DNA of 64,000 nucleotides, taken from the NCBI RefSeq assembly GCF_014843845.1, contig NZ_JHQS01000015.1, forward strand, positions 186,001-250,000, given 5' to 3'. Positions 1-64,000 of this stretch are shown here, piece by piece (positions within the stretch are counted from its first letter, which is position 1; each line of letters opens with the position of its first letter). The notes under the pieces were generated by a model. The model had not been told where the DNA came from. It worked only from the letters and a program-made list of their open reading frames with translations, and made no database searches. This DNA comes from Mesorhizobium amorphae. Its GTDB lineage: Bacteria; Pseudomonadota; Alphaproteobacteria; Rhizobiales; Rhizobiaceae. The translations under genes were made by a program, and so were the position numbers.

Positions 1-89
1 AGCTGCGAAAGGAGATGCCGGCGTTGTCAAGACGTCGGCCAACGGCGGACTGCGCGTTTCGCTTTGGGGGCAGAAATCCCCGGGGAAAA

Positions 90-105
90 GCGCTATATAT
101 AGACA
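90..105 (+). promoter_or_regulatory. NrdR-box-like palindrome upstream of nrdJ
   Basis: A ten-base palindromic core CTATATATAG lies at 93-102, 18 bases before the nrdJ start. The core matches the centre of the NrdR box, the operator of the ribonucleotide-reductase repressor NrdR, but the flanks do not match the consensus well. It could equally be the -10 region of the promoter. Only one box is visible, whereas NrdR sites are usually paired. Confidence 0.35.
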
Positions 106-120
106 AAAGGGATCGGACCA

Positions 121-3100
121 ATGCGCATCGAGCGTCGCTTCACCAAGCCAGGACAATCTGCCTATGCGGAGATCGAATTCCGCAAGGCGCTTTCCGAGAT
201 CAAGAATCCGGATGGCTCGGTGGTGTTCCGCTTGGACAATATCGATGTGCCGGCGCAGTTCTCCCAGGTCGCGGCTGACATCCTGGCGCAGAAATATTTC
301 CGCAAGGCCGGCGTTCCGGCGCGCCTGAAGAAGGTCGAGGAGAACGACGTTCCCTCCTTCCTGTGGCGCTCCGTCGCCGACGAGGCGGAACTGGCCAAGC
401 TCCCCGAGGCCGAGCGCTACGGCTCCGAGATCGACGCCCGCCAGGTCTTCGACCGTCTTGCCGGCACCTGGACCTATTGGGGCTGGAAGGGCGGCTACTT
501 CAAGTCCGAGGACGACGCACGCACCTTCCGCGACGAGCTTGCCTATATGCTGGCTACCCAGCGCGTGGCGCCAAACTCGCCGCAATGGTTCAACACCGGC
601 CTGCATTGGGCCTATGGCATCGACGGTCCGAGCCAGGGCCACTTCTATGTCGACCCGTTCACCGGCAAGCTGACCAAGTCGAAGTCCTCCTACGAGCATC
701 CCCAGCCGCATGCCTGCTTCATCCAGGGCGTGCAGGACGATCTCGTCAACGAAGGCGGCATCATGGACCTTTGGGTGCGTGAAGCGCGCCTGTTCAAATA
801 CGGCTCGGGCACCGGCTCCAACTTCTCGTTCCTGCGCGGCGAAGGCGAAAAGCTGTCCGGCGGCGGCCGCTCGTCCGGCCTGATGAGCTTCCTCAAGATC
901 GGCGACCGCGCGGCGGGCGCCATCAAGTCGGGCGGCACGACGCGCCGCGCCGCCAAGATGGTCATCGTCGATGCCGACCACCCCGATATCGAGGAATTCA
1001 TCGACTGGAAGGTCAATGAAGAGCAGAAGGTCGCCTCGCTGGTCACCGGCTCCAAGATCGTCAAGAAGCATCTCGAAGCGATCATGAAGGCCTGCGTCAA
1101 TTGCGAAGGCCATGACGACGACTGCTTCGATCCGGCGATCAACACCGCGCTGAAGCGTGAGATCAAGCTGGCCAAGAAGGATGCGGTGCCGGAGAACTAC
1201 ATCTACCGCGTCATCCAGTTCGCCAAGCAGGGCTACACCTCGATGTCGTTCAAGACCTACGACACCGACTGGGACTCCGACGCCTACCTCACCGTATCAG
1301 GCCAGAACTCCAACAATTCGGTGTCGCTGAAGGACAATTTCCTGCGCGCCGTCGAGCAGGATGGCGACTGGCAGTTGACCGCCCGCAAGGACGGCAAGGT
1401 GCTGAAGACGCTGAAGGCCAGGGATCTCTGGGAAAAGATCGGCTATGCCGCCTGGGCATCGGCAGATCCCGGCCTGCATTTCAACACGACGATGAACGAC
1501 TGGCACACCTGCGCGTCGGCCGGTGCGATCCGGGCCTCCAACCCGTGCTCGGAATACATGTTCCTCGACGACACGGCCTGCAACCTCGCCTCGATCAACC
1601 TTTTGCCCTACCGCAATGCCGACGGCACGATCGACATCGCCGCCTACGAGCACACGGTGCGGCTGTGGACCATCGTGCTCGAAATCTCGGTGATGATGGC
1701 GCAGTTCCCGTCGAAGGAGATCGCCAAGCTCTCCTACGAATACCGCACGCTCGGTCTCGGCTACGCCAATATTGGCGGCCTGCTGATGACCTCGGGCATT
1801 CCCTATGACTCGGACGAGGGCCGCGCCATCTGCGCCGCACTCACCGCGATCATGACGGGTACTGCCTACGCCACCTCGGCCGAGATGGCGTCCGAGCTCG
1901 GCGCCTTCCCGGACTATGACCGCAACGCCCAGAACATGCTGCGCGTCATGCGCAATCACCGCCGCGCCGCCTATGGCGACAAGGACGGTTACGAGAAGCT
2001 GGCCGTCAACCCGGTGCCGCTGGTCGCGTCCGACCTCAAGCAGCAGGCGCTTGCCGAGCACGCCAAGGCCGCCTGGGACCGCGCCATCGAGCTCGGCGAG
2101 GAGCATGGCTACCGCAATGCGCAGGCGACCGTTATCGCGCCGACCGGCACGATCGGCCTGGTCATGGATTGCGACACCACCGGCATCGAGCCCGACTTCG
2201 CGCTGGTGAAGTTCAAGAAGCTCGCCGGCGGCGGCTATTTCAAGATCATCAATCGCGCCGTACCGGAAGCGCTGCGCACGCTCGGCTACTCCGAGAGCCA
2301 GATCGCCGAGATCGAGGCCTATGCGGTCGGCCATGGCAACCTCAACCAGGCGCCCGGCATCAACCCCGGCTCGCTCAAGGCCAAGGGTTTTTCGGACGAC
2401 AAGATCGCGGCGCTGAATGCGGCGCTGAAGTCGGCCTTCGACATCAAGTTCGTCTTCAACCAGTGGACGCTGGGCGCCGACTGGGTGAAGGAGACCTTTG
2501 GTTTCACCGATGAGCAGCTCAACGATTTTTCGTTCGAGATCCTGCCGGCGCTGGGCTTCTCGAAGAAGGACATCGAGGCCGCAAACATCCATGTCTGCGG
2601 AGCGATGACGCTGGAAGGCGCGCCGTTCCTGAAGGCCGAGCACCTGGCGGTGTTCGACTGCGCCAGCCCGTGCGGCAAGATCGGCAAGCGCTCGCTGTCG
2701 ATCAACAGCCACATACTGATGATGGCGGCGGCGCAGCCCTTCATCTCCGGCGCCATCTCCAAGACCATCAACATGCCGAACGAAGCGACGGTGGAAGACG
2801 CCAAGGGCGCCTACATGCTGTCGTGGAAGCTGGCGCTGAAAGCCAACGCGCTCTACCGCGACGGCTCGAAACTGTCGCAGCCGCTCAATTCCTCGCTGCT
2901 CGCCGATGGCGAGGAGGACGAGGACGATGCGGTCGAGCAGCTGATCCAGGCACCGGCGGCACAGCGCGCCGTGCAGGTGACGGAGAAGATCGTCGAACGC
3001 GTCGTCGAGCGTCTCTATCGCGACCGTGAAAAGCTGCCGAACCGCCGCAAGGGCTACACCCAGAAGGCGGTCGTCGGTGGTCACAAGGTCTATCTCAGGA

Positions 3101-3900
3101 CCGGCGAATTCGACGATGGCCGTATCGGCGAGATCTTCATCGACATGCACAAGGAAGGTGCTGCCTTCCGTGCGATGATGAACAATTTTGCCATCGCCAT
3201 CTCGCTTGGCCTGCAATATGGCGTGCCGCTCGAAGAATTTGTCGAGGCCTTCACTTTCACCAAGTTCGAGCCGGCCGGCATGGTGCAGGGCAACGACGCG
3301 ATCAAGAACGCCACGTCGATCCTCGACTATGTGTTCCGCGAGCTTGCCGTGTCCTATCTCGGCCGCCACGACCTCGCCCATGTCGACCAGTCGGATTTCG
3401 ACAAGACGGCACTCGGCCGTGGCATCACCGAAGGCAAGGCAACGCCCTTTTCGAAGGGCCTGACCCGCGGCGTTTCTCCGGTCAAGCTGGTGTCGGGCGC
3501 CAGCGCAGAGCCCAAGGGCTTTGGCGGCTCGGCGCCGACCACCGCCCCTGCCCGCGCCGCGCCGACTGCCTTTTCGGGTTCCAACGTGCTGGCGCTGAAG
3601 CCGGCCAGCGACGAGGCCATCGCCTACAAGCGCGACTATGAGGAGCGGGCCAAGGAACTGGTCGAGGACATCGTCTACGAAGAGGCGACGGATGAGGCGT
3701 CGGGGGCTTCGGCGCTGTTCACCGACGCAGCGGCAAACGAAGCAGCTGAGGCGAAAGCGCTTGCCGAGACCCGGCGTCAGCAATCCCTGATGCAGGGCTA
3801 TACCGGCAACGAATGCTCGGAATGCCACAACTTCACCATGGTGCGGAACGGCACCTGCGAGAAGTGCGACACGTGTGGTTCGACGAGCGGGTGCAGCTGA
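121..3900 (+). CDS. nrdJ: Vitamin B12-dependent (class II) ribonucleotide reductase
   Basis: Reduces ribonucleotides to deoxyribonucleotides in the cytoplasm, using adenosylcobalamin to make the thiyl radical, so it works with or without oxygen. The 1259-residue length fits the long rhizobial NrdJ form. The active-site N-P-C-S-E motif is at residues 474-478, followed by a conserved [14 protein letters not shown] block. The last 30 residues are rich in Cys-x-x-Cys pairs (CSEC, CEKC, CDTC), the zinc-binding, redox-active tail of this family. The start is preceded by AAAAGGGA. A short TATA palindrome upstream may be an NrdR site. No cobalamin riboswitch is visible in the 120 bases available. Confidence 0.97.
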
Positions 3901-3929
3901 GCGTTGAAGGCGTATCGAGGGCTGCCGCG

Positions 3930-4280
3930 ATGAGTCGAATTGCCAAATTTTGCAGAAACTGCCGAGCTGAAGCAGGGCTCAGGCTATATGACGCAGCATA
4001 CAAGCTTGGAATGTCGCCATCTGAACTCTGCAGTGTGGAAAACGGGGAGAGTGTCGCTACAATTCCCCAGATCGAGGCCATGGCACAGTTTTTCGGTAGC
4101 AACCTCGACTTCCTCATGCATTGGTATGAGCAAGATGAGCGGGACAGACGCAAACGAGTCGAGCCGCCTGTTGCGGGTTCGATATCGAGCCCGCAGCAGG
4201 CCGATCTGACGAATGTCGTCTTTCTAACGCGATACAAGGATCGCAGATGGCTGACGAATTCTACGTCGGAAGAGCCCTAA
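3930..4280 (+). CDS. XRE-family helix-turn-helix regulator paired with ImmA peptidase
   Basis: A 116-residue protein with an N-terminal Cro/CI-type helix-turn-helix (about residues 8-65), including the typical SPSELCSVENG turn and a FFGSNLDFLM end to the domain. The C-terminal half has no recognisable fold. The chosen ATG lies 30 bases after the nrdJ stop; an upstream in-frame extension would run into nrdJ. Its 3' end overlaps the next gene by 34 bases, implying translational coupling. In known pairs of this kind (ImmR/ImmA of ICEBs1) the HTH protein represses and the peptidase cleaves it. That role is inferred here. Confidence 0.8.
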   Translation: MSRIAKFCRNCRAEAGLRLYDAAYKLGMSPSELCSVENGESVATIPQIEAMAQFFGSNLDFLMHWYEQDERDRRKRVEPPVAGSISSPQQADLTNVVFLTRYKDRRWLTNSTSEEP

Positions 4281-4804
4281 GTGCCTCAGCATTGGCCCGC
4301 ATCGCAGATGCGGTACGGGCCAAATTTGGAGTGGCAGATAAAACATGGGTTGACGTGATAGATATCGTCGAACTTGAGCTGCCTAAAATTATAAAAGAAT
4401 ACAGCTTTGTCGTAAAACCAGACAAAGAGATGACCACGCCAGCTTACACGGATTTTAATCCTGTAAGTATAGTCGTATCAGAGAGCGTCTATATCGCGGC
4501 CTGCGAAGGGGATGACCGCTCACGCATGACTATAGCGCACGAACTTGGTCATGTTTTACTTCATTCGAATTTCTTCAATTCGAAGTTCAATATGCACAGA
4601 TCCGATTATTCCGAAAAGTGCATTGCCCAAGCCACAGGAATACACAGTTCTGAATATCAGGCAAAAAGATTTGCTGCATATATTTTGGCCCCAAAATCTA
4701 TATCTAAACACTACTCAGACCCAAAGAAACTGGCTTCAGACGCCGGAATATCCATAACTGCCGCAGAGATAGCAATAAAAGACGCCAACAAATATTACAT
4801 ATAG
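4247..4804 (+). CDS. ImmA/IrrE-family zinc metallopeptidase
   Basis: 185 residues with the zinc-peptidase motif H-E-L-G-H within TIAHELGHVLLH near residue 97-108, and the downstream AKRFAAYILAP segment typical of the COG2856/IrrE family. Such peptidases usually cleave a partner HTH repressor in response to a signal such as DNA damage. The gene overlaps the preceding XRE gene by 34 bases. Its base composition is visibly more AT-rich than its neighbours (many ATA, AAA and TTT codons), which suggests horizontal acquisition. No integrase, excision gene or toxin accompanies it. The targets, and whether it regulates anything beyond its own operon, cannot be read from the sequence. Confidence 0.85.
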   Translation: MADEFYVGRALSASALARIADAVRAKFGVADKTWVDVIDIVELELPKIIKEYSFVVKPDKEMTTPAYTDFNPVSIVVSESVYIAACEGDDRSRMTIAHELGHVLLHSNFFNSKFNMHRSDYSEKCIAQATGIHSSEYQAKRFAAYILAPKSISKHYSDPKKLASDAGISITAAEIAIKDANKYYI

Positions 4805-4909
4805 CTTCTTTGAAATTGGCAATAGCGCCCCACCCCTCCATCAAGGTCGACGCGGTCGGCGACGCGATGTGACAGGCCTCTCGGCACTCCGCGCCGACCC
4901 ACCGCCGCG

Positions 4910-5518
4910 TCATGCCGGCCGCACGGCCAGGAACGTGTTCCATTCTTCGCGATCGCGGCCGACGTTGAAATCGTCCCTGATAAGGACCAGCCCGGCGCTT
5001 TCGAGCCGCGCCGCGAAGTCGTCCCTTCGCCAGTACACCGTGTGATATTCGCCGCCCGTCTCGCCATCGCCATTGCGCATCGATACGAGGAAGGCGCCGC
5101 CTGGCCGCAGCGACCCGGCAATCTTGGCAAGGATCTGGTCGGTCTGGTCGCGCGGCACATGGATCAGGACGCACAGGGCCAGGACTGCGTCGTAGGGGCC
5201 GCCGAGGTCATCGGTGATGAGATCGAGTAGCTCACCCTGCTTGCCGCGCGCCGCCTGCAGCTCAAGAAACCGCTTTGTCGCGTCGGTGCGCCGAACCTTG
5301 ACGCCCAGGGTCTCCAGAAAGTCGGCATCGTATCCGGGTCCCGACCCGACTTCCAGAATCTCGCCGCTTGTGCCGGCGATCGCCACAAGGCGCTTCAGCG
5401 ATGCCTGCTCTCTGTCGTTGGGGACATGCCTCACGATCGCATCGTAGCGTTCCGCATAGTCCTCATAGGCACTGATCGTTTGCCGGCTCTTCGCCAGAGC
5501 CTCCGATGACACGCTCAT
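4910..5518 (-). CDS. Class I SAM-dependent methyltransferase
   Basis: A 202-residue cytoplasmic protein with a Rossmann-type SAM-binding core. Motif I is ILEVGSGPGYDADFLE (about residues 54-69), followed by an acidic strand end (VRRTDAT), the LDLITDDLGGPYDAVLALCVLIH post-I region and an LRPGGAFLVSM strand. The start at 5518 is chosen over one ten codons upstream because an excellent ribosome site (AGGGAGG) precedes it. The substrate is not predictable. It is probably transcribed in the same direction as the small DUF1127 gene upstream of it, 39 bases away. Confidence 0.8.
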   Translation of the reverse strand: MSVSSEALAKSRQTISAYEDYAERYDAIVRHVPNDREQASLKRLVAIAGTSGEILEVGSGPGYDADFLETLGVKVRRTDATKRFLELQAARGKQGELLDLITDDLGGPYDAVLALCVLIHVPRDQTDQILAKIAGSLRPGGAFLVSMRNGDGETGGEYHTVYWRRDDFAARLESAGLVLIRDDFNVGRDREEWNTFLAVRPA

Positions 5519-5557
5519 CTTTCCCTCCCTCGTATCCATGTCGGTCAAAGAGCTTCC

Positions 5558-5722
5558 TCAGCGAATGGTTCCGGGAGGGACGCGACCGTCGAGCATCCCG
5601 ATATCGCGCAGGAAATGGTCCGACAGCGAACGGTGGTCGAGCAGGCCGCGCTTGCGTGGTCTGAACGGCGCGGTGAAGAGGTCGAGCATCGGACGACGAA
5701 GCGTGTTGTACAGGGTGGTCAT
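5558..5722 (-). CDS. DUF1127 small basic protein
   Basis: A 54-residue protein with the DUF1127 signature toward its C-terminus: D-H-R-S-L-S-D-H-F-L-R-D-I-G-M-L. The ATG at 5722 is preceded by AAAGGA and is preferred to an upstream TTG-type start. DUF1127 proteins are abundant in rhizobia; a few have been linked to RNA turnover or phosphate and carbon metabolism, but most have no known function. The gene lies head to head with a LysR regulator 104 bases away, which may control it. It is one of three DUF1127 genes in this window. Confidence 0.75.
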   Translation of the reverse strand: MTTLYNTLRRPMLDLFTAPFRPRKRGLLDHRSLSDHFLRDIGMLDGRVPPGTIR

Positions 5723-5826
5723 TGCCGTGTCCTTTCGGGTTCGATCTGATGGACAAAGCATGCCGTTTTACGGCCTTGGTTTCCAATCGAACGTCGCGTA
5801 CCATGCATCAGGAGGATTGATGCGTC

Positions 5827-6741
5827 ATGGGTTGGGAGCTACCGCCGTTAGGGGCCATTCGCGTCTTTGAAGCCGCAGCGCGGCTGGGCAGCTTCACCAA
5901 GGCCGCCGAAGAACTCGGCATGACCCAGTCCGCGGCCAGCTATCAGATCAAGGTGCTGGAAGAACGCGCCGGAACGCCGCTTTTCATAAGAAAAACAAGG
6001 CAGATCGCCCTGACCGAGGCCGGACAGCAGTTGGCACCGCACGCAACAGGCGCCTTCTCGGCCTTGGCCGATGCGTGGGTCGCCACGAAGGGCGGAGCGA
6101 CCGGCGTGCTGTCCGTGACGACCATGGAAACATTTGCCTCGAACTGGCTGGCCGTATGGCTCGGAACATTCCAGCTGATGCATCCAGACCTCGCCGTGAA
6201 GGTCAACACATCGTCCCGGCTGGTCGATTTCACACGCGAGGACATGGATATCGGGATTCGCACCGGCACCGGAAAATGGCCCGGCCTGACGGTTCACTAT
6301 CTGTTCAAGGCAGACTATACGCCGATGCTCAGCCCGAGGCTGGCCGAGAGCGTGGGCGGCATCCACCGCCCCGAGGATCTTTACAAGGTGGCGCTATGCT
6401 GTGCCGACGATCCCTGGTGGAAAATCTGGTTCGAGGCAGCCGGCGTACCCTTCGAGCCAGATCGCGTCATCGCGGGCCCGACGCTGGGTTCGCAGGCTTA
6501 CGATGCAATGGCGGCGCTGACCGATCGGGGCGCTGCGATCCTCACCCGCAACATCTACAGCGCCTTGCTGGCAAAGGGCCAGTTGATACAGCCCTTTGAA
6601 GTCCTTGGATCGGATGGCGATGGCTATTGGCTGGTGCACCTGGAAAGCCGCCGCAATACACCCAAGATCAAGGTGTTCCGGGACTGGGTGCTTGCGCAGA
6701 CGGCGGAGATACACGAGCGCGAAGGGCGAGAGGCCCTATAG
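5827..6741 (+). CDS. LysR-family transcriptional regulator, GcvA-like
   Basis: 304 residues. The winged helix-turn-helix covers about residues 7-65 (AARLGSFTKAAEELGMTQSAASYQIKVLEE), followed by a linker helix and a two-lobe substrate-binding domain. The phrases SVTTMETFASNWL and DIGIRTGTGKWPGL are typical of the GcvA/AmpR subgroup. LysR proteins usually regulate the divergent neighbour, here the DUF1127 and methyltransferase pair; that link is an inference. The effector is unknown. The 3' end converges on a DUF2314 gene 25 bases away. Confidence 0.88.
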   Translation: MGWELPPLGAIRVFEAAARLGSFTKAAEELGMTQSAASYQIKVLEERAGTPLFIRKTRQIALTEAGQQLAPHATGAFSALADAWVATKGGATGVLSVTTMETFASNWLAVWLGTFQLMHPDLAVKVNTSSRLVDFTREDMDIGIRTGTGKWPGLTVHYLFKADYTPMLSPRLAESVGGIHRPEDLYKVALCCADDPWWKIWFEAAGVPFEPDRVIAGPTLGSQAYDAMAALTDRGAAILTRNIYSALLAKGQLIQPFEVLGSDGDGYWLVHLESRRNTPKIKVFRDWVLAQTAEIHEREGREAL

Positions 6742-6766
6742 GCTTTCAGGCAGCGGTCACGGGTCC

Positions 6767-7309
6767 TCAATCCTTGAACGTGATGCCGTATTTTGCGGCC
6801 TGTTCCTTGGGCATGTCGGCGAACGCCTGGCGCGTAGTGTAGCCGCCGTAGACTTCGCCGCCATTCCTGATCATCCAGTCCTCGACGTCGGCTTCGGCCA
6901 CCTTCATCCTGTCGCCGATCTTGTATTTGTTGCCGTTGACCGGTTCGTCGGCGAGCAGGCCGACGAAGGTGCCGTCGCTGTAGCCGAGCAACTGCAGCCA
7001 GATATGCTCGGTGGCGCCGTTCTGCGTCAGCGGGAACTTCACCGTGTAGGTGCCGGGCGTGCCGGCGGCGATCAGTTCGTGGAAACGCGGCAGGGTCGAG
7101 CGGCCGGTCTTCTTGGCGGCCTGCATTGCTTCGTCGCCGGTATAATAGGCGACGACGTTTTCCTGGACCGGGCGCGGCGCCGTCGGTGAGGCACCGGGTG
7201 CCGCCTCCGGGATGGTAACCGGCTTGTTGCTCGGCATATGGCCGAGCGTGTTGAAAAACCCGTAGCCGAGAGCGGCCACAAAAGCGACTGCCAGAACCGG
7301 ATTGCGCAT
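6767..7309 (-). CDS. DUF2314-domain exported protein
   Basis: 180 residues with a single hydrophobic N-terminal segment (NPVLAVAFVAALGYGFF) that may be a signal anchor. A proline-rich linker follows, then a DUF2314 domain from about residue 58: YYTGDEAMQAAKKTG, the central EHIWLQLLGYSDG, and GDRMKVAEADVEDWMI. The ATG at 7309 is preceded by GAGGGG and is preferred to a longer form starting 31 codons upstream, which would run through a palindromic repeat. DUF2314 proteins (YegJ-like) have no assigned biochemical role. The gene probably ends a short minus-strand series of envelope genes. Confidence 0.75.
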   Translation of the reverse strand: MRNPVLAVAFVAALGYGFFNTLGHMPSNKPVTIPEAAPGASPTAPRPVQENVVAYYTGDEAMQAAKKTGRSTLPRFHELIAAGTPGTYTVKFPLTQNGATEHIWLQLLGYSDGTFVGLLADEPVNGNKYKIGDRMKVAEADVEDWMIRNGGEVYGGYTTRQAFADMPKEQAAKYGITFKD

Positions 7310-7334
7310 CGACCCCTCACGCCATTGTTTTGAA

Positions 7335-7403
7335 GCATGTCGCTGTTCAAAACCGCTGCGCACCCTCAGGTCAGGCCTAAGGGCATGCCTCTTGGGCGAC
7401 ATG
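7335..7403. repeat. Short palindromic repeat, degenerate copy
   Basis: The arms GCATGTCG and CGACATGC bracket a segment containing TCAAAACCGCTGC. The same AAAACCG core occurs in three better preserved palindromes elsewhere in the window (near 11717, 41343 and 55342). It lies just upstream of the DUF2314 start. Confidence 0.5.
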
Positions 7404-7517
7404 CACGATCACGCGGATGTTACCAGCCGGGCGTTGCGGGACCGCTAAAGAACAAAGTGAGCGGATCGTTAGAAAAACGCTGAAATTTGCCGCAAAACTT
7501 CAGAACGCTGGCCACCT

Positions 7518-8585
7518 CTAATCCGCGTCGGCCACCATCTGGCGGCTGCCACCGGCCCACGCACGCCACTGCCTCTCATCGCCATGGAAGACGTTGAGGT
7601 CGATGCGGCCCCTCACCCCGTGCGACAGGCCGGAGCCGGAATATTGCCAGAACAACCATTTGCGGCCGGGATAGACTTTTGATGGATGCCGCGCCACCGC
7701 GCGCAGCCAGAACGGGTAATCCAGGAAGGCGCCGCGCAAATTGTCGCGGTAGAAATCGGGGCTGGTGTAGATGATGGGTCGCTGGCCGTAGTGTCGCTCC
7801 AACTTGTCCATGAACACCTGCATCTTCTCCTGCACCGTCGCGCGCGACGGCCGCCGCTTGCAGGAGGACTCGCCGTTCCACTCGACATCGATCACCGGCG
7901 GCAGCGCGCCCTCAACCCTCGGCACGTTGCGGATGAACCAGTCGGCCTGCTCGCCGGCGGTGCGGCACCAGTAGAAGAAGTGATAGGCGCCGCGCTTCAG
8001 CCCGGCGGCATCGGCATTGCGCCAGTTGGTCCTGAACATCGGATCGAGATGGTCGCCGCCGTCGGTGGCCTTGATGTAGGCGAAGTTGGCGCCCTGGGCG
8101 CGCAGCTTGCCCCAGTTCACGTTGCCCTGCCAGCGCGAGACGTCGACGCCGTGCACGGCAAGGTGCCGGGGCGAAGCCCCCCGGCCGAAATTGATCGGCT
8201 TGGCGTCGCGGAAACCGTAGCGCGTCACCGGCCCGGCCAGCATCGGGGGTGCGGCGCGCGTCAGTCGCTTCGGCTGCGACACCAGGGCAACCGGCTCGAC
8301 CGGTGGCTCGATGGCCTCCTCCGGCAACGGCGTGTCCGCGTCGATCGTCTCCTCTTCCTCTGCCAGGGAAAAGGGCGGCGCATTGTCGGCCACTGGTGCG
8401 GCCTCGTGCGACATAGGCGGAAGAACGGGTGTGTCCGGGGCCGCCGTGACGGGCACGCTTGGCCGTACGACGGAGCTGGTCGTCTCGTTCGACGGCATTT
8501 GCAGGGCATCGACGCCCGCTGTCGACGAACAGCCGGCAAGCCACAGGGACGCGAGCGAGAAAATGACGACGCCTGGTAACCGCAT
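7518..8585 (-). CDS. GH25 lysozyme-like lipoprotein
   Basis: 355 residues. The N-terminus is a lipoprotein signal with lipobox L-A-G-C, so the mature protein should be anchored to a membrane in the periplasm. A Pro/Glu-rich low-complexity linker extends to about residue 140. The glycoside hydrolase family 25 domain follows, with HGVDVSRWQGNVNW, FAYIKATDGGDHLDP, RGAYHFFYWC and the catalytic D-V-E of PVIDVEWNG. The family hydrolyses the MurNAc-GlcNAc bond of peptidoglycan. The ATG at 8585 is favoured over one 7 codons upstream because it places the signal peptide correctly. Being chromosomal and lipidated, it is more likely a wall-remodelling enzyme than a phage lysin. Confidence 0.88.
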   Translation of the reverse strand: MRLPGVVIFSLASLWLAGCSSTAGVDALQMPSNETTSSVVRPSVPVTAAPDTPVLPPMSHEAAPVADNAPPFSLAEEEETIDADTPLPEEAIEPPVEPVALVSQPKRLTRAAPPMLAGPVTRYGFRDAKPINFGRGASPRHLAVHGVDVSRWQGNVNWGKLRAQGANFAYIKATDGGDHLDPMFRTNWRNADAAGLKRGAYHFFYWCRTAGEQADWFIRNVPRVEGALPPVIDVEWNGESSCKRRPSRATVQEKMQVFMDKLERHYGQRPIIYTSPDFYRDNLRGAFLDYPFWLRAVARHPSKVYPGRKWLFWQYSGSGLSHGVRGRIDLNVFHGDERQWRAWAGGSRQMVADAD

Positions 8586-8763
8586 CTGGACCTGTACGCA
8601 AAACACAACAGACCGAAGGCAACCAACCGCCGCCGGACAACTGGCAATTCCCTAACGAGAAATTACCAACAAAGTTTGAATCAATTGTTAGCGAAATGGT
8701 GAGCGAGCGAGGCTCTGCCCTGCCCTTGTCTGCGGAGAAACCGAAGCCGGGTTGGCGGCAGGA

Positions 8764-9381
8764 CTATTTGACCGAGCTGACCAGGGTCTCGTCGCCGCTG
8801 AGGATGGAGACCCAGTGCCCGGAGTTGTCACTCGCCTGTCGCTTCAGGTAGCGATAGCCGGTTTCGCTCCACAGGCGAACCTTGTCGCTGAGGTTGTCGA
8901 GGATGAAATCGCCCTTGTCCGTGCGCACGGTGAGCACCGCATGGCCTTCGCCGTCCGGCTTGCGGACCACGGTCATCAGCAGGTTGGATACGGCAACGCC
9001 GTCTCTTATGAGCTCGCGCTGCTTTTCCAGCACATAGTCCTCGCAATCACCGAAGCCATTGTCCGGATAGGCCCACCATTCCTCCTTGCCGTAATTGTCC
9101 ATGTCGCTCATCGGCTTGACGCGCGTGTTGACCGAGGCGTCGACGGCAGTGATCTCACGCAGCAGCCTGCCGGTCATATGCTCCGGCGTGTTGTTGGGCG
9201 AACGGATCGAGCATTCGGCGGGATGGATCTTGCAGAAATCATAATGGCCGACCGGCTGGGACGTCGGACCGCCGACCATCATGGACAGGCCGGCGGCGCT
9301 GGCCAAACCCGGCACAGAGGTGAAAGCCGTCAGAGCTATTGCAAGCCGCGCCGCGCAACGCCAACCCGTAGAGGATGCCAT
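8764..9381 (-). CDS. Bacterial transglutaminase-like cysteine peptidase (BTLCP)
   Basis: 205 residues with a signal peptide ending near ASA. The BTLCP family (formerly DUF920) is recognised by the catalytic Cys in GFGDCEDYVLEK, the His in GEGHAVLTVRT and the Asp in GDFILDNLS, in that order, with W-A-Y-P upstream. Family members related to LapG are periplasmic proteases; no LapD-type partner is seen here. The ATG at 9381 is used because the upstream alternative is a TTG with no better ribosome site. It lies upstream of the GH25 gene on the same strand, so both may serve the envelope. Confidence 0.87.
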   Translation of the reverse strand: MASSTGWRCAARLAIALTAFTSVPGLASAAGLSMMVGGPTSQPVGHYDFCKIHPAECSIRSPNNTPEHMTGRLLREITAVDASVNTRVKPMSDMDNYGKEEWWAYPDNGFGDCEDYVLEKQRELIRDGVAVSNLLMTVVRKPDGEGHAVLTVRTDKGDFILDNLSDKVRLWSETGYRYLKRQASDNSGHWVSILSGDETLVSSVK

Positions 9382-9537
9382 TGCGGCCCCACGTCTGTTG
9401 TTTGTTAACAAAAAGCTAAGGGAGAATTCACGAGCAAGTCAATGCGTGCGCAGGGCGATCACAGACGGTTGACCGTTTGCATCGCAGGCGTGGTAGCCGC
9501 GCAACACAGATTTCCAGGCGACGGCCGTCGGTTCGAT

Positions 9538-9680
9538 AAAGCGTGTTGAGATTCAGGTCAGGCCGAGTCGAAATGGCGGGTTCCGAGAACCGGAGCGGAG
9601 ACACTTTTGGGTATGTGAGCGCCGGAAGCGCAGGAAACCGCCATTTGCAGGCCGGCACCACCTGAATATCAGCGCACTTT
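9538..9680. repeat. 143-bp imperfect palindrome after uppP
   Basis: The outer arm AAAGCGTGTTGAGATTCAGG pairs with the reverse complement of CCTGAATATCAGCGCACTTT. The inner arm AAATGGCGGGTTCC pairs with GGAAACCGCCATTT at 13 of 14 positions. The right arm ends at the uppP stop codon. The design suggests a dispersed intergenic palindromic element that may also act as a 3' structure for uppP. Most of the 297-base gap between the peptidase and uppP is this element. Confidence 0.7.
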
Positions 9681-10551
9681 AGGCAAGCCACCCCATCGCC
9701 ACCCCGACCAGCAGCACGACGCCGAGCACGCCGCGATAGACGACGAAGGGCCAGGCGGAGAACCGCTCGAGAATGCTCATCAGGCCCCATATGGCAAAGA
9801 AGGCGGAAATCGAGGCGACGACGAGCCCGACGGCGAGAACCGACCAGCCATGGGCATCGAGGTGGACCTTGTGGAGCTCCCACAATTCCTTGAGGCCGGC
9901 GAGCGCGATTGCCGGCAGTCCGAGCAGGAAGGAGAAGCGTGCCGCCTCGGCCCGCTTGAAGCCAAGCCCGAGCGCGGCCGTCAGGGTCGAACCGGAGCGC
10001 GACACGCCAGGTATCAAGGCGCCGATCTGGGCGACGCCGACAAGCAGCGCGTCGGCCATGGATGCTTCGCCGATGGTTCGCCGGTGGCGGGCAAAAATCT
10101 CGACCAGCGCGAGCAGGATCGCCATGCCGATGCAGGCCCAGCCGATGACGCTCAGGCTGCGCAGCGGCGAATTGCAGGCGTTGAGCAGGCCCGACAGCGC
10201 GACGCCGGCAATGACGATCGGAATGGTTGCCAACACGATCCACCGCGCCAGGCGGAAATGCCGGTCGGCGAAATCGCGGCGTGTCAGGGCGTCGAGCGAA
10301 CCAAACAGGATACCCCTGACATCGCTCCAGAAATAGCTGACCACAGCCGCCAGGGCCGCAAGCTGCATGGCGGCGGAGAACGCGGAGCCCGGATCCTGCC
10401 AGCCAAGCACGGCCGGCACGATGCGCATATGCGCCGTGGACGAGATCGGCAGCAATTCGGTGATGCCTTGCACCACGCCGAGAAACGCTACCTTGGCGTA
10501 GCCCAGGCCGACGAAGCCGGTGTCCAGGCCCTGAGTACAGATGTCAGCCAT
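9679..10551 (-). CDS. uppP: Undecaprenyl-diphosphatase
   Basis: 290 residues. Hydrolyses undecaprenyl diphosphate to recycle the lipid carrier for peptidoglycan and other wall polymers, and confers bacitracin tolerance. The polytopic membrane protein shows the two family signatures: QGITELLPISSTAH near residue 28-41 and GALIPGVSRSGSTLTAAL near residue 157-174, with several hydrophobic segments between and after. The ATG at 10551 follows AAGGATC. A large palindrome overlaps its stop codon. It is divergent from the gene at 10742. Confidence 0.95.
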   Translation of the reverse strand: MADICTQGLDTGFVGLGYAKVAFLGVVQGITELLPISSTAHMRIVPAVLGWQDPGSAFSAAMQLAALAAVVSYFWSDVRGILFGSLDALTRRDFADRHFRLARWIVLATIPIVIAGVALSGLLNACNSPLRSLSVIGWACIGMAILLALVEIFARHRRTIGEASMADALLVGVAQIGALIPGVSRSGSTLTAALGLGFKRAEAARFSFLLGLPAIALAGLKELWELHKVHLDAHGWSVLAVGLVVASISAFFAIWGLMSILERFSAWPFVVYRGVLGVVLLVGVAMGWLA

Positions 10552-10649
10552 GTCGATCCTTCCCAGGCGAAAGTTGCATGGGAAGCGCCGCTTTCGGCCG
10601 ATCCCGGCTGTGGGATAGCGTCGCGAGACGGGGAATCCAATTCACGGTT

Positions 10650-10714
10650 TTGTAAGGTGCGCCCGATCCAGCTTGACAAGTTTCGTGGTAATATAACCCT
10701 TCGCTAATCTTACA
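10650..10714. promoter_or_regulatory. Divergent uppP / acetyltransferase-like control region
   Basis: The 190-base divergent region contains an inverted heptamer, TTGTAAG at about 10650 and CTTACAA at about 10708. Between them are a TTGACA (10673-10678) and an AT-rich TAATATAA stretch. The spacing between TTGACA and TAATAT is too short for an ordinary promoter, so the real -10 is uncertain. Confidence 0.25.
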
Positions 10715-10741
10715 ACGCAAGGTGTGAGTTGGGAGGAACCG

Positions 10742-11656
10742 ATGTCGACCGCTGCACTGTCCGAATTGCAACCCGTTGTCCTGCCCGAACCGCACCATCC
10801 CGCGATTGCAATGGAGGATATCTCCGGCGACTTCAGCCGAGCCATCGAACGCGCGGAGGTCAATGCCTGGCGCGACCTCTACGCCGCCGCGCCTGCCGAT
10901 TTCGCCGCGCGCCAGGGCCTGTCGATCGCCGAGGAAGCCGATCTCGTCTGGACCACCTGTACGACGATCCCGTTCATCCATTTCAACTGCGTGAAGAATC
11001 TCGGCGTCGAGCGCCCGGCCACCGAAAGCCAGCTCGACGCGCTGCTGGCGCATTACCGTGCCGCCGGCATTGCCCGACCATGGTTCTATGCCAATCCGCA
11101 TGCTGAGCCGTCGGCACTCAGATGCTGGCTCGAGGCGCGCGGCCTGCAGCGCCAGAGCGGCTGGGAACGGATTATTCGCGACGCGACGCCATTGGCTATC
11201 GAACCGCTGTTCCCGACCGATGGGCATTCGGTCGAACGGGTCACGTCGGCAACGGCGGGAGAATGGGCTGGTTTCATCGACAGCCGGTACCGGCTGCCGA
11301 CCTCACCCTGGCTGCTGGCGCTGGTCGGTCGGCCCGGCTGGCATCATTACATGCTGAGGCAGGACGGCGCGGTGGTGGCGGTGCGCTCGCTGTTCATCGG
11401 CGCCGACGGCATGGCGTGGAGTGGCATCGATGCGCCGGTACCGGGCATCATGGCGCCGAGCTTCGATCTCGACGCGCTGCTTGGCGAAGCAATGGTTCGC
11501 GACGGCATTGCCGCCGGCGCGAAACTGTTTGTCGCCGACATCGAGGCGCCGCACCCCGACCGCGACGGACCGGCCTACCGCAACTATGCGCGTCTCGGCT
11601 TCAAGCTCGCCTATTTCCGCAGCCATTACAGCTATTTGCCGGCGAATTCCGGCTGA
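10742..11656 (+). CDS. GNAT acetyltransferase-like protein
   Basis: 304 residues in a tandem-GNAT-like arrangement. The first half (YAAAPADFAARQGLSIAEEADLVW, then the FIHFNCVKNLGV strand) resembles a degenerate acetyltransferase fold. The second half carries ML-R-Q-DG-AVVAV-RSLFIG and ends YRNYARLGFKLAYFRSHYSY, a typical GNAT C-terminal helix and strand. The ATG at 10742 is set by a strong GGGAGG site. The substrate is unknown. It is divergent from uppP, and its end is followed by two hairpins at 11665-11760. Confidence 0.65.
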   Translation: MSTAALSELQPVVLPEPHHPAIAMEDISGDFSRAIERAEVNAWRDLYAAAPADFAARQGLSIAEEADLVWTTCTTIPFIHFNCVKNLGVERPATESQLDALLAHYRAAGIARPWFYANPHAEPSALRCWLEARGLQRQSGWERIIRDATPLAIEPLFPTDGHSVERVTSATAGEWAGFIDSRYRLPTSPWLLALVGRPGWHHYMLRQDGAVVAVRSLFIGADGMAWSGIDAPVPGIMAPSFDLDALLGEAMVRDGIAAGAKLFVADIEAPHPDRDGPAYRNYARLGFKLAYFRSHYSYLPANSG

Positions 11657-11664
11657 CGTGCCCT

Positions 11665-11702
11665 GGAGCGGCTCAGCGGCCGATAGAATCGCTGACCGCT
11701 CC
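11665..11702. repeat. Hairpin, GGAGCGG arms
   Basis: The inverted arms GGAGCGG-C-TCAGCG and CGCTGA-CCGCTCC lie directly after the acetyltransferase-like gene. There is no run of T, so it is more likely a palindromic repeat than a classical terminator. Confidence 0.5.
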
Positions 11703-11716
11703 AACTCTTTGTTCAC

Positions 11717-11760
11717 GCAATTCCGGACGGAAAACCGCTGCACATTTTTCCTGGAATTGC
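11717..11760. repeat. Short palindromic repeat, AAAACCGCTGC-loop family
   Basis: The arms GCAATTCC and GGAATTGC enclose GGAAAACCGCTGCACATTTTTCC. The loop core matches the copies near 41343 and 55342. It sits between convergent genes and ends just before the stop codon of the minus-strand gene. Confidence 0.65.
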
Positions 11761-11761
11761 T

Positions 11762-11974
11762 CTATCCGAGCAACCATTGCTGCAGGCAGGTCCGGGCCAC
11801 GACATGCGCCGGCGGCACGACCGGCTGATCGGCGGACGCGTCTTCGGCGGTGCGCCCGCGGGCCCTTTCGAGCAACATGCGAAGCTCCGCCGGCTGCACG
11901 CGGTCACGCTCCATCACGAGCCGGACCATCGGGTCGTTCAAAAGCTCGTCCAGGGTGTTGATGCTGTCGCTCAT
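11762..11974 (-). CDS. Small conserved-looking hypothetical protein
   Basis: A 70-residue acidic-then-polar protein, predicted helical in its first half (TLDELLNDPMVRLVMERDRV, then ELRMLLERARG), with no signal peptide or membrane segment. No family was recognised. The ATG at 11974 has an ideal GAGGAGG ribosome site, which is the main reason to believe it is expressed; an upstream extension of 21 codons lacks one. The gene stands alone between the acetyltransferase-like gene, which converges on it, and the GFA gene. Confidence 0.6.
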   Translation of the reverse strand: MSDSINTLDELLNDPMVRLVMERDRVQPAELRMLLERARGRTAEDASADQPVVPPAHVVARTCLQQWLLG

Positions 11975-12125
11975 CCGTCGCCTCCTCGAATACCGGCCCG
12001 CAAGCCGATAGATAAGCAGGCAATGATGGCTCGCCAATGACGCTTTGCCGGCTATCTCGTGGTTTCGGATTAAATTCTGTTAACGCCAGCGCCCACCCTT
12101 GTCCCACAGTGGGAGGAGGGAAAAC

Positions 12126-12524
12126 CTAGTTCGGCGGCGGCGCGCCTTCATAGTGCGGCAGGCCATCGTCGAGTTGCACCCAGGGCTGCTTCGAGGCCGT
12201 CCAGATATGCATCTGCGGCTTGAACAGCGAAGGATCGTCAAGCGAGCCTGTTGTGATGCCGATGATGCCGGCGGAATCCCGCCGCGAAAACATCGTCGTG
12301 CCGCAGGCCGCGCAGAAGCCGCGCTTGAGATCCGGCGAGGTGTTGACCATCGCCACCGGCCCCTCGACGGTCACGTCGTCGATGCGGAACAGCACGCGCG
12401 CGTTGAAGGCTGCGCCGATCACCTTCTGGCAGAGCCGGCAGTGGCAGACGCGCTCGTTGATCGGCGCAGCCTCCGCGCTATAGCGAACCGCGCCGCACAG
12501 GCACCCGCCACCATACCTTGCCAT
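12126..12524 (-). CDS. GFA-domain (CENP-V/GFA, Mss4-like) zinc protein
   Basis: 132 residues. The GFA fold binds zinc through paired cysteines, all visible here: GGCLCGAVRY at the N-terminus, CHCRLCQKV near residue 30, and FCAACGTTMF near residue 72. Family members are named after glutathione-dependent formaldehyde-activating enzyme, but that activity is doubtful for most. The ATG at 12524 has a GGAG site seven bases upstream and is preferred to a GTG twelve codons earlier. Nothing in the context points to formaldehyde metabolism. Confidence 0.85.
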   Translation of the reverse strand: MARYGGGCLCGAVRYSAEAAPINERVCHCRLCQKVIGAAFNARVLFRIDDVTVEGPVAMVNTSPDLKRGFCAACGTTMFSRRDSAGIIGITTGSLDDPSLFKPQMHIWTASKQPWVQLDDGLPHYEGAPPPN

Positions 12525-12741
12525 CGCCGCACTCCATGCCTTCAAGGGATATTGGCTCACGCTAGCGGCGAAGATTGCAGCGTCAATTCAAAAGCTTTGA
12601 TGGGACATCATCTGTTGCAGTGATGTTGTGTGGCCGTGGCGTTGCGGTGCCGCCATTGGCCCAATGACGGGTGCCGGCATGGGATTGACAGAACGGCAGA
12701 CCCCGCGCCTGCTTGCGGCCAGCCGCTCGGGAGGCAGCCAA

Positions 12742-13767
12742 ATGGCGCAGGACATAGAAACCATCGGAATTGCAGATCTGTTCGGACCACCCTCGCCCGA
12801 GCGCGAGCGCGCCGATGCCGCGATCATGGCCGCTGCTTCGGGCATCGGCTTCATGGCGGTCCGCGACTTCCCCGGCGATGCCTGGCTGACGCCTCAGAAA
12901 CGGGCGCGCCTGCTCGAGATCTTCGCCCTGCCCGAGGCCGAAAAGCAGAAACTGCTGCGCTGGAATTTCGACCGGACCAGGAAGAATGTCTATCGCGGCT
13001 GGTTCCCGCTGCAGCCGACAGCCGTCTCCTACAAGGAAGGCATCGACATGGGGCCGGACCTTGCGCATGCGCGGACGACCCGTTCCGACGATCCGCTTTG
13101 CGAGCCGACGCCCTTGCCCGCCGAGCAGGCGCTGCCGGGCTGGCGCGCGGCCGCCGCAAGCTACTACCAGGCGATGGAAGCGGTGGGCAACGCGCTGATG
13201 CGCTCGATCGCGCGCGGGCTCGGCCTGCCGGAAACGATCTTCGACGCCGATTTCGAAGGCGGCATCTCGACGCTGCGGCTGATCCGCTACCCCTTGCGTG
13301 ATCCCGACAGCGGCGTCGACGCCAGCGGCTCGGAGTTTTCGGTCGTCCACAAGGGTGAGACCCGAACCGTCATCGGGCGCGAACATGCCGATTCCGGCTT
13401 CGTCACCCTGCTGGCGCAGGACGGCGTCGAGGGGCTGCAGGCGAAGAACCTCGCCGGCGAATGGATCGACGTGCCACCCACCGATGGCACGCTGGCGGTC
13501 AATTTCGGCCAATTGCTTGAGCGCTGGACCGGCGGCCGCGTGCGGGCGACGCGGCACCGGGTGATCGCGCCGAAGACAGCGCGCTATTCGATCCCGTTCT
13601 TCTACGAGCCGCGCGTCTATGCCGAGATCGCGCCGCTGCCGCTTGCCGGCGCAACCCCCTTCGAGCCGTTCCTCTATGGTGACTATCTCTGGGAAGCGGC
13701 GACGAACTTCGTCGAGATGAGCGGCATCAAGCATCTGAGAGAGCCGCGACGCGCCAAGGCTTCATAG
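12742..13767 (+). CDS. 2-oxoglutarate/Fe(II) oxygenase of the isopenicillin-N-synthase family
   Basis: 341 residues. An N-terminal DIOX_N-like domain (DIETIGIADLF, SGIGFMAVRDFPG) precedes the catalytic jelly roll. The iron ligands are the His and Asp of EHADSGFVTLL and the His of RATRHRVI; the 2-oxoglutarate-binding R-x-S is in ARYSIPFFYEP. Plant-type gibberellin and flavonoid oxygenases share this layout, but bacterial members have varied and mostly unknown substrates. The ATG at 12742 follows GGGAGG; the open frame extends 38 codons upstream without support. It ends at a hairpin shared with the convergent hydrolase gene. Confidence 0.88.
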   Translation: MAQDIETIGIADLFGPPSPERERADAAIMAAASGIGFMAVRDFPGDAWLTPQKRARLLEIFALPEAEKQKLLRWNFDRTRKNVYRGWFPLQPTAVSYKEGIDMGPDLAHARTTRSDDPLCEPTPLPAEQALPGWRAAAASYYQAMEAVGNALMRSIARGLGLPETIFDADFEGGISTLRLIRYPLRDPDSGVDASGSEFSVVHKGETRTVIGREHADSGFVTLLAQDGVEGLQAKNLAGEWIDVPPTDGTLAVNFGQLLERWTGGRVRATRHRVIAPKTARYSIPFFYEPRVYAEIAPLPLAGATPFEPFLYGDYLWEAATNFVEMSGIKHLREPRRAKAS

Positions 13768-13773
13768 AAGGCT

Positions 13774-13802
13774 TGCGGCCGACTCCGGGAGAGACGGCCG
13801 CA
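13774..13802. terminator. Possible bidirectional hairpin between convergent genes
   Basis: The stem TGCGGCCG / CGGCCGCA has a 13-base loop. It lies between the stop codons of the 2OG oxygenase and the hydrolase. It lacks a T-run, so intrinsic termination is uncertain. Confidence 0.4.
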
Positions 13803-13826
13803 GTCAGGCAATTGCCGGACAGATGA

Positions 13827-14783
13827 CTATTTCGTTTCGCTGACGACCTCGTCCCAGCTCTTCACCTTGGTCTCGCCATTGAGGAAGGGCAGCGTCGTGG
13901 CTGTCAGTTCCGGGGCGAAGAAGACGTCGTAGTGGGTGCGATTGGGCAGGATGGCCAGACGGTTCTGCGACAGGTTCTCGCGCATCCAGCCGGCATCCTT
14001 CAACCCGCCGCCGAGCATCTGGTAGAACTTGATCTCGTGCTCGGGCCGGTACATGTCGCTGTCGCCATAGACCAGCATCACCGGCATCTTCAGCTTGGCC
14101 ACATCGGCGGAATAGTCATAGTCCTTGCGCATATAGGTGCCGAGCGTGTCGAGCAGTTTTGGGAAATCCTGCGGACGCGGCGCCACCGCGACATAGGATT
14201 TGTACATCGGCGTGTCCTTCATGAATTCGGCCGCCGCCGCGCTGACCTGCGCCTGCTGGCCGCGCATCTCGGCATAGAAGCCGTCGGCGGCATAGCCGGC
14301 CGAGACCAGGACGAGCCGGCGCACCGTTTCGGGGTGCTGGACGGCCATGCGGAAGGCGACGCCGCCGCCGAGCGAATAACCCAGGACATCGACCTTGTCG
14401 TAACCCAGCGCCTTGACGATCGCGGCCATGTCGTCGCCCATCGCCTCCAGGCCAAAGGGACGGTCGCCAAGCGCGGTGCGGCCATGGCCCTGCAGGTCGA
14501 CGGCGATGACGGTGCGGTTTTCGGCAAACCTGGGCAAGATCGGCGCGAACATATCCGTGGTGCCGAGACCGCCATGCAGCAGAAGCAGCGGCTCGCCATT
14601 GCCATAGATGGCGTAATAATAGTTCAGGCCGTCGATCGGCAGCAGGCCGGACTTTTCCGGCTTCGGCAGTGCTTTGGTCTCGGTGGTCATGGCGGGCTTG
14701 GTCTCCTCTGCGTTGGCTTGGCACGGCGCGGCAAACAGGGCTGCGGCTGAAGCAAGAATGGCGAAAAATATCGATCTGGACAT
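13827..14783 (-). CDS. Exported alpha/beta hydrolase
   Basis: 318 residues with an N-terminal signal peptide (FFAILASAAALFAAPCQANA), so it probably acts in the periplasm. The alpha/beta-hydrolase triad can be placed: the nucleophile Ser in LGYSLGGG, the Asp in VYGDSDMY and the His in LPNRTHYDVF. The oxyanion LLLHGGLG segment and the AVDLQGHGRT loop are also present. The ATG at 14783 has a GGAGGAG site. It lies 26 bases downstream of the AHSA1-family gene on the same strand and is probably co-transcribed with it. The substrate is not predictable. Confidence 0.85.
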   Translation of the reverse strand: MSRSIFFAILASAAALFAAPCQANAEETKPAMTTETKALPKPEKSGLLPIDGLNYYYAIYGNGEPLLLLHGGLGTTDMFAPILPRFAENRTVIAVDLQGHGRTALGDRPFGLEAMGDDMAAIVKALGYDKVDVLGYSLGGGVAFRMAVQHPETVRRLVLVSAGYAADGFYAEMRGQQAQVSAAAAEFMKDTPMYKSYVAVAPRPQDFPKLLDTLGTYMRKDYDYSADVAKLKMPVMLVYGDSDMYRPEHEIKFYQMLGGGLKDAGWMRENLSQNRLAILPNRTHYDVFFAPELTATTLPFLNGETKVKSWDEVVSETK

Positions 14784-14809
14784 GCTGGTCTCCTCCGGTC
14801 TTGCCGCTG

Positions 14810-15295
14810 TCAAAGTGTCTTTGCGAGTTCTTCGAGTTGTTCGGTGCACTGGCCCCAGCCCTCGTGAAAACCCATCTTCTCGTGCTGCTCGCGGTCGGCG
14901 ACGCTCCAGTGCTTGGCGCGCGCGATGTAGCGGGTCTTGCCGTTGCCTTCGTCCTCGAAGGTGAGCACGCCGGTCATGAACGGTTTTTCGGATGGCTCCC
15001 AGGCACTGGTATAGGCATCGGTGAAAATGATCTTCTCGCCCGGAACGACCTCGAGGCAGACGCCTGGGTTCGGAAATTCATTGCCGTCGGGACCGGCCAT
15101 GACGACCAGGCTGTTACCGCCGGTGCGCACGTCCATTTCGGCGCGCGGCGTCGTCCACGGCTTTGGCGCGAACCACTGCGTCACCAGCTTGTTGTCGGTC
15201 CAGCAGCGATAGACGTTCTCGCGCGGCGCATCGATGATGCAGGCGAGAACCAGTTCGCGGTCATTGGCGGGGGCGATGTCGAGCTTGGTGGTCAT
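14810..15295 (-). CDS. SRPBCC / AHSA1-family protein
   Basis: 161 residues with the START-like AHSA1 fold: VLACIIDAPRENVYRCWTD at the start, WFAPKPWTTPRAEMDVRTGG, and a long C-terminal helix ending in EQLEELAKTL. Proteins of this family bind hydrophobic ligands or modulate chaperones, and many in rhizobia are annotated as ATPase activators without evidence. The gene is upstream of the exported hydrolase with a short spacer. The roughly 137 bases between it and the ParB-domain gene show no other feature. Confidence 0.82.
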   Translation of the reverse strand: MTTKLDIAPANDRELVLACIIDAPRENVYRCWTDNKLVTQWFAPKPWTTPRAEMDVRTGGNSLVVMAGPDGNEFPNPGVCLEVVPGEKIIFTDAYTSAWEPSEKPFMTGVLTFEDEGNGKTRYIARAKHWSVADREQHEKMGFHEGWGQCTEQLEELAKTL

Positions 15296-15432
15296 GGGGT
15301 CTCCTCGGTGTGTTTGAATTGCGGTTCTGCTTCAAAGACGGGTGAGCGCAGCGCGGGCCGACACGGTCCGCGAAAAAATTCACAGGAGGGTGACAGGAAG
15401 CGCCGGCGTCGGCCGACGGCCCAGGAATTCGC

Positions 15433-15681
15433 CTAGTGGCGCTTGGCCTGAACTAGGTAGGCGTCGATCTCGGTCTCGCCGAGCCACTTGGCCGCCTCCA
15501 GCCGGTGCAGGCCCTCGACCAGAATATGGCGCTTGCCGTCGTGGCGCACCTGGATCGGCATCTTCATGCCGTTTTCCAGAATGTCCTCCGCCAGATGGCG
15601 GACGGTCTCGGGATGCAGCGTCTTCTTGCGCGCGGCCGGCACGTAAATGTCGTCGACCTTGACCTTCTGGACTCTCAGCAT
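15433..15681 (-). CDS. Stand-alone ParB/Srx N-terminal domain protein
   Basis: Only 82 residues, essentially one ParB-type N-terminal domain: KVDDIYVPAARKK, TVRHLAEDILENGMKMPIQV, and the nucleotide-binding-like box VEGLHRLEAAKWLG. In chromosomal ParB this domain is a CTPase and is followed by a DNA-binding helix-turn-helix, which is missing here. Free-standing versions are known near phage, conjugative and metabolic genes, with unknown roles. The gene is divergent from the dimethylformamidase-like gene. It is not the parABS partition system, since no parA is present. Confidence 0.78.
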   Translation of the reverse strand: MLRVQKVKVDDIYVPAARKKTLHPETVRHLAEDILENGMKMPIQVRHDGKRHILVEGLHRLEAAKWLGETEIDAYLVQAKRH

Positions 15682-15809
15682 GTCGGCTCCCAGGTGCGGA
15701 AAACACCGCCTTGTTTGAGATAGTCGGTTTGGCGAGAGCGGCCAAGGGTGGCCCTGGCGATTGCTGGCCCGATCGTTTCCATTTGACGCTTGGCCGGCAG
15801 ATCGCCGAA

Positions 15810-17480
15810 ATGACGGCGTTCGAGCCCTTTGCGGTGTTCATGACCCATCTGCCGACCGAATTCCCCGATTTCGGACTGACGCCGGAGCAGCGCCGGCAGG
15901 CGGTGCGCACGCATTACTACGAACGGCCGGGGATGGACGGCGAGCGCGGTGAGATCTGGTGCTACAGCGACCGGTTTTCCTACCGCCCGGGCGAAACGGT
16001 GGCGCTGCATATCAGCGCGACGGCCGCCACATTCGGCATCACGATCGTCCGCGACGGCGGCTCCGAGACAAAGGCGTTCGAGAAGACCGGCATAGCGGCG
16101 CGCTGGCAGGACACGCCGGACCAGTGCTCGGTCGAGGGCTGCGGCTGGGAAGCGTCGTTCGAGTTTCGCATCGGCGACGACTGGCCGTCCGGCGCCTATC
16201 GCATCACGCTTGAAGCGGACGGCCGTGACGGCAAGCCGATCCACTGCCATCATCTCTTCATCGTTGCTCCACCCCCCGGCAAAAAGCCCGGCCGTGTGCT
16301 GCAGGTAGCGGCCACCGGCACCTGGCTCGCCTACAACACCTGGGGCGGCTCCAATCACTATGAGGGCATCACCGGCCCAAATCGCGACCAATATGCGCGC
16401 ATGGTCTCGACACAGCGGCCCTGGTGCCGTGGCTTCGTCGTGCTGCCGAAAGATGCACCGCGCGTGCCGCTGGAGGTCGCGGTGCCGCCGAAGACCGTGC
16501 CGCGCTATCCGCATATGGAATGGGCTTTTGCCACGGGGCATTCGAAAAAGTACGCCTCTTCCGGCTGGGCGAGCTACGACAGCCATTTCTTCCGCTTTGC
16601 CGAGCGCGCCGGCTATGCAGTCGATCTCGCCAGCCAGCACGATCTGCATTTCTCGCCCGAGATCCTCGACGGCTATGATTGCGTGGTGTTCGTCGGCCAT
16701 GACGAATACTGGACCTGGGAAATGCGCGACGCGGTCGACGCCTATGTGACACGCGGCGGCCGCGCGGCGCGCTTCGCCGGAAATTTCATGTGGCAGACAC
16801 GGCTGGAGGACGAGGGCCGCCGGCAGGTCTGCTATAAGTACAAGGCCCGCGCCGAAGATCCGGCCTATCGCGGTGGCGACGTCACGCGCGCCACCAATTC
16901 CTGGGAGGCACCGGAGATCGGCCGGCCGGGCTCGGCAACCTTCGGCCTCAACGCGACCAGGGGCGTCTATGCCGGCTGGGGCGGCTGTGCGCCGCGCGGC
17001 GTGCGCGGCTTTCCGGTCTACCGTCCCGAGCACTGGGCCTTCGCCGGCACCGGCATCTACTATGGCGATCTGCTCGGCGCCGACAGCCATGTCTATGGCT
17101 ATGAGGTCGACGGGCTCGATTTCGAGATCCGCGGCGGCCTGCCCTATCCCACGGCCACCAGCGGCGCGCCTGATGGCCTGGAGGTGCTGGCGGTGGGCAT
17201 GGCCAGCCAGGTCGAGGAGAGCGCCGACATCCCGCTCAAGGACCAGTTCCTCGGCGACGAGGATGGCCGCTTCACCGCCGAAACCCTTTTCGGCGAGGCG
17301 AGCGACGCCAATCTGGAAAAAGTCAAACGCGGCAACGGCATGATCGTCAATTTCCCGCGCGGCAAGGGCGAGGTGTTTCATGCCGGAAGCTGCGAATGGG
17401 TTGCCGGCCTGCTAAGGCAGGACCCGTTGGTCGAGCGCGTGACCAGGAATGTAATCGACCGCTATCTCGGAAAGTCCTGA
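15810..17480 (+). CDS. N,N-dimethylformamidase large-subunit-like protein
   Basis: About 556 residues resembling the large (beta) subunit of N,N-dimethylformamidase, which hydrolyses an N-substituted amide with a mononuclear iron centre held by two Tyr and one Glu. Recognisable blocks are IWCYSDRFSYRPGETVALH (a beta-sandwich start), NTWGGSNHYEG, the flavodoxin-like DCVVFVGHDEYWTWEMRDAV and FAGNFMWQTRLE. True DMFase large subunits are near 760 residues and need a small subunit, absent here. The start is uncertain: TTG at 15711, ATG at 15810 (chosen) or ATG at 15840. It is the first gene of a tight three-gene operon. Confidence 0.75.
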   Translation: MTAFEPFAVFMTHLPTEFPDFGLTPEQRRQAVRTHYYERPGMDGERGEIWCYSDRFSYRPGETVALHISATAATFGITIVRDGGSETKAFEKTGIAARWQDTPDQCSVEGCGWEASFEFRIGDDWPSGAYRITLEADGRDGKPIHCHHLFIVAPPPGKKPGRVLQVAATGTWLAYNTWGGSNHYEGITGPNRDQYARMVSTQRPWCRGFVVLPKDAPRVPLEVAVPPKTVPRYPHMEWAFATGHSKKYASSGWASYDSHFFRFAERAGYAVDLASQHDLHFSPEILDGYDCVVFVGHDEYWTWEMRDAVDAYVTRGGRAARFAGNFMWQTRLEDEGRRQVCYKYKARAEDPAYRGGDVTRATNSWEAPEIGRPGSATFGLNATRGVYAGWGGCAPRGVRGFPVYRPEHWAFAGTGIYYGDLLGADSHVYGYEVDGLDFEIRGGLPYPTATSGAPDGLEVLAVGMASQVEESADIPLKDQFLGDEDGRFTAETLFGEASDANLEKVKRGNGMIVNFPRGKGEVFHAGSCEWVAGLLRQDPLVERVTRNVIDRYLGKS

Positions 17481-17481
17481 C

Positions 17482-18861
17482 ATGCTGAAGTCCAAGAGCC
17501 CTGCCCCCGAAGCCGAGACGCGGCCGCCGTCGCATCTGTTCTATCTGTCCAGCCTGCGCCGGCCGCTGGTCGATCGCGCCGAAGGCATCTATTTCTGGAC
17601 CAAGGACGGCCGCCGCTTCATCGACGGATCGAGCGGGCCGATGGTCGCCAATATCGGCCATTCCAACCGCAATGTGCTCGACGCCATGAAGCGGCAAATG
17701 GACAAGACCACCTTCGCCTACCGGCTGCATTTCGAGAACGAGCCAGCCGAGGAATTGGCGCGGGAACTCGCCGGAAGGCTGCCGCCAGGCATGGACCGCA
17801 TCTTTTTCGTCTCCGGCGGTTCGGAAGCGACGGAATCCTGCATCAAGCTCGCCCGGCAATGGGCGGTCGCCACCGGCCAGCCCAAGCGCTGGAAGGTCAT
17901 CACCCGCTTCCCATCCTATCATGGCGGAACGCTCGGCTCGCTTTCCGTCACTGGCGATGACGCGCTGGCCGAGACTTTTACGCCATTGATGCAGGTGATG
18001 CCGACAGTGCCGGCGCCAGCCGCGTGGCGCGACCGCGACAATCTTTCGATGGAGCAGCGCGGCATCCGCTATGCCGACATGCTGGAGGAGAAAATCCTCG
18101 CTGAAGGCCCGGACAGCGTGCTTGCCTTCATCATGGAGCCGGTCGGCGGTGCTGCCACCGCGGCGCTGGTGGCGCCGGACAGCTACTATCCGCGCATCCG
18201 CGAGATCTGCGACCGCTATGGCATCCTGCTCATCCATGACGAAGTGATGAGCGGCGCCGGCCGCACCGGCAAATTCCTCGGCGGCGACCATTGGAACTGC
18301 AAGCCTGACATCGCCGCGCTGTCGAAGGGGCTGGGCTCGGGCTACGCGCCGCTCGGCGCGCTGGCGGCACCCATGCGGCTGGTCGAGCCGCTGCTTGCCT
18401 CCGGCGGCTTCCAGCATGGCCACACCTATGCCGGCAATCCGCTCGCCTGCGCGGCCGGCCTTGCCGTGCTCGGCGAAATGGACCGCCTCGACCTGATCGC
18501 CAATGCGGCTGCCATGGGCGATGTGCTGATCGGCGAGTTGAAGGGACTGGCCAGGCGCTTCCCCTTCATCGCCGACGTGCGCGGCAAGGGTCTTTTGCTG
18601 GGCGCCGAAATGGTCGCCGATCCCGAGACATTGGAGCCGATCGCGCCCGCAAAGAAGGCCACGCAGCGGCTGCTCGACCTCGCCTATGAGCGTGGGTTGA
18701 TCATCTATGGCCGCAAGGTCAAGGGCGGTGTCGACGGCGACAATTTCATGGTCGCGCCGCCGATGATCGTCACGGCTGAACAGATCGGTGAGATCATAGC
18801 CATCATCGGCGACTCGCTCGAGGTGCTCGCCGCCGAGCTCGACCTGCCCGTCGAAGGCTGA
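17482..18861 (+). CDS. Class III PLP-dependent aminotransferase
   Basis: 459 residues of fold-type I, subgroup II. Features are the cofactor-binding SGGSEATESCIKLARQ, the acidic LIHDEVMSGAGRTGKF, and the PLP lysine in IAALSKGLGSGYAPLGA (about residue 280). These enzymes move amino groups from omega-amino acids, diamines or amines to pyruvate or 2-oxoglutarate. The gene begins one base after the DMFase-like stop and is followed ten bases later by the BKACE gene, so the three are surely co-transcribed. The substrate is inferred to be an amine released by, or related to, the first enzyme. Confidence 0.9.
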   Translation: MLKSKSPAPEAETRPPSHLFYLSSLRRPLVDRAEGIYFWTKDGRRFIDGSSGPMVANIGHSNRNVLDAMKRQMDKTTFAYRLHFENEPAEELARELAGRLPPGMDRIFFVSGGSEATESCIKLARQWAVATGQPKRWKVITRFPSYHGGTLGSLSVTGDDALAETFTPLMQVMPTVPAPAAWRDRDNLSMEQRGIRYADMLEEKILAEGPDSVLAFIMEPVGGAATAALVAPDSYYPRIREICDRYGILLIHDEVMSGAGRTGKFLGGDHWNCKPDIAALSKGLGSGYAPLGALAAPMRLVEPLLASGGFQHGHTYAGNPLACAAGLAVLGEMDRLDLIANAAAMGDVLIGELKGLARRFPFIADVRGKGLLLGAEMVADPETLEPIAPAKKATQRLLDLAYERGLIIYGRKVKGGVDGDNFMVAPPMIVTAEQIGEIIAIIGDSLEVLAAELDLPVEG

Positions 18862-18871
18862 GGGACAAAAT

Positions 18872-19801
18872 ATGGCGCCGAGGAAAGTCATCATCACCTG
18901 CGCCGTCACCGGCTCGGTGCACACGCCGTCCATGTCGCCCTACCTGCCGGTCACACCCGACCAGATCGCGACCGACGCGATCGCCGCCGCCGAAGCCGGT
19001 GCCTCTATCCTGCATCTGCATGCCCGCGATCCCCGAGACGGGCGGCCGACCGCCGATCCGGACGTGTTCATGCAGTTCCTGCCGCGCATCAAGCAGGCGA
19101 CCGACGCGGTGATCAACATCACCACCGGTGGCTCGTCGCTGATGACGCTCGATCAGCGGTTGGCGGCCCCTCTGCGGGCAGAGCCTGAAATGTGCTCGCT
19201 CAACATGGGCTCGATGAACTTCGCGCTGTTCCCGATGCTCGACAAGCCGAGGGACTGGCAGCACGAGTGGGAGCCGAAGCTGCTGGAAGCGACGCGCGAC
19301 ACGATCTTCAAGAACACCTTTGCCGACATGGAGGGCGTGCTCGAAAAGCTCGGCAAGGGCTGCGGCACGCGCTTCGAGTTCGAGTGCTACGATGTCGGCC
19401 ACCTCTATTCGCTGGCGCATTTCCGCGACCGTGGGCTGGTGTCGGGGCCACTGTTCATCCAGTTCGTGCTCGGCATTTTGGGCGGCATCGGCGCCGACCC
19501 CGAAAACCTCGTCCACATGAAGCGCATCGCCGACAAATTGTTCGGCGACAGCTACCAGTTCTCGGTGCTCGCCGCCGGCCGCCACCAGATGCCGTTGATC
19601 TCGATCGCCGCGGCAATGGGCGGCAATGTCCGCGTCGGGCTGGAGGACAGTCTTTATGATGGCAGGCAACTGGCAAAGTCGAATGCCGATCAGGTACGAC
19701 GGATTCGCTCGGTGCTCGATGGATTGTCGCTGGAGGTCGCGACACCGGCGGAAGCGCGCGCCATGCTGGCGCTCAAGGGCGGCGACAGGGTGGCGTTTTG
19801 A
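18872..19801 (+). CDS. BKACE (DUF849) beta-keto acid cleavage enzyme
   Basis: 309 residues of the BKACE family, TIM-barrel enzymes that condense a beta-keto acid with acetyl-CoA to give acetoacetate and a CoA ester, the founder being Kce of lysine fermentation. The zinc ligands are visible: H48 and H50 in SILHLHARDP, and E258 in RVGLEDSLYDG. ITTGGSS and FVLGILGGIGAD are also characteristic. Behind an aminotransferase, it would act on the keto product of amine catabolism. It closes the operon; a palindromic repeat follows. Confidence 0.92.
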   Translation: MAPRKVIITCAVTGSVHTPSMSPYLPVTPDQIATDAIAAAEAGASILHLHARDPRDGRPTADPDVFMQFLPRIKQATDAVINITTGGSSLMTLDQRLAAPLRAEPEMCSLNMGSMNFALFPMLDKPRDWQHEWEPKLLEATRDTIFKNTFADMEGVLEKLGKGCGTRFEFECYDVGHLYSLAHFRDRGLVSGPLFIQFVLGILGGIGADPENLVHMKRIADKLFGDSYQFSVLAAGRHQMPLISIAAAMGGNVRVGLEDSLYDGRQLAKSNADQVRRIRSVLDGLSLEVATPAEARAMLALKGGDRVAF

Positions 19802-19852
19802 GATGATTGCGTTTCGGCACACCCGGCGTTTTGAGAGGTTGGCGATCCTGCC

Positions 19853-20010
19853 CACCCCCCTCTGGCCTACCGGCCATCTCCCCCGCAAGGGGGGAGATCG
19901 AACGTCGCCACCGCTTTCGCCAATCACCGACTTTGCAGGGTTCGCGGCACGATCGAAGGTGCCAATCTCCCCCCTTGCGGGGGAGATGTCCGGCAGGACA
20001 GAGGGGGGTG
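19853..20010. repeat. RIME-like intergenic palindromic repeat, copy 1
   Basis: The long inverted arms begin CCCCCCTCTGGCC on the left and end GACAGAGGGGGGTG on the right, and each contains a CTCCCCC / GGGGGAG sub-palindrome. They flank a roughly 60-base core holding TTTCGCCAATC. The arms match imperfectly (TACCGGCC against GTCCGGCAGG). The second copy at 27796-27954 shares arms and core. The layout resembles the rhizobial intergenic mosaic elements. It separates the BKACE operon from the GNAT/deacetylase pair. Confidence 0.8.
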
Positions 20011-20029
20011 CCTTGGCACCGTACCTCCA

Positions 20030-20539
20030 ATGATCACCGCTTTACCGAAAATCCTCATCCGTCCCGGCACCATCGACGACGTCGAAACCATCCATACCGC
20101 GCTGCTGCGCCTCGGCACCCATATCGGCGCGCATCAGGAGATCACCTCGACGCCTGACGATCTCCGCCGCTATGGTTTTGGCGACAAACCCGCCTTCTCC
20201 ATCCTCATCGCCGAAGTCGGTGGCGAATTCGCGGGAGTGTGCCTCCACTTCCCGATCTTCTCGACCTGGATGGGTCGCCCCGGCGTCTATGTGCAGGACC
20301 TCTATGTCGAGGATCGCTTTCGCGGCCGAAGGATCGGCGAGCGCCTCCTGCGTCGTGTCGCGCGAGACTGCCGGAAGGACGGCGGCGTCTATCTCAGGCT
20401 GTCCGTCGACACCGACAATGAAACCGCCAAGACCTTTTACGAAAGGCTGGGGATTGCCTGGTCGAGCTACGAGCAGACACAGAAGATCGTCGGCGAGTCT
20501 TTCTTCGCCTTTGCCGATGCGCCGGAGGACGAACGATGA
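20030..20539 (+). CDS. GNAT-family N-acetyltransferase
   Basis: 169 residues with a standard GNAT domain. ILIRPGTIDDVETIH begins it; the central strand VYVQDLYVEDRFRGRRIGERLLRRV contains the acetyl-CoA-binding R-G-R-R-I-G loop (about residues 99-106); and VDTDNETAKTFYERLGIAWSS ends it. This layout is typical of spermidine- or diamine-type acetyltransferases. It overlaps the following amidohydrolase by four bases (ATGA), so the two are translationally coupled. Only 20 bases separate it from the repeat upstream, so its promoter may lie within or before that repeat. Confidence 0.88.
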   Translation: MITALPKILIRPGTIDDVETIHTALLRLGTHIGAHQEITSTPDDLRRYGFGDKPAFSILIAEVGGEFAGVCLHFPIFSTWMGRPGVYVQDLYVEDRFRGRRIGERLLRRVARDCRKDGGVYLRLSVDTDNETAKTFYERLGIAWSSYEQTQKIVGESFFAFADAPEDER

Positions 20540-21567
20540 AGGCTTTCTACGCCGAGGAGCAAAAACGCCACGACCCCAAGGCGTTCCTCTCCAGCGGTGC
20601 GCCGCTGCCCAATCCGGAAAAGCCGGAGCGCGTCGAGCGCTTGTTAGCCGGCGCAAAAGCTGCCGGCCTGACGATCGAGCGACCACGGAATCACGGGCTT
20701 GGCCCGATTGCCGCGGTGCATACACCCGAATATCTCGACTTTCTCGAGCATATCTTCGCCCGCTGGCAGCGTATCGAGGGCGCCTCGGCGGAAGTGATCC
20801 CCAACATCCATCCGATCACGCGAACCGGCTCCTATCCGGCCTCGGCGGTCGGCCAGGCCGGCTACCATATGGCCGACACCGCTTGCCCGATCTCCGGCGA
20901 GACCTGGCAGAGCGCGCTGTGGAGCGCCTGGAGCGCGGTCGAGGCCTCCGAAGCGGTCATGGCGGGTGCGCCATCAGCCTATGCACTCTGCCGCCCACCC
21001 GGCCACCATGCCTTTGCCGATGTCGCCGGCGGCTTCTGCTTCATCAACAATTCGGCAGTCGCCGCGCAGACATTGCGCAGAAGCGCCGCGCGGGTGGCAA
21101 TCCTCGATGTCGACCTGCATCACGGCAACGGTACCCAAGGCATCTTCTATGCGCGACCGGACGTGCTTACCGTCTCGCTGCATGCCGATCCGGTGCGCTT
21201 TTATCCGTTCTTCTGGGGCCATGCCGACGAGCGCGGCGAAGGGCCCGGCCTCGGCTATAATCTGAACCTGCCGCTGCCCAGGAAATCCGGCGCTTCGGTA
21301 TTCCTCGACGCTTTGGCCATCGCCTTCCAGCGCATCCGCGCCTTTTCGCCCGACGCGCTGGTGGTGGCACTCGGGCTCGACGCCTTCGAAGGCGATCCTT
21401 TCGGCGGACTGTCGGTGACGACGCCTGGATTCTCGCTCATCGGCGAGGCCATTGCCGGGTTCGGTCTGCCGACGGTCATCGTGCAGGAAGGCGGCTATCT
21501 CTGCGAGGAACTCGGCGACAATCTCACCGCCTTCCTGACCGGATTTGGCGGCGGCAAGAAGCGATAG
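20536..21567 (+). CDS. Histone-deacetylase-superfamily acetylpolyamine amidohydrolase
   Basis: 343 residues, the length of the Mycoplana ramosa acetylpolyamine amidohydrolase (341). Catalytic residues of the arginase/deacetylase fold are all present: the charge-relay pair H157-H158 in RPPGHHAF, the zinc ligands D193 and H195 in ILDVDLHHGNGTQ and D282 in LGLDAFEGDP, and the transition-state tyrosine Y321 in QEGGY. It should remove acetyl groups from acetylated polyamines or similar amines in the cytoplasm. It overlaps the GNAT gene that would add such groups. It converges on a cysteine-desulfurase-like gene. Confidence 0.9.
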   Translation: MKAFYAEEQKRHDPKAFLSSGAPLPNPEKPERVERLLAGAKAAGLTIERPRNHGLGPIAAVHTPEYLDFLEHIFARWQRIEGASAEVIPNIHPITRTGSYPASAVGQAGYHMADTACPISGETWQSALWSAWSAVEASEAVMAGAPSAYALCRPPGHHAFADVAGGFCFINNSAVAAQTLRRSAARVAILDVDLHHGNGTQGIFYARPDVLTVSLHADPVRFYPFFWGHADERGEGPGLGYNLNLPLPRKSGASVFLDALAIAFQRIRAFSPDALVVALGLDAFEGDPFGGLSVTTPGFSLIGEAIAGFGLPTVIVQEGGYLCEELGDNLTAFLTGFGGGKKR

Positions 21568-21585
21568 CTCTCGCCTATAGGTGCT

Positions 21586-22851
21586 TCAGGACCGCTGTTG
21601 CCGCAGCATGGCAACGATCCGATGCACGCTCTCCAGCGTCTCGTCGATTTCGGCCGCCGTATTGTAGTGGGCGATGCCGATGCGCACCACGCCCTCCTCA
21701 GCCGGAATGCCCAGTTGGTGGACGATCTCCCAGGCATAATTGTGCCCGGACCAGAGGAAGATGTTTTCTGCATTCATCTGCCGCACGATCGTCTCCGGCA
21801 CCATGCCCGCGACGGTGAAGGAGACCGTCGGCACCCGCTCACCGACCCGCGCCGGGTCGGTGATGCCGTGGATGGTCAGGCCCTCGATATCCGACAGCCC
21901 GTCGATCAGCCTTTGCGCCAGCACGTTCTCATAGGCGATCGACAGCTCGAACGCCCTGGCGATCCTGGCACGCCGTGACCCGCTTTCGCCGGCCGCAGCG
22001 CCGAGATCGGCAAAATAGTCGACAGCAGCCGTGAGGCCGGCCATCAACTCGATCTGCGGCGTGCCGAGCTCGAAGCGCTCCGGCAGGCCGTCGGACGAAC
22101 AGCGGCATTTGTACGGTTTCAGCGCATCGATGACGTCGCGCCGGCCCCAAAGAATGCCCATATGCGGGCCGAAGAATTTATAGGCCGAGCAGGCCAGGAA
22201 ATCGCAGCCGAGACTTTGCACGTCGAGCAGCCCGTGCGGTGCGAACTGCACGGCGTCGACATAGACCAGCGCGCCGGCCTGTTTGGCGATCGCGGTCAGC
22301 GCCTTCACCCGGTTAATCGAGCCGGTGAGGTTCGAGGCGTAGTTCAGCGCGACGAGCCGCGTCTTGTCGCTGAGCAGTGCGCTCAGCGTCGCCTCCTCGA
22401 CCTGCCAGCTGTGCTCATCGAAAGCCAGCCAGCGCACGACCAGCCCAAGATCCTCGGCCAGTTGCAGCCAGGGCGAGACGTTGCCCTCGTGATCCATGCG
22501 GGTCAGGATGATCTCGTCGCCTGGCTTCATGGTACGGCCCAGCGTGCGCGACATGTGGTAGGTCAGCGTCGTCATGTTGGCGCCGATGATGATCTCTTCC
22601 GGGCTCGCGGCCCCCAGGAAATCGGCCATCGCCGCATGCGCGTCGTCGACGACCTGTTGCGCCGCGACAGTCGTTTCGAAGAAGCCGCCGAGATTGGCAT
22701 TGGTAGTCAAAAGGCAGCGCGAGACCGCATCGGCGACCGCTTGCGGCACCTGCGTGCCGGCCGGGTTGTCGAGATAGACGCGCCGGCGGCCTCCGTCGGT
22801 CAGAGACAGTGCTGGAAATCTTTTCCGTACGGCCTCGATCGAAAAATTCAT
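21586..22851 (-). CDS. Cysteine desulfurase-like class V aminotransferase
   Basis: 421 residues of PLP fold-type I, class V. YLDNPAGTQVPQAV opens the domain, EEIIIGANMTTLTYH binds the phosphate, YVDAVQFAPHGLLDVQ carries the cofactor aspartate, and the PLP lysine is in ACSAYKFFGPHMG. This matches the cysteine-desulfurase-like subfamily rather than IscS or SufS proper: no suf or isc genes are nearby and the usual mobile Cys loop is not obvious. The ATG at 22851 has a purine-rich AAGGGGA site and is preferred to a GTG one codon upstream. The physiological substrate is unknown. Confidence 0.85.
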   Translation of the reverse strand: MNFSIEAVRKRFPALSLTDGGRRRVYLDNPAGTQVPQAVADAVSRCLLTTNANLGGFFETTVAAQQVVDDAHAAMADFLGAASPEEIIIGANMTTLTYHMSRTLGRTMKPGDEIILTRMDHEGNVSPWLQLAEDLGLVVRWLAFDEHSWQVEEATLSALLSDKTRLVALNYASNLTGSINRVKALTAIAKQAGALVYVDAVQFAPHGLLDVQSLGCDFLACSAYKFFGPHMGILWGRRDVIDALKPYKCRCSSDGLPERFELGTPQIELMAGLTAAVDYFADLGAAAGESGSRRARIARAFELSIAYENVLAQRLIDGLSDIEGLTIHGITDPARVGERVPTVSFTVAGMVPETIVRQMNAENIFLWSGHNYAWEIVHQLGIPAEEGVVRIGIAHYNTAAEIDETLESVHRIVAMLRQQRS

Positions 22852-22902
22852 CACCGTCCCCTTCCCTTTGTTATTGTTTGATAATTCCTGACATCGGCCT
22901 GC

Positions 22903-23970
22903 CTACGGGCACGGGTTGCCGACGCGCTGGTGGATCGCGTCGACTGCCTTCTGCATCTCCTCGGTCCAGGTCACGTCGACCGAAGACAGTGCCATTTCGA
23001 GCTGCCAGATGGCGGTGGCGCCGATGATGTTGGAGGTGACGAACGGCCGGCTCGAAACATAGGCATTGGCGAACAGCGCCGGCTCCAGGCCGAACGAGCG
23101 CGCCAGCTTGTTGTACTCGAGTTGAGCCTCCGCGGCATTCGGCGTCTCGTAGCGCTGGCCACGATTGAAAAGCTGCGAGCGCGAGCCCTGCGGTCGCGCG
23201 CCGTGATCGTATTTGCCTGTCAGGTAGCCTTGCGCCAGTGGCGAATACGGGAGCAGCGAAACCTGCTCCCGCTCGCAGACTTCGGCAAGGTTCACCTCGA
23301 AGGTGCGGTTGACGAGATTGTAGGCGTTCTGCACCGAGGCGACGCGCGGACCGATCCCTTTGTCGGCCTCGGCGATGAAGCGCATGACGCCCCAGGAACT
23401 CTCGTTCGACAGGCCGAAATGTCGGATCTTTCCAGCGTTCACCAATTCATCGAAGACGGCGAGCGTCTCGGCGATCGGCGTTTCCCCTGTCGGGGCACCG
23501 AAGGAATCGGCACGCGGCGCCACCGCCCCGATACGGTTCGGATTGGCGCCCCACGGCACATCGCGCTCCGGCCAGTGGATCTGGTAGAGATCGAGGTAGT
23601 CGGTGCCGAGCTTGGTCAGCGATTTTTCCACCGCGTCGAAAATATCGGCGCGCACCAGCTTGGACGGGCGGTCGCCGCGAAACCATGTGTTGGCGGTGCG
23701 GCCGACCACTTTCGAGGCAAGGATGACCTTGTCGCGATTGCCCTTGGCCTTCATCCAGCTGCCGATGATCTTCTCGGTACGGCCTTGCGTCTCCGCCTTG
23801 GGCGGGATCGGGTAGAGTTCGGCGGTGTCGATGAAATTGACGCCTCGGGAAAAGGCGAGGTCCATCTGGGCATGGCCATCGGCCTCCGTGTTCTGCTGGC
23901 CCCAGGTCATCGACCCCAGGCAGATTTGCGACACAAGAAGATCGGTCCGACCGAGACGGCGTTTGTGCAT
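22903..23970 (-). CDS. Aldo/keto reductase, Tas-like
   Basis: 355 residues of the NADPH-dependent aldo/keto reductase barrel. The tetrad is visible in order: Asp and Tyr in NFIDTAELYP, Lys in VILASKVVG and His in LYQIHWPE. The insertion KAETQGRTEKIIGSWMKA and the TWFRGDRPSKLVRADI segment are typical of the Tas/YajO group. It lies 51 bases upstream of the cysteine-desulfurase-like gene on the same strand and may be co-transcribed. A GGAG site precedes the ATG. The substrate is not predictable. Confidence 0.9.
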   Translation of the reverse strand: MHKRRLGRTDLLVSQICLGSMTWGQQNTEADGHAQMDLAFSRGVNFIDTAELYPIPPKAETQGRTEKIIGSWMKAKGNRDKVILASKVVGRTANTWFRGDRPSKLVRADIFDAVEKSLTKLGTDYLDLYQIHWPERDVPWGANPNRIGAVAPRADSFGAPTGETPIAETLAVFDELVNAGKIRHFGLSNESSWGVMRFIAEADKGIGPRVASVQNAYNLVNRTFEVNLAEVCEREQVSLLPYSPLAQGYLTGKYDHGARPQGSRSQLFNRGQRYETPNAAEAQLEYNKLARSFGLEPALFANAYVSSRPFVTSNIIGATAIWQLEMALSSVDVTWTEEMQKAVDAIHQRVGNPCP

Positions 23971-24105
23971 GGACTATTTTCTCCGACGGGAAAGCTTTGC
24001 GCGCGGTGGCGCGGGGGGAGGACGCCCCAGCATAGAGCAAAGCAGCGCCGTTCTCCAAGCTCTGGCGGTCAGGTGAGGCCGAACTTTTGCGGAAACTGAG
24101 GCGTA

Positions 24106-24573
24106 TCAGCGCCTTGCGCCGGCCAGGGCGCGCCGCTTTGCTTCGTCGATCAGCATGTTGGCAACCTGCATGCGGATCATGGCGCGCGGGCGCAGATGCG
24201 GCGCGACACGATCGGGATGGTTGGCGAAGGCGAAGCTGCGGCGCATGCGGCCGAAATCGGCACCCTTTGCGGGCTGATCAAGGCCAAGTTCGGCGGCAAT
24301 TGCTTCGGGATCGATCGGCGGCAGCTTTTCCTCAGGCATTGCTGCCTCGCCAGCAAGCGCCAGCTTTGCCTGGTCGAGCAAGGCGGCGAATTCGGCAGCA
24401 AGATCAGCGCCTGCTTCGCGATACTCCGCGGCGAACGTGTCGCCGGAGACCTTGATGCGGCCGGAATGAAGCTCGTCCGCCACCGACAGATAGTCGAACG
24501 GGATGGACAGTCGCGCAGCGGGCTCCTCGCCCGCTTCGTCCTTGTCCGAGGCGACGAAGAGGTCGTCGAGCAA
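24106..24573 (-). CDS. Small protein with J-domain-like HPD motif
   Basis: About 155 residues. The C-terminal 45 residues read MRRSFAFANHPDRVAPHL and then a helix, MIRMQVANMLIDEAKRR: the helix II, HPD loop and helix III of a truncated DnaJ J-domain. The N-terminal part is acidic and helical with no family recognised. It may be a DnaK co-factor, but helix I is not evident. The annotated TTG start at 24573 lacks a good ribosome site. The open frame continues nine codons upstream to an ATC at 24598-24600 preceded by GGGAGG, which is discussed as a finding. Confidence 0.65.
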   Translation of the reverse strand: MLDDLFVASDKDEAGEEPAARLSIPFDYLSVADELHSGRIKVSGDTFAAEYREAGADLAAEFAALLDQAKLALAGEAAMPEEKLPPIDPEAIAAELGLDQPAKGADFGRMRRSFAFANHPDRVAPHLRPRAMIRMQVANMLIDEAKRRALAGARR

Positions 24574-24987
24574 GGAGGCGAAATCCCGCTTGGCGCCGAT
24601 GTCAGCCTCCCTTTGTGTTGAGCATGCGCATGCGATTGAGACGGTCGCACCTTAAAACCGGCTCGTTAAAAATGAATGCCATCGATCTTAACGAGTTTAG
24701 GCGTTCGCCAGGCTGGCCACCGCGAACATGTTTCCCTTCAGACGGCTCGAAATGAAAAGCCGGACTGCATTTTCATGCAGCCCGGAAGTTCGCCAGGAGT
24801 GGCGAGGAAAAGCCGGCCATATACCGGCGACGAAGCGTACGGTCGTAAAGACCGAGAAGTTTCACGAAAATATCGATTATCACGAAAAAAATCGAAGCGA
24901 CATGGCTGCCATGCAAATGCTGCACTGCACAATCTTCATAATTTTCCTATATTAGCGATTGTGGAGGATCAACAAGGGGCCTGATTC
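24574..24987. other. Intergenic region between divergent genes
   Basis: About 400 bases with raised AT content toward the right. Two clean hairpins are visible: CTGCA-TTTTCA-TGCAG near 24764-24780 and CGGTC-GTAAA-GACCG near 24840-24854. A CCTATATTA sequence near 24947-24955 could be the -10 of the DUF1127 gene. No convincing coding frame was seen; a 27-codon frame from the ATG near 24673 has no support. Confidence 0.45.
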
Positions 24988-25152
24988 ATGGGGTTCTTCA
25001 CTGAAATGTTCGCCCGTCCGCGGCCGCAGGACCATCCGCGTTATCGCGCGGCACTGCCATTGCTGAACGCGATGAGCAATGCAGACCGCGCCGATATCGG
25101 CATCAAGCCGGCCGACTTCCCGCGCATCGCGCGCGAAATGTCCATGCGCTGA
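24988..25152 (+). CDS. DUF1127-like small protein
   Basis: A 54-residue protein, too short for routine gene calling. It starts with ATG at 24988, eight bases after AAGGGG. The second half (LPLLNAMSNADRADIGIKPA, then DFPRIAREM) matches the C-terminal pattern of DUF1127 proteins, where D-I-G-I is the hallmark. The N-terminus (GFFTEMFARPRPQ) is basic and aromatic. It stands alone with a hairpin after its stop codon and a plausible AT-rich promoter region before it. The function is unknown, as for most of this family. Confidence 0.7.
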   Translation: MGFFTEMFARPRPQDHPRYRAALPLLNAMSNADRADIGIKPADFPRIAREMSMR

Positions 25153-25168
25153 ACAGGTCGGAGCATGA

Positions 25169-25195
25169 AGGTTTCCCGGTCGCTCCGGGAAACCT
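25169..25195. terminator. Perfect 11-bp stem between convergent genes
   Basis: AGGTTTCCCGG pairs exactly with CCGGGAAACCT around a five-base loop. It lies between the stop codons of the DUF1127-like gene and the DUF1993 gene. No T-tract follows on either strand, so it may be a weak or Rho-assisted bidirectional terminator. Confidence 0.55.
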
Positions 25196-25210
25196 CATAC
25201 GCCTGACCGC

Positions 25211-25717
25211 TCAACGATTTCCGAGGAACATCGCCTTGCTCAGTGGCACGCCATTGTGGCGCAGGATGTCATAGGCGGTGGTGACGTGGAAATAGAAATT
25301 GGGCATGGCGGCGTGCAGAAGGTACTGCAGGCCGGGCATCGAAATCTCGCGTCCCCCAAGCCTCAGTTCGATCACCCTCTCATCCGAACCCTCCAGATCG
25401 GCGGCCGAGAACGTCGCCAGATGGTCTGTTGTCTTGGCGATTCGCGCCTGGAGGTCGGCGAAGCTCGCCTCATTGTCTTCGTATTTCGGCACCTCGCGGC
25501 CGGCGAGCCGCGACGGCGAACCCTTGGCATGGTCGGTGGCGATCTGCACCTGTCGCGTCAGCGCGAACATGTCCGGCGCCAGCCTTGATGTCAGAAACAC
25601 CTGCGGGTCGATCTTGCGCTCGACTGCATTCTGCTCGGCCGTCGACAATATATTGGACAGCGCTTTCAGCCGGGCCGAGAACACCGCCACGGATGCTTCA
25701 TACATCGATATTGTCAC
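25211..25717 (-). CDS. DUF1993-family protein
   Basis: 168 residues. The DUF1993 family has a four-helix DinB-like fold. This copy shows the expected pieces: SMYEASVAVFSARLKALSNIL at the start, LAPDMFALTRQVQIATDHAKG with a candidate metal-binding His, and MPNFYFHVTTAYDILRHNGVPL near the end. The biochemical role is unknown; related DinB proteins bind metals and may act as thiol transferases. A GTG at 25717 with AGGAG before it is used as the start, and an ATG four codons later is the alternative. The gene stands alone. Confidence 0.85.
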   Translation of the reverse strand: MTISMYEASVAVFSARLKALSNILSTAEQNAVERKIDPQVFLTSRLAPDMFALTRQVQIATDHAKGSPSRLAGREVPKYEDNEASFADLQARIAKTTDHLATFSAADLEGSDERVIELRLGGREISMPGLQYLLHAAMPNFYFHVTTAYDILRHNGVPLSKAMFLGNR

Positions 25718-25841
25718 TTGAATCTCCTATCCGGCATGAACACCGACGGCGGCACGTAGCGCCTTCGGGCATGACATTTCAAGCGTCACCGCGTCGCCGC
25801 AATCGGCATGGTAGGATTTCCCCATCGACTGGAGATTCCCG

Positions 25842-26891
25842 ATGAGAAGCGCCCTTTTTGCAGCGACCGCTTTCTTCTCCCTTGCCGCCATCAGCCAGAC
25901 CGCCTTCGCCGAAGACGCACCCTATGTCGACGACCGGTCGGACGCCGCTGCGGTCATCCGTTCGCTCTACAGCGCCATCAACCGGCATGAATTTGCCCGC
26001 GCCTGGGACTATTATGGCGATACAAAGCCGGCAAAGGATTTTGATACATTCGTCAAAGGCTATGACGGCACCGACAAGGTCGATGTCAAAACCGGCGCCG
26101 CCTCCAGTGACGGCGCGGCCGGCAGCATTTTCTACAATGTGCCGGTTGCCATCCAGGCCACCGACAAGAACGGCGAAGCAAAGGTCTTCGCAGGCTGCTA
26201 CACGCTGCGCCAGGTCAACGCCCAGGTCCAGGAGCCGCCGTTCCGGCCGATCCTCATCGACAAGGGTGCGCTGAAACCCTCCACGGCCAATTTCGAGGAC
26301 GCCGTGCCGGCAAGTTGCGGCGATGGCCCGCCGCCGCCGAAGCAGGACATGGTGCTGGAACAGGCCAAAAAGGCCTTCGTCGCCACCTATGGCGATCAGT
26401 GCGACAAGCAGACCCCGGACGGCAAGCCGACAACCGAGCCGGATGCATACAGCCTGCACTACAAGGATGCGAATGCCGGCGCCGACACACCCGAACGCGA
26501 GACGCGGCTGTTCCGCTTCTTCTGCTCGATGGCTGCCTACAATGAAAGCGCCGTTTATTATGTCGCCGATGACGTCATGGGCGTCAGGCAGTTGCAGTTC
26601 GCCTCGACGGAGCTCGACATCCGCTATGAAAACAACAACAGCGAAGGCAAGGTCGAGGCGGTCCACATCATCGGCTTCCAGACCGACGACCAGCTGGTCA
26701 ATTCCGATTATGACGACAACACCAGGACGATCACGTCGATGAACAAATGGCGTGGCGTCGGCGACGCCTCGTCGACCGGCACCTATCTGTTTCGCAACGG
26801 CAATTTCTCGCTGGTGCAATATGATGTCGACGCATCCTATGACGGCGAAATCAACCCGCAGACCATTCTGGATTACAACACAGCGCCTTGA
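25842..26891 (+). CDS. Exported protein with DUF1176-like C-terminus
   Basis: 349 residues with a signal peptide ending TAFA-ED, so periplasmic or secreted. Residues about 25-150 look like an NTF2-like or uncharacterised domain (AAAVIRSLYSAINRHEFARA). The C-terminal half carries DELQFAS-type strands, and WRGVGDASSTGTYLFRNGNF followed by SLVQYDVDASYDGEI resembles DUF1176. There are four Cys, possibly disulfide-bonded. The function is unknown. It converges on the hydrolase gene 22 bases away. Confidence 0.72.
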   Translation: MRSALFAATAFFSLAAISQTAFAEDAPYVDDRSDAAAVIRSLYSAINRHEFARAWDYYGDTKPAKDFDTFVKGYDGTDKVDVKTGAASSDGAAGSIFYNVPVAIQATDKNGEAKVFAGCYTLRQVNAQVQEPPFRPILIDKGALKPSTANFEDAVPASCGDGPPPPKQDMVLEQAKKAFVATYGDQCDKQTPDGKPTTEPDAYSLHYKDANAGADTPERETRLFRFFCSMAAYNESAVYYVADDVMGVRQLQFASTELDIRYENNNSEGKVEAVHIIGFQTDDQLVNSDYDDNTRTITSMNKWRGVGDASSTGTYLFRNGNFSLVQYDVDASYDGEINPQTILDYNTAP

Positions 26892-26913
26892 ACGAGATCC
26901 GCGATGGCGCAGA

Positions 26914-27972
26914 TCAAGGCGCCTTGGTGAGCATCCAATTCAGCGTGCCGCGCCAGTCGGTCATGCGGATCGGCGTACCATGGGTGCCGGTCTCAAAACG
27001 GACGAAGCGGGTCGGATAGGGGTAGGCCTTCGATCTGGCGATAATGGAGCGGAAGAAGGCTTCCTGCTTTTCCACGGGAAATACCGGATCCTTGCTGCCC
27101 TGACCGAAGAAGACCGGCACGTGGCGCCTGAAGGCGGGGCTCGACAAGAAACTCTCATCCCATAGCGAGCCGAGCAGCAGCAACCCGCCGATGCGTCGGC
27201 CGGTGTCGTTGCGGGCGGCAAGTTTCCAGCACAGCGAGCCGCCCATCGAGCCGCAAGCGACGAAGATTTTCGCTGCCGGCGATTTCTCTGCATAGTGGTC
27301 GATCAGCGCCGCCACCTGTGCCGCGCCGGTGTCGCCGAAATCGGTGAAATCCGGGCTGAGATAAAGGCCGCCATTGCCGGCCATCAGGTTCTTGAGGCGA
27401 TTGAAATTGCCGCCGAAGGTGAAGTCGTCGACGCCCTGCTTTCGGCTGCCGCCCTGCCCGTGCAGGTAGAGCACGATGATGCCCGCGCCCTCGGTCTTGC
27501 CGACGGCGATGTGCCTGACATCGCCGGCGTCGGTCTTCAGCATCAGGTCCTGCTGCACCTTGCGCACGCCGGTGTCGGTGTACTCCGCATGCACCCGCCG
27601 CTCCGGCACCTCGTCACGGGCATTGATATCGCGCATTTCGCGGTAGTCGATGACCGTATAGGCGCCGTTGTCGGCGGAGGACAGCGTCGCCGGATAGGCG
27701 AAGAGATCGTCCTTGAAGGGTTTTAGTTCGAGAGCGTCGGCATGGGCAGCGGAAAACAGGAAAAATATCGAAACCAGAAGGGCATGGAGCGCGACCGCCC
27801 CCCTCTGGCCTGCCGGCCATCTCCCCCTCAAGGGGGGAGATTGAATCCCACTTCGGCTTTCGCCAATCTCCAAGGCTGCAAGATGGGCGCCGCCATTGAA
27901 GCTGCCAATCTCCCCCCTTGAGGGGGAGATGGCCGGCAGGCCAGAGGGGGGTGCGACGGTACGAATAGCCAT
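26914..27972 (-). CDS. Exported alpha/beta hydrolase with repeat-encoded N-terminus
   Basis: The enzyme part has an alpha/beta-hydrolase fold: VLYLHGQGGSRKQG oxyanion region, nucleophile Ser in FVACGSMGGSLCWK, Asp in QGSKDPVFP and His in TGTHGTPI. A signal peptide (ALHALLVSIFFLFSAAHA) precedes it. No ATG, GTG or TTG exists between the palindromic repeat at 27796-27954 and that signal peptide. The only in-frame ATG with sense throughout is at 27972, so the first 60 or so residues would be translated from the repeat (for example SPPLRGRWPAGQRG). The true start is therefore doubtful, and the gene may be damaged or use an unusual start such as CTG. Confidence 0.6.
   Translation of the reverse strand: MAIRTVAPPSGLPAISPSRGEIGSFNGGAHLAALEIGESRSGIQSPPLRGRWPAGQRGAVALHALLVSIFFLFSAAHADALELKPFKDDLFAYPATLSSADNGAYTVIDYREMRDINARDEVPERRVHAEYTDTGVRKVQQDLMLKTDAGDVRHIAVGKTEGAGIIVLYLHGQGGSRKQGVDDFTFGGNFNRLKNLMAGNGGLYLSPDFTDFGDTGAAQVAALIDHYAEKSPAAKIFVACGSMGGSLCWKLAARNDTGRRIGGLLLLGSLWDESFLSSPAFRRHVPVFFGQGSKDPVFPVEKQEAFFRSIIARSKAYPYPTRFVRFETGTHGTPIRMTDWRGTLNWMLTKAP
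27796..27954. repeat. RIME-like palindromic repeat, copy 2
   Basis: A near-perfect inverted repeat with arms of about 46 bases (CCCCCCTCTGGCCTGCCGGC on the left, its complement on the right) around a 60-base core with TTTCGCCAATC. It shares arms and core with 19853-20010. Here it lies inside the reading frame of the adjacent hydrolase, just before its signal peptide. Confidence 0.82.
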
Positions 27973-28004
27973 GCCCAAGGCATGCGTTTTTCGGCCCAAG
28001 TTTG

Positions 28005-29615
28005 TCAATCCTGCAGCACGCCGCCGGCGCCTTCCAGCGCCTCGCGGGTGTCGACGTCGACAGCCGCCCCTTCGCCAATCTCGACATCGACGACATCAAG
28101 CCCTTCAGCCTCGACCAGATGGCGGGCGCCGGTGTCGCCTTCGAGATGCGCTATGGCCGGAAACAGTGACCGCGGCAGCAGCACCGGATTGCCGCGCCTG
28201 CCATCGTGGGCGGCGCGCACCACCGAGCGGCCAGCGGATTTGCGGAAGGCGTCGATCAGCCTGTCGAGATCGGCCGACGAGACGCCCGGCATATCGCCGA
28301 GAACGATCATGGCGCCGGCAGCGTCGCCCGCAACCTGGGCGATGCCGGCCTTCAACGAAGACGACAGGCCATCGGCGAAATCCGGATTGTCGGCCAGCGT
28401 GACATCGAGGCCGGAGAGGGCCGAGCGGACCCGCTCGTGCTGGTGGCCGGTGACGACGATGGTGTTCGTGGCCCTCGAGCCCAGCGCACGCTCGGCGGCG
28501 CGGCGCACCAGCGGCTTGCCGTCGAACAACGCCAGGAGCTTGTTCGGCCCGCCCATGCGGCTGGAGCGGCCGGCGGCCAGAAGCACGATATCGACCCTCA
28601 ACTCGGCTCTCGCCGGCAGCGGCTCGCGCGGCTGCGGCCGGGTCGGGATCTCCATCAGCAGCCCGCCGACACCCATGCCGGCGATGTCGCCGGCCGTCAC
28701 GTCGAGACCGGCGATCAGCCGGTCGAGCACCCAATCAAAACCGTTTTCCTTGGGGCTGCGGGCGCAGCCCGGTGCGCCGATGACGCGTTTGCCGTCAAGC
28801 GTGCCGAGCACCAGCAGGTTGCCGGGATCGACGGGCATGCCCGCGCGGATGACGGTGCCGCCAGCCTGTTCGATCGCTGCCGGAACGACATCGGCGAAGT
28901 CGCTCATCGCCGAAGCGCCGAAGATCACCACCATATCGTTGTCGCGCGCCAGCGAGGACGCCGCTTTCGCGACCGGCGCGATTTCGTGCGGCGTGCGGCG
29001 CTCGGCCGTCAGCCGTCCGCCAGAGCGCGCCAGCCGCGCCTCGGTGACGCGGAGCGTCTTGTCGAGCACGCTCGACTTGATGCCGGGCAGCACCGTCTGG
29101 ATGACGCCGACCCGCACCGGCTGGTAGGCGTTGACTGCGAAGATCTCGTCCCCGGCGCAGATCCTTGCCACCTTGTCGACCAGAGCGGTTGCCACGGCGA
29201 AGGGGATGATCTTCACCGTTGCCACCATCTGGCCCTTCTCGACCGGCGCGTGCTGCGCCAGCGTGGCGATGGTGATGGTCGGGTCGACGGCGTTGATGGC
29301 ATCGATCATCGCCGCATCGACGGTGAAGACACCGGCCGTCTCGGCGTGGAGGTTGACCCGGCCGGTCGCGGCGGGCTTCGCCTCGATATTGCGATGGCTC
29401 ATGCTGGCGGCGATCTTTTCGGCCGCAGCATCCTCGCCGAGATCATCGGCGGCCAGCACGGCCGCAACAACCTCGGTGATCCCGGCGGCCTTTAGCGCCG
29501 ATACATCCTCGGCGCTCAGCCTGTGCGCCTTGCGAAAACGCCGCTCGCCGGCCGCGGTGGCGTGCGCCAGCACCGCATTTTCGGCTTGATCGATCGGGAC
29601 CGGACCGAATTTCAC
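28005..29615 (-). CDS. Molybdopterin-binding / MobA-like nucleotidyltransferase fusion
   Basis: 536 residues with two parts. Residues 1 to about 335 contain a MoaB/MogA-type molybdopterin-binding domain (DNDMVVIFGASAMSDFADVVPAAIEQAGG, GAPGCARSPKENGFDWVL). From about residue 340 a MobA/MocA nucleotidyltransferase follows, with LLAAGRSSRMGGPNKLLALF and the acidic IVLGDMPG. Such fusions mature the molybdenum cofactor, probably as the cytosine-dinucleotide form used by xanthine-dehydrogenase-family hydroxylases. It overlaps the XdhC-like gene by four bases in a minus-strand maturation operon. Confidence 0.88.
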   Translation of the reverse strand: MKFGPVPIDQAENAVLAHATAAGERRFRKAHRLSAEDVSALKAAGITEVVAAVLAADDLGEDAAAEKIAASMSHRNIEAKPAATGRVNLHAETAGVFTVDAAMIDAINAVDPTITIATLAQHAPVEKGQMVATVKIIPFAVATALVDKVARICAGDEIFAVNAYQPVRVGVIQTVLPGIKSSVLDKTLRVTEARLARSGGRLTAERRTPHEIAPVAKAASSLARDNDMVVIFGASAMSDFADVVPAAIEQAGGTVIRAGMPVDPGNLLVLGTLDGKRVIGAPGCARSPKENGFDWVLDRLIAGLDVTAGDIAGMGVGGLLMEIPTRPQPREPLPARAELRVDIVLLAAGRSSRMGGPNKLLALFDGKPLVRRAAERALGSRATNTIVVTGHQHERVRSALSGLDVTLADNPDFADGLSSSLKAGIAQVAGDAAGAMIVLGDMPGVSSADLDRLIDAFRKSAGRSVVRAAHDGRRGNPVLLPRSLFPAIAHLEGDTGARHLVEAEGLDVVDVEIGEGAAVDVDTREALEGAGGVLQD

Positions 29616-30316
29616 GCCACCGCGCCTTTGCTTTCCAGGCCGCGCGAACGAAAAGCGTAAATGGTCTGGGCGAGGATGGCGACGGCGATCTCGGCCGGGC
29701 TGGCAGCACCAATGTCGAGGCCGATCGGCGCGTGAATGCGAGCAATCTGGTCGGCGCTCGCGCCCAGTGCCAGCAAGCGCTCGATGCGCTTGGCGTGCGT
29801 CTTGCGGCTGCCAAGCGCGCCAACATAGAAGCAGTTGGCGTCGAGTGCTGCCTTCAGCGCAAAATCGTCGATCTTCGGATCATGTGTGACGGCGGCGAGC
29901 GCCGTGTAACTGTCCAGCGGCTGGCGCATCAGCACATCCTCTGGCCATTCGGCAGAGAGCGCAACGTCGGGAAAGCGGTCCGGCGTGGCGAAGGCGGTAC
30001 GCGGATCGATGATCTCGACCGGATAGCCGGCGATCTTCGCCATCGGCGCCAGGGCCTGGCTGATATGCACGGCGCCGATCACCACCAAGCGCGGCTGCGG
30101 CAGGTGGGCGTTGAGGAAGAAGGTCCGGCCTTCCGCCTCGACAGAACCCGAGTTGCCCGTGCGAAACGCCCTGTCGATCGCCACTCCGAGGTCACCGGCG
30201 ACCTGGTCGCTCTCGCGCACGACGCGGTCGCGGCCGTCACCGAGGTCGGTGACCAGGATCGCCGCACGGCGGGCGCGGCGTTCGGCATTCAATGTCTTGA
30301 GCGCGTACGGATCCAT
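29612..30316 (-). CDS. XdhC/CoxF-family protein, C-terminal (Rossmann) half
   Basis: 234 residues corresponding to the Rossmann domain of XdhC: LVVIGAVHISQALAPMAKIAGY binds a nucleotide, then DPRTAFATPDRF, AAVTHDPKIDDFAL and the closing IGLDIGAASPAEIAVAILAQ. XdhC proteins bind the molybdenum cofactor and help insert it, sulfurated, into xanthine-dehydrogenase-type enzymes. The usual N-terminal XdhC/CoxI domain is in the separate gene just upstream, so the protein is split in two. The ATG at 30316 avoids an implausible 43-residue extension. It overlaps the MobA-like gene by four bases. Confidence 0.87.
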   Translation of the reverse strand: MDPYALKTLNAERRARRAAILVTDLGDGRDRVVRESDQVAGDLGVAIDRAFRTGNSGSVEAEGRTFFLNAHLPQPRLVVIGAVHISQALAPMAKIAGYPVEIIDPRTAFATPDRFPDVALSAEWPEDVLMRQPLDSYTALAAVTHDPKIDDFALKAALDANCFYVGALGSRKTHAKRIERLLALGASADQIARIHAPIGLDIGAASPAEIAVAILAQTIYAFRSRGLESKGAVA

Positions 30317-30323
30317 CGGGAGG

Positions 30324-30662
<339 letters not shown>

Positions 30663-30706
30663 GATCACTTCTCTCAAGGTCTGTTTTTTGGATGCAAAAC
30701 ATATGG

Positions 30707-31957
30707 CTATGCGGCCCGCCGCGCGCCAGCGTCCAGCCAGCGGCGCGGATCGACCGAGCCGGCCGACTTCTTGTCCAGCGAGGCGCAGAGATCGGCCAGC
30801 GCATCGAGATTGTGCACCGAGCGGAACTCGTCGACATGCGGCAGCATCGCTTTGACGCCGCGGGCGCGCGCCTCGAAGCCGTCGAAGCGCAGCAGCGGGT
30901 TCAGCCAGATCAGCCGCCGGCAGGATTTGTGCAGGCGCTCCATCTCCTCCGACAGGCCGGCTACATCGTCGCGCTCCAGCCCGTCGGTGATCAGAAGCAC
31001 CACCGCGCCCTGCCCCAGCACCCGGCGCGACCACAGCCGATTGAATTCGGCCAACGTGTCGCCGATTCGGGTGCCGCCCGACCAGTCCTTCACCGCCGCC
31101 GAACAGTCGGCCAGCGCGGCATCGGGATCGCGATGGCGCATCTGCCGCGTCAGATTGGTCAGGCGCGTACCGAAGACGAAGGCGTGCACGCGCCGGCGCT
31201 TTTCGGTCAGCGCGTGCAGGAAGTGCAGGAAGATGCGCGTGTACTGGCTCATCGATCCGGAAATATCGGCCAGCACCACCAGCGGCGGATGGACCGCGCG
31301 GGCGGAGCGGAATTTCGGCAGGATCAGCTCGCCACCGGTGCGCGCGGCCGAGCGCATCATGGCGCGCGGATCGACACGGCGGCCATGCGCATCGGCCTTG
31401 AAGCGGCGTGTCCTGACCATGTCGAAGGGCAGCCGCAACTGAGCGATCGCCTTCTTGGCATCGGCCATCTCGGCGGCGCCCATCTGGGCAAAGTCCTTGC
31501 TGCGCAGCACCTCGTTGCCGGAGAAGGTGAAACGGGCGTCGACCTCGATCTCGGGTATTTCCTGCACCGGCTGGTTCTTCTGATGGCCCTCGAACATCGC
31601 CTGGCTGACGCGGTTTTCCGCCGCGCGCGGCTTTTGCTTCTCTTTGTTGTCCGGGGCAACGGGGGAAAACATCGCCAGCATCTTTTCGATCAGCTCGCGC
31701 GATTTCCAGAACAACCGGAAGGCTTCGTCGAAGGTCGGATGATCCTCATGCCTTGAGACCAGCACGGCATGCAGCGTCCAGTAGAAATCGTCGCGCGAAC
31801 CGATGCCGGCGGCCAGCACCGCCTCGATGGCATCCTTGACCGAGGCCGGTCCGACGCGCATGCCGGCCTTGCGCAAGGTGCGGGCGAAATAGACGATGTT
31901 GTCGGCGATGCGCCCGTCCACTGTCGCCTCTCCGGGATCGGGACGCGGCGCCTTCAT
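30707..31957 (-). CDS. CoxE-like VWA-domain protein
   Basis: 416 residues of the CoxE family. The C-terminal von Willebrand A domain has an intact metal-ion-dependent adhesion site: D-I-S-G-S in VVLADISGSMSQYTR, the Thr in GTRIGDTLAE and the Asp in LLITDGLERDD. The N-terminal half (RIADNIVYFARTLRKAGMRVGPASV) is typical of CoxE. With the adjacent MoxR ATPase it should act as a chaperone pair that remodels the molybdenum/copper active site of carbon-monoxide-dehydrogenase-type hydroxylases. It starts 4 bases after the MoxR stop. Confidence 0.9.
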   Translation of the reverse strand: MKAPRPDPGEATVDGRIADNIVYFARTLRKAGMRVGPASVKDAIEAVLAAGIGSRDDFYWTLHAVLVSRHEDHPTFDEAFRLFWKSRELIEKMLAMFSPVAPDNKEKQKPRAAENRVSQAMFEGHQKNQPVQEIPEIEVDARFTFSGNEVLRSKDFAQMGAAEMADAKKAIAQLRLPFDMVRTRRFKADAHGRRVDPRAMMRSAARTGGELILPKFRSARAVHPPLVVLADISGSMSQYTRIFLHFLHALTEKRRRVHAFVFGTRLTNLTRQMRHRDPDAALADCSAAVKDWSGGTRIGDTLAEFNRLWSRRVLGQGAVVLLITDGLERDDVAGLSEEMERLHKSCRRLIWLNPLLRFDGFEARARGVKAMLPHVDEFRSVHNLDALADLCASLDKKSAGSVDPRRWLDAGARRAA

Positions 31958-31961
31958 TGCC

Positions 31962-32891
31962 TTACTCCGCCGCCGCGAGCTCGGCCTTGACCTCGTCGAG
32001 GATACGCCGGCCCTCGCCCGCGCCGATGCGGGCAATGTCATCCTGGTATTTCAACAGCACGCCGATCGTGTCGGACACGGTTTCGGGATCGAGCGCCACC
32101 TTGTCGAGTTCGGTCAGCGCGCCGGCCCAGTCGATGGTCTCGGCAACGCCCGGCGCCTTGAACAGCTCGACCTGGCGCAGCTTCTGGATGAACGACACCA
32201 CTTCGGCCGACAGCCGGCTGTTGGCCTGCGGCACCTTCCTGTGCACGATCTCGAGTTCGCGCTCGGCATTGGGGTAGTCGACCCAGTGGTAGAGGCAGCG
32301 CCGCTTCAGCGCGTCGTGGATTTCGCGGGTGCGGTTGGTTGTGATGATGACGATCGGCGGCTCTTCCGCCTTGATCGTACCAAGTTCCGGCACCGTAACC
32401 TGGAAATCGGAAAGGATCTCGAGCAGGAACGCCTCGAAGGCCTCGTCGGTGCGGTCGAGTTCGTCGATCAGGAACACCGGGGCCGCACCCGCCTTGCCGG
32501 TCAGCGCGTCGAGCACCGGGCGACGGATCAGGTATTTTTCGGAGAATACATTGCGTTCCATGTCGGAGCGCACGACCTTGCCGGCCGCCTCCTCCATGCG
32601 GATCTCGATCATCTGCGCGGCATAGTTCCACTCATAGACGGCGGAGGAAACGTCGAGGCCTTCATAGCATTGCAGGCGGATCAGCCGGCGGCCGAGCGCC
32701 TGCGCCAGCACCTTGGCGATCTCGGTCTTGCCGACGCCGGCCTCGCCTTCGAGGAACAGCGGCCGCTGCATGCGCAGAGAGAGAAACAAAACCGTCGCCA
32801 GCGACCGATCCGCCACATAGTCCGCACCGGTCAGGAGATCGAGCGTCTCGTCGATCGTCCGCGGCGCCGGGCGCGGTTTCAGCTCGGTCAT
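31962..32891 (-). CDS. MoxR-family AAA+ ATPase, CoxD-like
   Basis: 309 residues. The AAA+ ATPase has Walker A GEAGVGKTE (about residues 49-57), Walker B VFLIDELDRTDE, sensor 1 IIITTNRTREI and a lid domain. With a VWA partner directly downstream it matches the MoxR/CoxE chaperone module, known from the CO dehydrogenase cox cluster, where CoxD inserts sulfur and copper at the active site. The ATG at 32891 has GGAG upstream and is preferred to one eight codons earlier. It is the first gene of the five-gene maturation operon. Confidence 0.92.
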   Translation of the reverse strand: MTELKPRPAPRTIDETLDLLTGADYVADRSLATVLFLSLRMQRPLFLEGEAGVGKTEIAKVLAQALGRRLIRLQCYEGLDVSSAVYEWNYAAQMIEIRMEEAAGKVVRSDMERNVFSEKYLIRRPVLDALTGKAGAAPVFLIDELDRTDEAFEAFLLEILSDFQVTVPELGTIKAEEPPIVIITTNRTREIHDALKRRCLYHWVDYPNAERELEIVHRKVPQANSRLSAEVVSFIQKLRQVELFKAPGVAETIDWAGALTELDKVALDPETVSDTIGVLLKYQDDIARIGAGEGRRILDEVKAELAAAE

Positions 32892-32924
32892 CCTGTCTCC
32901 GTGGCTGCTGCCCATTCAGAGTCT

Positions 32925-33419
32925 CTAGAGCGCGCGGTAGGCGCGGTCGTGATAGATCAGCGGCCGCAAATTATCGCCGATGCGCAGGCCTGTCACCTTG
33001 CCAAAAAGCACACGGTGGGTGGCCAGATCCTTGGTGTCGAACAGCTCGCAGTCGAACACGGCGAGTGCACCCTTCAAGGTCGGCGCGCCGGTCGAGATGA
33101 CATCCCACTCGCCGAGCGCGAAACGCTCCTCGACCGGCAGGCCGGTCATGCCGGAAAACCCGATCGACAGCGGTTCCTGGTGCGAAGCCAGCGTATTCAA
33201 CGCGAATCTGCCGTTTTTCACGAAAGGCTCGTTCTTGGGATTTTCGCGGTTGAGGCAGACAAGGACCGTTGGCGGTGTGTCCGACACCGAACAGGCAGCG
33301 ATGACCGTCGCACCACGCCTGCCGGCGGGACCGTCGGTGGTCACCACATGGACGTGGCCGGCAAAATGCGCCATCGCGTCGCGATAGGCCTGCGGCCCGA
33401 TGTCATTCTTCTTCAGCAC
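32925..33419 (-). CDS. Flavin reductase family protein
   Basis: 164 residues of the HpaC/flavin-reductase fold that binds FMN and uses NAD(P)H to supply reduced flavin to monooxygenases. Signatures are YRDAMAHFAGHVHVVTTDGP, GATVIAACSVSDTPPTVLVCLN with the FMN-contacting Ser, FALNTLA and HRVLFGKVTGLRIG. The start is a GTG at 33419, since no ATG gives the conserved N-terminus; ribosome-site support is weak. No cognate monooxygenase lies nearby. It is upstream of the MoxR gene on the same strand, 33 bases away, and could be co-transcribed. Confidence 0.85.
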   Translation of the reverse strand: MLKKNDIGPQAYRDAMAHFAGHVHVVTTDGPAGRRGATVIAACSVSDTPPTVLVCLNRENPKNEPFVKNGRFALNTLASHQEPLSIGFSGMTGLPVEERFALGEWDVISTGAPTLKGALAVFDCELFDTKDLATHRVLFGKVTGLRIGDNLRPLIYHDRAYRAL

Positions 33420-33600
33420 TGATGATTTTCCACAAGTCGAAACCCGATCGTTATATATGGGGGCATACGGCATGCCACAAGCGAAGTGCTTGACCCACAT
33501 CCCGAAATTCGCGTGTTGCACCCGGGACGAGCAGCCTTTAGGTCTTGGCGGGAAGAGGCGCCGGGAGCATGCATCCGGCACGGAGGAATTCTTCGTCAGA

Positions 33601-34671
33601 ATGCGACCCCGGACAGCGACGATAGCGGCATTGCTTTGGCTGCTCCCTGCAGGCGTCAGCGCCCAGACGCTGCTTGTCGGCGTCGCGGCACCTCTGTCCG
33701 GCCCGTCGGCGATCCTCGGCAAGCAGGTCGAGGCCGGAGCCAGCCTGGCGGCCGAGGCGAACGGCGCTGAGATCAAGACAGTCGACGATGCATGCACGGC
33801 GGACGGCGGCGCTGCCGCCGCACGCGACTTCGCCGCGGCGAAAGTCAGCGTCGTGGTCGGTTTTCTCTGCACCGACGCGATCGAGGCGGCGCTGCCGATC
33901 CTCAAGGACGCCGGCATCCCGGTCATCACCGTCGGCGTGCGCACCGAAAGCCTGACCGACCGGCGCGCCAAGACCGGCTGGCCGGTCTATCGGCTCGGCC
34001 CGCGCGGCGACGACGAGCGCAATGCCGTGGCCACTATTCTCACCCGGGTCTGGCAGAAGGAGCTTTTCGCCATCGTCGACGACGGCACCATCTACGGCCG
34101 CGAGATCGCCGAGACGCTAAGGGCAGCAGCCGAGCAGGCGAGGCTGAAACCGGTGTTCGTCGACACGTTCCGGCCGCAGCTCGACAACCAGATCGGGCTG
34201 ATCGGCCGGCTGAAGAAATCAGGCGCGACGCATGTCTTCGCCGGCGGCGACGGCGACGACATCGCCATAATGGGCCGCGATGCCGGCCAGCTCGATGCCG
34301 GCATGACCTTTGCCGGCGGCGAGAATATGCGCACGCCGCCGGGCGACGTGCCCTATGCAGCGGGTACGCTGATGATCGCACCGCCCGAATGGGCCGATGT
34401 CGCCGACCCCAAGGTGCTCGAGGCATTCGCTGCAAAGAGTATCATTCCAGAAGGTTACGCGCTGCCCGCCTATGCGGCGGTCGAGATCGCCAGGGCGGCC
34501 GTGGCGGCTGCAGAGACCTCCGGCAAACCGCTGGCGGAGCTGTTCACCGCGCATGACTTCACCACTGCGATCGGGCCGGTCCGTTTCGACGAAAAGGGCG
34601 ATCTCAGCAAAATCCCCTACCGCGCCTTCCGTTTCGACGGAACGCGTTTCGTGCCTTTCGAGACGCAGTGA
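33601..34671 (+). CDS. Periplasmic ligand-binding protein, branched-chain amino acid type
   Basis: 356 residues with a signal peptide ending VSA-QT. The type 1 periplasmic-binding fold is shown by LLVGVAAPLSGPSAILGKQVEAG, the hinge SVVVGFLCTDAIEAALPIL, DDGTIYGREIAETLR and the ligand-lobe KKSGATHVFAGG. It resembles LivJ/LivK. No permease or ATPase genes are adjacent, so it either serves a transporter encoded elsewhere or works as a sensor domain. The ATG at 33601 is the natural signal-peptide start; a GGAGG lies 13 bases before it, further than usual. The next gene starts on its stop codon. Confidence 0.85.
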   Translation: MRPRTATIAALLWLLPAGVSAQTLLVGVAAPLSGPSAILGKQVEAGASLAAEANGAEIKTVDDACTADGGAAAARDFAAAKVSVVVGFLCTDAIEAALPILKDAGIPVITVGVRTESLTDRRAKTGWPVYRLGPRGDDERNAVATILTRVWQKELFAIVDDGTIYGREIAETLRAAAEQARLKPVFVDTFRPQLDNQIGLIGRLKKSGATHVFAGGDGDDIAIMGRDAGQLDAGMTFAGGENMRTPPGDVPYAAGTLMIAPPEWADVADPKVLEAFAAKSIIPEGYALPAYAAVEIARAAVAAAETSGKPLAELFTAHDFTTAIGPVRFDEKGDLSKIPYRAFRFDGTRFVPFETQ

Positions 34672-35705
34672 TGTTTCGCACCGGCCCGCGCAACCTGATC
34701 ACCGATGTCGCCGGCCTGCGCGTCGGCAATGCCGCCGACGCCAGGCTGAAGTCGGGCGTGACCGCCCTGCTTTGCGACGAACCGGCGGTGGCCGGCGTGC
34801 AGGTGCTGGGCGGCGCACCCGGCACGCGCGAGACGGACCTGCTCGAACCGCAAAATTCCATCGAGGCGATCCATGCCGTTGTGCTCTCGGGCGGCTCGGC
34901 CTTCGGCCTCGATGCCGCATCCGGCGTGCAGGCGGCCTTGCGCGAGAGGAACATCGGCGTCGAGGTCGGCGGCTTTCGCGTGCCGATCGTGCCGGCGGCG
35001 ATCCTGTTCGACCTGCGCAATGGCGGCGACAAGGACTGGGGCCGCTATCCGCCCTACCGCGAGCTCGGCTACGAGGCCGCCCAGGCCGCTGCGGCCGACT
35101 TCGCCCTCGGCACCGCTGGCGCCGGCACCGGCGCACTGACATCGGGACTCAAGGGCGGACTCGGTTCGGCTTCACTACTGCTGGAAAGCGGCGTCACCAT
35201 CGGCGCGCTCGCCGCCGTCAACCCGACCGGCTCGGTGACCGTCGGGCGAACCCGCCACTTCTGGGCGGCGCCTTTCGAGATCGGCGACGAGTTCGGCGGG
35301 CTTGGCTATCCATCGCCGATGCCGGAAGACGCAAGACGGATCCTGTTGAAGTTCCGCGACCGGAAGTTCACCGGCAAGGATAGCGACAGGCAGGCGGAGA
35401 CCGGCGGCAACACCACCATCGCCGTGATCGCCACGGACGCCGTCCTCACCAAGGCCGCCGCCAAGCGTCTGGCGATATCGGCGCATGACGGCTTCGTGCG
35501 CGCCATCTGGCCGACGCACACGCCGGCCGATGGCGATCTGGTGTTCGCTCTGGCGACCGGCAAGAGCGGCATTCAGCTTTCAGCCAACGACGCCATCGAC
35601 CTCTATGCGGCGGCCGGCGCCACCATGGCGCGCGCCATCAGCCGCGGTGTGCATGCGGCCACCCCGGCCGACGGCGATCTGTTTCCGGTCTGGTCGTCGC
35701 GCTAA
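34671..35705 (+). CDS. P1-family (DmpA/S58) N-terminal-nucleophile peptidase
   Basis: 344 residues. The DmpA-type hydrolases self-cleave to give two chains and expose an N-terminal Ser or Thr nucleophile; they act as D-aminopeptidases or beta-aminopeptidases. The fold is seen from NLITDVAGLRVGNA, AVVLSGGSAFGLDAASGV, and the likely processing site in TGGNTTIAVIATDAVL, where a Thr follows Asn. The ATG overlaps the stop of the binding-protein gene (TGATG), implying coupling; together they might take up and hydrolyse an amino-acid-like compound, which is an inference. Confidence 0.88.
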   Translation: MFRTGPRNLITDVAGLRVGNAADARLKSGVTALLCDEPAVAGVQVLGGAPGTRETDLLEPQNSIEAIHAVVLSGGSAFGLDAASGVQAALRERNIGVEVGGFRVPIVPAAILFDLRNGGDKDWGRYPPYRELGYEAAQAAAADFALGTAGAGTGALTSGLKGGLGSASLLLESGVTIGALAAVNPTGSVTVGRTRHFWAAPFEIGDEFGGLGYPSPMPEDARRILLKFRDRKFTGKDSDRQAETGGNTTIAVIATDAVLTKAAAKRLAISAHDGFVRAIWPTHTPADGDLVFALATGKSGIQLSANDAIDLYAAAGATMARAISRGVHAATPADGDLFPVWSSR

Positions 35706-35736
35706 AGCAATTTCAGGAAAAGTCGCGCCGGTACGT

Positions 35737-35991
35737 TCACACGGGATCGGATTTTTCTTCCTCGAAGGTCACCGCGACATCCGAATTGGCCGACAGCCAC
35801 ACTTTCTTGCCGTCGACTTCGGCGACAAGGCTCAAGGGAATATAGTGATGATGTCCCTTGTGGGTGCCCTCGCCGCTGTCGGCTTTTGTCAGCTTGATCC
35901 GCTTTCCCTCGACCTTGTCGACGGTGCCGACATGGACGCCATCGGCGCCGACCACTTCCATATGCTCGCGAATTTTGCTGGCGTCGGTCAT
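35737..35991 (-). CDS. DUF2171-domain protein
   Basis: 84 residues, soluble and acidic, of the PRC-barrel-like DUF2171 family: REHMEVVGADGVHVGTVDKVEG then IKLTKADS and HHYIPLSLVAEVDGKKVWLS. Such proteins are small and often linked to stress, but their function is unknown. Two alternative frames over this stretch read less well. It stands alone between a convergent peptidase gene and the divergent DUF2259 gene 130 bases away. Confidence 0.85.
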   Translation of the reverse strand: MTDASKIREHMEVVGADGVHVGTVDKVEGKRIKLTKADSGEGTHKGHHHYIPLSLVAEVDGKKVWLSANSDVAVTFEEEKSDPV

Positions 35992-36121
35992 GATGCTTCT
36001 CCATTAGGCTGCCGACAACAACAATCGGCCGCCCGATTGGATGCGTCGCCATCGCCCCGGCACGTCCTGTTCACCATGATGTGATAGGGGTGTCCTATCC
36101 TTTCAGCTGGAGCGAAAGCCA

Positions 36122-36847
36122 ATGCGAATTCCTGTTCTGATCGGCGCCTGGCTGTTCGCGCAGCTCGCGGTCACCATCCCCGCCAGTGCCGGCGATGTCG
36201 CCGAGCTTGAGATCCTCGGCTTCACCAAGGATGGCGGCGTTTTCGCCTTCGAGGAATATGGCGTCCAGGACGGATCGGGATTCCCCTATGCCAATCGCTA
36301 CTACATCGACGTCAATGACGACACATTCCTGAAGGGCACGCCGATCAAGGTCCGGCTCGACGACGAGAACGCCACGCTCGAGGCGGCGCGCCTGCAGGCC
36401 CGGCAGAAAGGCGAAGCGATCGTCAGCCATGCGGAGCTCAACGCCAATCGCGGCATCACCGCCGGCTTCAACCCGGTGACCGAACTCTCGGCCGATCCGT
36501 TCCGCATGGTGGTCAATCCACGGCCGATCTTCTCGCCGGTCGACCCCCCGCTCGAATTCCGGCTCGACGAGATCGCCATGAACGACACCGAACGCTGCCA
36601 GAGCCTGGGCGAGATCAATGGCTTTCGCCTGCTGCGAATCGAGGCGAAGGATGGCGGCCAAACGCATCTGTTGCATGAGGACAAATCGATTCCCCAAAGC
36701 CGAGGCTGCCCGAACGGCTACCAGATCGGTGCGGTGCAGACATTCTCGCTCGACAGTCTCAGCGCCTACGCCGTTCTGATCGCTGTCCGACAATACGGCT
36801 TCGAAGGGCCGGATTTTCGCTGGATCGCGGTGACCGGCCGCCTGTGA
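36122..36847 (+). CDS. DUF2259-domain secreted protein
   Basis: 241 residues with a signal peptide (FAQLAVTIPASA-GD). The DUF2259 family is described only as predicted secreted protein. Characteristic segments are ELEILGFTKDGGVFAFEEYGVQDGSGFPY and ANRYYIDVNDDTF, with DIATER-like MNDTERCQSLGEING further on. Two Cys could pair. The ribosome site is AGCTGGAG. It overlaps the following membrane protein by four bases and leads toward purB. No catalytic motif is visible. Confidence 0.85.
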   Translation: MRIPVLIGAWLFAQLAVTIPASAGDVAELEILGFTKDGGVFAFEEYGVQDGSGFPYANRYYIDVNDDTFLKGTPIKVRLDDENATLEAARLQARQKGEAIVSHAELNANRGITAGFNPVTELSADPFRMVVNPRPIFSPVDPPLEFRLDEIAMNDTERCQSLGEINGFRLLRIEAKDGGQTHLLHEDKSIPQSRGCPNGYQIGAVQTFSLDSLSAYAVLIAVRQYGFEGPDFRWIAVTGRL

Positions 36848-37368
36848 CACCGCTTCCTCAACCCACCATGCGCACTCGCACCCGAGGCCGTCTGCGGAGC
36901 GCCTTGCCATCGCTGCGCACTGCATTTCTCGGCGCCGTGTTGTGGGGCGCGACGATGGGCGCCAGCGCGTTGATCAATCTCCTGCTGGACGATTGGGAAA
37001 CGCCGGCCAAGATCCGCTTTGTGTCGCTGCTCTATGCCGCTGGTGGCGTGCTGGCATTCCCGGTCGGCCTGTTTCTGGCGCGGCTGGTTTCGCGAGGCCG
37101 GCACTGGGAGGTTGCGCTTGCCGCGGCCTTCGTCTGTCTGCTCGCCGCGACGCTCGCTTTCACCGGCGGACTGTTCGCTCTCCAGTACCGTTCTTACTAT
37201 GCCGAATGGCATGCGCCCGCCTTCACCATCACCTGGGCATTCGAGCTGGTGTTCACGGGATTGACCGCGCTGTACCAGTTCGTCGTTCTCGGCATCCGGC
37301 TCTATTTTCCGCTCGGTTTCGCGGCACTCGCTGTCGCCAGCGTCTGGTTTGCGCGCCAGCGGCGTTGA
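36844..37368 (+). CDS. Four-pass membrane protein of unknown function
   Basis: 174 residues with four likely membrane helices, roughly AFLGAVLWGATMGASALIN, FVSLLYAAGGVLAFPVGLFL, VALAAAFVCLLAATLAFTG and LYFPLGFAALAVASVWF. The basic N-terminus should be cytoplasmic. No family was recognised. It starts with a GTG that overlaps the DUF2259 stop by four bases; an ATG eight codons later is the alternative. It lies 58 bases before purB, with which it may share transcripts by chance rather than function. Confidence 0.65.
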   Translation: MTPLPQPTMRTRTRGRLRSALPSLRTAFLGAVLWGATMGASALINLLLDDWETPAKIRFVSLLYAAGGVLAFPVGLFLARLVSRGRHWEVALAAAFVCLLAATLAFTGGLFALQYRSYYAEWHAPAFTITWAFELVFTGLTALYQFVVLGIRLYFPLGFAALAVASVWFARQRR

Positions 37369-37426
37369 GCATTTGGCCAGCCTCTGTTAGGACGCGGGCG
37401 AATCCCTCGTATGTCAGGACTGACCG

Positions 37427-38734
37427 ATGATCCCTCGCTATTCCCGGCCGGAAATGGTCGCCATCTGGTCGCCCGAAACCCGCTTCCGCATCTGGTTCGA
37501 GATCGAGGCCTATGCTTGCGACGCATTGGCCGAACTCGGCGTCATTCCCAAGGAAGCCGCGAAAACCATCTGGGAAAAGGGCGGTGCCGCGAAATTCGAC
37601 GTCGAGGCGATCGACGAGATCGAACGCGTCACCAAGCATGACGTCATCGCCTTCCTGACCCATCTCGGCGAATTCGTCGGACCGGACGCGCGCTTCATCC
37701 ACCAGGGCATGACCTCGTCGGATGTGCTCGACACCTGCTTTGCCGTGCAGCTGACCCGCGCCAGCGACATCCTGCTCGCCGACATCGACGGGCTGCTCGC
37801 CGCGCTCAAGCGCCGCGCCTTCGAACACAAGGACACCGTCACCATCGGCCGCAGCCACGGCATCCATGCCGAGCCGACAACCTTCGGCGTCAAGCTGGCG
37901 CAAGCCTATGCCGAATTCTCGCGCTGCCGCGAGCGGCTGGTGCACGCGCGCGAAGACATCGCCACCTGCGCCATCTCAGGCGCGGTCGGCACCTTCGCCA
38001 ACATCGACCCCTATGTCGAAGAGCATGTGGCGAAGAAGCTCGGCCTGAAGCCGGAGCCGGTGTCGACGCAGGTGATCCCGCGCGATCGCCACGCCATGTT
38101 CTTTGCCACGCTCGGCGTCATCGCCTCGTCGATCGAGCGGCTGGCGATCGAAATCCGCCATCTGCAGCGCACCGAGGTGCTGGAGGCGGAGGAGTATTTC
38201 TCGCCGGGACAAAAAGGCTCGTCGGCGATGCCGCACAAGCGCAACCCGGTGCTGACCGAAAACCTCACCGGCCTGGCCCGCATGGTGCGCGCCTTCGCGC
38301 TGCCGGCGATGGAGAATGTGGCGCTCTGGCACGAGCGCGACATTTCGCATTCCTCGGTCGAGCGCATGATCGGGCCGGACGCCACGGTGACGCTCGATTT
38401 CGCGCTGTCGCGGCTGACCAGCGTCGTCGACAAGCTGTTGGTCTATCCCGACAACATGCTGAAGAACATGAACAAGTTCCGCGGCCTGGTGCATTCGCAG
38501 CGCGTGCTCCTGGCGCTGACCCAGGCCGGCGTCAGCCGCGAGGACGCCTACCGGCTGGTGCAGCGCAACGCCATGAAGGTGTGGGAACAAGGCGCTGATT
38601 TCCTTGAGGAACTTTTGGCCGACAAGGAGGTCACGGCTGCCTTGCCCGAAGCCGAGATCCGCGAAAAGTTCGACCTCGGCTACCACACCAAGCATGTCGA
38701 CACGATCTTCAAACGGGTGTTTGGAGAGGCCTGA
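37427..38734 (+). CDS. purB: Adenylosuccinate lyase
   Basis: 435 residues. Catalyses two steps of purine synthesis: SAICAR to AICAR plus fumarate, and adenylosuccinate to AMP plus fumarate. The fumarase/aspartase signature [11 protein letters not shown] (about residues 264-274) holds the flexible catalytic loop; [10 protein letters not shown] and [10 protein letters not shown] are the other two conserved regions. The ribosome site is AGGACTG. A strong intrinsic terminator follows. purC, purS, purQ and purL are also in this window but in separate transcription units. Confidence 0.97.
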
Positions 38735-38754
38735 GCATTCGAGCAGGCATTCGC

Positions 38755-38790
38755 AAAAAGCCCGCCTGACGTTGTCGGCGGGCCTTTTTG
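38755..38790 (+). terminator. Intrinsic terminator of purB
   Basis: GCCCGCC at 38760-38766 pairs with GGCGGGC at 38777-38783 around a ten-base loop and is followed by CTTTTTG. The AAAAAG before the stem makes it work in both directions, which suits the convergent VOC gene. Confidence 0.85.
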
Positions 38791-38813
38791 TCCGAGCGTC
38801 GATCAGGCGATGC

Positions 38814-39713
38814 TCACGCCTTGCCGGGAACGGTCCTGATCACCGTGCCCCACGGATCCTCGCGGGTCGTTTCACTGGCAATATTGTCCGAGCGCATCTC
38901 GACCCAGGCCAGGCCCGAGCGGGCGGGATCGCGGCGGCCGGCGCCGGAACTCTGCCAGGCATTGGCGCCGATGTGGTGGTGATAGCCGCCTGACGACAGG
39001 AATACCGCCTGGCCGCCATACTTCGCCACAGTGTCGAAGCCGAATTCCTGGTTCCACCAGGCCTCGGCCTCTTCCGGCCGGCCGACGCGCAGATGCACAT
39101 GGCCGACAATGCTGTTTTCCGGTGCACCCTGCCATCCCGCGTCGCCGGCCGGAACGTCGGCGACAACGGACGGAATGTTCAGCCGCTCGGTCGCCATGGC
39201 GATCTTGTCGCCGTTCCACTTCCAGTCCTGCGGCTGGCGGTCGGCATAGATCTCGATGCCGTTGCCCTCGGGGTCGGTCAGGTAAAGCGCCTCACTGACC
39301 AGATGGTCCGATGCGCCCTCGATGCCGATCTTGTTGGCGATGGCGTGGTTGATCCAGCGGCCAAGGTCTGCCCGGCTGGGCAGCAGAAAGGCAGTGTGGA
39401 ACAGGCCAGCGCTGCGCGGATCGTCGGGCTTCGCCGCCGCATCCGGCTCGATGACGAGCAATGGGCGATTGGCGGCACCGAGCGTGATCGCGCCGTCGGC
39501 GCGGCTCAATTCCTGCAGGCCGACGACCTGGCGATAGTAGGCAGCCAGGCTTTCGGCGTCGCGCGCCTTCAACCCGACGCGGGAAACGCTCACCGGAGTG
39601 CTGGCGGCAAAAGGCAGTTCGCTCATCATTGTCTCCGTTCGGGCGGCGCTCGTTGAAGCTCCCAAAGCCAGAAGCCCGGCGCCACCGATGATTGTACGTC
39701 GTGTCAGTGCCAA
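38814..39713 (-). CDS. VOC-family (glyoxalase/dioxygenase fold) protein with Tat signal
   Basis: 299 residues. The N-terminus LTRRTIIGGAGLLALGAS is a twin-arginine signal, so the folded, metal-loaded protein would be exported. Two vicinal-oxygen-chelate modules follow. Candidate metal ligands are the His in AGLFHTAFLLP, the His in VGHVHLRVG and the Glu in GNGIEIYADR, resembling CatE-type ring-cleaving dioxygenases. The start is a TTG at 39713 with AAGGA upstream; an ATG about 28 codons later would remove the Tat signal and give a cytoplasmic enzyme. Substrate and location are therefore open. Confidence 0.8.
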   Translation of the reverse strand: MALTRRTIIGGAGLLALGASTSAARTETMMSELPFAASTPVSVSRVGLKARDAESLAAYYRQVVGLQELSRADGAITLGAANRPLLVIEPDAAAKPDDPRSAGLFHTAFLLPSRADLGRWINHAIANKIGIEGASDHLVSEALYLTDPEGNGIEIYADRQPQDWKWNGDKIAMATERLNIPSVVADVPAGDAGWQGAPENSIVGHVHLRVGRPEEAEAWWNQEFGFDTVAKYGGQAVFLSSGGYHHHIGANAWQSSGAGRRDPARSGLAWVEMRSDNIASETTREDPWGTVIRTVPGKA

Positions 39714-39862
39714 AATCCCGGTCCTTCACGGCTGTTTGTTGTCCCGTGTCAGATCGTCGATCGCGATCGTTCACACAAGATGCCAAGAAGCGAACAAGGC
39801 GTTCACTATTGTGATCGCCAACGTCATTCGAGATGGTTGCACCCGGCATCGGCGCTCGCTAC

Positions 39863-40429
39863 ATGCGCGCCATGAAGGTCAGGGACGCAGATATTCTCAT
39901 CGTGCCGGGCTACACCAATTCCGGTCCCGAGCATTGGCAGACCCGCTGGCAGTCGAAACTGTCGACGGCGCGTCGGGTCGAGCAGGCGGAATGGTCGAAG
40001 CCGGTGCGCGAGGACTGGACGGCGAATGTCGCCAAAGCGGTCAACGAGGCCGAGCGGCCGGTCGTCATCGTCGCGCATTCGCTGGGCGTCGCGACAGCAG
40101 TGCAGGCGATGCCGCAATTCCGGCGCCCTGTCGCCGGCGCCTTCTTCGTGGCGCCGCCCGACGTCGCCAATCCGGAGATCAGGCCGAGGCACCTGATGAC
40201 CTTCGGGCCCTACCCGCGCGAGCCGCTCAGCTTTCCCTCGGTGGTGATCGCCAGCCGCAACGACCCGTTCTGCGCCTTCGACGTCGCCGAGGACATTGCC
40301 GGGGCCTGGGGCTCATTGTTCATCGACGCCGGCGATGCCGGCCATCTCAATGCGGATTCCGGCTTCGGCCCATGGCCGGAGGGCTCGATGACGTTCGCCA
40401 AGTTCCTGACCGATCTCAAAGGGACTTAA
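39863..40429 (+). CDS. RBBP9/YdeN-family serine hydrolase
   Basis: 188 residues of the small RBBP9 alpha/beta-hydrolase family: ADILIVPGYTNSGPEHWQTRW at the start, the nucleophile Ser in VIVAHSLGVATA, the Asp in VIASRNDPFC and the His in DAGHLNADSGFG. Their natural substrates are mostly unknown. No clear ribosome site marks the start; ATG at 39863 or 39872 are both possible. It is divergent from the VOC gene and ends 27 bases before the convergent aldolase gene. Confidence 0.85.
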   Translation: MRAMKVRDADILIVPGYTNSGPEHWQTRWQSKLSTARRVEQAEWSKPVREDWTANVAKAVNEAERPVVIVAHSLGVATAVQAMPQFRRPVAGAFFVAPPDVANPEIRPRHLMTFGPYPREPLSFPSVVIASRNDPFCAFDVAEDIAGAWGSLFIDAGDAGHLNADSGFGPWPEGSMTFAKFLTDLKGT

Positions 40430-40456
40430 GACCCTGGAGACAGCGCGCCAGCGCCG

Positions 40457-41230
40457 TCAGTTGCCGATCGAATCCCGCATGCTCTTCAGCAAGGTCTTGG
40501 CGCCGAGCGCGATCAGCGCATGGTCCGAGCCCATGGCCAACAACCGGTAGCCCATCGCCACCACGCGGCCTGCGACAGCCGGCTCGATGACGTAGATCGC
40601 AGCATGCTTGCCGGCCTTGCGCGTGCGCTCGGCGATCGAAGCGACCGTCTCCATCATGCTTTCCAGCGTCGAATTGACGGTGGCGCCGTTCGACCAGGCG
40701 ATCGAGAAGTCCGACGGGCCGACGAAGATGCCGTCGATGCCTGGCGTGTCGAGGATGCCGTCGAGCGCCTCGAAGGCGGCGCGCGTTTCGACCATCGCAA
40801 ACGCCATCGTGCGCTGGTTGGAGTCGCGCAGCCATTCGGCATGGTCGCCCTTGCCGTGGCGCGGGAACGCGTAGGTCGGCCCCCAGGAGCGCTCGCCCAT
40901 TGGCGGATACTTCATGGCGGCGGCGAAAAGCCTGGCGTCGGCCACCGAATTCACCATCGGCGCGATCACCGCCTCGGCGCCGAAGTCGAGCGCCCGGCTC
41001 GCCATGTCGAAGCGGCCGACCGGAATGCGCACCAGCGCCGGCTTGTTGGCGGCGAGCACCGGAACGAGACCGCGCAGCACGCTGTCCTCGTGATGGCCGC
41101 CATGCTGCATGTCGAGCGTGACGGCGTCAAAACCCTGCTTGGCGACGATTTCCACCGTGAGCGCGTCCGGAACTCCGGACCATGCGGTGAACAGCGTTTC
41201 ATCCGCCGCCAGGCGTGACTTCAGGAACAT
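40457..41230 (-). CDS. HpcH/HpaI-family aldolase
   Basis: 257 residues of the class II, metal-dependent pyruvate aldolase family. The metal-binding and substrate loop residues are in FDAVTLDMQHGGH, LVRIPVGRFDM, FAMVETRAAFEALDGIL (catalytic-site Glu) and GIDGIFVGPSDFSIAW. These enzymes split 4-hydroxy-2-oxo acids into pyruvate and an aldehyde in aromatic or sugar-acid breakdown. No other pathway genes are next to it, so the substrate stays open. AAGGAAAG precedes the ATG. Confidence 0.9.
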   Translation of the reverse strand: MFLKSRLAADETLFTAWSGVPDALTVEIVAKQGFDAVTLDMQHGGHHEDSVLRGLVPVLAANKPALVRIPVGRFDMASRALDFGAEAVIAPMVNSVADARLFAAAMKYPPMGERSWGPTYAFPRHGKGDHAEWLRDSNQRTMAFAMVETRAAFEALDGILDTPGIDGIFVGPSDFSIAWSNGATVNSTLESMMETVASIAERTRKAGKHAAIYVIEPAVAGRVVAMGYRLLAMGSDHALIALGAKTLLKSMRDSIGN

Positions 41231-41285
41231 CGGCTCTTTCCTTGTTAACGTCAGCAGTTTCAGCCGGAAACGGCGGCAAAGGCAA

Positions 41286-41315
41286 AGAAAAACCGCCCGG
41301 CTGGGCCGGGCGGTC
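41286..41315 (-). terminator. Intrinsic terminator of the zeta-subunit gene
   Basis: Read on the minus strand, ACCGCCCGGC pairs with GCCGGGCGGT and is followed by TTTTTCTTT. It lies about 75 bases beyond the stop codon of the DUF1476 gene. Confidence 0.8.
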
Positions 41316-41342
41316 GATTGGTCCAGATAAAGGCTCTATCGG

Positions 41343-41389
41343 AGCATGATCCTTTCCGAAAACCGGCCTCCACTTTTCGGCATCATGCT
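41343..41389. repeat. Short palindromic repeat, AGCATGAT arms
   Basis: AGCATGATCC...TCCGAAAACC and TTTTCGG...ATCATGCT form a clean palindrome with the shared AAAACCG...CACTTTT core. It ends immediately before the stop codon of the zeta-subunit gene. Confidence 0.65.
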
Positions 41390-41710
41390 TTAGGTGTTCT
41401 TGATCTGCTCGATCGCCTGCGCCATCAACTCATCCATGGTGCGGCGGATCTGATGATCGGACTGGGCAACGCCGGCCGCATCGAAATCCGCGCGGATCTT
41501 GCGGAAAACGTCGTGATCGCCGGCTTCCTCGATGTCGGCCACGACCACCTCCTTGGCATAGGTTTCGGCATCGGCGCCCGACTTGCCGAGCTTCTCGGCC
41601 GCCCACAGGCCAAGCGCCTTGTTGCGGCGGGCTGAAGCCTTGAAGCGGAGTTCCTCATCGAAGGCGAATTTGCGCTCGAAGCCCTCTTCGCGGTCTTTCA
41701 TGCTGCTCAT
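41390..41710 (-). CDS. F1-ATPase inhibitor zeta subunit (DUF1476)
   Basis: 106 residues matching the DUF1476 family, shown in Paracoccus to be the zeta subunit that blocks ATP hydrolysis by F1F0-ATP synthase in alphaproteobacteria. SMKDREEGFERKFAFDEELRF is the family N-terminus and inserts at the catalytic interface; ARRNKALGLWAAEKLG and VFRKIRADFDAAG form the four-helix remainder. The start at 41710 has GGAGGGA before it; an ATG three codons later is possible. The atp genes themselves are not here, as is usual in the group. Confidence 0.93.
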   Translation of the reverse strand: MSSMKDREEGFERKFAFDEELRFKASARRNKALGLWAAEKLGKSGADAETYAKEVVVADIEEAGDHDVFRKIRADFDAAGVAQSDHQIRRTMDELMAQAIEQIKNT

Positions 41711-41908
41711 GGCGTCCCTCCGGGTCAAATCCGATTCGTTGGCGGTGAATATGTGTGTTGCCGAAGCACAAACCAAAAGGCCGCGGGCCGGTCAATATGC
41801 TACATCATTTGCTGCGCTGCGGCATTTCGGTCCCGAAACCGGTTGATTGAAAGGATTTGCCGATTGAGCAAACAGTGCGATTGGGATAGACACCGGCATT
41901 GAACACCG

Positions 41909-41936
41909 CCGTCTGTACACTAATTTAGGCAGACGG
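41909..41936 (+). promoter_or_regulatory. Hairpin in the purC leader
   Basis: CCGTCTG pairs with CAGACGG around a 14-base AT-rich loop, about 50 bases before the purC start. It may be a leader structure or operator; no known purine riboswitch pattern was recognised. Confidence 0.35.
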
Positions 41937-41986
41937 AGAGGAACTGGTTGCTTGCCGCCTGCCCGGAAATCCAGAGAAAAAATCAG

Positions 41987-42781
41987 ATGAAAAATCGCCG
42001 CCGCATTTATGAAGGCAAGGCCAAGATCCTCTATGAGGGACCCGAACCGGGCACGCTGATCCAGTTCTTCAAGGATGACGCCACCGCATTCAACAAGAAG
42101 AAACACGAGGTCATCGACGGCAAGGGTGTGCTCAACAACCGCATTTCCGAGTATATCTTCAACCATTTGAATCGGATGGGCATTCCGACCCACTTCATCC
42201 GCCGGCTCAACATGCGCGAGCAGCTGATCAAGGAAGTCGAGATCATCCCGCTCGAAGTGGTGGTGCGCAATGTCGCCGCCGGTTCGCTATCCAAGCGCCT
42301 CGGCATCGAGGAAGGCACTGTGCTGCCGCGCTCGATCATCGAATTCTACTACAAGGCCGACGCGCTCGACGATCCGATGGTATCGGAAGAGCACATCACC
42401 GCCTTCGGCTGGGCAAGCCCGCAGGAGATCGACGACGTCATGGCGCTGGCCATCCGCGTCAACGATTTCCTTTCCGGCCTATTCATGGGCGTCGGCATCC
42501 AGCTCGTCGACTTCAAGATCGAATGCGGCCGCCTGTTCGAGGGCGACATGATGCGCATCGTCGTCGCCGACGAGATCTCGCCCGATTCCTGCCGGCTGTG
42601 GGACGTGGCGACACAGGACAAGCTCGACAAGGACCGTTTCCGCCGCGACATGGGCGGGCTGGTCGAAGCCTATCAGGAAGTCGCCCGCCGCCTCGGCATC
42701 ATGAACGAGAACGAGCCGCCGCGCCCGACCGGGCCGGTGCTGGTCGCGTCCAGCGAGCCGCCCAAGGGCATGAAGCACTAA
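41987..42781 (+). CDS. purC: SAICAR synthetase
   Basis: 264 residues. Joins CAIR and aspartate with ATP to form SAICAR in purine synthesis. Conserved blocks are [19 protein letters not shown] (phosphate-binding N-terminus), [72 protein letters not shown]. The start at 41987 gives the usual N-terminus; a longer frame begins 13 codons earlier. purS and purQ follow after a 67-base gap, forming a pur operon. Confidence 0.97.
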
Positions 42782-42848
42782 TTACCAAACCGGGCTTGCC
42801 GGTGACGGCGAGCCCGGCGCAGACCGTATTGATTTCTCAGGAGCATCG

Positions 42849-43088
42849 ATGAAAGCCCGTATCACCGTCACCCTCAAGAACGGCGTGCTCGACCCGCAAG
42901 GCAAGGCGATCGAACATGCGCTGTCCGGGCTGGGTTTTGACGGCGTCGGCCAGGTGCGCCAGGGCAAGGTCTTCGACGTCGAGCTTACGGAGACCGACGC
43001 GGCCAAGGCCGAGGCCGATCTCAAGGCCATGTGCGACAAGCTTCTGGCGAATACGGTGATTGAGAATTACGCTGTGGAGATCGCCTGA
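42849..43088 (+). CDS. purS: FGAM synthase subunit PurS
   Basis: 79 residues, the usual PurS length. PurS is the small structural subunit that bridges PurL and the glutaminase PurQ in the formylglycinamidine ribonucleotide synthase complex. [23 protein letters not shown] and [14 protein letters not shown] are typical. An AGGAG site lies just before the ATG. purQ starts two bases after its stop codon, so translation is coupled. Confidence 0.95.
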
Positions 43089-43089
43089 G

Positions 43090-43758
43090 GTGAAATCAGC
43101 CGTCGTCCTTCTGCCTGGCCTCAACCGCGACCGCGACATGATCGCGGCGCTGACCAAGATTTCCGGCAAAGCGCCGGCGACCGTCTGGCAGACCGATACC
43201 GAAATCCCCGATGTCGACCTGATCGCCATCCCGGGCGGCTTTTCGTTCGGCGATTATCTGCGCTGCGGCGCCATTGCCGCGCGCATGCCGGTCATGCGGG
43301 CGGTGGCCGAAAAGGCGGCCAAGGGCGTCATGGTCATCGGCGTCTGCAACGGCTTCCAGATCCTGGTCGAGGCCGGCCTGCTGCCGGGCGCGCTGATGCG
43401 CAATTCGTCGCTGAAATTCGTCTGCCGGCAGGTGAAGCTCAAGATCGACAACGCCAACACCATGTTCACCCGCCGCTACCAGCCGGGCCAGATTATCCGC
43501 TCACCGGTTGCACATCATGACGGCAATTACTTCGCCGATGCCGAGACGCTCGCCCGTCTCGAGGGTGAGGGACAGGTGGTGTTCCGCTATGCCGAAGGGA
43601 CCAATCCCAACGGCTCGATCAACGACATTGCCGGCATCATCAACGACAAGGGCAATGTTCTGGGCCTGATGCCTCATCCCGAGAACCTGATCGAGGCGGC
43701 GCATGGCGGCAGCGACGGCCGGGCGTTGTTCGAAGGTGCCCTCGGCATCGCCGCCTGA
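43090..43758 (+). CDS. purQ: FGAM synthase glutaminase subunit PurQ
   Basis: 222 residues. Class I glutamine amidotransferase that feeds ammonia to PurL. The catalytic Cys is in [15 protein letters not shown], and the His-Glu pair in [28 protein letters not shown] opens the protein and [17 protein letters not shown] forms the oxyanion region. The start is a GTG at 43090, required to keep the conserved first strand and confirmed by the tight junction with purS. Confidence 0.96.
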
Positions 43759-43809
43759 TTTTTTTCACCTGAAGAATCCCTTCTGAACGCGAGACAGGGC
43801 GGCCTGACC

Positions 43810-44220
43810 ATGAGACTGACGATTGCTCGCCTTGCTCTCTTGGCCGCCGCCGGTCTTGCACTAGCCTCCTGCCAGTCGAGCCCGAAGAGCGCGCCGGTCC
43901 CGTCGGGCAAGAGCGCGTCGCTGCTTGCCATGGAACAGGTGGCGATCGCCGCCCATAAATGCTGGATCGCCAGCAAGGATCCGGCCTTCAAACCCTATCA
44001 GATGGCCAACGAGCTGAATTCGTTCAGCGGCACGCCGCGCTTCCTGCTGGTCCCGGCCAAGCACTATGGCGGCAAGCCGCTGCTGGTAGTGCAGGCGCAG
44101 GGCAATTCCAGCAGGGTCGACGTGTTCGGTCCGCTGATGGCCGACCCGCTCGGCGCCCGCATCGGCTCGGACATCGCACGCTGGCAGACGGGCAATCCCT
44201 CTTGCGCCGCGGCCGCGTAG
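43810..44220 (+). CDS. Small lipoprotein of unknown function
   Basis: 136 residues with a lipoprotein signal: a hydrophobic stretch ending L-A-S-C, so the mature protein begins with a lipidated Cys in the periplasm. The remainder (KCWIASKDPAFKPYQMANELN, RFLLVPAKHYGGKPLLVVQAQG) resembles a rhizobial exported-lipoprotein family of unknown role. The gene starts 51 bases after purQ and could share its transcript. The ribosome site AGGGCGG is acceptable. Confidence 0.75.
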   Translation: MRLTIARLALLAAAGLALASCQSSPKSAPVPSGKSASLLAMEQVAIAAHKCWIASKDPAFKPYQMANELNSFSGTPRFLLVPAKHYGGKPLLVVQAQGNSSRVDVFGPLMADPLGARIGSDIARWQTGNPSCAAAA

Positions 44221-44224
44221 GCCA

Positions 44225-44866
44225 ATGGGCCGCTTCCTGCAGAACGCCGGGCTGGCCATCGGTCTGGCCGGGCTTGTCCTGCAGTTCTGCATCACCATCC
44301 CGGCGTCAATGGAAGCCGGCCGCAGCCTGCTCGGCTCCATCGTCTTCCTGTTCAGCTTCTTCACCATCCTGACCAACATCGGCGCGGTGCTCGTCCACAC
44401 CTCGCTGCTGTCGTCCAGCGGCTATGCCTGGCTGCCGGCCTTTGCCGGGCCACGGATACGAGCCGGCGTGGCGATCGCCATCACGCTGGTCTTCATCGTC
44501 TACGCAACGGTCCTGGCGCAGCTTTGGCAGCCGCAGGGGCTGTTCCTGCTTTGCGACGTCCTGCTGCACTATGTGACGCCGGTGCTGTTCGTGCTGTGGT
44601 GGCTTATCGCCGGCGCCGACGGCACGACGCGCTTGAGCGACATTTCCTGGTGGATGGTTTATCCGATCGCCTACCTGATCTATGCGCTGGCGCGCGCGCC
44701 GTTCGCCGGCGAAGTGCCCTACCCGTTCCTCGACGTTGCCAAGAACGGCGCGGCCAGCGTCGCTGTTTCGGCGCTGGCCGTGACTGGACTTTTTCTGGTG
44801 CTGTGCATCGTCGCCGTCCTGGCCGACCACGCTGTGGCGCGCGCCACGGGATCAAAAGCCCGCTAG
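44225..44866 (+). CDS. Pr6Pr-family membrane protein
   Basis: 213 residues and six predicted membrane helices, matching the Pr6Pr family (related to the FAR-17a/AIG1 group): FLFSFFTILTNIGAVLVHTSLL, LFLLCDVLLHYVTPVLFVLWWL with the family His, and WWMVYPIAYLIYALARAP. AIG1-type proteins in eukaryotes hydrolyse fatty-acid esters of hydroxy fatty acids using Thr and His; whether this copy does is unknown. It starts four bases after the lipoprotein gene. Confidence 0.85.
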   Translation: MGRFLQNAGLAIGLAGLVLQFCITIPASMEAGRSLLGSIVFLFSFFTILTNIGAVLVHTSLLSSSGYAWLPAFAGPRIRAGVAIAITLVFIVYATVLAQLWQPQGLFLLCDVLLHYVTPVLFVLWWLIAGADGTTRLSDISWWMVYPIAYLIYALARAPFAGEVPYPFLDVAKNGAASVAVSALAVTGLFLVLCIVAVLADHAVARATGSKAR

Positions 44867-44897
44867 ACCTGCGCGGAAGGTGCGAGCCCGGCAGAGC

Positions 44898-45155
44898 TCA
44901 ATCCCAGAACGGCCTCAGGCCTTCGCGATGGGCATCGCAGCGCGAAACGCCGATGTCCTTGAGCTGCTCGTCGGTCATTTCCAACAAAGCCAGCCGGCTG
45001 CGCCGGCGCTCCAGCAGCCTGGCGACCCACATGGCGAGCGAGCGGACCATGAGCATGAGACGGCGGCCGTGGGTCGGCCGTGCCGACGGGCGTTGCGTCT
45101 GCCCGATCCATTCAGTTCCCGCGTAGCGAATTGTCTCGATTGTATCCATTGTCAT
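44898..45155 (-). CDS. DUF1127 protein, longer form
   Basis: 85 residues. A poorly conserved N-terminal third precedes a basic helix (SLAMWVARLLERRRSRLALL) and the DUF1127 hallmark EMTDEQLKDIGVSRCDA. The first ATG at 45155 is used; a second ATG two codons later may be the real one. It is transcribed divergently from the MocR-type regulator, with 87 bases between starts, suggesting control by that regulator. It is the third DUF1127 gene of the window. Confidence 0.8.
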   Translation of the reverse strand: MTMDTIETIRYAGTEWIGQTQRPSARPTHGRRLMLMVRSLAMWVARLLERRRSRLALLEMTDEQLKDIGVSRCDAHREGLRPFWD

Positions 45156-45187
45156 TCTGCCAAGTGTTGCAATTGTACCTATTTCTG

Positions 45188-45224
45188 TGCACCTTCGATA
45201 TGGATTGACTCATTGACCGGTGCA
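45188..45224. promoter_or_regulatory. Inverted repeat TGCACC / GGTGCA in MocR divergent region
   Basis: TGCACC at 45188-45193 and GGTGCA at 45219-45224 form an inverted repeat. ATTGTA/ATTGTC direct repeats flank it near 45170 and 45236. It is a candidate operator for the MocR-type regulator acting on both promoters. Confidence 0.35.
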
Positions 45225-45242
45225 ATATACAAAATTGTCACC

Positions 45243-46652
45243 ATGACAAATTGGCTTCCCGATCTCACCGCCGGCTCCGGCCCTCTCTACCAGCGTCTTG
45301 CTGACAGCATTGAGTCAGATATCGATCGCGGCGTCATCGACGTCGGGGCAAAACTACCGCCGCAGCGCGACCTCGCTTATGATATCGGCACCACCGTCGG
45401 CACCGTCGGCCGGGCCTACCAGTTGCTGCGCGAGCGCGGGCTGGTCAGCGGCGAGGTCGGCCGCGGCACCTACGTGCTCGCCCAGCAGTCTGAAACGAAG
45501 TCCGATCTCCCGCCGCCCGATGTGCAGGGCACGCGCTTTATCGACGCGCCGAGCGGCAAGCTGCGCTTCGACAGCACGGCCGCGCCCGACATCGGTCAGG
45601 GCGCCATCATCGCCGAAGTGCTGTCGCGCATAGCGCAGGAGCATCCGTACGACATTTCGAGCTACACGCGGGATTTCCCGGCGCGCTGGTACGAGGCCGG
45701 CGCCCGCTGGCTGTCGCGGAACTCGTTCAAACCGGCCGCCGATGCCATCGTGCCGACGCTCGGCACGCATGCGGCGGTGATGGCCGCCATCGCCGCGCTG
45801 ACCACGCCCGGCGACTATGTCGCCTTCGAGCACCTCACCTATTCGCAGATCTCGCGCAGCGCCGGCCTGATCGGCCGCAGGACCGTGCTGGTGGCATCCG
45901 ACGAGGGCGGCATCGATCCCGATGATTTCGAGCGCGTCTGCGCGCAAAAGCACCCGAAGATGATGTTTTTGATGCCGACGGCCAAGAACCCGACGCTGGT
46001 GACGCTGTCGGCGGATCGCCGGCAAGCGATCGCTCGCGTCGCTCGTGAGTACAATGTCGTGCTGATCGAGGACGATCTTTACGGCGACCTGACCGACGAT
46101 CCGACGCCGCTGCTCGCGGAATATGCGCCCGAAAGAACCATCGTTGCCGGCGGCCTGTCGAAATCGGTCGCGGCGGGCGTTCGCGGCGGCTGGCTCGCCT
46201 GTCCGCCGGCCTACCGCCATCGCATCCGCGTCGCCCACAAGATGATGACCGGCGGCCTCCCCTTCCTGCTGGCCGAGGTGGGCACAAGGCTTGTTCTGTC
46301 CGGCCAGGCCGGCGAGATCCGCAAGCGCTGCATCGCCGAAATCGGCGCGCGCATCGCCATCGTGCGCGAGACGCTCTCCGGTTTCGAATTCAGGGCCAAG
46401 GACAGCGTGCCTTTCGTCTGGCTTACCTTACCCGACCCCTGGCTTTCCGGCACCTTCAAGAATGCCTGCCTCGAGCATGGCGTGCTCATCGACGACGAGG
46501 ACGAGTTCAAGGCCGGCCGCTCCGAGCAGGTCTTCCACGGCGTGCGTTTTGGCGTTTCGCAGCCAAGGCAGAGCAAGGATGTCGCCGGCGGCGTCGCGGT
46601 GATCCGGCGCCTGCTAGAGGAAGGCCGCGCCGGCTACGACAGTTTTTCCTGA
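45243..46652 (+). CDS. MocR-type GntR regulator with aminotransferase domain
   Basis: 469 residues. Residues 1-80 hold a GntR winged helix (GPLYQRLADSIESDIDRGVI, AYDIGTTVGTVGRAYQLL, GEVGRGTYV). A linker leads to a fold-type I aminotransferase domain (residues about 110-465) with the PLP lysine in VAGGLSKSVAAGVRGGW and the Asp of LIEDDLYGDL. MocR proteins use PLP to sense a vitamin or amino compound and usually regulate a neighbour. Here the divergent gene encodes a DUF1127 protein, not a transporter or pdx gene. It is not PdxR on present evidence. Confidence 0.92.
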   Translation: MTNWLPDLTAGSGPLYQRLADSIESDIDRGVIDVGAKLPPQRDLAYDIGTTVGTVGRAYQLLRERGLVSGEVGRGTYVLAQQSETKSDLPPPDVQGTRFIDAPSGKLRFDSTAAPDIGQGAIIAEVLSRIAQEHPYDISSYTRDFPARWYEAGARWLSRNSFKPAADAIVPTLGTHAAVMAAIAALTTPGDYVAFEHLTYSQISRSAGLIGRRTVLVASDEGGIDPDDFERVCAQKHPKMMFLMPTAKNPTLVTLSADRRQAIARVAREYNVVLIEDDLYGDLTDDPTPLLAEYAPERTIVAGGLSKSVAAGVRGGWLACPPAYRHRIRVAHKMMTGGLPFLLAEVGTRLVLSGQAGEIRKRCIAEIGARIAIVRETLSGFEFRAKDSVPFVWLTLPDPWLSGTFKNACLEHGVLIDDEDEFKAGRSEQVFHGVRFGVSQPRQSKDVAGGVAVIRRLLEEGRAGYDSFS

Positions 46653-46715
46653 AACGGTCCGCGACCGACAGTTCGTCTTCTCTTGCTACGCAGCTTGGTC
46701 CTTGTGGAACCTCGG

Positions 46716-46880
46716 TCAGCCCTCGGCCTTGAAGTTCCTGGCTTCCTTCGCGCCCTTGTCCTTGCCGTGCTTCTCGGCCAGGTCTTTGGCCTGTTGCGGC
46801 GAAACGTCGGTGATTTCCGCAAGATGCATAGCCTCCTTGTCCGAGAGGCGATTGTCTTTCTTGCCTTGCTTGGTGGCCAT
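46716..46880 (-). CDS. Small hydrophilic protein
   Basis: 54 residues, very rich in Lys, Ala and acidic residues, with one probable helix (SDKEAMHLAEITDVSPQQAK). It has no signal peptide or recognised family, although the length and composition recall small rhizobial stress proteins. The ATG at 46880 with AGGAG upstream is preferred to longer forms. It lies alone between the MocR regulator and purL, with its promoter side facing purL. Confidence 0.6.
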   Translation of the reverse strand: MATKQGKKDNRLSDKEAMHLAEITDVSPQQAKDLAEKHGKDKGAKEARNFKAEG

Positions 46881-47067
46881 GTCCAAATCTCCTGATTGAT
46901 TGCAGACCCAACGGCCGGGATGCCATAGCGTTCCCCAACGGCTCCCGCTGCCCCTCTCACCCTTTGGTTTTCCGGCGTTTTTCGTCATTCGATGGGGTGT
47001 ATCGCGCGGAAGCTTGCGATAAGAGGGGACTCAAAATCCCCGCTCCCATGGACACAAATCGCCGCCC

Positions 47068-49299
47068 ATGACCATTTCCAATTCCGTGCCGATCACCCCG
47101 GAACTCATTGCCTCGCATGGGCTGAAGCCCGATGAATACCAGCGCATCCTCGACCTGGTCGGGCGCGAGCCGAGCTTCACCGAGCTCGGCATCTTCTCGG
47201 CGATGTGGAACGAGCACTGCTCCTACAAATCCTCGAAGAAATGGCTGCGCACGCTGCCCACCACCGGACCGCAGGTCATCCAGGGTCCGGGCGAGAATGC
47301 CGGTGTGGTCGACATTGGTGACGGCGACTGCGTCGTGTTCAAGATGGAGAGCCACAACCATCCGTCCTACATCGAGCCCTACCAGGGGGCGGCGACCGGC
47401 GTCGGCGGCATTTTGCGCGACGTCTTCACCATGGGCGCGCGGCCGGTCGCTGCGATGAACGCGCTGCGCTTCGGCGCCCCGGACCATCCCAAGACCAGGC
47501 ATCTCGTCGCCGGCGTGGTTTCCGGCGTTGGCGGCTACGGCAATTCCTTCGGCGTGCCGACGGTCGGCGGCGAGGTCAATTTCGACGCCCGCTACAATGG
47601 CAACATCCTGGTCAATGCCTTCGCTGCCGGCCTGGCCAAGACGGACGCCATCTTCCTGTCCGAGGCCAAGGGCGTCGGCCTGCCGGTCGTCTATCTCGGC
47701 GCCAAGACCGGCCGCGACGGCGTCGGTGGCGCAACCATGGCCTCGGCCGAATTCGACGACAAGATCGAGGAGAAGCGCCCGACCGTTCAGGTCGGCGACC
47801 CCTTCACCGAAAAGTGCCTGCTCGAAGCCTGCCTCGAACTGATGGCGTCCGGCGCGGTCATCGCCATCCAGGACATGGGTGCGGCCGGCCTCACCTGTTC
47901 GGCGGTCGAGATGGGCGCCAAGGGCGACCTCGGCATCGAGCTCGATCTCGACAAGGTGCCGGTGCGCGAGGAGCGCATGAGTGCCTATGAGATGATGCTG
48001 TCGGAGAGCCAGGAGCGCATGCTGATGGTGCTGCGCCCGGAAAAAGAGCAGGAAGCCGAGGCGATCTTCCACAAATGGGGTCTCGACTTCGCCATCGTCG
48101 GCAAGACCACCGATGATCTGCGTTTCCGTGTCATTCACCAGGGCGACGAAGTCGCCAATCTGCCGATCAAGGATCTCGGCGACCAGGCGCCCGAGTACGA
48201 TCGTCCGTGGGTCGAGCCCAAGAAGCCGGCGCCGCTGGCCGCCAACGACGCACCCAAGGCCGACGTCGCCGACGCGCTGCTCAAGATGCTTGGCGGGCCG
48301 GACCTCTCCTCGCGCCGCTGGGTGTGGGAGCAGTACGACACGCTGATCCAGGGCAATTCGCTGCAGCTTCCGGGCGGTGACGCCGGCGTTGTCCGCGTCG
48401 AAGGCCACCCGACCAAGGCGCTCGCCTTCTCCTCCGACGTGACGCCGCGCTATTGCGAGGCCGACCCGTATGAGGGCGGCAAGCAGGCGGTGGCCGAATG
48501 CTGGCGCAACCTGACCGCCACCGGGGCGCTGCCGCTGGCCGCCACCGACAACCTCAATTTCGGCAATCCGGAACGGCCCGAGATCATGGGCCAGTTGGTC
48601 GGCGCGGTGAAGGGCATCGGCGACGCCTGCCGCGCGCTCGGCTTCCCGATCGTCTCCGGCAACGTCTCGCTCTACAACGAAACCAATGGGCGCGGCATCC
48701 TGCCGACGCCGACCATCGGCGGCGTCGGGTTGATCGCCGACTGGTCGAAAATGGCGCGGATCGGCTTTGCCGCCGAAGGCCAGATGATCATACTGGTCGG
48801 TGCGCCGTCCATGTGGGGAACCCATCTCGGCCAGTCCGTCTATATGCGCGACATCCATGGCCGCGCGGACGGCCCGCCGCCGCCGGTCGACCTCGAGCAT
48901 GAAAAGCGCGTCGGCGATCATGTGCGCGCGCTGATCGCTTCCGGCGTGGTAACGGCGGCGCATGACGTCTCCGATGGCGGCATCGCCGTGGCGCTGGCCG
49001 AAATGGCGATGGCGTCGGGCATCGGCGCCACCGTTCCAGGGCTTAGCGGCTCCGACCCGATCCCGGTCTGGTTCGGCGAGGATCAGGGCCGCTACCTGCT
49101 GACGCTGTCGATCGACCCGCAGAGCGGCGAATGGGACAAGATTCGCGAAGACCAGGGCAAGCTCGGCATCTTCGCACCGTGGATCGGCTCGACCGGCGGC
49201 AGCGAATTGAAACTCGGCGAAGCACGCGCGATCCCGGTCAGCGACCTGACAGCCGCTCATGAAGGCTGGTTCCCGCGCTTCATGGATCAGGCCATTTGA
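47068..49299 (+). CDS. purL: FGAM synthase large subunit PurL
   Basis: 743 residues, the small (gram-positive/alphaproteobacterial) PurL that needs PurS and PurQ. Converts FGAR to FGAM with ATP. Motifs include the N-terminal [24 protein letters not shown] with the catalytic His, [35 protein letters not shown], and the second half [18 protein letters not shown] and [18 protein letters not shown]. No ribosome site is obvious at the ATG. A membrane-protein gene starts on the stop codon, and bolA follows. Confidence 0.97.
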
Positions 49300-49823
49300 C
49301 CACCAAGCTGGCCGTCCGGGCGCTGCTCGCAGTCGTCTTCTGGCCGTCGCTGTTCTTCTTCTGGTTTCTCGGGCCGTTCGTCTTTTTCCTGCTGTCGACG
49401 ACCGGAAGCGAAGTTTGCCCCCGCCTGGAAACGCGGGCGGAGTTTCTTGCCGCGGCCAACGGCACGATTTTGATGTTGGCCGTCCAGAGCCTCGTCTATG
49501 CGGTGCCGATCCTGTGCCTGGTTCTCTGGCAACGGCTTGCACCGGAACCGGCGCGGGCACGGCACATCGTCACCTGCGTCAAGCTTTTTGCCGTTACCGT
49601 CGTCATCGGCGTGCTGTGGGCGTATGGCTCCTCGCTCGTCTGCGACGGCTATGGCCAGGCGTTTTTCTCGCCGCTCTGGCGGTGGACGAGTTTTCTTCCC
49701 ATCGTCAATGTTGTGATCAACGTTCCGCTTTATGTGCTGACCTTCAGCCTTGGCCGCGCCTTCTCGACACGCGAGGATATGCCCGCGGATGACGCGGTTC
49801 CTCCAGATCAGGACATTACCTGA
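49296..49823 (+). CDS. Four-pass membrane protein downstream of purL
   Basis: 175 residues with four predicted membrane segments: [54 protein letters not shown] and [20 protein letters not shown]. The family was not recognised. It begins with a TTG that overlaps the purL stop codon by three bases; no ATG fits. The acidic C-terminal tail should be cytoplasmic. It is inserted between purL and bolA, which are often direct neighbours in this group. Confidence 0.6.
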
Positions 49824-49916
49824 GCCTTCATTGGTCTTTGGCGCTGGCGGACGGAACTGCTTCAATCCGAACGAGAAAGGCTTTAGGCTCACCCCGACTC
49901 TCACTAGGATTTTGCC

Positions 49917-50150
49917 ATGGCAATGGACGCGCACGACATCGAACGGCTAATCAAGGAAGGCATCCCGGACGCCAAGGTGACGATCCGCGACCTCGCCGGC
50001 GATGGCGACCACTATGCGGCCGAAGTGGTGGCAGAGAGCTTTCGCGGCAAGAGCCGCGTCCAGCAGCACCAGATGGTCTATGACGCGCTGAAGGGCAATA
50101 TGGGCGGCGTGCTCCACGCACTCGCCCTACAGACCAGCGTCCCGGACTGA
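49917..50150 (+). CDS. BolA-family protein
   Basis: 77 residues with the BolA fold: DIERLIKEGIPDAKVTIRDLAG, then HYAAEVVAESFRGKSRVQQHQMVYDALKG with the conserved His of the variable loop and the final helix. BolA proteins bind [2Fe-2S] clusters together with monothiol glutaredoxins of the CGFS type; that partner is encoded by grxD at 53584. Start ATG at 49917 or two codons later. In many alphaproteobacteria grxD follows directly; here three minus-strand genes lie between. Confidence 0.93.
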   Translation: MAMDAHDIERLIKEGIPDAKVTIRDLAGDGDHYAAEVVAESFRGKSRVQQHQMVYDALKGNMGGVLHALALQTSVPD

Positions 50151-50168
50151 ATTTCCGGCCGGCGCGGG

Positions 50169-51368
50169 TCAGATCTTTACCAGCATCGCCGTCAGGTACA
50201 TGAAGCCAACTCCGGCCGCCAAACCAGCCATCGCGCTCGGTGCGAGCAAGGCGCGTGTGCCGTCGGTCCGCTGACGAAGCTGCATCGACACGAGCTCGAC
50301 GATCACCTGCAGGATTGCCCCGGCGCCGACCGCCAGCGCCAGCGCCGACCATTGCGGGGCATAGGCAAGGCTGCCGATCCACAGGCCGATCACGGCGGGG
50401 CCGCCCGCCAGCAGCGTCAGCGCGGCGAAGGTCCGCAATGGCGGCCGTTGCTTTAGGATCGGGGCGGCAATGCCGATACCCTCGGTGATGTTGTGCAGTG
50501 TGAAGCCGAGTACGAGGAAGGTGCCCAGCCCCGCCGCGCCCGAGGCGAAGGCGGCGCCGATCGCCAGCCCTTCGCCGAGATTGTGCAGGCCGATGCCGAG
50601 CGCGATGAAGGTGGCCAAAGCCAGGCCGGTCGGCGTTCCGCTCCGCCGGCCAGCGGCCATCAGCAGCAGGAAACTGGCTGCGGCGGCAAGCACGATCATC
50701 GTCGGTCCCTGGAACAGGGCGGCGGCCTCGCCGGCCAGTTCGAACGCATCCTCCAGGGCATCGACGAACAGGAAGGCGAGCAAGCCGACAGTGAGCGACA
50801 GAAGGAAGTCCATGCCGCTGCGTCCAACGCCGCGGAGCGCGGGATAGAACATCAGGCCGATCGCCACGGGCAGGATGCCGACGAAGGCGCCAAGCACCGC
50901 CTGCGCGGCGAAGCTCAGCGAATCGCGTGTCGGCGTTGGTACGGCGACGGCGATCTCATGCCCGAACGTCGTCCCGGTGCTGGTCACGACGTTGATCGCA
51001 TGCGCCTCTCCCAGCACCCAGGGATATGGCAGGCTGATCCAGGCCGTGGCGCCGCGCGCGATCGGTCCCGGCGGATCCTGCGTGAACTGCCAGTAGGCAT
51101 CGTCGACCTGGACCTGCGCGATGGTCATCGGTTCCGATCCGCCGGCTCGGATGAGAACGCGGATGCCGTCCGCCCCCAGGATCGTCCGCTCGAAAGTGAG
51201 GTTCTCGACCGCCGGCGCGCCATTGCGGAAGCTCGACAGCGGGTCCGAGGAGACCAGCCAGGCGATGGCCAGCCCGAGCACGACGAGCGGCAGCGCGACC
51301 CAGAGCAGATAGGCCGACCTTGGGCGGTCGGCGCGCGTGTCGGCGGAAGTCCGGCTCAGATCGGTCAC
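50169..51368 (-). CDS. ZIP-family metal transporter with extra periplasmic domain
   Basis: 399 residues. An N-terminal membrane anchor (YLLWVALPLVVLGLAIAWLV) is followed by about 110 residues likely outside the membrane and beta-rich (DDAYWQFTQDPPGP, WISLPYPWVLGEAHAINVVT), then an eight-helix ZIP domain. The metal-binding helices are clear: ALGIGLHNLGEGLAIGAAF and GFTLHNITEGIGIAAP, with the H-N-x-x-E pattern of ZIP transporters for Zn, Fe or Mn. It overlaps the multicopper oxidase gene by four bases, so a metal oxidised or sequestered by that enzyme is a plausible substrate. The added domain is unusual for ZIP proteins. Confidence 0.88.
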   Translation of the reverse strand: MTDLSRTSADTRADRPRSAYLLWVALPLVVLGLAIAWLVSSDPLSSFRNGAPAVENLTFERTILGADGIRVLIRAGGSEPMTIAQVQVDDAYWQFTQDPPGPIARGATAWISLPYPWVLGEAHAINVVTSTGTTFGHEIAVAVPTPTRDSLSFAAQAVLGAFVGILPVAIGLMFYPALRGVGRSGMDFLLSLTVGLLAFLFVDALEDAFELAGEAAALFQGPTMIVLAAAASFLLLMAAGRRSGTPTGLALATFIALGIGLHNLGEGLAIGAAFASGAAGLGTFLVLGFTLHNITEGIGIAAPILKQRPPLRTFAALTLLAGGPAVIGLWIGSLAYAPQWSALALAVGAGAILQVIVELVSMQLRQRTDGTRALLAPSAMAGLAAGVGFMYLTAMLVKI

Positions 51369-52495
51369 GACACGGCCTCCACGACGTCGAACATGCCGGA
51401 CCAGCCGAGTTCAGTGAATTCCGACTGGTGAGGATGGAACATGTAGAGCCCTGGCTCATGCTCCCGGAAATGGAACTCGAGGATGCCGCGCTCGGCCTGG
51501 CACTGGGTGATCAAGTCGACCGTCTTGAGCGTGGGCGTGAGCGTCGTACCCTGATTGTAGTAGTCGAAGAAATTGGCATGCAGGTGGAAGGAGTTGATCG
51601 GGTCGAACTCGACGACATTGACGAGATAGATGCGGACCGGCTTGTCCTTCAGCACCCGGATCGGCTTCTTCGCATAGGCGTGAGCGACCGTGTTGACTGC
51701 GTAGACCTCGTTCTCATTGTCGAAGTTGGTGTCGAAGGCATTCATGACCATGACGAATTCCTGCCAGCCGGCATTCTCGGGCGTGCCGAGCAGGCGCGAG
51801 CGGGCGACCGCTTCGTGCTCCGGATGCCGGGCCGGATCGGGGTCGATCACGAAGGCGCCGTACATACCCTTCTGGATGTGCCGTTTCAGCGGTAGGGCGT
51901 GGCAGTGATAGAGATGACAGCCAAACGGCCTGGCATCGAACTCGTAGACGAACTCCTCGCCCGGCCCGATCAGGCCGGCGCCTGGAACGCCGTCCATGCG
52001 CGCGGCATGGATGCCGTGAAAATGCATCGAATGCGGATGCGAACCCTGGTTGCGGAAGACGATCTTCAAGCGCTCACCCTCGGTCGCACGTAAGGTCGGC
52101 CCCGGCACGCGGCCATTGTAGGTCCAGGCCGGGAACATGATGCCCGGCGCGATCTCTATCTCCTTGTCCTCGGCCGTGACCTCGAAGGTGCGAAGCGTCC
52201 GCCCGTCCGGCAGCATCGACACCGTCCCGGTATACCAGTCGCTCAGCAGCTTCGACGGATCGAAGCCGTTGCGGGCGTCATCGACCTCGCCGACCGTGAT
52301 CATCGAACCATGGGCCGAGAGATGCGCCGGCTGCGCTTCAGCGGCAGCGGCCGCCGGCATCTCGTGACCGGCGTGGCTTGTCTGCCCGCGGGCGGCACTC
52401 GCCGCGACCGCCGTGCCGCCGGCAGCCATAAGGCCACCGGCCAGAAGCAGCCTTCGATCGAGCTTTCGCTCCAGCAAGGATTTCGTTTCGCGCAT
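51365..52495 (-). CDS. Two-domain multicopper oxidase, Tat-exported
   Basis: 376 residues. A Tat-type signal (KLDRRLLLAGGLMAAGG) is followed by a His/Met-rich strip and two cupredoxin domains. Domain 1 holds the type 1 copper set and part of the trinuclear site: HPHSMHFHG (153-161), H197-C198-H199, H206 and M211. Domain 2 has only trinuclear-type ligands, H304/H306 and H354/H356, with Pro replacing the Cys. That is a C-type two-domain oxidase, not a nitrite reductase, since NirK lacks the H-C-H pattern. It could oxidise Cu(I), Fe(II) or Mn(II). It is coupled to the ZIP gene. Confidence 0.88.
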   Translation of the reverse strand: MRETKSLLERKLDRRLLLAGGLMAAGGTAVAASAARGQTSHAGHEMPAAAAAEAQPAHLSAHGSMITVGEVDDARNGFDPSKLLSDWYTGTVSMLPDGRTLRTFEVTAEDKEIEIAPGIMFPAWTYNGRVPGPTLRATEGERLKIVFRNQGSHPHSMHFHGIHAARMDGVPGAGLIGPGEEFVYEFDARPFGCHLYHCHALPLKRHIQKGMYGAFVIDPDPARHPEHEAVARSRLLGTPENAGWQEFVMVMNAFDTNFDNENEVYAVNTVAHAYAKKPIRVLKDKPVRIYLVNVVEFDPINSFHLHANFFDYYNQGTTLTPTLKTVDLITQCQAERGILEFHFREHEPGLYMFHPHQSEFTELGWSGMFDVVEAVS

Positions 52496-52543
52496 GCCTG
52501 CGTTCCTCCAGATCGCGGCAAGGATAGCGTATGCTTCAAGATT

Positions 52544-52555
52544 TAGCTATAGCTA
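52544..52555. promoter_or_regulatory. Palindrome TAGCTATAGCTA upstream of the oxidase gene
   Basis: A perfect 12-base palindrome in an AT-rich pocket about 50 bases before the multicopper oxidase start. The AGCTAT unit is also repeated in tandem. It is a candidate operator or -10 region; no known regulator site was matched with confidence. Confidence 0.4.
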
Positions 52556-52613
52556 TATTCGGCAGCGGCCAATTGACGCCGGACAGGGTAGACGAAAGCT
52601 TTTCTTTGGGAGG

Positions 52614-53420
52614 CTACCCCGCCGCAGGTCTCTTCGTCGAGACGGAGATGATCGGCCCCGCCGGATAATGTCCGCCGACGATCATCCGCTCGCCACCCGA
52701 CAGCGCCGAGACCGCGCCGTCGAGAAACAGCGCGTTGGGGCAGCCGAGCGCGTCGCGAAACAGCCGTGCGAAGCTGCCAAGGCTGACCGCCGAGCGCGAG
52801 ATCGCCAGCACGACCGTATTGCCGTCACGCACGCCGACACCGTTGCGGATGTAGCGCGACGTGCCATTCGGCTCGAAGCGCGGGTGAATCTGGCCGTCGA
52901 TGACCAGCATCGGCCCGGATTGCGTGGCAAACGCCACATCCGGCCTGGCGGCGGCATAGGCGCTCGCCTCCATGACCGCCGCCCTGCCATCCTTGCCGAT
53001 CAGAAACACGCCGTTCGGCTTGAGGAAGAAGTTGCCCTCGCCGTCGGCGAGGTTGAGCGGCGATTTTTGAATACGATCCTCTATCAGAAGGCCGACCGGC
53101 GTCAGGTCTTCGTGGTACATGCCGCCATTCATGGCGAGCAGCACCGGCCTGCCCTCACCCGCCATCGCTTTGTCGAAAGCCTGCAGCGAACCAAAGGGCT
53201 TGTCATCGGCGCCGTCATGGAAGACGCCGATGCTGTTGGTGCGAAGGTCGATCTCGCAGACGACATAGGACACGGCCTCGAAGCCGACATCCCGGCACGG
53301 TGCCGGCAGTTCGCCGCCGACGACCAGCGGCGGCGGCGCGGGGCGCCTGGACCACCAGGCCAGAGCCATCGCAGCCAGCAAGATGGCGATCAGGATCGCG
53401 GCGCCATATCGTCTTTTCAT
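52614..53420 (-). CDS. Phosphodiester glycosidase (NAGPA/DUF2233) family protein
   Basis: 268 residues with an N-terminal signal anchor ([17 protein letters not shown]), so the domain should face the periplasm. The NAGPA-type fold is shown by [63 protein letters not shown] and [12 protein letters not shown]. Relatives remove or cleave phosphodiester-linked sugars, and bacterial homologues may modify exopolysaccharide or wall polymers; the actual role is unknown. It lies about 120 bases upstream of the oxidase gene, with its own spacing, so co-transcription is possible but not certain. Confidence 0.85.
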
Positions 53421-53583
53421 CACGCCCCGGAGAAAGCAGTTGGCTCAGATGCTTGGCCCAACATCGGCGATCCTTTGCGCCATTTCCGCGGCGGCGGCGC
53501 AAACATCTTGTTTCGGTCAACCTATGGGTTTATTTGATGGCTATGTTTCGAGCCTGACTCCCACAGGCGTGAAAGGATTCTCC

Positions 53584-53919
53584 ATGAGCGGTATCAACGA
53601 CTACATCGACAGCGAAGTGAAGAGCAACGACGTGGTGCTCTTCATGAAGGGCACGCCCGGTTTTCCGCAGTGCGGTTTCTCCGGCCAGGTGGTCCAGATC
53701 CTCGACTATATCGGGGCCGACTACAAAGGCGTGAACGTGCTCGACTCGGCGGAATTGCGCCAGGGCATCAAGGAATATTCCAACTGGCCGACCATTCCGC
53801 AGCTCTACGTCAAGGGCGAGTTCGTCGGTGGTTGCGACATCGTGCGCGAGATGTTCCAGGCGGGTGAACTGCAGACGTTCCTCGTCGAAAAAGGCGTCAG
53901 CGTCAAAGGGGCCGCCTGA
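53584..53919 (+). CDS. grxD: Monothiol glutaredoxin, CGFS type
   Basis: 111 residues. The monothiol active site C-G-F-S is in [14 protein letters not shown], with KGTPG before it, [19 protein letters not shown] for glutathione binding and [11 protein letters not shown] at the end. Grx4-type proteins carry [2Fe-2S] clusters and pair with BolA, here encoded at 49917. The ATG at 53584 gives the standard N-terminus; a longer frame upstream is not needed. A short hairpin with TAGTGCA / TGCACTA arms follows near 53926. Confidence 0.96.
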
Positions 53920-54015
53920 TTTCGGTTAGTGCATTGGACGACATGCACTAAAGCGTTCGGGGCTGCCCCCACCTCGGCAATTCTAACTCCCGGGCCTCGG
54001 GAATGAGACGAGCCA

Positions 54016-55308
54016 ATGCGCCGGTTCTCCGGCGCTTACTCGTTTGAAAGATCGGACTTTGCCGTGGACAAGCAGGTTGAAGCGCCGCAGCAGACAGGCA
54101 GCCTGCCTATTCCGCGCTGGGAATTTATCGCGCTGTGCGCGGCGCTGATGGCGCTCAACTCCTTGGCCATCGACATCATGCTGCCGGCGCTGCAGCAGAT
54201 CGGCGCCTCGCTCGGCGTCATCAATGAGAATCATCGCCAATATGTGATCACCGCCTACATTCTTGGCTTCGGCGGCGGACAGCTTTTCTTCGGGCCGATC
54301 TCCGACCGTTTCGGGCGCCGCCCTCCGCTTGTCGCCGGGCTGATCATCTATGTGCTCGCGGCCGGCGCGGCAGCAATCGCCCCGTCTTTCGCGACGCTGC
54401 TTCTGCTCCGGATGGTGCAAGGCATCGGTGCGGCCGCGACGCGCGTCATCGCCGTCTCGATCGTGCGCGATACGTTCGACGGCAGGCGCATGGCCGAGGT
54501 CATGTCGCTGATCTTCATGGTGTTCATGGCCATTCCGGTGGTGGCGCCGGGCATCGGCCAGTTCATCATGCTGTTTGCCTCCTGGCACTGGATCTTCATC
54601 ACCATGGCGGCCGGCGCGCTGATCGTGTCCGCCTGGTCGCTGCTGCGCCTGCCAGAGACGCTGCATCCCGAGTATCGCCGGCCGCTGACGGCCGCATCGA
54701 TCGTCGGCGGTTTTCGCATCGTGCTCACCAACCGCATCGCGCTCTGCTATGCCTTCGCCAGCACCTTCATCTTCGGCGCCATGTTCGGCTTCATCGCCTC
54801 GGCCCAGCAGATTTATGTCGACGTGTTCAATGTCGGCGAGATGTTCCCGGTCATCTTCGCCGGTGTCGCGGCGGTGCTCGCCTTTTCCAACTATCTGAAC
54901 TCACGCCTCGTCGGCCGCTTCGGCATGCGCCGGCTGTCGCAGAGCGCGCTGCTGTTGTTCCTGGTGATCAGCCTTGCCTGGCTGCTGGTGTCCCTGGAAA
55001 TGAAAATGCCGCTCTGGCTGTTCATCGCCTTCTTTGCCAGCGCGATGGTGCCGTTCGGTGCGCTCGGCGCCAACTTCAACGCTTTGGCCATGGAGCCGCT
55101 CGGACAGTTGGCCGGCACGGCATCATCCATTCTCGGCTTCATGCAGACCTTCCTCGGCGGCATCCTCGGAACGCTGATCGGCCAGGCTTTCAACGGCACG
55201 GTGACGCCTTTGGCCGCCGGCTTCTGCAGCGTGTCGGTCGCGGCATTGCTGATGATCTTCATCGCCGAGCGCGGCAAGATGTTCCAGCCGCACAACCCAC
55301 CCGTTTGA
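54016..55308 (+). CDS. Bcr/CflA-type MFS multidrug exporter
   Basis: 430 residues with twelve likely membrane helices. It begins IPRWEFIALCAALMALNSLAIDIMLPAL, and the MFS loop 2-3 motif GPISDRFGRRPPL is present, as is the drug:H+ antiporter motif LRMVQGIGAAATRVIAVSIVRD. DIMLPAL and GIGAAA are typical of the Bcr/CflA (DHA1) branch that exports bicyclomycin, chloramphenicol or cysteine derivatives. The first ATG at 54016 is used; a GTG sixteen codons later is also possible. A palindromic repeat follows the gene. Confidence 0.92.
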   Translation: MRRFSGAYSFERSDFAVDKQVEAPQQTGSLPIPRWEFIALCAALMALNSLAIDIMLPALQQIGASLGVINENHRQYVITAYILGFGGGQLFFGPISDRFGRRPPLVAGLIIYVLAAGAAAIAPSFATLLLLRMVQGIGAAATRVIAVSIVRDTFDGRRMAEVMSLIFMVFMAIPVVAPGIGQFIMLFASWHWIFITMAAGALIVSAWSLLRLPETLHPEYRRPLTAASIVGGFRIVLTNRIALCYAFASTFIFGAMFGFIASAQQIYVDVFNVGEMFPVIFAGVAAVLAFSNYLNSRLVGRFGMRRLSQSALLLFLVISLAWLLVSLEMKMPLWLFIAFFASAMVPFGALGANFNALAMEPLGQLAGTASSILGFMQTFLGGILGTLIGQAFNGTVTPLAAGFCSVSVAALLMIFIAERGKMFQPHNPPV

Positions 55309-55341
55309 TGCGCGCGGGCGCGCTGTAAGTTTTTGTTTTGT

Positions 55342-55386
55342 GCGTGTCGTTGTCCCAAAACCGCTGCCCACTTTTGGGCGACACGC
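55342..55386. repeat. Short palindromic repeat, AAAACCGCTGC-loop family
   Basis: GCGTGTCG...CCCAAAA pairs with TTTTGGG...CGACACGC around CCGCTGCCCAC. It lies between convergent genes and shares the loop core with the copies at 11717 and 41343. Confidence 0.65.
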
Positions 55387-55387
55387 T

Positions 55388-55795
55388 TCACGAGGCCCTT
55401 TCAAAGGTTGCCGTGAAGCGAGGGGCAAGCATACGCCCTGCGATTGCGCCGCCCATGCTGTCCGAAAAGGGCATCGGCAGAGCCTCGTCGAGTGCCTTGA
55501 GGATGGAAGCCACGAAGGCCCGGTTCAACGCGCTGTCGGTTCCCAGGTCGGAAAAGGTCGCGCGCGGCTTGCCGATGAGCGTGCCGTTTCGGCGGAGCGA
55601 GAACCGCAGCGTAAGGGACATGCCGGCGGTTCCAGGCGGCGGTTTCCAGCAAGCATAGATGGCGGCCGACATCTCCATCAAGGTGTCGACGGGATCGGGG
55701 CTGTGACAGGCGCGTTCCTGCGCTCCTGCTTCGCTGGAACCGGCAACCAGGGCGACGGCAAGGACCGCTGCGACGATTGCGGACCGAGGTTTCAT
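55388..55795 (-). CDS. Exported TonB-C-like small protein
   Basis: 135 residues with a signal peptide (IVAAVLAVALVAGSSEAGA). The mature part, AAIYACWKPPPGT, SLTLRFSLRRNGTLIGKPRATFSD and ASILKALDEALPMPFS, follows the pattern of the TonB C-terminal-like (TolA-type) domain common in rhizobial exported proteins. It could interact with envelope or transport complexes, which is an inference. It lies three bases after the inositol monophosphatase gene and is probably co-transcribed with it and ttcA. Confidence 0.75.
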   Translation of the reverse strand: MKPRSAIVAAVLAVALVAGSSEAGAQERACHSPDPVDTLMEMSAAIYACWKPPPGTAGMSLTLRFSLRRNGTLIGKPRATFSDLGTDSALNRAFVASILKALDEALPMPFSDSMGGAIAGRMLAPRFTATFERAS

Positions 55796-55798
55796 CGC

Positions 55799-56626
55799 CT
55801 ATGCGGCCCAGAGTTCGCGGCGCAGTTCCTGCCAGCTCTGCCTGTCGGGCGCGACGAGCAGGCCGCCGTCGAGATGCGAAGGCCGGTAGGGGCTGCCGTC
55901 GAAGCGCGCGGCATGGCCGCCGGCCTCGGTATGGATCAGCGCACCGGCAAGATGGTCCCACGGCATCAGCTTGGCGTAGACGACGAAATGGGCATGGCCG
56001 CTGGCCAGCAGGCGGTATTCATGCGCCGCGCAGCGATAGCCGAATTGCGAGAGCGACTTGGTTTGGTTGCGCGCCAGGCGCGAACGCTCCGGCTCCGGCA
56101 TGTATTGCCATGACACCGCGCCGGTCATTTGCGAGATCGGCACCGGCTCCGCAACGTGCACCTTCTCCAGGCTGCCATGGGCGTGACGGATATGGCTGCC
56201 GGCTCCCCTGGCGCCGATCAGCCAGTCCTTGCCGACCGGGTCGTGGATGATGCCGGCGACGGTCTCGCCCTTGACCACGACGGCCAGCATGACGCCGAAC
56301 AACGGCACGCCGGAGGCGAAGTTGAAGGTGCCGTCGACCGGATCGATGACGAAGGCGAGATCGGCATCGCCGAGGCCGCCAAGCAGCGCCGGATTGTCGG
56401 AGCAGGCTTCCTCGCCGACGATCATGGCCTCAGGATAGCGCTCGCGCAGTCGCGCGGTGATCAGCCGCTCGGCATTGACGTCGGCCTCCGTAACCAGGTC
56501 GGCAGCGGACGTCTTCTGGCGGATGTCGCCCTCGCCCAGCCGGCGAAAGCGCGGCATGATCTCGGCTCTGGCCACGTCGGACAGAAGGTCGGCGAGCCAG
56601 TCGATCGCTTTGTCGTCAAATGTCAT
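55799..56626 (-). CDS. Inositol-monophosphatase-family phosphatase
   Basis: 275 residues of the Mg-dependent, Li-sensitive phosphatase family (IMPase, CysQ, HisN relatives). Metal ligands lie in [21 protein letters not shown] and the signature [16 protein letters not shown]; the second signature is [17 protein letters not shown]. The histidinol-phosphatase (HisN) branch shares much of this, so the substrate cannot be fixed. The ATG at 56626 overlaps the ttcA 3' end by 11 bases, a tight operon junction. The ribosome site is weak, as expected for coupling. Confidence 0.85.
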
Positions 56627-57509
56627 CAGGATTGTCTTGCCGGAGATCTGGAGCTTCGTTGAGAGCGACGAAATCGAACAGTTTTCGGTCGAGCAGATGC
56701 GATGGCCGCACATTGGCCATGGCACGGATCATCGTGTCCTTGCGGCCGGGCATGCGCTTTTCCAGGTCGTCCAGCATCACCTTCATGGCGTTGCGCTGCA
56801 GGCCTTCCTGGCTGCCGCAAAGGTCGCAGGGGATGATCGGGAACTTCATGGCGCCGGCGAACTTTTCGAGATCGGCCTCGGCGTTATAGGCGAGCGGCCG
56901 CAGCACCATGACGTCGCCGTCGTCGTTGAGCAGCTTTGGCGGCATGGCGGCCAGACGGCCGCCATGGAACAGGTTCATGAAGAAGGTTTCGAGAATGTCC
57001 TCTCGATGGTGGCCGAGCACAAGTGCCGAGCAGCCCTCCTCGCGCGCGATGCGGTAGAGATGGCCGCGCCGCAGCCGCGAACACAACGAACAATAGGTGC
57101 TGCCCTCGGGCAGCTTGTCGGTGACCACCGAATAGGTGTCCTGATACTCGATGCGGTGCCGGATGCCGTTTCTGTCGAGATAATCCGGCAATATGTGCTT
57201 CGGGAAATTCGGCTGGCCCTGGTCGAGATTGCAGGCCAGCAGTTCGACCGGCAGCAACCCGCGCCATTTGAGGTCGAGCAGCACGGCGAGCAAGCCGTAG
57301 GAATCCTTGCCGCCCGACAAGGCCACCAGCCAGCGATCGCCGGGCCTGACCATTGCGAAATCGTCGATCGCCTGGCGGGTGAGTCGCAGCAGCCGCTTGC
57401 GCAGCTTGTTGAACTCGACGGAAGACGGCACATCGGCGAACAGCGGATGAAAGCCGCCTTCGGCATCGGCGACCGGTTCAAGCGATTCGACGTCTGGCAG
57501 CATGTTCAT
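56616..57509 (-). CDS. ttcA: tRNA 2-thiocytidine synthetase TtcA
   Basis: 297 residues. Thiolates C32 of certain tRNAs using ATP and a [4Fe-4S] cluster. The PP-loop ATPase motif [12 protein letters not shown] is near residue 68-75, and the cluster cysteines appear in [12 protein letters not shown] and IPCDLCGSQ. Also typical are [13 protein letters not shown] and [21 protein letters not shown]. The ATG at 57509 is preferred to an in-frame start five codons earlier. It is the lead gene of an operon with the phosphatase and the exported small protein. Confidence 0.94.
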
Positions 57510-57594
57510 GGCGCGTCGGCCCAAATCTCAGTTGTGCCCGGATTAGCGCATCGGCCCAGAAATCGAAATCGGATTTTGGCAAAGCGCGATGCAC

Positions 57595-57629
57595 AAAAGA
57601 AAAAGGCCGCCTCGACGGGCGGCCTTCGG
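57595..57629 (-). terminator. Intrinsic terminator of rpsD
   Basis: On the minus strand AAGGCCGCC pairs with GGCGGCCTT around CGTCGA and is followed by a T-rich TTTTTCTTTT tract, about 25 bases past the rpsD stop codon. Confidence 0.85.
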
Positions 57630-57651
57630 TGGTTTCGCTGAATGCGTTCGA

Positions 57652-58269
57652 TCAGCGCGAATAGAATTCGACGACCAGGTTCGGTTCCATCTGCACGGCG
57701 AACGGAACGTCCGACAGGCCGGGGATGCGCGCGAAGGTCGCGACCATCTTGTTGTGGTCGGCCTCGATGTAGTCGGGCACGTCGCGCTCGGCGAGGCCAA
57801 CCGATTCCAGCACGATCACCAACTGCTTCGACTTCTCGCGCACTTCCACGACATCGCCCGGCTTGCAGCGGTACGAGCCGATGTTGACGCGCTTGCCGTT
57901 GACGTTGACGTGGCCGTGGTTGACGAACTGACGGGCGGCGAAAATGGTCGGCACGAACTTGGCGCGGTAGACGACCGCGTCGAGACGCGACTCGAGCAGG
58001 CCGATCAGGTTCTCCGAGGTGTCGCCCTTGCGGCGATCGGCCTCTTCATAGACCTTGCGGAACTGCTTTTCCGAAACGTCGCCATAGTGACCCTTCAGCT
58101 TCTGCTTGGCGCGCAGCTGCAGGCCGAAATCGGAAAGCTTGCCCTTGCGGCGCTGGCCGTGCTGGCCGGGGCCGTATTCACGCTTGTTGACCGGAGACTT
58201 CGGGCGGCCCCAGATATTTTCGCCAAGACGGCGGTCGATCTTGTACTTCGCGGATTCGCGCTTGCTCAT
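57652..58269 (-). CDS. rpsD: 30S ribosomal protein S4
   Basis: 205 residues, standard S4 length. It binds 16S rRNA early in 30S assembly. [21 protein letters not shown] is the usual N-terminus, and the S4 RNA-binding domain follows with [34 protein letters not shown]. The start is the ATG of M-S-K-R with AAAGGGAA upstream. A long leader with hairpins lies before it and an intrinsic terminator after it. It stands as a single-gene unit, as is common in Rhizobiales. Confidence 0.98.
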
Positions 58270-58291
58270 CGCATTCCCTTTCAAAACAAAC

Positions 58292-58488
58292 CACCCGGAA
58301 CCTCATGGTCCGGGTGAAGGAAACGCGCCCTCCTCTGGCCTCCGTTTTCGAGACCTGACAGGGTTTTCCACGCAACGCGACGGAAAACCCACGGGACACG
58401 TCAGTTCAAACAAGACCAAGGAAACGAAAAACCTGATTTCCCTGAGGTCTTGCCATGCAAAATAAACGACCGGGCATTGCGGCCCGGT
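58292..58488 (-). promoter_or_regulatory. Structured rpsD leader
   Basis: In the 230 or so bases between the proposed promoter and rpsD there are at least two strong hairpins: CACCCGGA / TCCGGGTG near 58292-58315 and CCGGGC / GCCCGG at about 58471-58488. A third, GGTTAAA / TTTAACC, overlaps the promoter. S4 is an autoregulator of its own mRNA in other bacteria. Nothing coding is seen in this 380-base gap. Confidence 0.45.
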
Positions 58489-58498
58489 GTTGGGGCGC

Positions 58499-58527
58499 TG
58501 GTTAAACGGAGATTTAACCGGTGTCAA
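58499..58527 (-). promoter_or_regulatory. Candidate rpsD promoter
   Basis: On the minus strand TTGACA (58522-58527) is followed after exactly 17 bases by TAACCA (58499-58504). The preceding bases give CTTGAC, the -35 form favoured by rhizobial housekeeping sigma factor. Confidence 0.5.
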
Positions 58528-58652
58528 GCTCGCGGCTGGCGCCGGCGATAGCGACAACATAACGTCTTTGGGTTGAGTGCGGTGCCGGATGTGGCGGCAG
58601 GTTGCGCCGGCGGCATCAGGAAGGGAACGAAGTTAGAGGAGCCCAAAGTCGC

Positions 58653-58862
58653 ATGAAGAAGTACTTCCTTTCGTTGGTGGGTGCAGCCGTACTGGCAGGA
58701 TCGATGTCCGTTGCCGTACCGGAACCGGCACAGGCGCGGCATTGGCATGGCCACCGGCCACATCAGGTCTGCCGCATCGTGGTCAAGAAGAAGGTCGTGT
58801 GGCGGCACGGCCACAAGAAGGTCATCCGCTACAAGGTAAAGCGCTGCTGGTTGCGCTGGTAA
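58653..58862 (+). CDS. Small secreted His/Lys-rich basic peptide
   Basis: 69 residues. A signal peptide (FLSLVGAAVLAGSMSVAVPEPAQA) leaves a mature chain of about 40 residues that is very rich in His, Lys, Arg and Trp, with two Cys (VCRIVVKKK, KRCWLRW). Composition suggests metal, nucleic-acid or polysaccharide binding; rhizobial genomes have several such peptides, of unknown role. The ATG at 58653 has GGAG upstream. A strong terminator follows, so this is a genuine single-gene unit. Confidence 0.75.
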   Translation: MKKYFLSLVGAAVLAGSMSVAVPEPAQARHWHGHRPHQVCRIVVKKKVVWRHGHKKVIRYKVKRCWLRW

Positions 58863-58897
58863 GCCAGGCTTCGCTCAGAGGACTGACAATCGCAATC

Positions 58898-58930
58898 GAA
58901 GCCCGCGGTCCTGGCCGCGGGCTTTTTGAT
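58898..58930 (+). terminator. Intrinsic terminator of the secreted basic peptide gene
   Basis: AGCCCGCGG pairs with CCGCGGGCT around a short TCCTGG loop and is followed by TTTTTG. Confidence 0.85.
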
Positions 58931-58952
58931 GGACCGCCGCTGGTGTGGCGCT

Positions 58953-59135
58953 TCAATGCTTCTTCTTGGGCAGCCCCTTGCGCTTGGTCTCGGCGAATTC
59001 CTCGAGCTGCTTCTCGCTCATCGATTCGTACATTTCCTTCGATGCGCCTTTGAGCTCGCTCTTCTTCGTCTCGCCGCGCTTAGCAGACAGTGCCGCGCCG
59101 GCAGCCATTTGCTGGGCTTTCGAGGTGGCTGGCAT
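58953..59135 (-). CDS. DUF3008 small hydrophilic protein
   Basis: 60 residues, basic and hydrophilic, matching DUF3008: ATSKAQQMAAGAALSAKRGE, then KGASKEMYESMSEKQLEEFA and a lysine-rich tail (KRKGLPKKKH). Proteins of this family are widespread in proteobacteria and often stress-induced, with no known activity. The ATG at 59135 has GGGAGAA eight bases upstream; longer in-frame starts overlap murI. It lies 68 bases after murI on the same strand. Confidence 0.8.
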   Translation of the reverse strand: MPATSKAQQMAAGAALSAKRGETKKSELKGASKEMYESMSEKQLEEFAETKRKGLPKKKH

Positions 59136-59203
59136 GATCGGTTCTCCCGTTTGCGATGGGAGGAAAACGCAGCCGTCCCCGATGATGTTCCCGGTGCCGG
59201 CGA

Positions 59204-60022
59204 TCAAGACATCGCCAACCCAAAGCCCTGCAGCAGCCGGCGGGTCGGGAAATCGGTTCTGTTCGAGGTGAAGACGGCAAGGTCGGCGCCTTCCGGCAAG
59301 ACCTCGCCGCGACCGTTTGGGTCGATGTCTGCGAGCAGCGAAACGGCGCGGCGCGCGATCGCTTCAGCGGGATCGAGCCAATCGACGGGCCAGGGTGCGG
59401 TCTTGCGCATGCGGTTCGCCAGAAAGGGATAGTGGGTGCAGGCAAGCACGACGATGTCGGTGCGCAGCTCGTCACGCTCGACGAAACACGGCGCGATCTC
59501 GGCGCGCACGGCCTCTTCGTCGACGAAGCCGTCGCGCATGTAGATTTCGGCCAATGGCGCCAGGCGGTCGGAGCCGACCAGCCGGACATGGCATTTCGAC
59601 GCCCATTTGCTGATCAGGTCGCGCGTATATTGGCGCTTGACGGTGCCGGGCGTGGCCAGCACCGAGACCAGGCCCGAGCGCGTGCGCTCCGCCGCCGGCT
59701 TGATCGCCGGCACCATGCCGACGAAAGGATGGCCGGGAAATCTCTCGCGCAAGGCTTCGATGACCAGCGTCGACGCCGTGTTGCAGGCGATAACCGAAAT
59801 GGCCGGCGCAAACCGGTCGAGCAGCCTTGCGAACAATTCCAGTATATGCACCCTGAGCGCCGGCTCCTCCCAGGCGCCATAGGGGAAAGCCGCGTCGTCG
59901 GCGACATAGACGAAGCGGCGATCGGGCATCAGCACGCGCGCCTCGCGCAGCACGGTGAGGCCGCCAACGCCGGAATCGAACATCAGGATCGGGCGGTGGC
60001 TTGATCGATCGTTCATTGTCAT
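59204..60022 (-). CDS. murI: Glutamate racemase
   Basis: About 272 residues. Makes D-glutamate for peptidoglycan. The two catalytic cysteines are in [17 protein letters not shown] and [15 protein letters not shown]; the substrate-binding Asp-Ser is in [14 protein letters not shown] and the PYG loop in [11 protein letters not shown]. Two ATGs two codons apart (60022, 60016) are possible starts, without a clear ribosome site. The upstream region holds two short tandem duplications. It works with uppP and others in wall synthesis but is not linked to them here. Confidence 0.95.
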
Positions 60023-60030
60023 CTGATCAC

Positions 60031-60145
60031 GAGAAGAGGCTGGGGACCACGGGAAGAGGCTGGCCCATAATTTGGCCAATGGCGCTTCTATCGCGAACGA
60101 TCATGATCTTGAAGTGGCGAATGCCATCTTGAAGTGGCGGACGCC
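60031..60145. repeat. Two 20-bp tandem duplications upstream of murI
   Basis: GAGAAGAGGCTGG at 60031 recurs as GGGAAGAGGCTGG at 60051. ATCTTGAAGTGGCGAATGCC at 60106-60125 recurs at 60126-60145 with two changes. Both have a 20-base period. No known site was recognised. Confidence 0.6.
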
Positions 60146-60194
60146 AGCAAGTTTTGTGCAGTTCCGGGCGGAGACCCAATCTTCCCGGAACTGC

Positions 60195-60785
60195 TCAGAG
60201 TCCACGCTTGCCGAAGCCGGCGGGCCGTGGCCGGCCGATTGGCTGAGCGGCCGGCGCGGCAGCACGCGGGGCAGACGGTACTGCGCTCGCGGCCATCCTG
60301 CTACCGCCCGCTGGCGCGGGAACGGCGCCATCGAAATCAAAAACAGATGTCAGTTCGTCGATATCGACGCCGCCAGCTGGCTTTGCCACCAGGATCGATA
60401 CCCAGAGGCCGAATATGGAAAGGCCTAGCAGGTTCAAGCCGCCGGGCACGCTGTCTGGGTTGCCGAAGTCGATGACCAGCATGGTACCTGCCTGCAAGAC
60501 TGCGTAGATGGCGGAGAACACGATGTAGGCCCACAGGATCCAACTGCGTCCGTTGGCGTCGCGGCTGCGGCGCCAGGCGATGTTGCCACGCAGCAGCACA
60601 AACGCCAGAGACATGACCAGGATGACGCCAGCCATCCCCTGCCGCGACGGGCCGGGTGTCGAATTGATCAACCCCGCGAAGCCGATCGTTCCCGCAATGC
60701 AGACGACGATCGCCACAATCTCCGCCACCGTCGCGGCGAGAGAGTAAAGAAAGAAGCGTAAACGACCGATACTGGACGTAAACAT
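60195..60785 (-). CDS. DUF805-family membrane protein
   Basis: 196 residues. The DUF805 fold has four membrane helices, here FFLYSLAATVAEIVAIVVCIAG, GVILVMSLAFVLLRGNIAWR, SWILWAYIVFSAIYAVLQAG and LNLLGLSIFGLWVSILVA; the IGRLRFF start and AWRRSRDANGRSW loop are family hallmarks. A long Ala/Pro-rich tail of about 45 residues is added and should be cytoplasmic and disordered. The start at 60785 gives the family N-terminus. The function is unknown; it lies 78 bases after trmJ on the same strand. Confidence 0.85.
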   Translation of the reverse strand: MFTSSIGRLRFFLYSLAATVAEIVAIVVCIAGTIGFAGLINSTPGPSRQGMAGVILVMSLAFVLLRGNIAWRRSRDANGRSWILWAYIVFSAIYAVLQAGTMLVIDFGNPDSVPGGLNLLGLSIFGLWVSILVAKPAGGVDIDELTSVFDFDGAVPAPAGGSRMAASAVPSAPRAAAPAAQPIGRPRPAGFGKRGL

Positions 60786-60863
60786 CCAACACCCCCAGTT
60801 TTGGGGATAATGGACGAAACCGAATAAGATTCGGTTACTGGCGAGCCTCAAGTTTAACCGGTT

Positions 60864-61709
60864 CTATTCTTCCTTGTCCGGCGACTGGTTTCGCGCCGCT
60901 GCAGGAAGCCGCCTCGGATCATCTCCAGGCGAACCGTCTCCGCGCGGCATCGCCGGTGAAAACCTGTCCAGCGACGAGATGATGCCACGCAGCACCTTGA
61001 GTTCCGGCTCGGCGAAACCGGCGCGTGTCAGGACGGCGCGCAGATTGTCGACCATCTTCGGCTTCTTCTGCGCCGGGCGGAAATAGCCGCGCGCTTCAAG
61101 CGCGCCTTCCAGATAGGCGAACAGGCCGTGCAATTGCTCCTTGGTCGCCGGCAGCATTTCGGGGCCGGAGAAATTGGTTTTGGTCTCGTCCTCGAGACCG
61201 GACTTCATCCATTCATAGGACATCAGAAGTGCTGCCTGGGCGATGTTGAGCGAGGAGAAGGCCGGATCGACGGGAAAGGTGACGATCTCGTCGGCGAGAC
61301 CCACTTCGTCATTGTAGAGTCCAAAACGCTCGCGGCCGAACAGAATGCCGGTGCGCTGGCCGGCTGTGTGACGTGCCCGCAACGCCCTGCCCGCTTCGAC
61401 CGGGCCGCGCACGGCCTTAAAGCCGTCGCGCTCCCGCGCCGTGGTGGCGAAGACGAAATTGAGATCGGCGATTGCCGAGGCGAGATCGTCGAACACTTTG
61501 ACGGCATCGATGACATGGTCGGCGCGGCTCGCGGCAGCGCGCGCCTTCTCGCTCGGCCAGCCGTCGCGCGGATTGACCAGGCGCAGTTCGGCAAGGCCGA
61601 AATTGGCCATGGCGCGCGCGACCATGCCGATATTCTCGCCGAGCTGCGGTTCGACGAGGATGATCGCCGGGCCGGCGGCGGCGGTGCTGGGATTTTCGTC
61701 GGCTGACAT
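60864..61709 (-). CDS. trmJ: tRNA 2'-O-methyltransferase TrmJ
   Basis: 281 residues of the SPOUT class. Methylates the ribose of position 32 in tRNAs, using SAM. The trefoil-knot motifs are present: [25 protein letters not shown] (motif 1), [21 protein letters not shown] (motif 2) and [16 protein letters not shown] (motif 3). A C-terminal helical extension ([21 protein letters not shown]) is typical of TrmJ. The ATG at 61709 is preferred to one three codons upstream. It is divergent from icd, with 220 bases between their starts. Confidence 0.92.
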
Positions 61710-61929
61710 CGTCGTCAATGAACTGCTGTTTGCGGCATTTCAGCGTCCCCTGCCACATTCGGCCGCGAAAATGAAGCTCCAGCAAGGACCTGCCGATGCC
61801 ACGGTCGAACCGAGCAGCGCGGATCGCCGTTTGCGCGGCCAAAAATGCTTTGATATACGAGCCGCATCCCCGGCCGAAAGCCATGCGGGCAGGCCGCTCC
61901 GATATTCCCAGCAACGAGGCATTCTTTCC

Positions 61930-63141
61930 ATGGCAAAGATCAAGGTGGCGAACCCGGTCGTCGAACTCGACGGCGACGAGATGACCCGCATCATCTGGCA
62001 GTTCATCAAGGACAAGCTGATCCACCCCTATCTCGACCTCACGCTCGACTATTACGACCTCGGCGTCGAGCACCGCGACGCCACCGGCGACCAGGTGACC
62101 ATCGACGCGGCCAACGCCATCAAGAAGCACGGCGTCGGCGTGAAATGCGCGACGATCACCCCCGACGAGCAGCGCGTCGAGGAATTCAAGCTGAAGAAGA
62201 TGTGGAAGTCGCCGAACGGCACGATCCGCAACATCCTCGGCGGCACCATCTTCCGCGAGCCGATCATCATGAAGAACGTGCCGCGCCTGGTGCCCGGCTG
62301 GACCAAGCCGATCATCGTCGGCCGTCACGCTTTCGGCGACCAGTACCGCGCCACCGATTTCCGCTTCCCCGGCAAGGGCAAGCTGACCATCAAGTTCGTC
62401 GGCGAGGACGGCAAGGTGATCGAGCACGACGTGTTCGACGCGCCGGCGGCCGGCGTCGCCATGGCCATGTACAATCTCGACGAGTCGATCCGCGAGTTCG
62501 CCCGCGCCTCGCTGAACTACGGCCTGCTGCGCAACTACCCGGTCTATCTGTCGACCAAGAACACCATCCTCAAGGCCTATGACGGCCGCTTCAAGGACAT
62601 CTTCCAGGAAGTCTACGAGGCTGAGTTCGAGGCCGAGTTCAAGGCGAAGAAGCTGTGGTACGAGCACCGGCTGATCGACGACATGGTGGCCTCCAGCCTG
62701 AAATGGTCGGGCGGCTATGTCTGGGCCTGCAAGAACTATGACGGCGACGTGCAGTCCGACACGGTGGCGCAAGGTTTTGGGTCGCTCGGCCTGATGACCT
62801 CGGTGCTGATGACGCCGGACGGCAAGACGGTGGAAGCCGAAGCCGCGCACGGCACCGTGACGCGCCACTACCGCCAGCACCAGAAGGGCGAGGAGACCTC
62901 GACCAATTCGATCGCCTCGATCTTCGCCTGGACGCGCGGTCTGGCCCACCGCGCCAAGCTCGACGACAATGCCGAGCTGAAGCGCTTCGCCGAGACACTG
63001 GAGAAGGTCTGCATTCAGACCGTCGAGAGCGGCTTCATGACCAAGGACCTGTCGCTGCTGATCGGCCCCGACCAGCCCTGGCTCTCGACCACCGGCTTCC
63101 TCGACAAGATCGACGAGAATTTGCAGAAGGCGATGGCCTGA
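61930..63141 (+). CDS. icd: NADP-dependent isocitrate dehydrogenase
   Basis: 403 residues of the eukaryote-like homodimeric IDH class typical of rhizobia, converting isocitrate to 2-oxoglutarate in the TCA cycle. Signature segments are [41 protein letters not shown] with the substrate Ser/Arg residues, [20 protein letters not shown] and [32 protein letters not shown]. The ATG at 61930 is certain from homology, though a long open frame extends upstream. It is divergent from trmJ; the GST gene follows after 12 bases. Confidence 0.98.
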
Positions 63142-63153
63142 CCGGCAATCGCC

Positions 63154-63780
63154 TTGGGCAAGCCCATCGTCTACGGGGCGGACTTCAGCGTCTATGTGCG
63201 CATCGTCCGCCTCGCACTCGAGGAAAAGGGCATCGACTACGAACTCGTGCCGGTCGATGTCTTCGCGTCGGAAGGCATTCCGGCCTGGTATCTCGAGCAC
63301 CATCCGTTCGGCCGCATCCCGGCCTTCGAGCATGATGGGTTTCGCCTGTTCGAGGCGAGCGCCATTGCCAGCTATGTCGACGAGGCGTTCGACGGCCCGG
63401 CACTGCAGCCGACGGATGCCCGCGCCCGCGCAACCATGAACCAGATCATCGGCATGCTCGATGCTTATGCCTATCGGGCGATGGTCTGGGACGTTGCCGT
63501 CGAGCGGCTGGAGAATACGCCGCCGGACGAGGCGCTGATCGCCAGCGGGCTTCGCCAGGCCGACACGGTGCTGTCGGTGCTGACGGCTCTTAAGAGTGAG
63601 GGGCCGTGGCTGCTGGGGTCGCAACTGACCCTTGCCGACCTGCATGCGGCGCCGGTCATCGGCTATTTCCTCAAGGTTGCCGAAGGGCGAGAACTTCTGG
63701 CAACGTTTCCGGAGATCAGGGATTGGTGGGCCCGCATCGCCGGGCGCGCGAGCTTCGCCAGGACCGAAAAGGCCGATTGA
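63154..63780 (+). CDS. Glutathione S-transferase family protein
   Basis: 208 residues. The thioredoxin-fold N-terminal domain has KPIVYGADFSVYVRIVRLALEE (the Ser in place of the usual catalytic residue region), NPFGRIPAFE-like HPFGRIPAFEHDG and FEASAIASYVDEAF. The all-helical C-terminal domain starts near residue 87 and contains LGSQLTLADLHAAPVIGYF. The start is a TTG at 63154, set by the family N-terminus; there is no ATG option. It is 12 bases downstream of icd and may share its transcript. Confidence 0.87.
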   Translation: MGKPIVYGADFSVYVRIVRLALEEKGIDYELVPVDVFASEGIPAWYLEHHPFGRIPAFEHDGFRLFEASAIASYVDEAFDGPALQPTDARARATMNQIIGMLDAYAYRAMVWDVAVERLENTPPDEALIASGLRQADTVLSVLTALKSEGPWLLGSQLTLADLHAAPVIGYFLKVAEGRELLATFPEIRDWWARIAGRASFARTEKAD

Positions 63781-63814
63781 GCCGCCGCAGACCGAGCCCA
63801 GCAGAAGGCGACAG

Positions 63815-64000
63815 CTAAAACCCTATCTCGGGCCGGGTGACCATCAGCCAGAGTATGGCGAGCACTGCGGCGAAAGCCGGGAAGCAGCAAGCGAACCAGA
63901 TGCGAAAAAGGCGCTTCTCTTCGGCGGGCAGCGGTCTGTTCTCGATCGCTGCCTGTCGCGCCAGATTTCTTATCCGGATCTGGATCCAGACAACGGGCAG
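63815..64000 (-). CDS. DUF2269-like membrane protein, 3' end only
   Basis: The last 61 codons of a minus-strand gene whose start lies beyond the window edge. The reading frame gives ENRPLPAEEKRLFRIWFACCF, then PAFAAVLAILWLMVTRP and a stop at 63815. This is the final loop and last membrane helix pattern of the DUF2269 (predicted integral membrane) family: a charged loop with R-L-F-R-I-W-F before a hydrophobic C-terminal helix. It converges on the GST gene. Completeness and start cannot be judged. Confidence 0.65.
   Translation of the reverse strand: MPVVWIQIRIRNLARQAAIENRPLPAEEKRLFRIWFACCFPAFAAVLAILWLMVTRPEIGF

What the first reader, a model, noticed from the sequence alone, without database searches (positions are those of the whole stretch)
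50169..52495. Coupled ZIP transporter and C-type multicopper oxidase as a possible oxidase-permease metal system
The genes overlap by four bases. The ZIP protein has an extra periplasmic beta-rich domain after its first helix, and the oxidase is a two-domain enzyme with type 1 copper only in domain 1. Oxidase-permease partnerships are established for iron (Fet3/Ftr1-type), but a ZIP-type partner with an added docking-like domain would be a different system.
Basis: partly seen in the sequence, partly recalled or inferred. Interest (0 to 1): 0.65.

Follow-up and report, generated by a model that had tools for sequence, protein, structure and literature searches.

The report
Manganese-regulated oxidase and metal-importer gene pair
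A soil bacterium carries a two-gene cassette, a secreted copper oxidase and a metal importer with an extra archaeal-looking arm, that is inherited as a unit across very different microbes and appears to be switched by manganese-sensing regulators, suggesting an oxidase-assisted metal uptake system that still has to be tested.

Summary
MCO (51365-52495, -) and ZIP (50169-51368, -) overlap by four bases. The ZIP carries a helix plus beta-sandwich before a normal 8-helix core. The oxidase has a type 1 copper site only in domain 1 and a Tat signal. The pair is obligate where sampled: all 25 oxidase-bearing genomes among 397 Hyphomicrobiales, and all 8 among 381 alphaproteobacteria (own genome in both), have the ZIP next door. 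The only family ZIP without oxidase in these samples lacks the extra domain (n = 1). The pair recurs in cyanobacteria, Actinomycetota, Bacillota, Deinococcota and haloarchaea.
Two results change the reading. (1) The extra domain has an archaellin/ArlF-like fold (Z 12.0, 1.5 A). (2) Of the 80 nearest loci, 79 have an MntR-type or Fur/Mur-type operator upstream (controls 1-2% each), and mntR is divergent neighbour in 27; farther away the boxes thin out. So the likely cargo is manganese (or iron) rather than copper.
The pairing itself is in print for ammonia-oxidising archaea, with a Fet3-like copper model. New, within the papers searched, are the breadth, the domain's fold and the Mn-regulator link. 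Docking, cargo and oxidase substrate are inferred.

The parts
51365..52495 (-). Two-domain (type C) multicopper oxidase, 376 aa, Tat-type signal
   Evidence: ORF; Pfam Cu-oxidase_3 8.9e-26 and Cu-oxidase_2 7.3e-19; PDB 7rab E 2e-169; invariant ligands and RR
52382..52495 (-). Twin-arginine (Tat) type signal region of the oxidase, residues about 1-38, R14-R15 invariant
   Evidence: 14 of 14 rows; tatA (and tatC) genes near the pair in two Bacillota plasmids; the end of the signal is estimated
51863..52033 (-). Type 1 copper ligands H155, C198, H206, axial M211 (Leu in several homologues) and half of the trinuclear-cluster histidines
   Evidence: alignment; site roles recalled
51428..51586 (-). 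Domain 2 HxH motifs (H304, H306, H354, H356) without a type 1 Cys
   Evidence: alignment
51365..51368 (-). Four-base overlap of the oxidase stop and the ZIP start
   Evidence: sequence; same overlap in 69 of 78 modelled loci
50169..51368 (-). ZIP-family transporter with N-terminal extra module, 399 aa, GTG start
   Evidence: PF02535; model
51249..51320 (-). Extra N-terminal membrane helix, residues 17-40
   Evidence: model
50949..51215 (-). Extra beta-sandwich domain, residues 52-140; archaellin/ArlF/ArlG-like fold
   Evidence: FlaF 4p94 Z 12.0, rmsd 1.5 A, 88 residues; FlaG 5tuh_B Z 11.7; profile hit to archaeal pilin 8fk7 E 1.5e-4
50175..50921 (-). Eight-helix ZIP core with H262-N263-xx-E266 and H292-N293-xx-E296
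   Evidence: BbZIP 8j1m Z 18.1, rmsd 5.7 A, 257 residues; residues invariant in 14 rows
52541..52558 (-). MntR-box-like operator (one mismatch in the core), starts 63 bases before the oxidase ATG
   Evidence: (L096); conserved island in 11 aligned Mesorhizobium-type promoters

Best explanation
The two genes form a mobile oxidase-permease metal-acquisition unit that is switched on when manganese (in some lineages perhaps iron) runs short. Steps: (1) MntR, or in other lineages a Fur/Mur-type or DtxR-type repressor, leaves the operator upstream of the oxidase when its metal is scarce [operator-like sites and neighbouring regulators shown; repression inferred]. (2) The oxidase and ZIP are made in coupled fashion from overlapping genes [arrangement shown; coupling inferred]. 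(3) The oxidase is exported by Tat and loaded with copper [signal shown; export inferred]. (4) It docks on the archaellin/ArlF-like arm that the ZIP holds out in the periplasm [arm and fold shown; contact inferred]. (5) There it acts on metal at the mouth of the ZIP, as Fet3 does for Ftr1, and the ZIP core carries the metal in; the most likely cargo is Mn [inferred].
For: Obligate pairing: 25 of 25 oxidase genomes among 397 (order) and 8 of 8 among 381 (class) carry the adjacent ZIP. Arm and oxidase go together: in the order sample the one family ZIP without oxidase (G541) is a 248-aa core without the arm. Regulation: of 80 nearest loci, 46 have an MntR-type box and 41 a Fur-family box within 300 bases upstream (plus 30 inside the gene), 8 both, 1 neither; random windows of the loci 1.9% and 0.9%, shuffled upstream sequences 0.9% and 0.9%. 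mntR adjoins in 27 of 80, and 26 of these 27 have the MntR box. The two box types need at least three switches on a quick oxidase tree. In 12 of 19 pair-bearing plasmid regions that I viewed, a DtxR/MntR-family regulator adjoins (in one with one gene between); 7 of these 12 were checked by Pfam, 5 rest on annotation. In Rhizobium the Fur-type repressor Mur answers to Mn and represses sitABCD and mntH (PMC5575495, passages). In Pseudomonas putida grown with Mn, the wild type held 59 times the cell Mn of a mutant without two Mn-oxidising MCOs, and the authors name Fet3-like coupling as a possibility (PMC3798386, abstract and section 15).
Against: No direct evidence for docking, transport or oxidase substrate. 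Box patterns and thresholds were set after I had seen the promoters. Outside the nearest 80 loci the boxes thin out: 13 of 20 further order/phylum loci (19 of 26 before leaving out the window's own and five repeats of the 80; two of the 20 lack upstream sequence), 3 of 19 plasmid pair regions, 1 of 7 class loci. In the window's own genome mntR (70% identical to Ensifer MntR) adjoins mntH, but that promoter has no good box (best 3 mismatches). Fur-family boxes and DtxR-family regulators could mean iron. Metal-resistance genes are a minority neighbour: of the 80 loci a MerR-type regulator cluster in 14 (identified by eye), a P-type ATPase in 11, PCuAC or SCO in 6, and several plasmid regions lie among copper or heavy-metal genes. 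Well-supported branches force fewer switches of MntR box than the tree shows (1 against 4). Mn(II) is hard to oxidise for a low-potential type 1 site, and ZIPs are known for divalent ions (both recalled).
Confidence: 0.45

Rival explanations
1. Filter model: the ZIP imports Mn(II) (or Zn) unchanged, and the oxidase removes competing Fe(II) and Cu(I) at its mouth by oxidising them, so that Mn-starved or oxidatively stressed cells do not take up iron by mistake.
For: Same obligate pairing and Mn-type regulation; Fe(II) and Cu(I) are usual metal substrates of multicopper oxidases (named in PMC7785015); ZIPs carry divalent ions (recalled).
Against: I know of no precedent for an oxidase acting as a filter (recalled, not searched); nothing here separates it from the hand-over model.
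Confidence: 0.2
2. Copper unit, as proposed for ammonia-oxidising archaea: the oxidase turns Cu(I) into Cu(II), which the ZIP imports.
For: In Nitrososphaera viennensis MCO1 and the adjacent permease rise under Cu limitation (log2 0.81 and 1.33) and the authors propose this (PMC7785015). PCuAC and SCO genes (and copC/copD in Ensifer) lie near the pair in Ensifer and Shinella plasmids; PCuAC or SCO genes are in the flanks of 6 of the 80 loci.
Against: MntR/Fur-type operators and mntR neighbours in alphaproteobacteria, DtxR-family neighbours elsewhere; mntR is far commoner in the flanks (27 of 80) than CopC, CopD, PCuAC or SCO (6 of 80). Whether the archaeal ZIP has the same arm could not be tested.
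Confidence: 0.13
3. Iron unit: a bacterial Fet3/Ftr1 analogue for iron using a ZIP permease, controlled by Fur or iron-type DtxR regulators.
For: Fur-family boxes in 41 of 80 loci, like the engineered Magnetospirillum Fur operator (PMC4506495, passages); DtxR-family regulators with FeoA domain over cut-off in Arthrobacter, Paenarthrobacter and three haloarchaea.
Against: MntR in 27 of 80 loci and MntR boxes in 46; in Rhizobium the Fur homologue studied is the Mn regulator Mur.
Confidence: 0.12
4. Co-regulated neighbours without physical coupling: an oxidase for oxidative or metal stress and a separate importer.
For: No contact has been shown; translational overlap is common in bacteria (recalled); metal-resistance genes are in the flanks of a minority of loci.
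Against: Total co-occurrence in the 32 distinct sampled genomes with the oxidase, recurrence across phyla, and absence of the arm in the one sampled ZIP that has no oxidase.
Confidence: 0.1

Closest known systems
MCO1 - zinc/iron (ZIP) permease pair of ammonia-oxidising archaea (NVIE_000600/NVIE_000590)
   Same: Two-domain oxidase gene next to a ZIP permease gene; Fet3-like coupling proposed in print (PMC7785015 section 10; PMC5767755 passages)
   Different: Archaeal, linked to copper limitation; here Mn/Fe-type regulation; the paper says MCO1 was found only in thaumarchaeal genomes; whether its ZIP has the same arm was not testable here
Fet3-Ftr1 ferroxidase-permease of yeast
   Same: Multicopper oxidase paired with a permease
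   Different: Fet3 is a three-domain membrane-anchored enzyme and Ftr1 is not a ZIP (recalled); here a two-domain Tat enzyme and a ZIP with an added arm
Marinithermus hydrothermalis dodecameric MCO (7rab/7rac) and the MCO 3gdc
   Same: Same oxidase family: 7rab E 2e-169, 3gdc E 3e-97
   Different: Solved as enzymes; no ZIP link is stated in the entry titles; their papers were not read
BbZIP (5tsa, 8j1m)
   Same: ZIP core fold, Z 18.1 over 257 residues; HNxxE helix-4 motif kept
   Different: No extra arm; by the alignment this family has His and Asn where BbZIP has Gln and Asp in helix 5, and Ala for a Glu in helix 6 (site roles recalled)
ArlF/ArlG (FlaF/FlaG) and archaeal type IV pilins/archaellins
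   Same: Fold of the arm: Z 12.0 rmsd 1.5 A (4p94), Z 11.7 rmsd 1.5 A (5tuh_B); pilin 8fk7 E 1.5e-4 by profile, including the helix
   Different: Here fused to a transporter, mostly seen in bacteria
Mn(II)-oxidising MCOs of Pseudomonas putida GB-1 (MnxG, McoA)
   Same: MCO activity linked to higher cell Mn (PMC3798386)
   Different: Mn-oxide formers outside the cell; the paper says the mechanism of Mn gain is unknown and names no paired permease in the parts I read

Membership tests
ZIP (SLC39-like) transporters | Eight-helix ZIP fold | tested here: met
   (BbZIP Z 18.1, rmsd 5.7 A, 257 residues)
ZIP (SLC39-like) transporters | Family profile and metal-binding motifs in helices 4 and 5 | tested here: met
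   PF02535 36.1 bits over cut-off 35.1; HNxxE and HNxxEG invariant in 14 rows
Type C two-domain multicopper oxidases | Two cupredoxin domains, type 1 copper only in domain 1, full histidine set of the trinuclear cluster | tested here: met
   site assignment by recalled pattern
Type C two-domain multicopper oxidases | Trimeric (or higher) assembly | not testable with these tools
   7rab homologue is a dodecamer by its title
Copper nitrite reductase | Whole-family score (TIGR02376 cut-off 296.3 bits) | tested here: not met
   81.6 bits
CopA/CueO copper-resistance oxidases | Family cut-offs (TIGR01480 478.95; PRK10965 525) | tested here: not met
   93.5 and 36.1 bits
Fet3-Ftr1 ferroxidase-permease | Three-domain oxidase with FTR1-family permease (recalled definition) | tested here: not met
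   Two-domain oxidase and ZIP permease; the works-like claim stays open
MCO1-ZIP pair of ammonia-oxidising archaea | Adjacent two-domain MCO and ZIP genes | tested here: met
   against PMC7785015
MCO1-ZIP pair of ammonia-oxidising archaea | Common descent of both genes, same ZIP arm | not testable with these tools
   No thaumarchaeal ZIP sequence was reached (viral-contig scan found no relative; genome scan spent; not accepted)
Archaellin/ArlF-like domain | Fold | tested here: met
   Z 12.0, rmsd 1.5 A, 88 residues to FlaF; unrelated rows follow at Z about 8.5 and below
Archaellin/ArlF-like domain | Curated family cut-offs (Pfam Arch_flagellin, NCBIfam ArlF) | tested here: not met
   Best Arch_flagellin E 0.018 in 1 of 19 (15.8 bits against 29.5); ArlF 14.6 bits against 110
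MntR/Mur regulon | Operator upstream and Mn-dependent repression | tested here: inconclusive
   Operator-like sites in 79 of 80 nearest loci, fewer beyond; response to metal not tested

The most novel reading that the evidence does not exclude
A manganese oxidase-permease: a Tat-exported two-domain oxidase docked on an archaellin-like arm oxidises Mn(II) and hands Mn(III) to a ZIP channel under MntR/Mur control, a Fet3-Ftr1 analogue for manganese built from other parts and spread by gene transfer between bacteria and archaea.
Probability: 0.2. Interest if true: 0.85.

Novelty: new variant of a known kind. Interest (0 to 1): 0.6.

Why it matters
Oxidase-assisted metal import is established for iron in yeast. 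A ZIP-based version shared by bacteria and haloarchaea and tied to Mn regulators would be a second design of that principle. It would also offer a concrete answer to why some microbes oxidise metals (uptake rather than energy or waste), and give the MCO1-permease pair of ammonia oxidisers a testable counterpart in tractable bacteria.

Tried and rejected
Nitrite reductase and copper-resistance oxidase identities: scores far under cut-offs. Chance adjacency: rejected. A larger operon: of the clusters listed for the 80 loci (the 25 largest of mechanical ORFs, many of them antisense frames that I did not check one by one), mntR in 27 loci is the largest sense gene that I recognised besides the pair; a MerR-type regulator cluster follows in 14. 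Thaumarchaeal comparison: the A3 scan of viral contigs matched 27 stretches, none a relative. The oxidase model was poor (pLDDT 60.2) and was used only to list PDB titles. Complex prediction: not possible with single-chain folding. Box regulon in the own genome: the core pattern occurs 0 times forward and 2 reverse, one at this promoter (reversed-pattern control 35 and 31), so no regulon could be read off; of the other copy (C92) I read only the first 100 bases of the locus. Papers searched for the pair or for its Mn regulation; no listing showed it for bacteria. Rodionov 2006 on alpha Mur/MntR boxes is not held. Searches for the M. hydrothermalis structure paper did not find it. Searches for printed box sequences led only to the Fur operator; the MntR consensus is recalled.
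Full report
What is there. The two ORFs are on the minus strand: oxidase 51365-52495 (376 aa) and ZIP 50169-51368 (399 aa, GTG start), sharing four bases. The genome is a 7.36 Mb assembly and the window is G000:C129:186001-250000; the closest named loci are Mesorhizobium (99% to M. amorphae).

The oxidase. It is a two-domain multicopper oxidase. Type 1 ligands lie in domain 1 only; the histidines of the trinuclear cluster and the twin arginines are invariant in 14 rows from several phyla. Its closest solved relative is the dodecameric enzyme of M. hydrothermalis, 7rab (E 2e-169; title), then 3gdc. The genome's four other matches at E 0.001 or better are partial (32-43% over about 96-144 residues, in frames of 466-525 aa) and look like other MCO types.

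The ZIP. AlphaFold2 with 36 sequences gives pLDDT 81.6: helix 17-40, beta-sandwich 52-140 with ten-residue block pLDDT 77-94, then eight helices. The core aligns with BbZIP at Z 18.1. Motifs HNxxE and HNxxEG are invariant in 14 rows. With one helix added before a ZIP core whose first helix starts outside (recalled topology), the arm is periplasmic.

What the arm is. VIA-align gives FlaF (4p94) Z 12.0, rmsd 1.5 A over 88 residues, FlaG (5tuh_B) Z 11.7, rmsd 1.5 A over 85, and archaeal filaments at Z 7-11, some with large rmsd because of the helix; unrelated folds start at Z 8.5. Foldseek ranks the archaeal pilus 8fk7 right after the ZIPs (E 4.5e-3). A profile of 19 arms finds 8fk7 at E 1.5e-4 among 177,635 PDB sequences, with FlaF at 0.4. 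Pfam and NCBIfam give only sub-threshold hints (Arch_flagellin E 0.018 in 1 of 19; ArlF E 0.028 in one haloarchaeal ZIP). I read it as an archaellin/ArlF-like module, a fold used for contacts outside the archaeal membrane (recalled for ArlF). Its identity to the window (31-78%) is close to that of the ZIP core (41-80%) over 13 relatives.

Recurrence. In genome contigs 371 stretches encode relatives; the best 80 were kept and all 80 have the ZIP directly downstream; 69 of 78 modelled have the 4-base overlap. These are the nearest loci, so I sampled genomes without regard to the pair. Of 397 Hyphomicrobiales genomes 26 have the ZIP (E <= 1e-30) and 25 the oxidase (E <= 1e-60); all 25 are adjacent by coordinates. 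Of 381 alphaproteobacterial genomes 8 have the ZIP (E <= 1e-25) and the same 8 the oxidase, adjacent. The own genome is in both, so 32 distinct genomes have the pair. Four of the 26 ZIP matches and one of the oxidase matches in the class sample carry one in-frame stop. The exception, G541, has a 248-aa ZIP core with neither arm nor oxidase. In the phylum sample 18 of 398 reach E 1e-10: four have the whole pair (G000, G112, G336, G387), one (G180) a ZIP remnant of residues 222-400 with no oxidase in its locus, and 13 match only over the ZIP core and have no such oxidase in their loci. In plasmids 148 records match the ZIP (E <= 1e-5) and 144 the oxidase (E <= 1e-50), with equal counts in nine genera that both lists show. 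I viewed 20 plasmid regions chosen for spread: 19 have the pair in this order, one (Aquibium) only a 48-residue ZIP fragment. Phyla: Pseudomonadota, Cyanobacteriota, Actinomycetota, Bacillota, Deinococcota and haloarchaea.

Insertion. In the window the pair, with a NAGPA-family gene, lies between bolA and a monothiol glutaredoxin gene. In 9 of 12 other genomes of the genus bolA and the glutaredoxin gene lie within about 425 bases of each other; in the other 3 a NAGPA gene lies beside the glutaredoxin gene (in one of these bolA is outside the 1.5-kb flank). None of the 12 shows the pair within those flanks. So it is an accessory cassette.

Regulation. Upstream of the oxidase I saw two kinds of palindrome: one like the MntR box (E. 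coli consensus recalled) and one like the operator crystallised with Magnetospirillum Fur (PMC4506495 passages). Counted with fixed patterns in 300 bases upstream plus 30 inside (patterns and thresholds set after seeing the sequences), 46 of 80 loci have the first, 41 the second, 8 both, 1 neither; random windows of the loci (1,730) give 1.9% and 0.9%, mononucleotide shuffles (2,320) 0.9% and 0.9%. mntR adjoins in 27, and 26 of these have the MntR box. The 78 modelled oxidases form 33 clusters at 85%. On a quick tree the two box types need at least three switches; supported branches alone force 1 change of the MntR group and 3 of the Fur group. In 11 Mesorhizobium-type promoters the box is an island of near-identity in diverged sequence. 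Away from this set the signal weakens: 13 of 20 further order/phylum loci (19 of 26 with the own genome and five repeats of the 80), 3 of 19 plasmid pair regions, 1 of 7 class loci, three of these seven with a variant palindrome (noted post hoc). But in 12 of 19 plasmid pair regions a DtxR/MntR-family gene adjoins, in Arthrobacter, Paenarthrobacter, Rhodococcus opacus, Rubrobacter, Deinococcus (one gene between), three haloarchaea and four alphaproteobacteria; seven of the 12 and the own MntR carry PF01325 and PF02742, the other five are named by annotation. No such gene is annotated beside the pair in the three cyanobacterial, two Bacillota, one Rhodococcus and one haloarchaeal regions. In the own genome the MntR homologue (C127) is divergent from an Nramp-like gene, whose promoter lacks a good box.

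Other neighbours. Of the 80 loci, a MerR-type regulator is in the flanks of 14, a P-type ATPase of 11, and PCuAC or SCO of 6; 71 of the 80 have near-full flanks. So metal-resistance surroundings occur, but less often than mntR.

Reading. Mur of Rhizobium represses Mn importers when Mn is present (PMC5575495, passages). An operon whose operators are of MntR type in some relatives and Fur/Mur type in others most simply belongs to Mn acquisition. Its parts, a Tat-exported oxidase and an importer with a docking-type arm that were not found apart in the sampled genomes, most simply form an oxidase-permease. Shown: parts, pairing, fold, operator-like sites. Inferred: docking, cargo, substrate, direction. 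The hand-over of oxidised Mn and the filter against Fe(II)/Cu(I) are not separated by any evidence here.

Prior knowledge. ZIP next to MCO1 in ammonia-oxidising archaea and a Fet3-like copper idea are in print (PMC7785015, section 10 read; PMC5767755, passages). Mn oxidation raising cell Mn, with Fet3-like coupling named, is in PMC3798386 (abstract and section 15). An animal Fet3 orthologue is in PMC12218971 (passages). I found no paper linking this pair to Mn regulators or describing the arm in the listings of searches; the library lacks most subscription papers.

Noticed in passing
49917-50150 and 53584-53919: bolA and a monothiol glutaredoxin gene flank the insert; near neighbours in 9 of 12 other genomes of the genus.
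   Followed up: partly
52614-53423 (-): NAGPA-family (PF09992) gene between the oxidase and the glutaredoxin; present or absent independently of the pair (not found in L007-L009, which have the pair; found in L163, L164, L166 without it in the flank).
   Followed up: partly
L136:1498-2244: A 248-aa ZIP core of this family without arm and without oxidase, next to a CcdA-like gene (by eye): a natural control.
   Followed up: partly
L084:6719-7682 and L145:2204-2380: tatA (and in L084 tatC) genes near the pair in Peribacillus and Cytobacillus plasmids, as if the cassette brings its own export for the Tat oxidase.
   Followed up: no
L087:6133-6555, L139:5137-5547, L142:5331-5555: A plastocyanin/azurin-like copper protein follows the pair in three haloarchaeal plasmids; could be an electron or copper partner.
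   Followed up: no
L083:6194-6613 and L144:1944-2405: A Rieske (2Fe-2S) protein gene follows the pair in Rhodococcus qingshengii (directly) and Rubrobacter (one gene between).
   Followed up: no
L149, L151, L153 upstream of the oxidase: Variant palindrome GTAGC-N4-GCTAC in place of the MntR-type box in three class-level alphaproteobacteria.
   Followed up: no
L142:5725-7166: A TMEM165/GDT1-family gene (possible Mn exporter, recalled) with a second metal-dependent regulator beside the pair in Halorubrum.
   Followed up: no
flanks of 14 of the 80 genome-contig loci, e.g. L033:2920-3619: A MerR-type metal regulator gene recurs near the pair.
   Followed up: no
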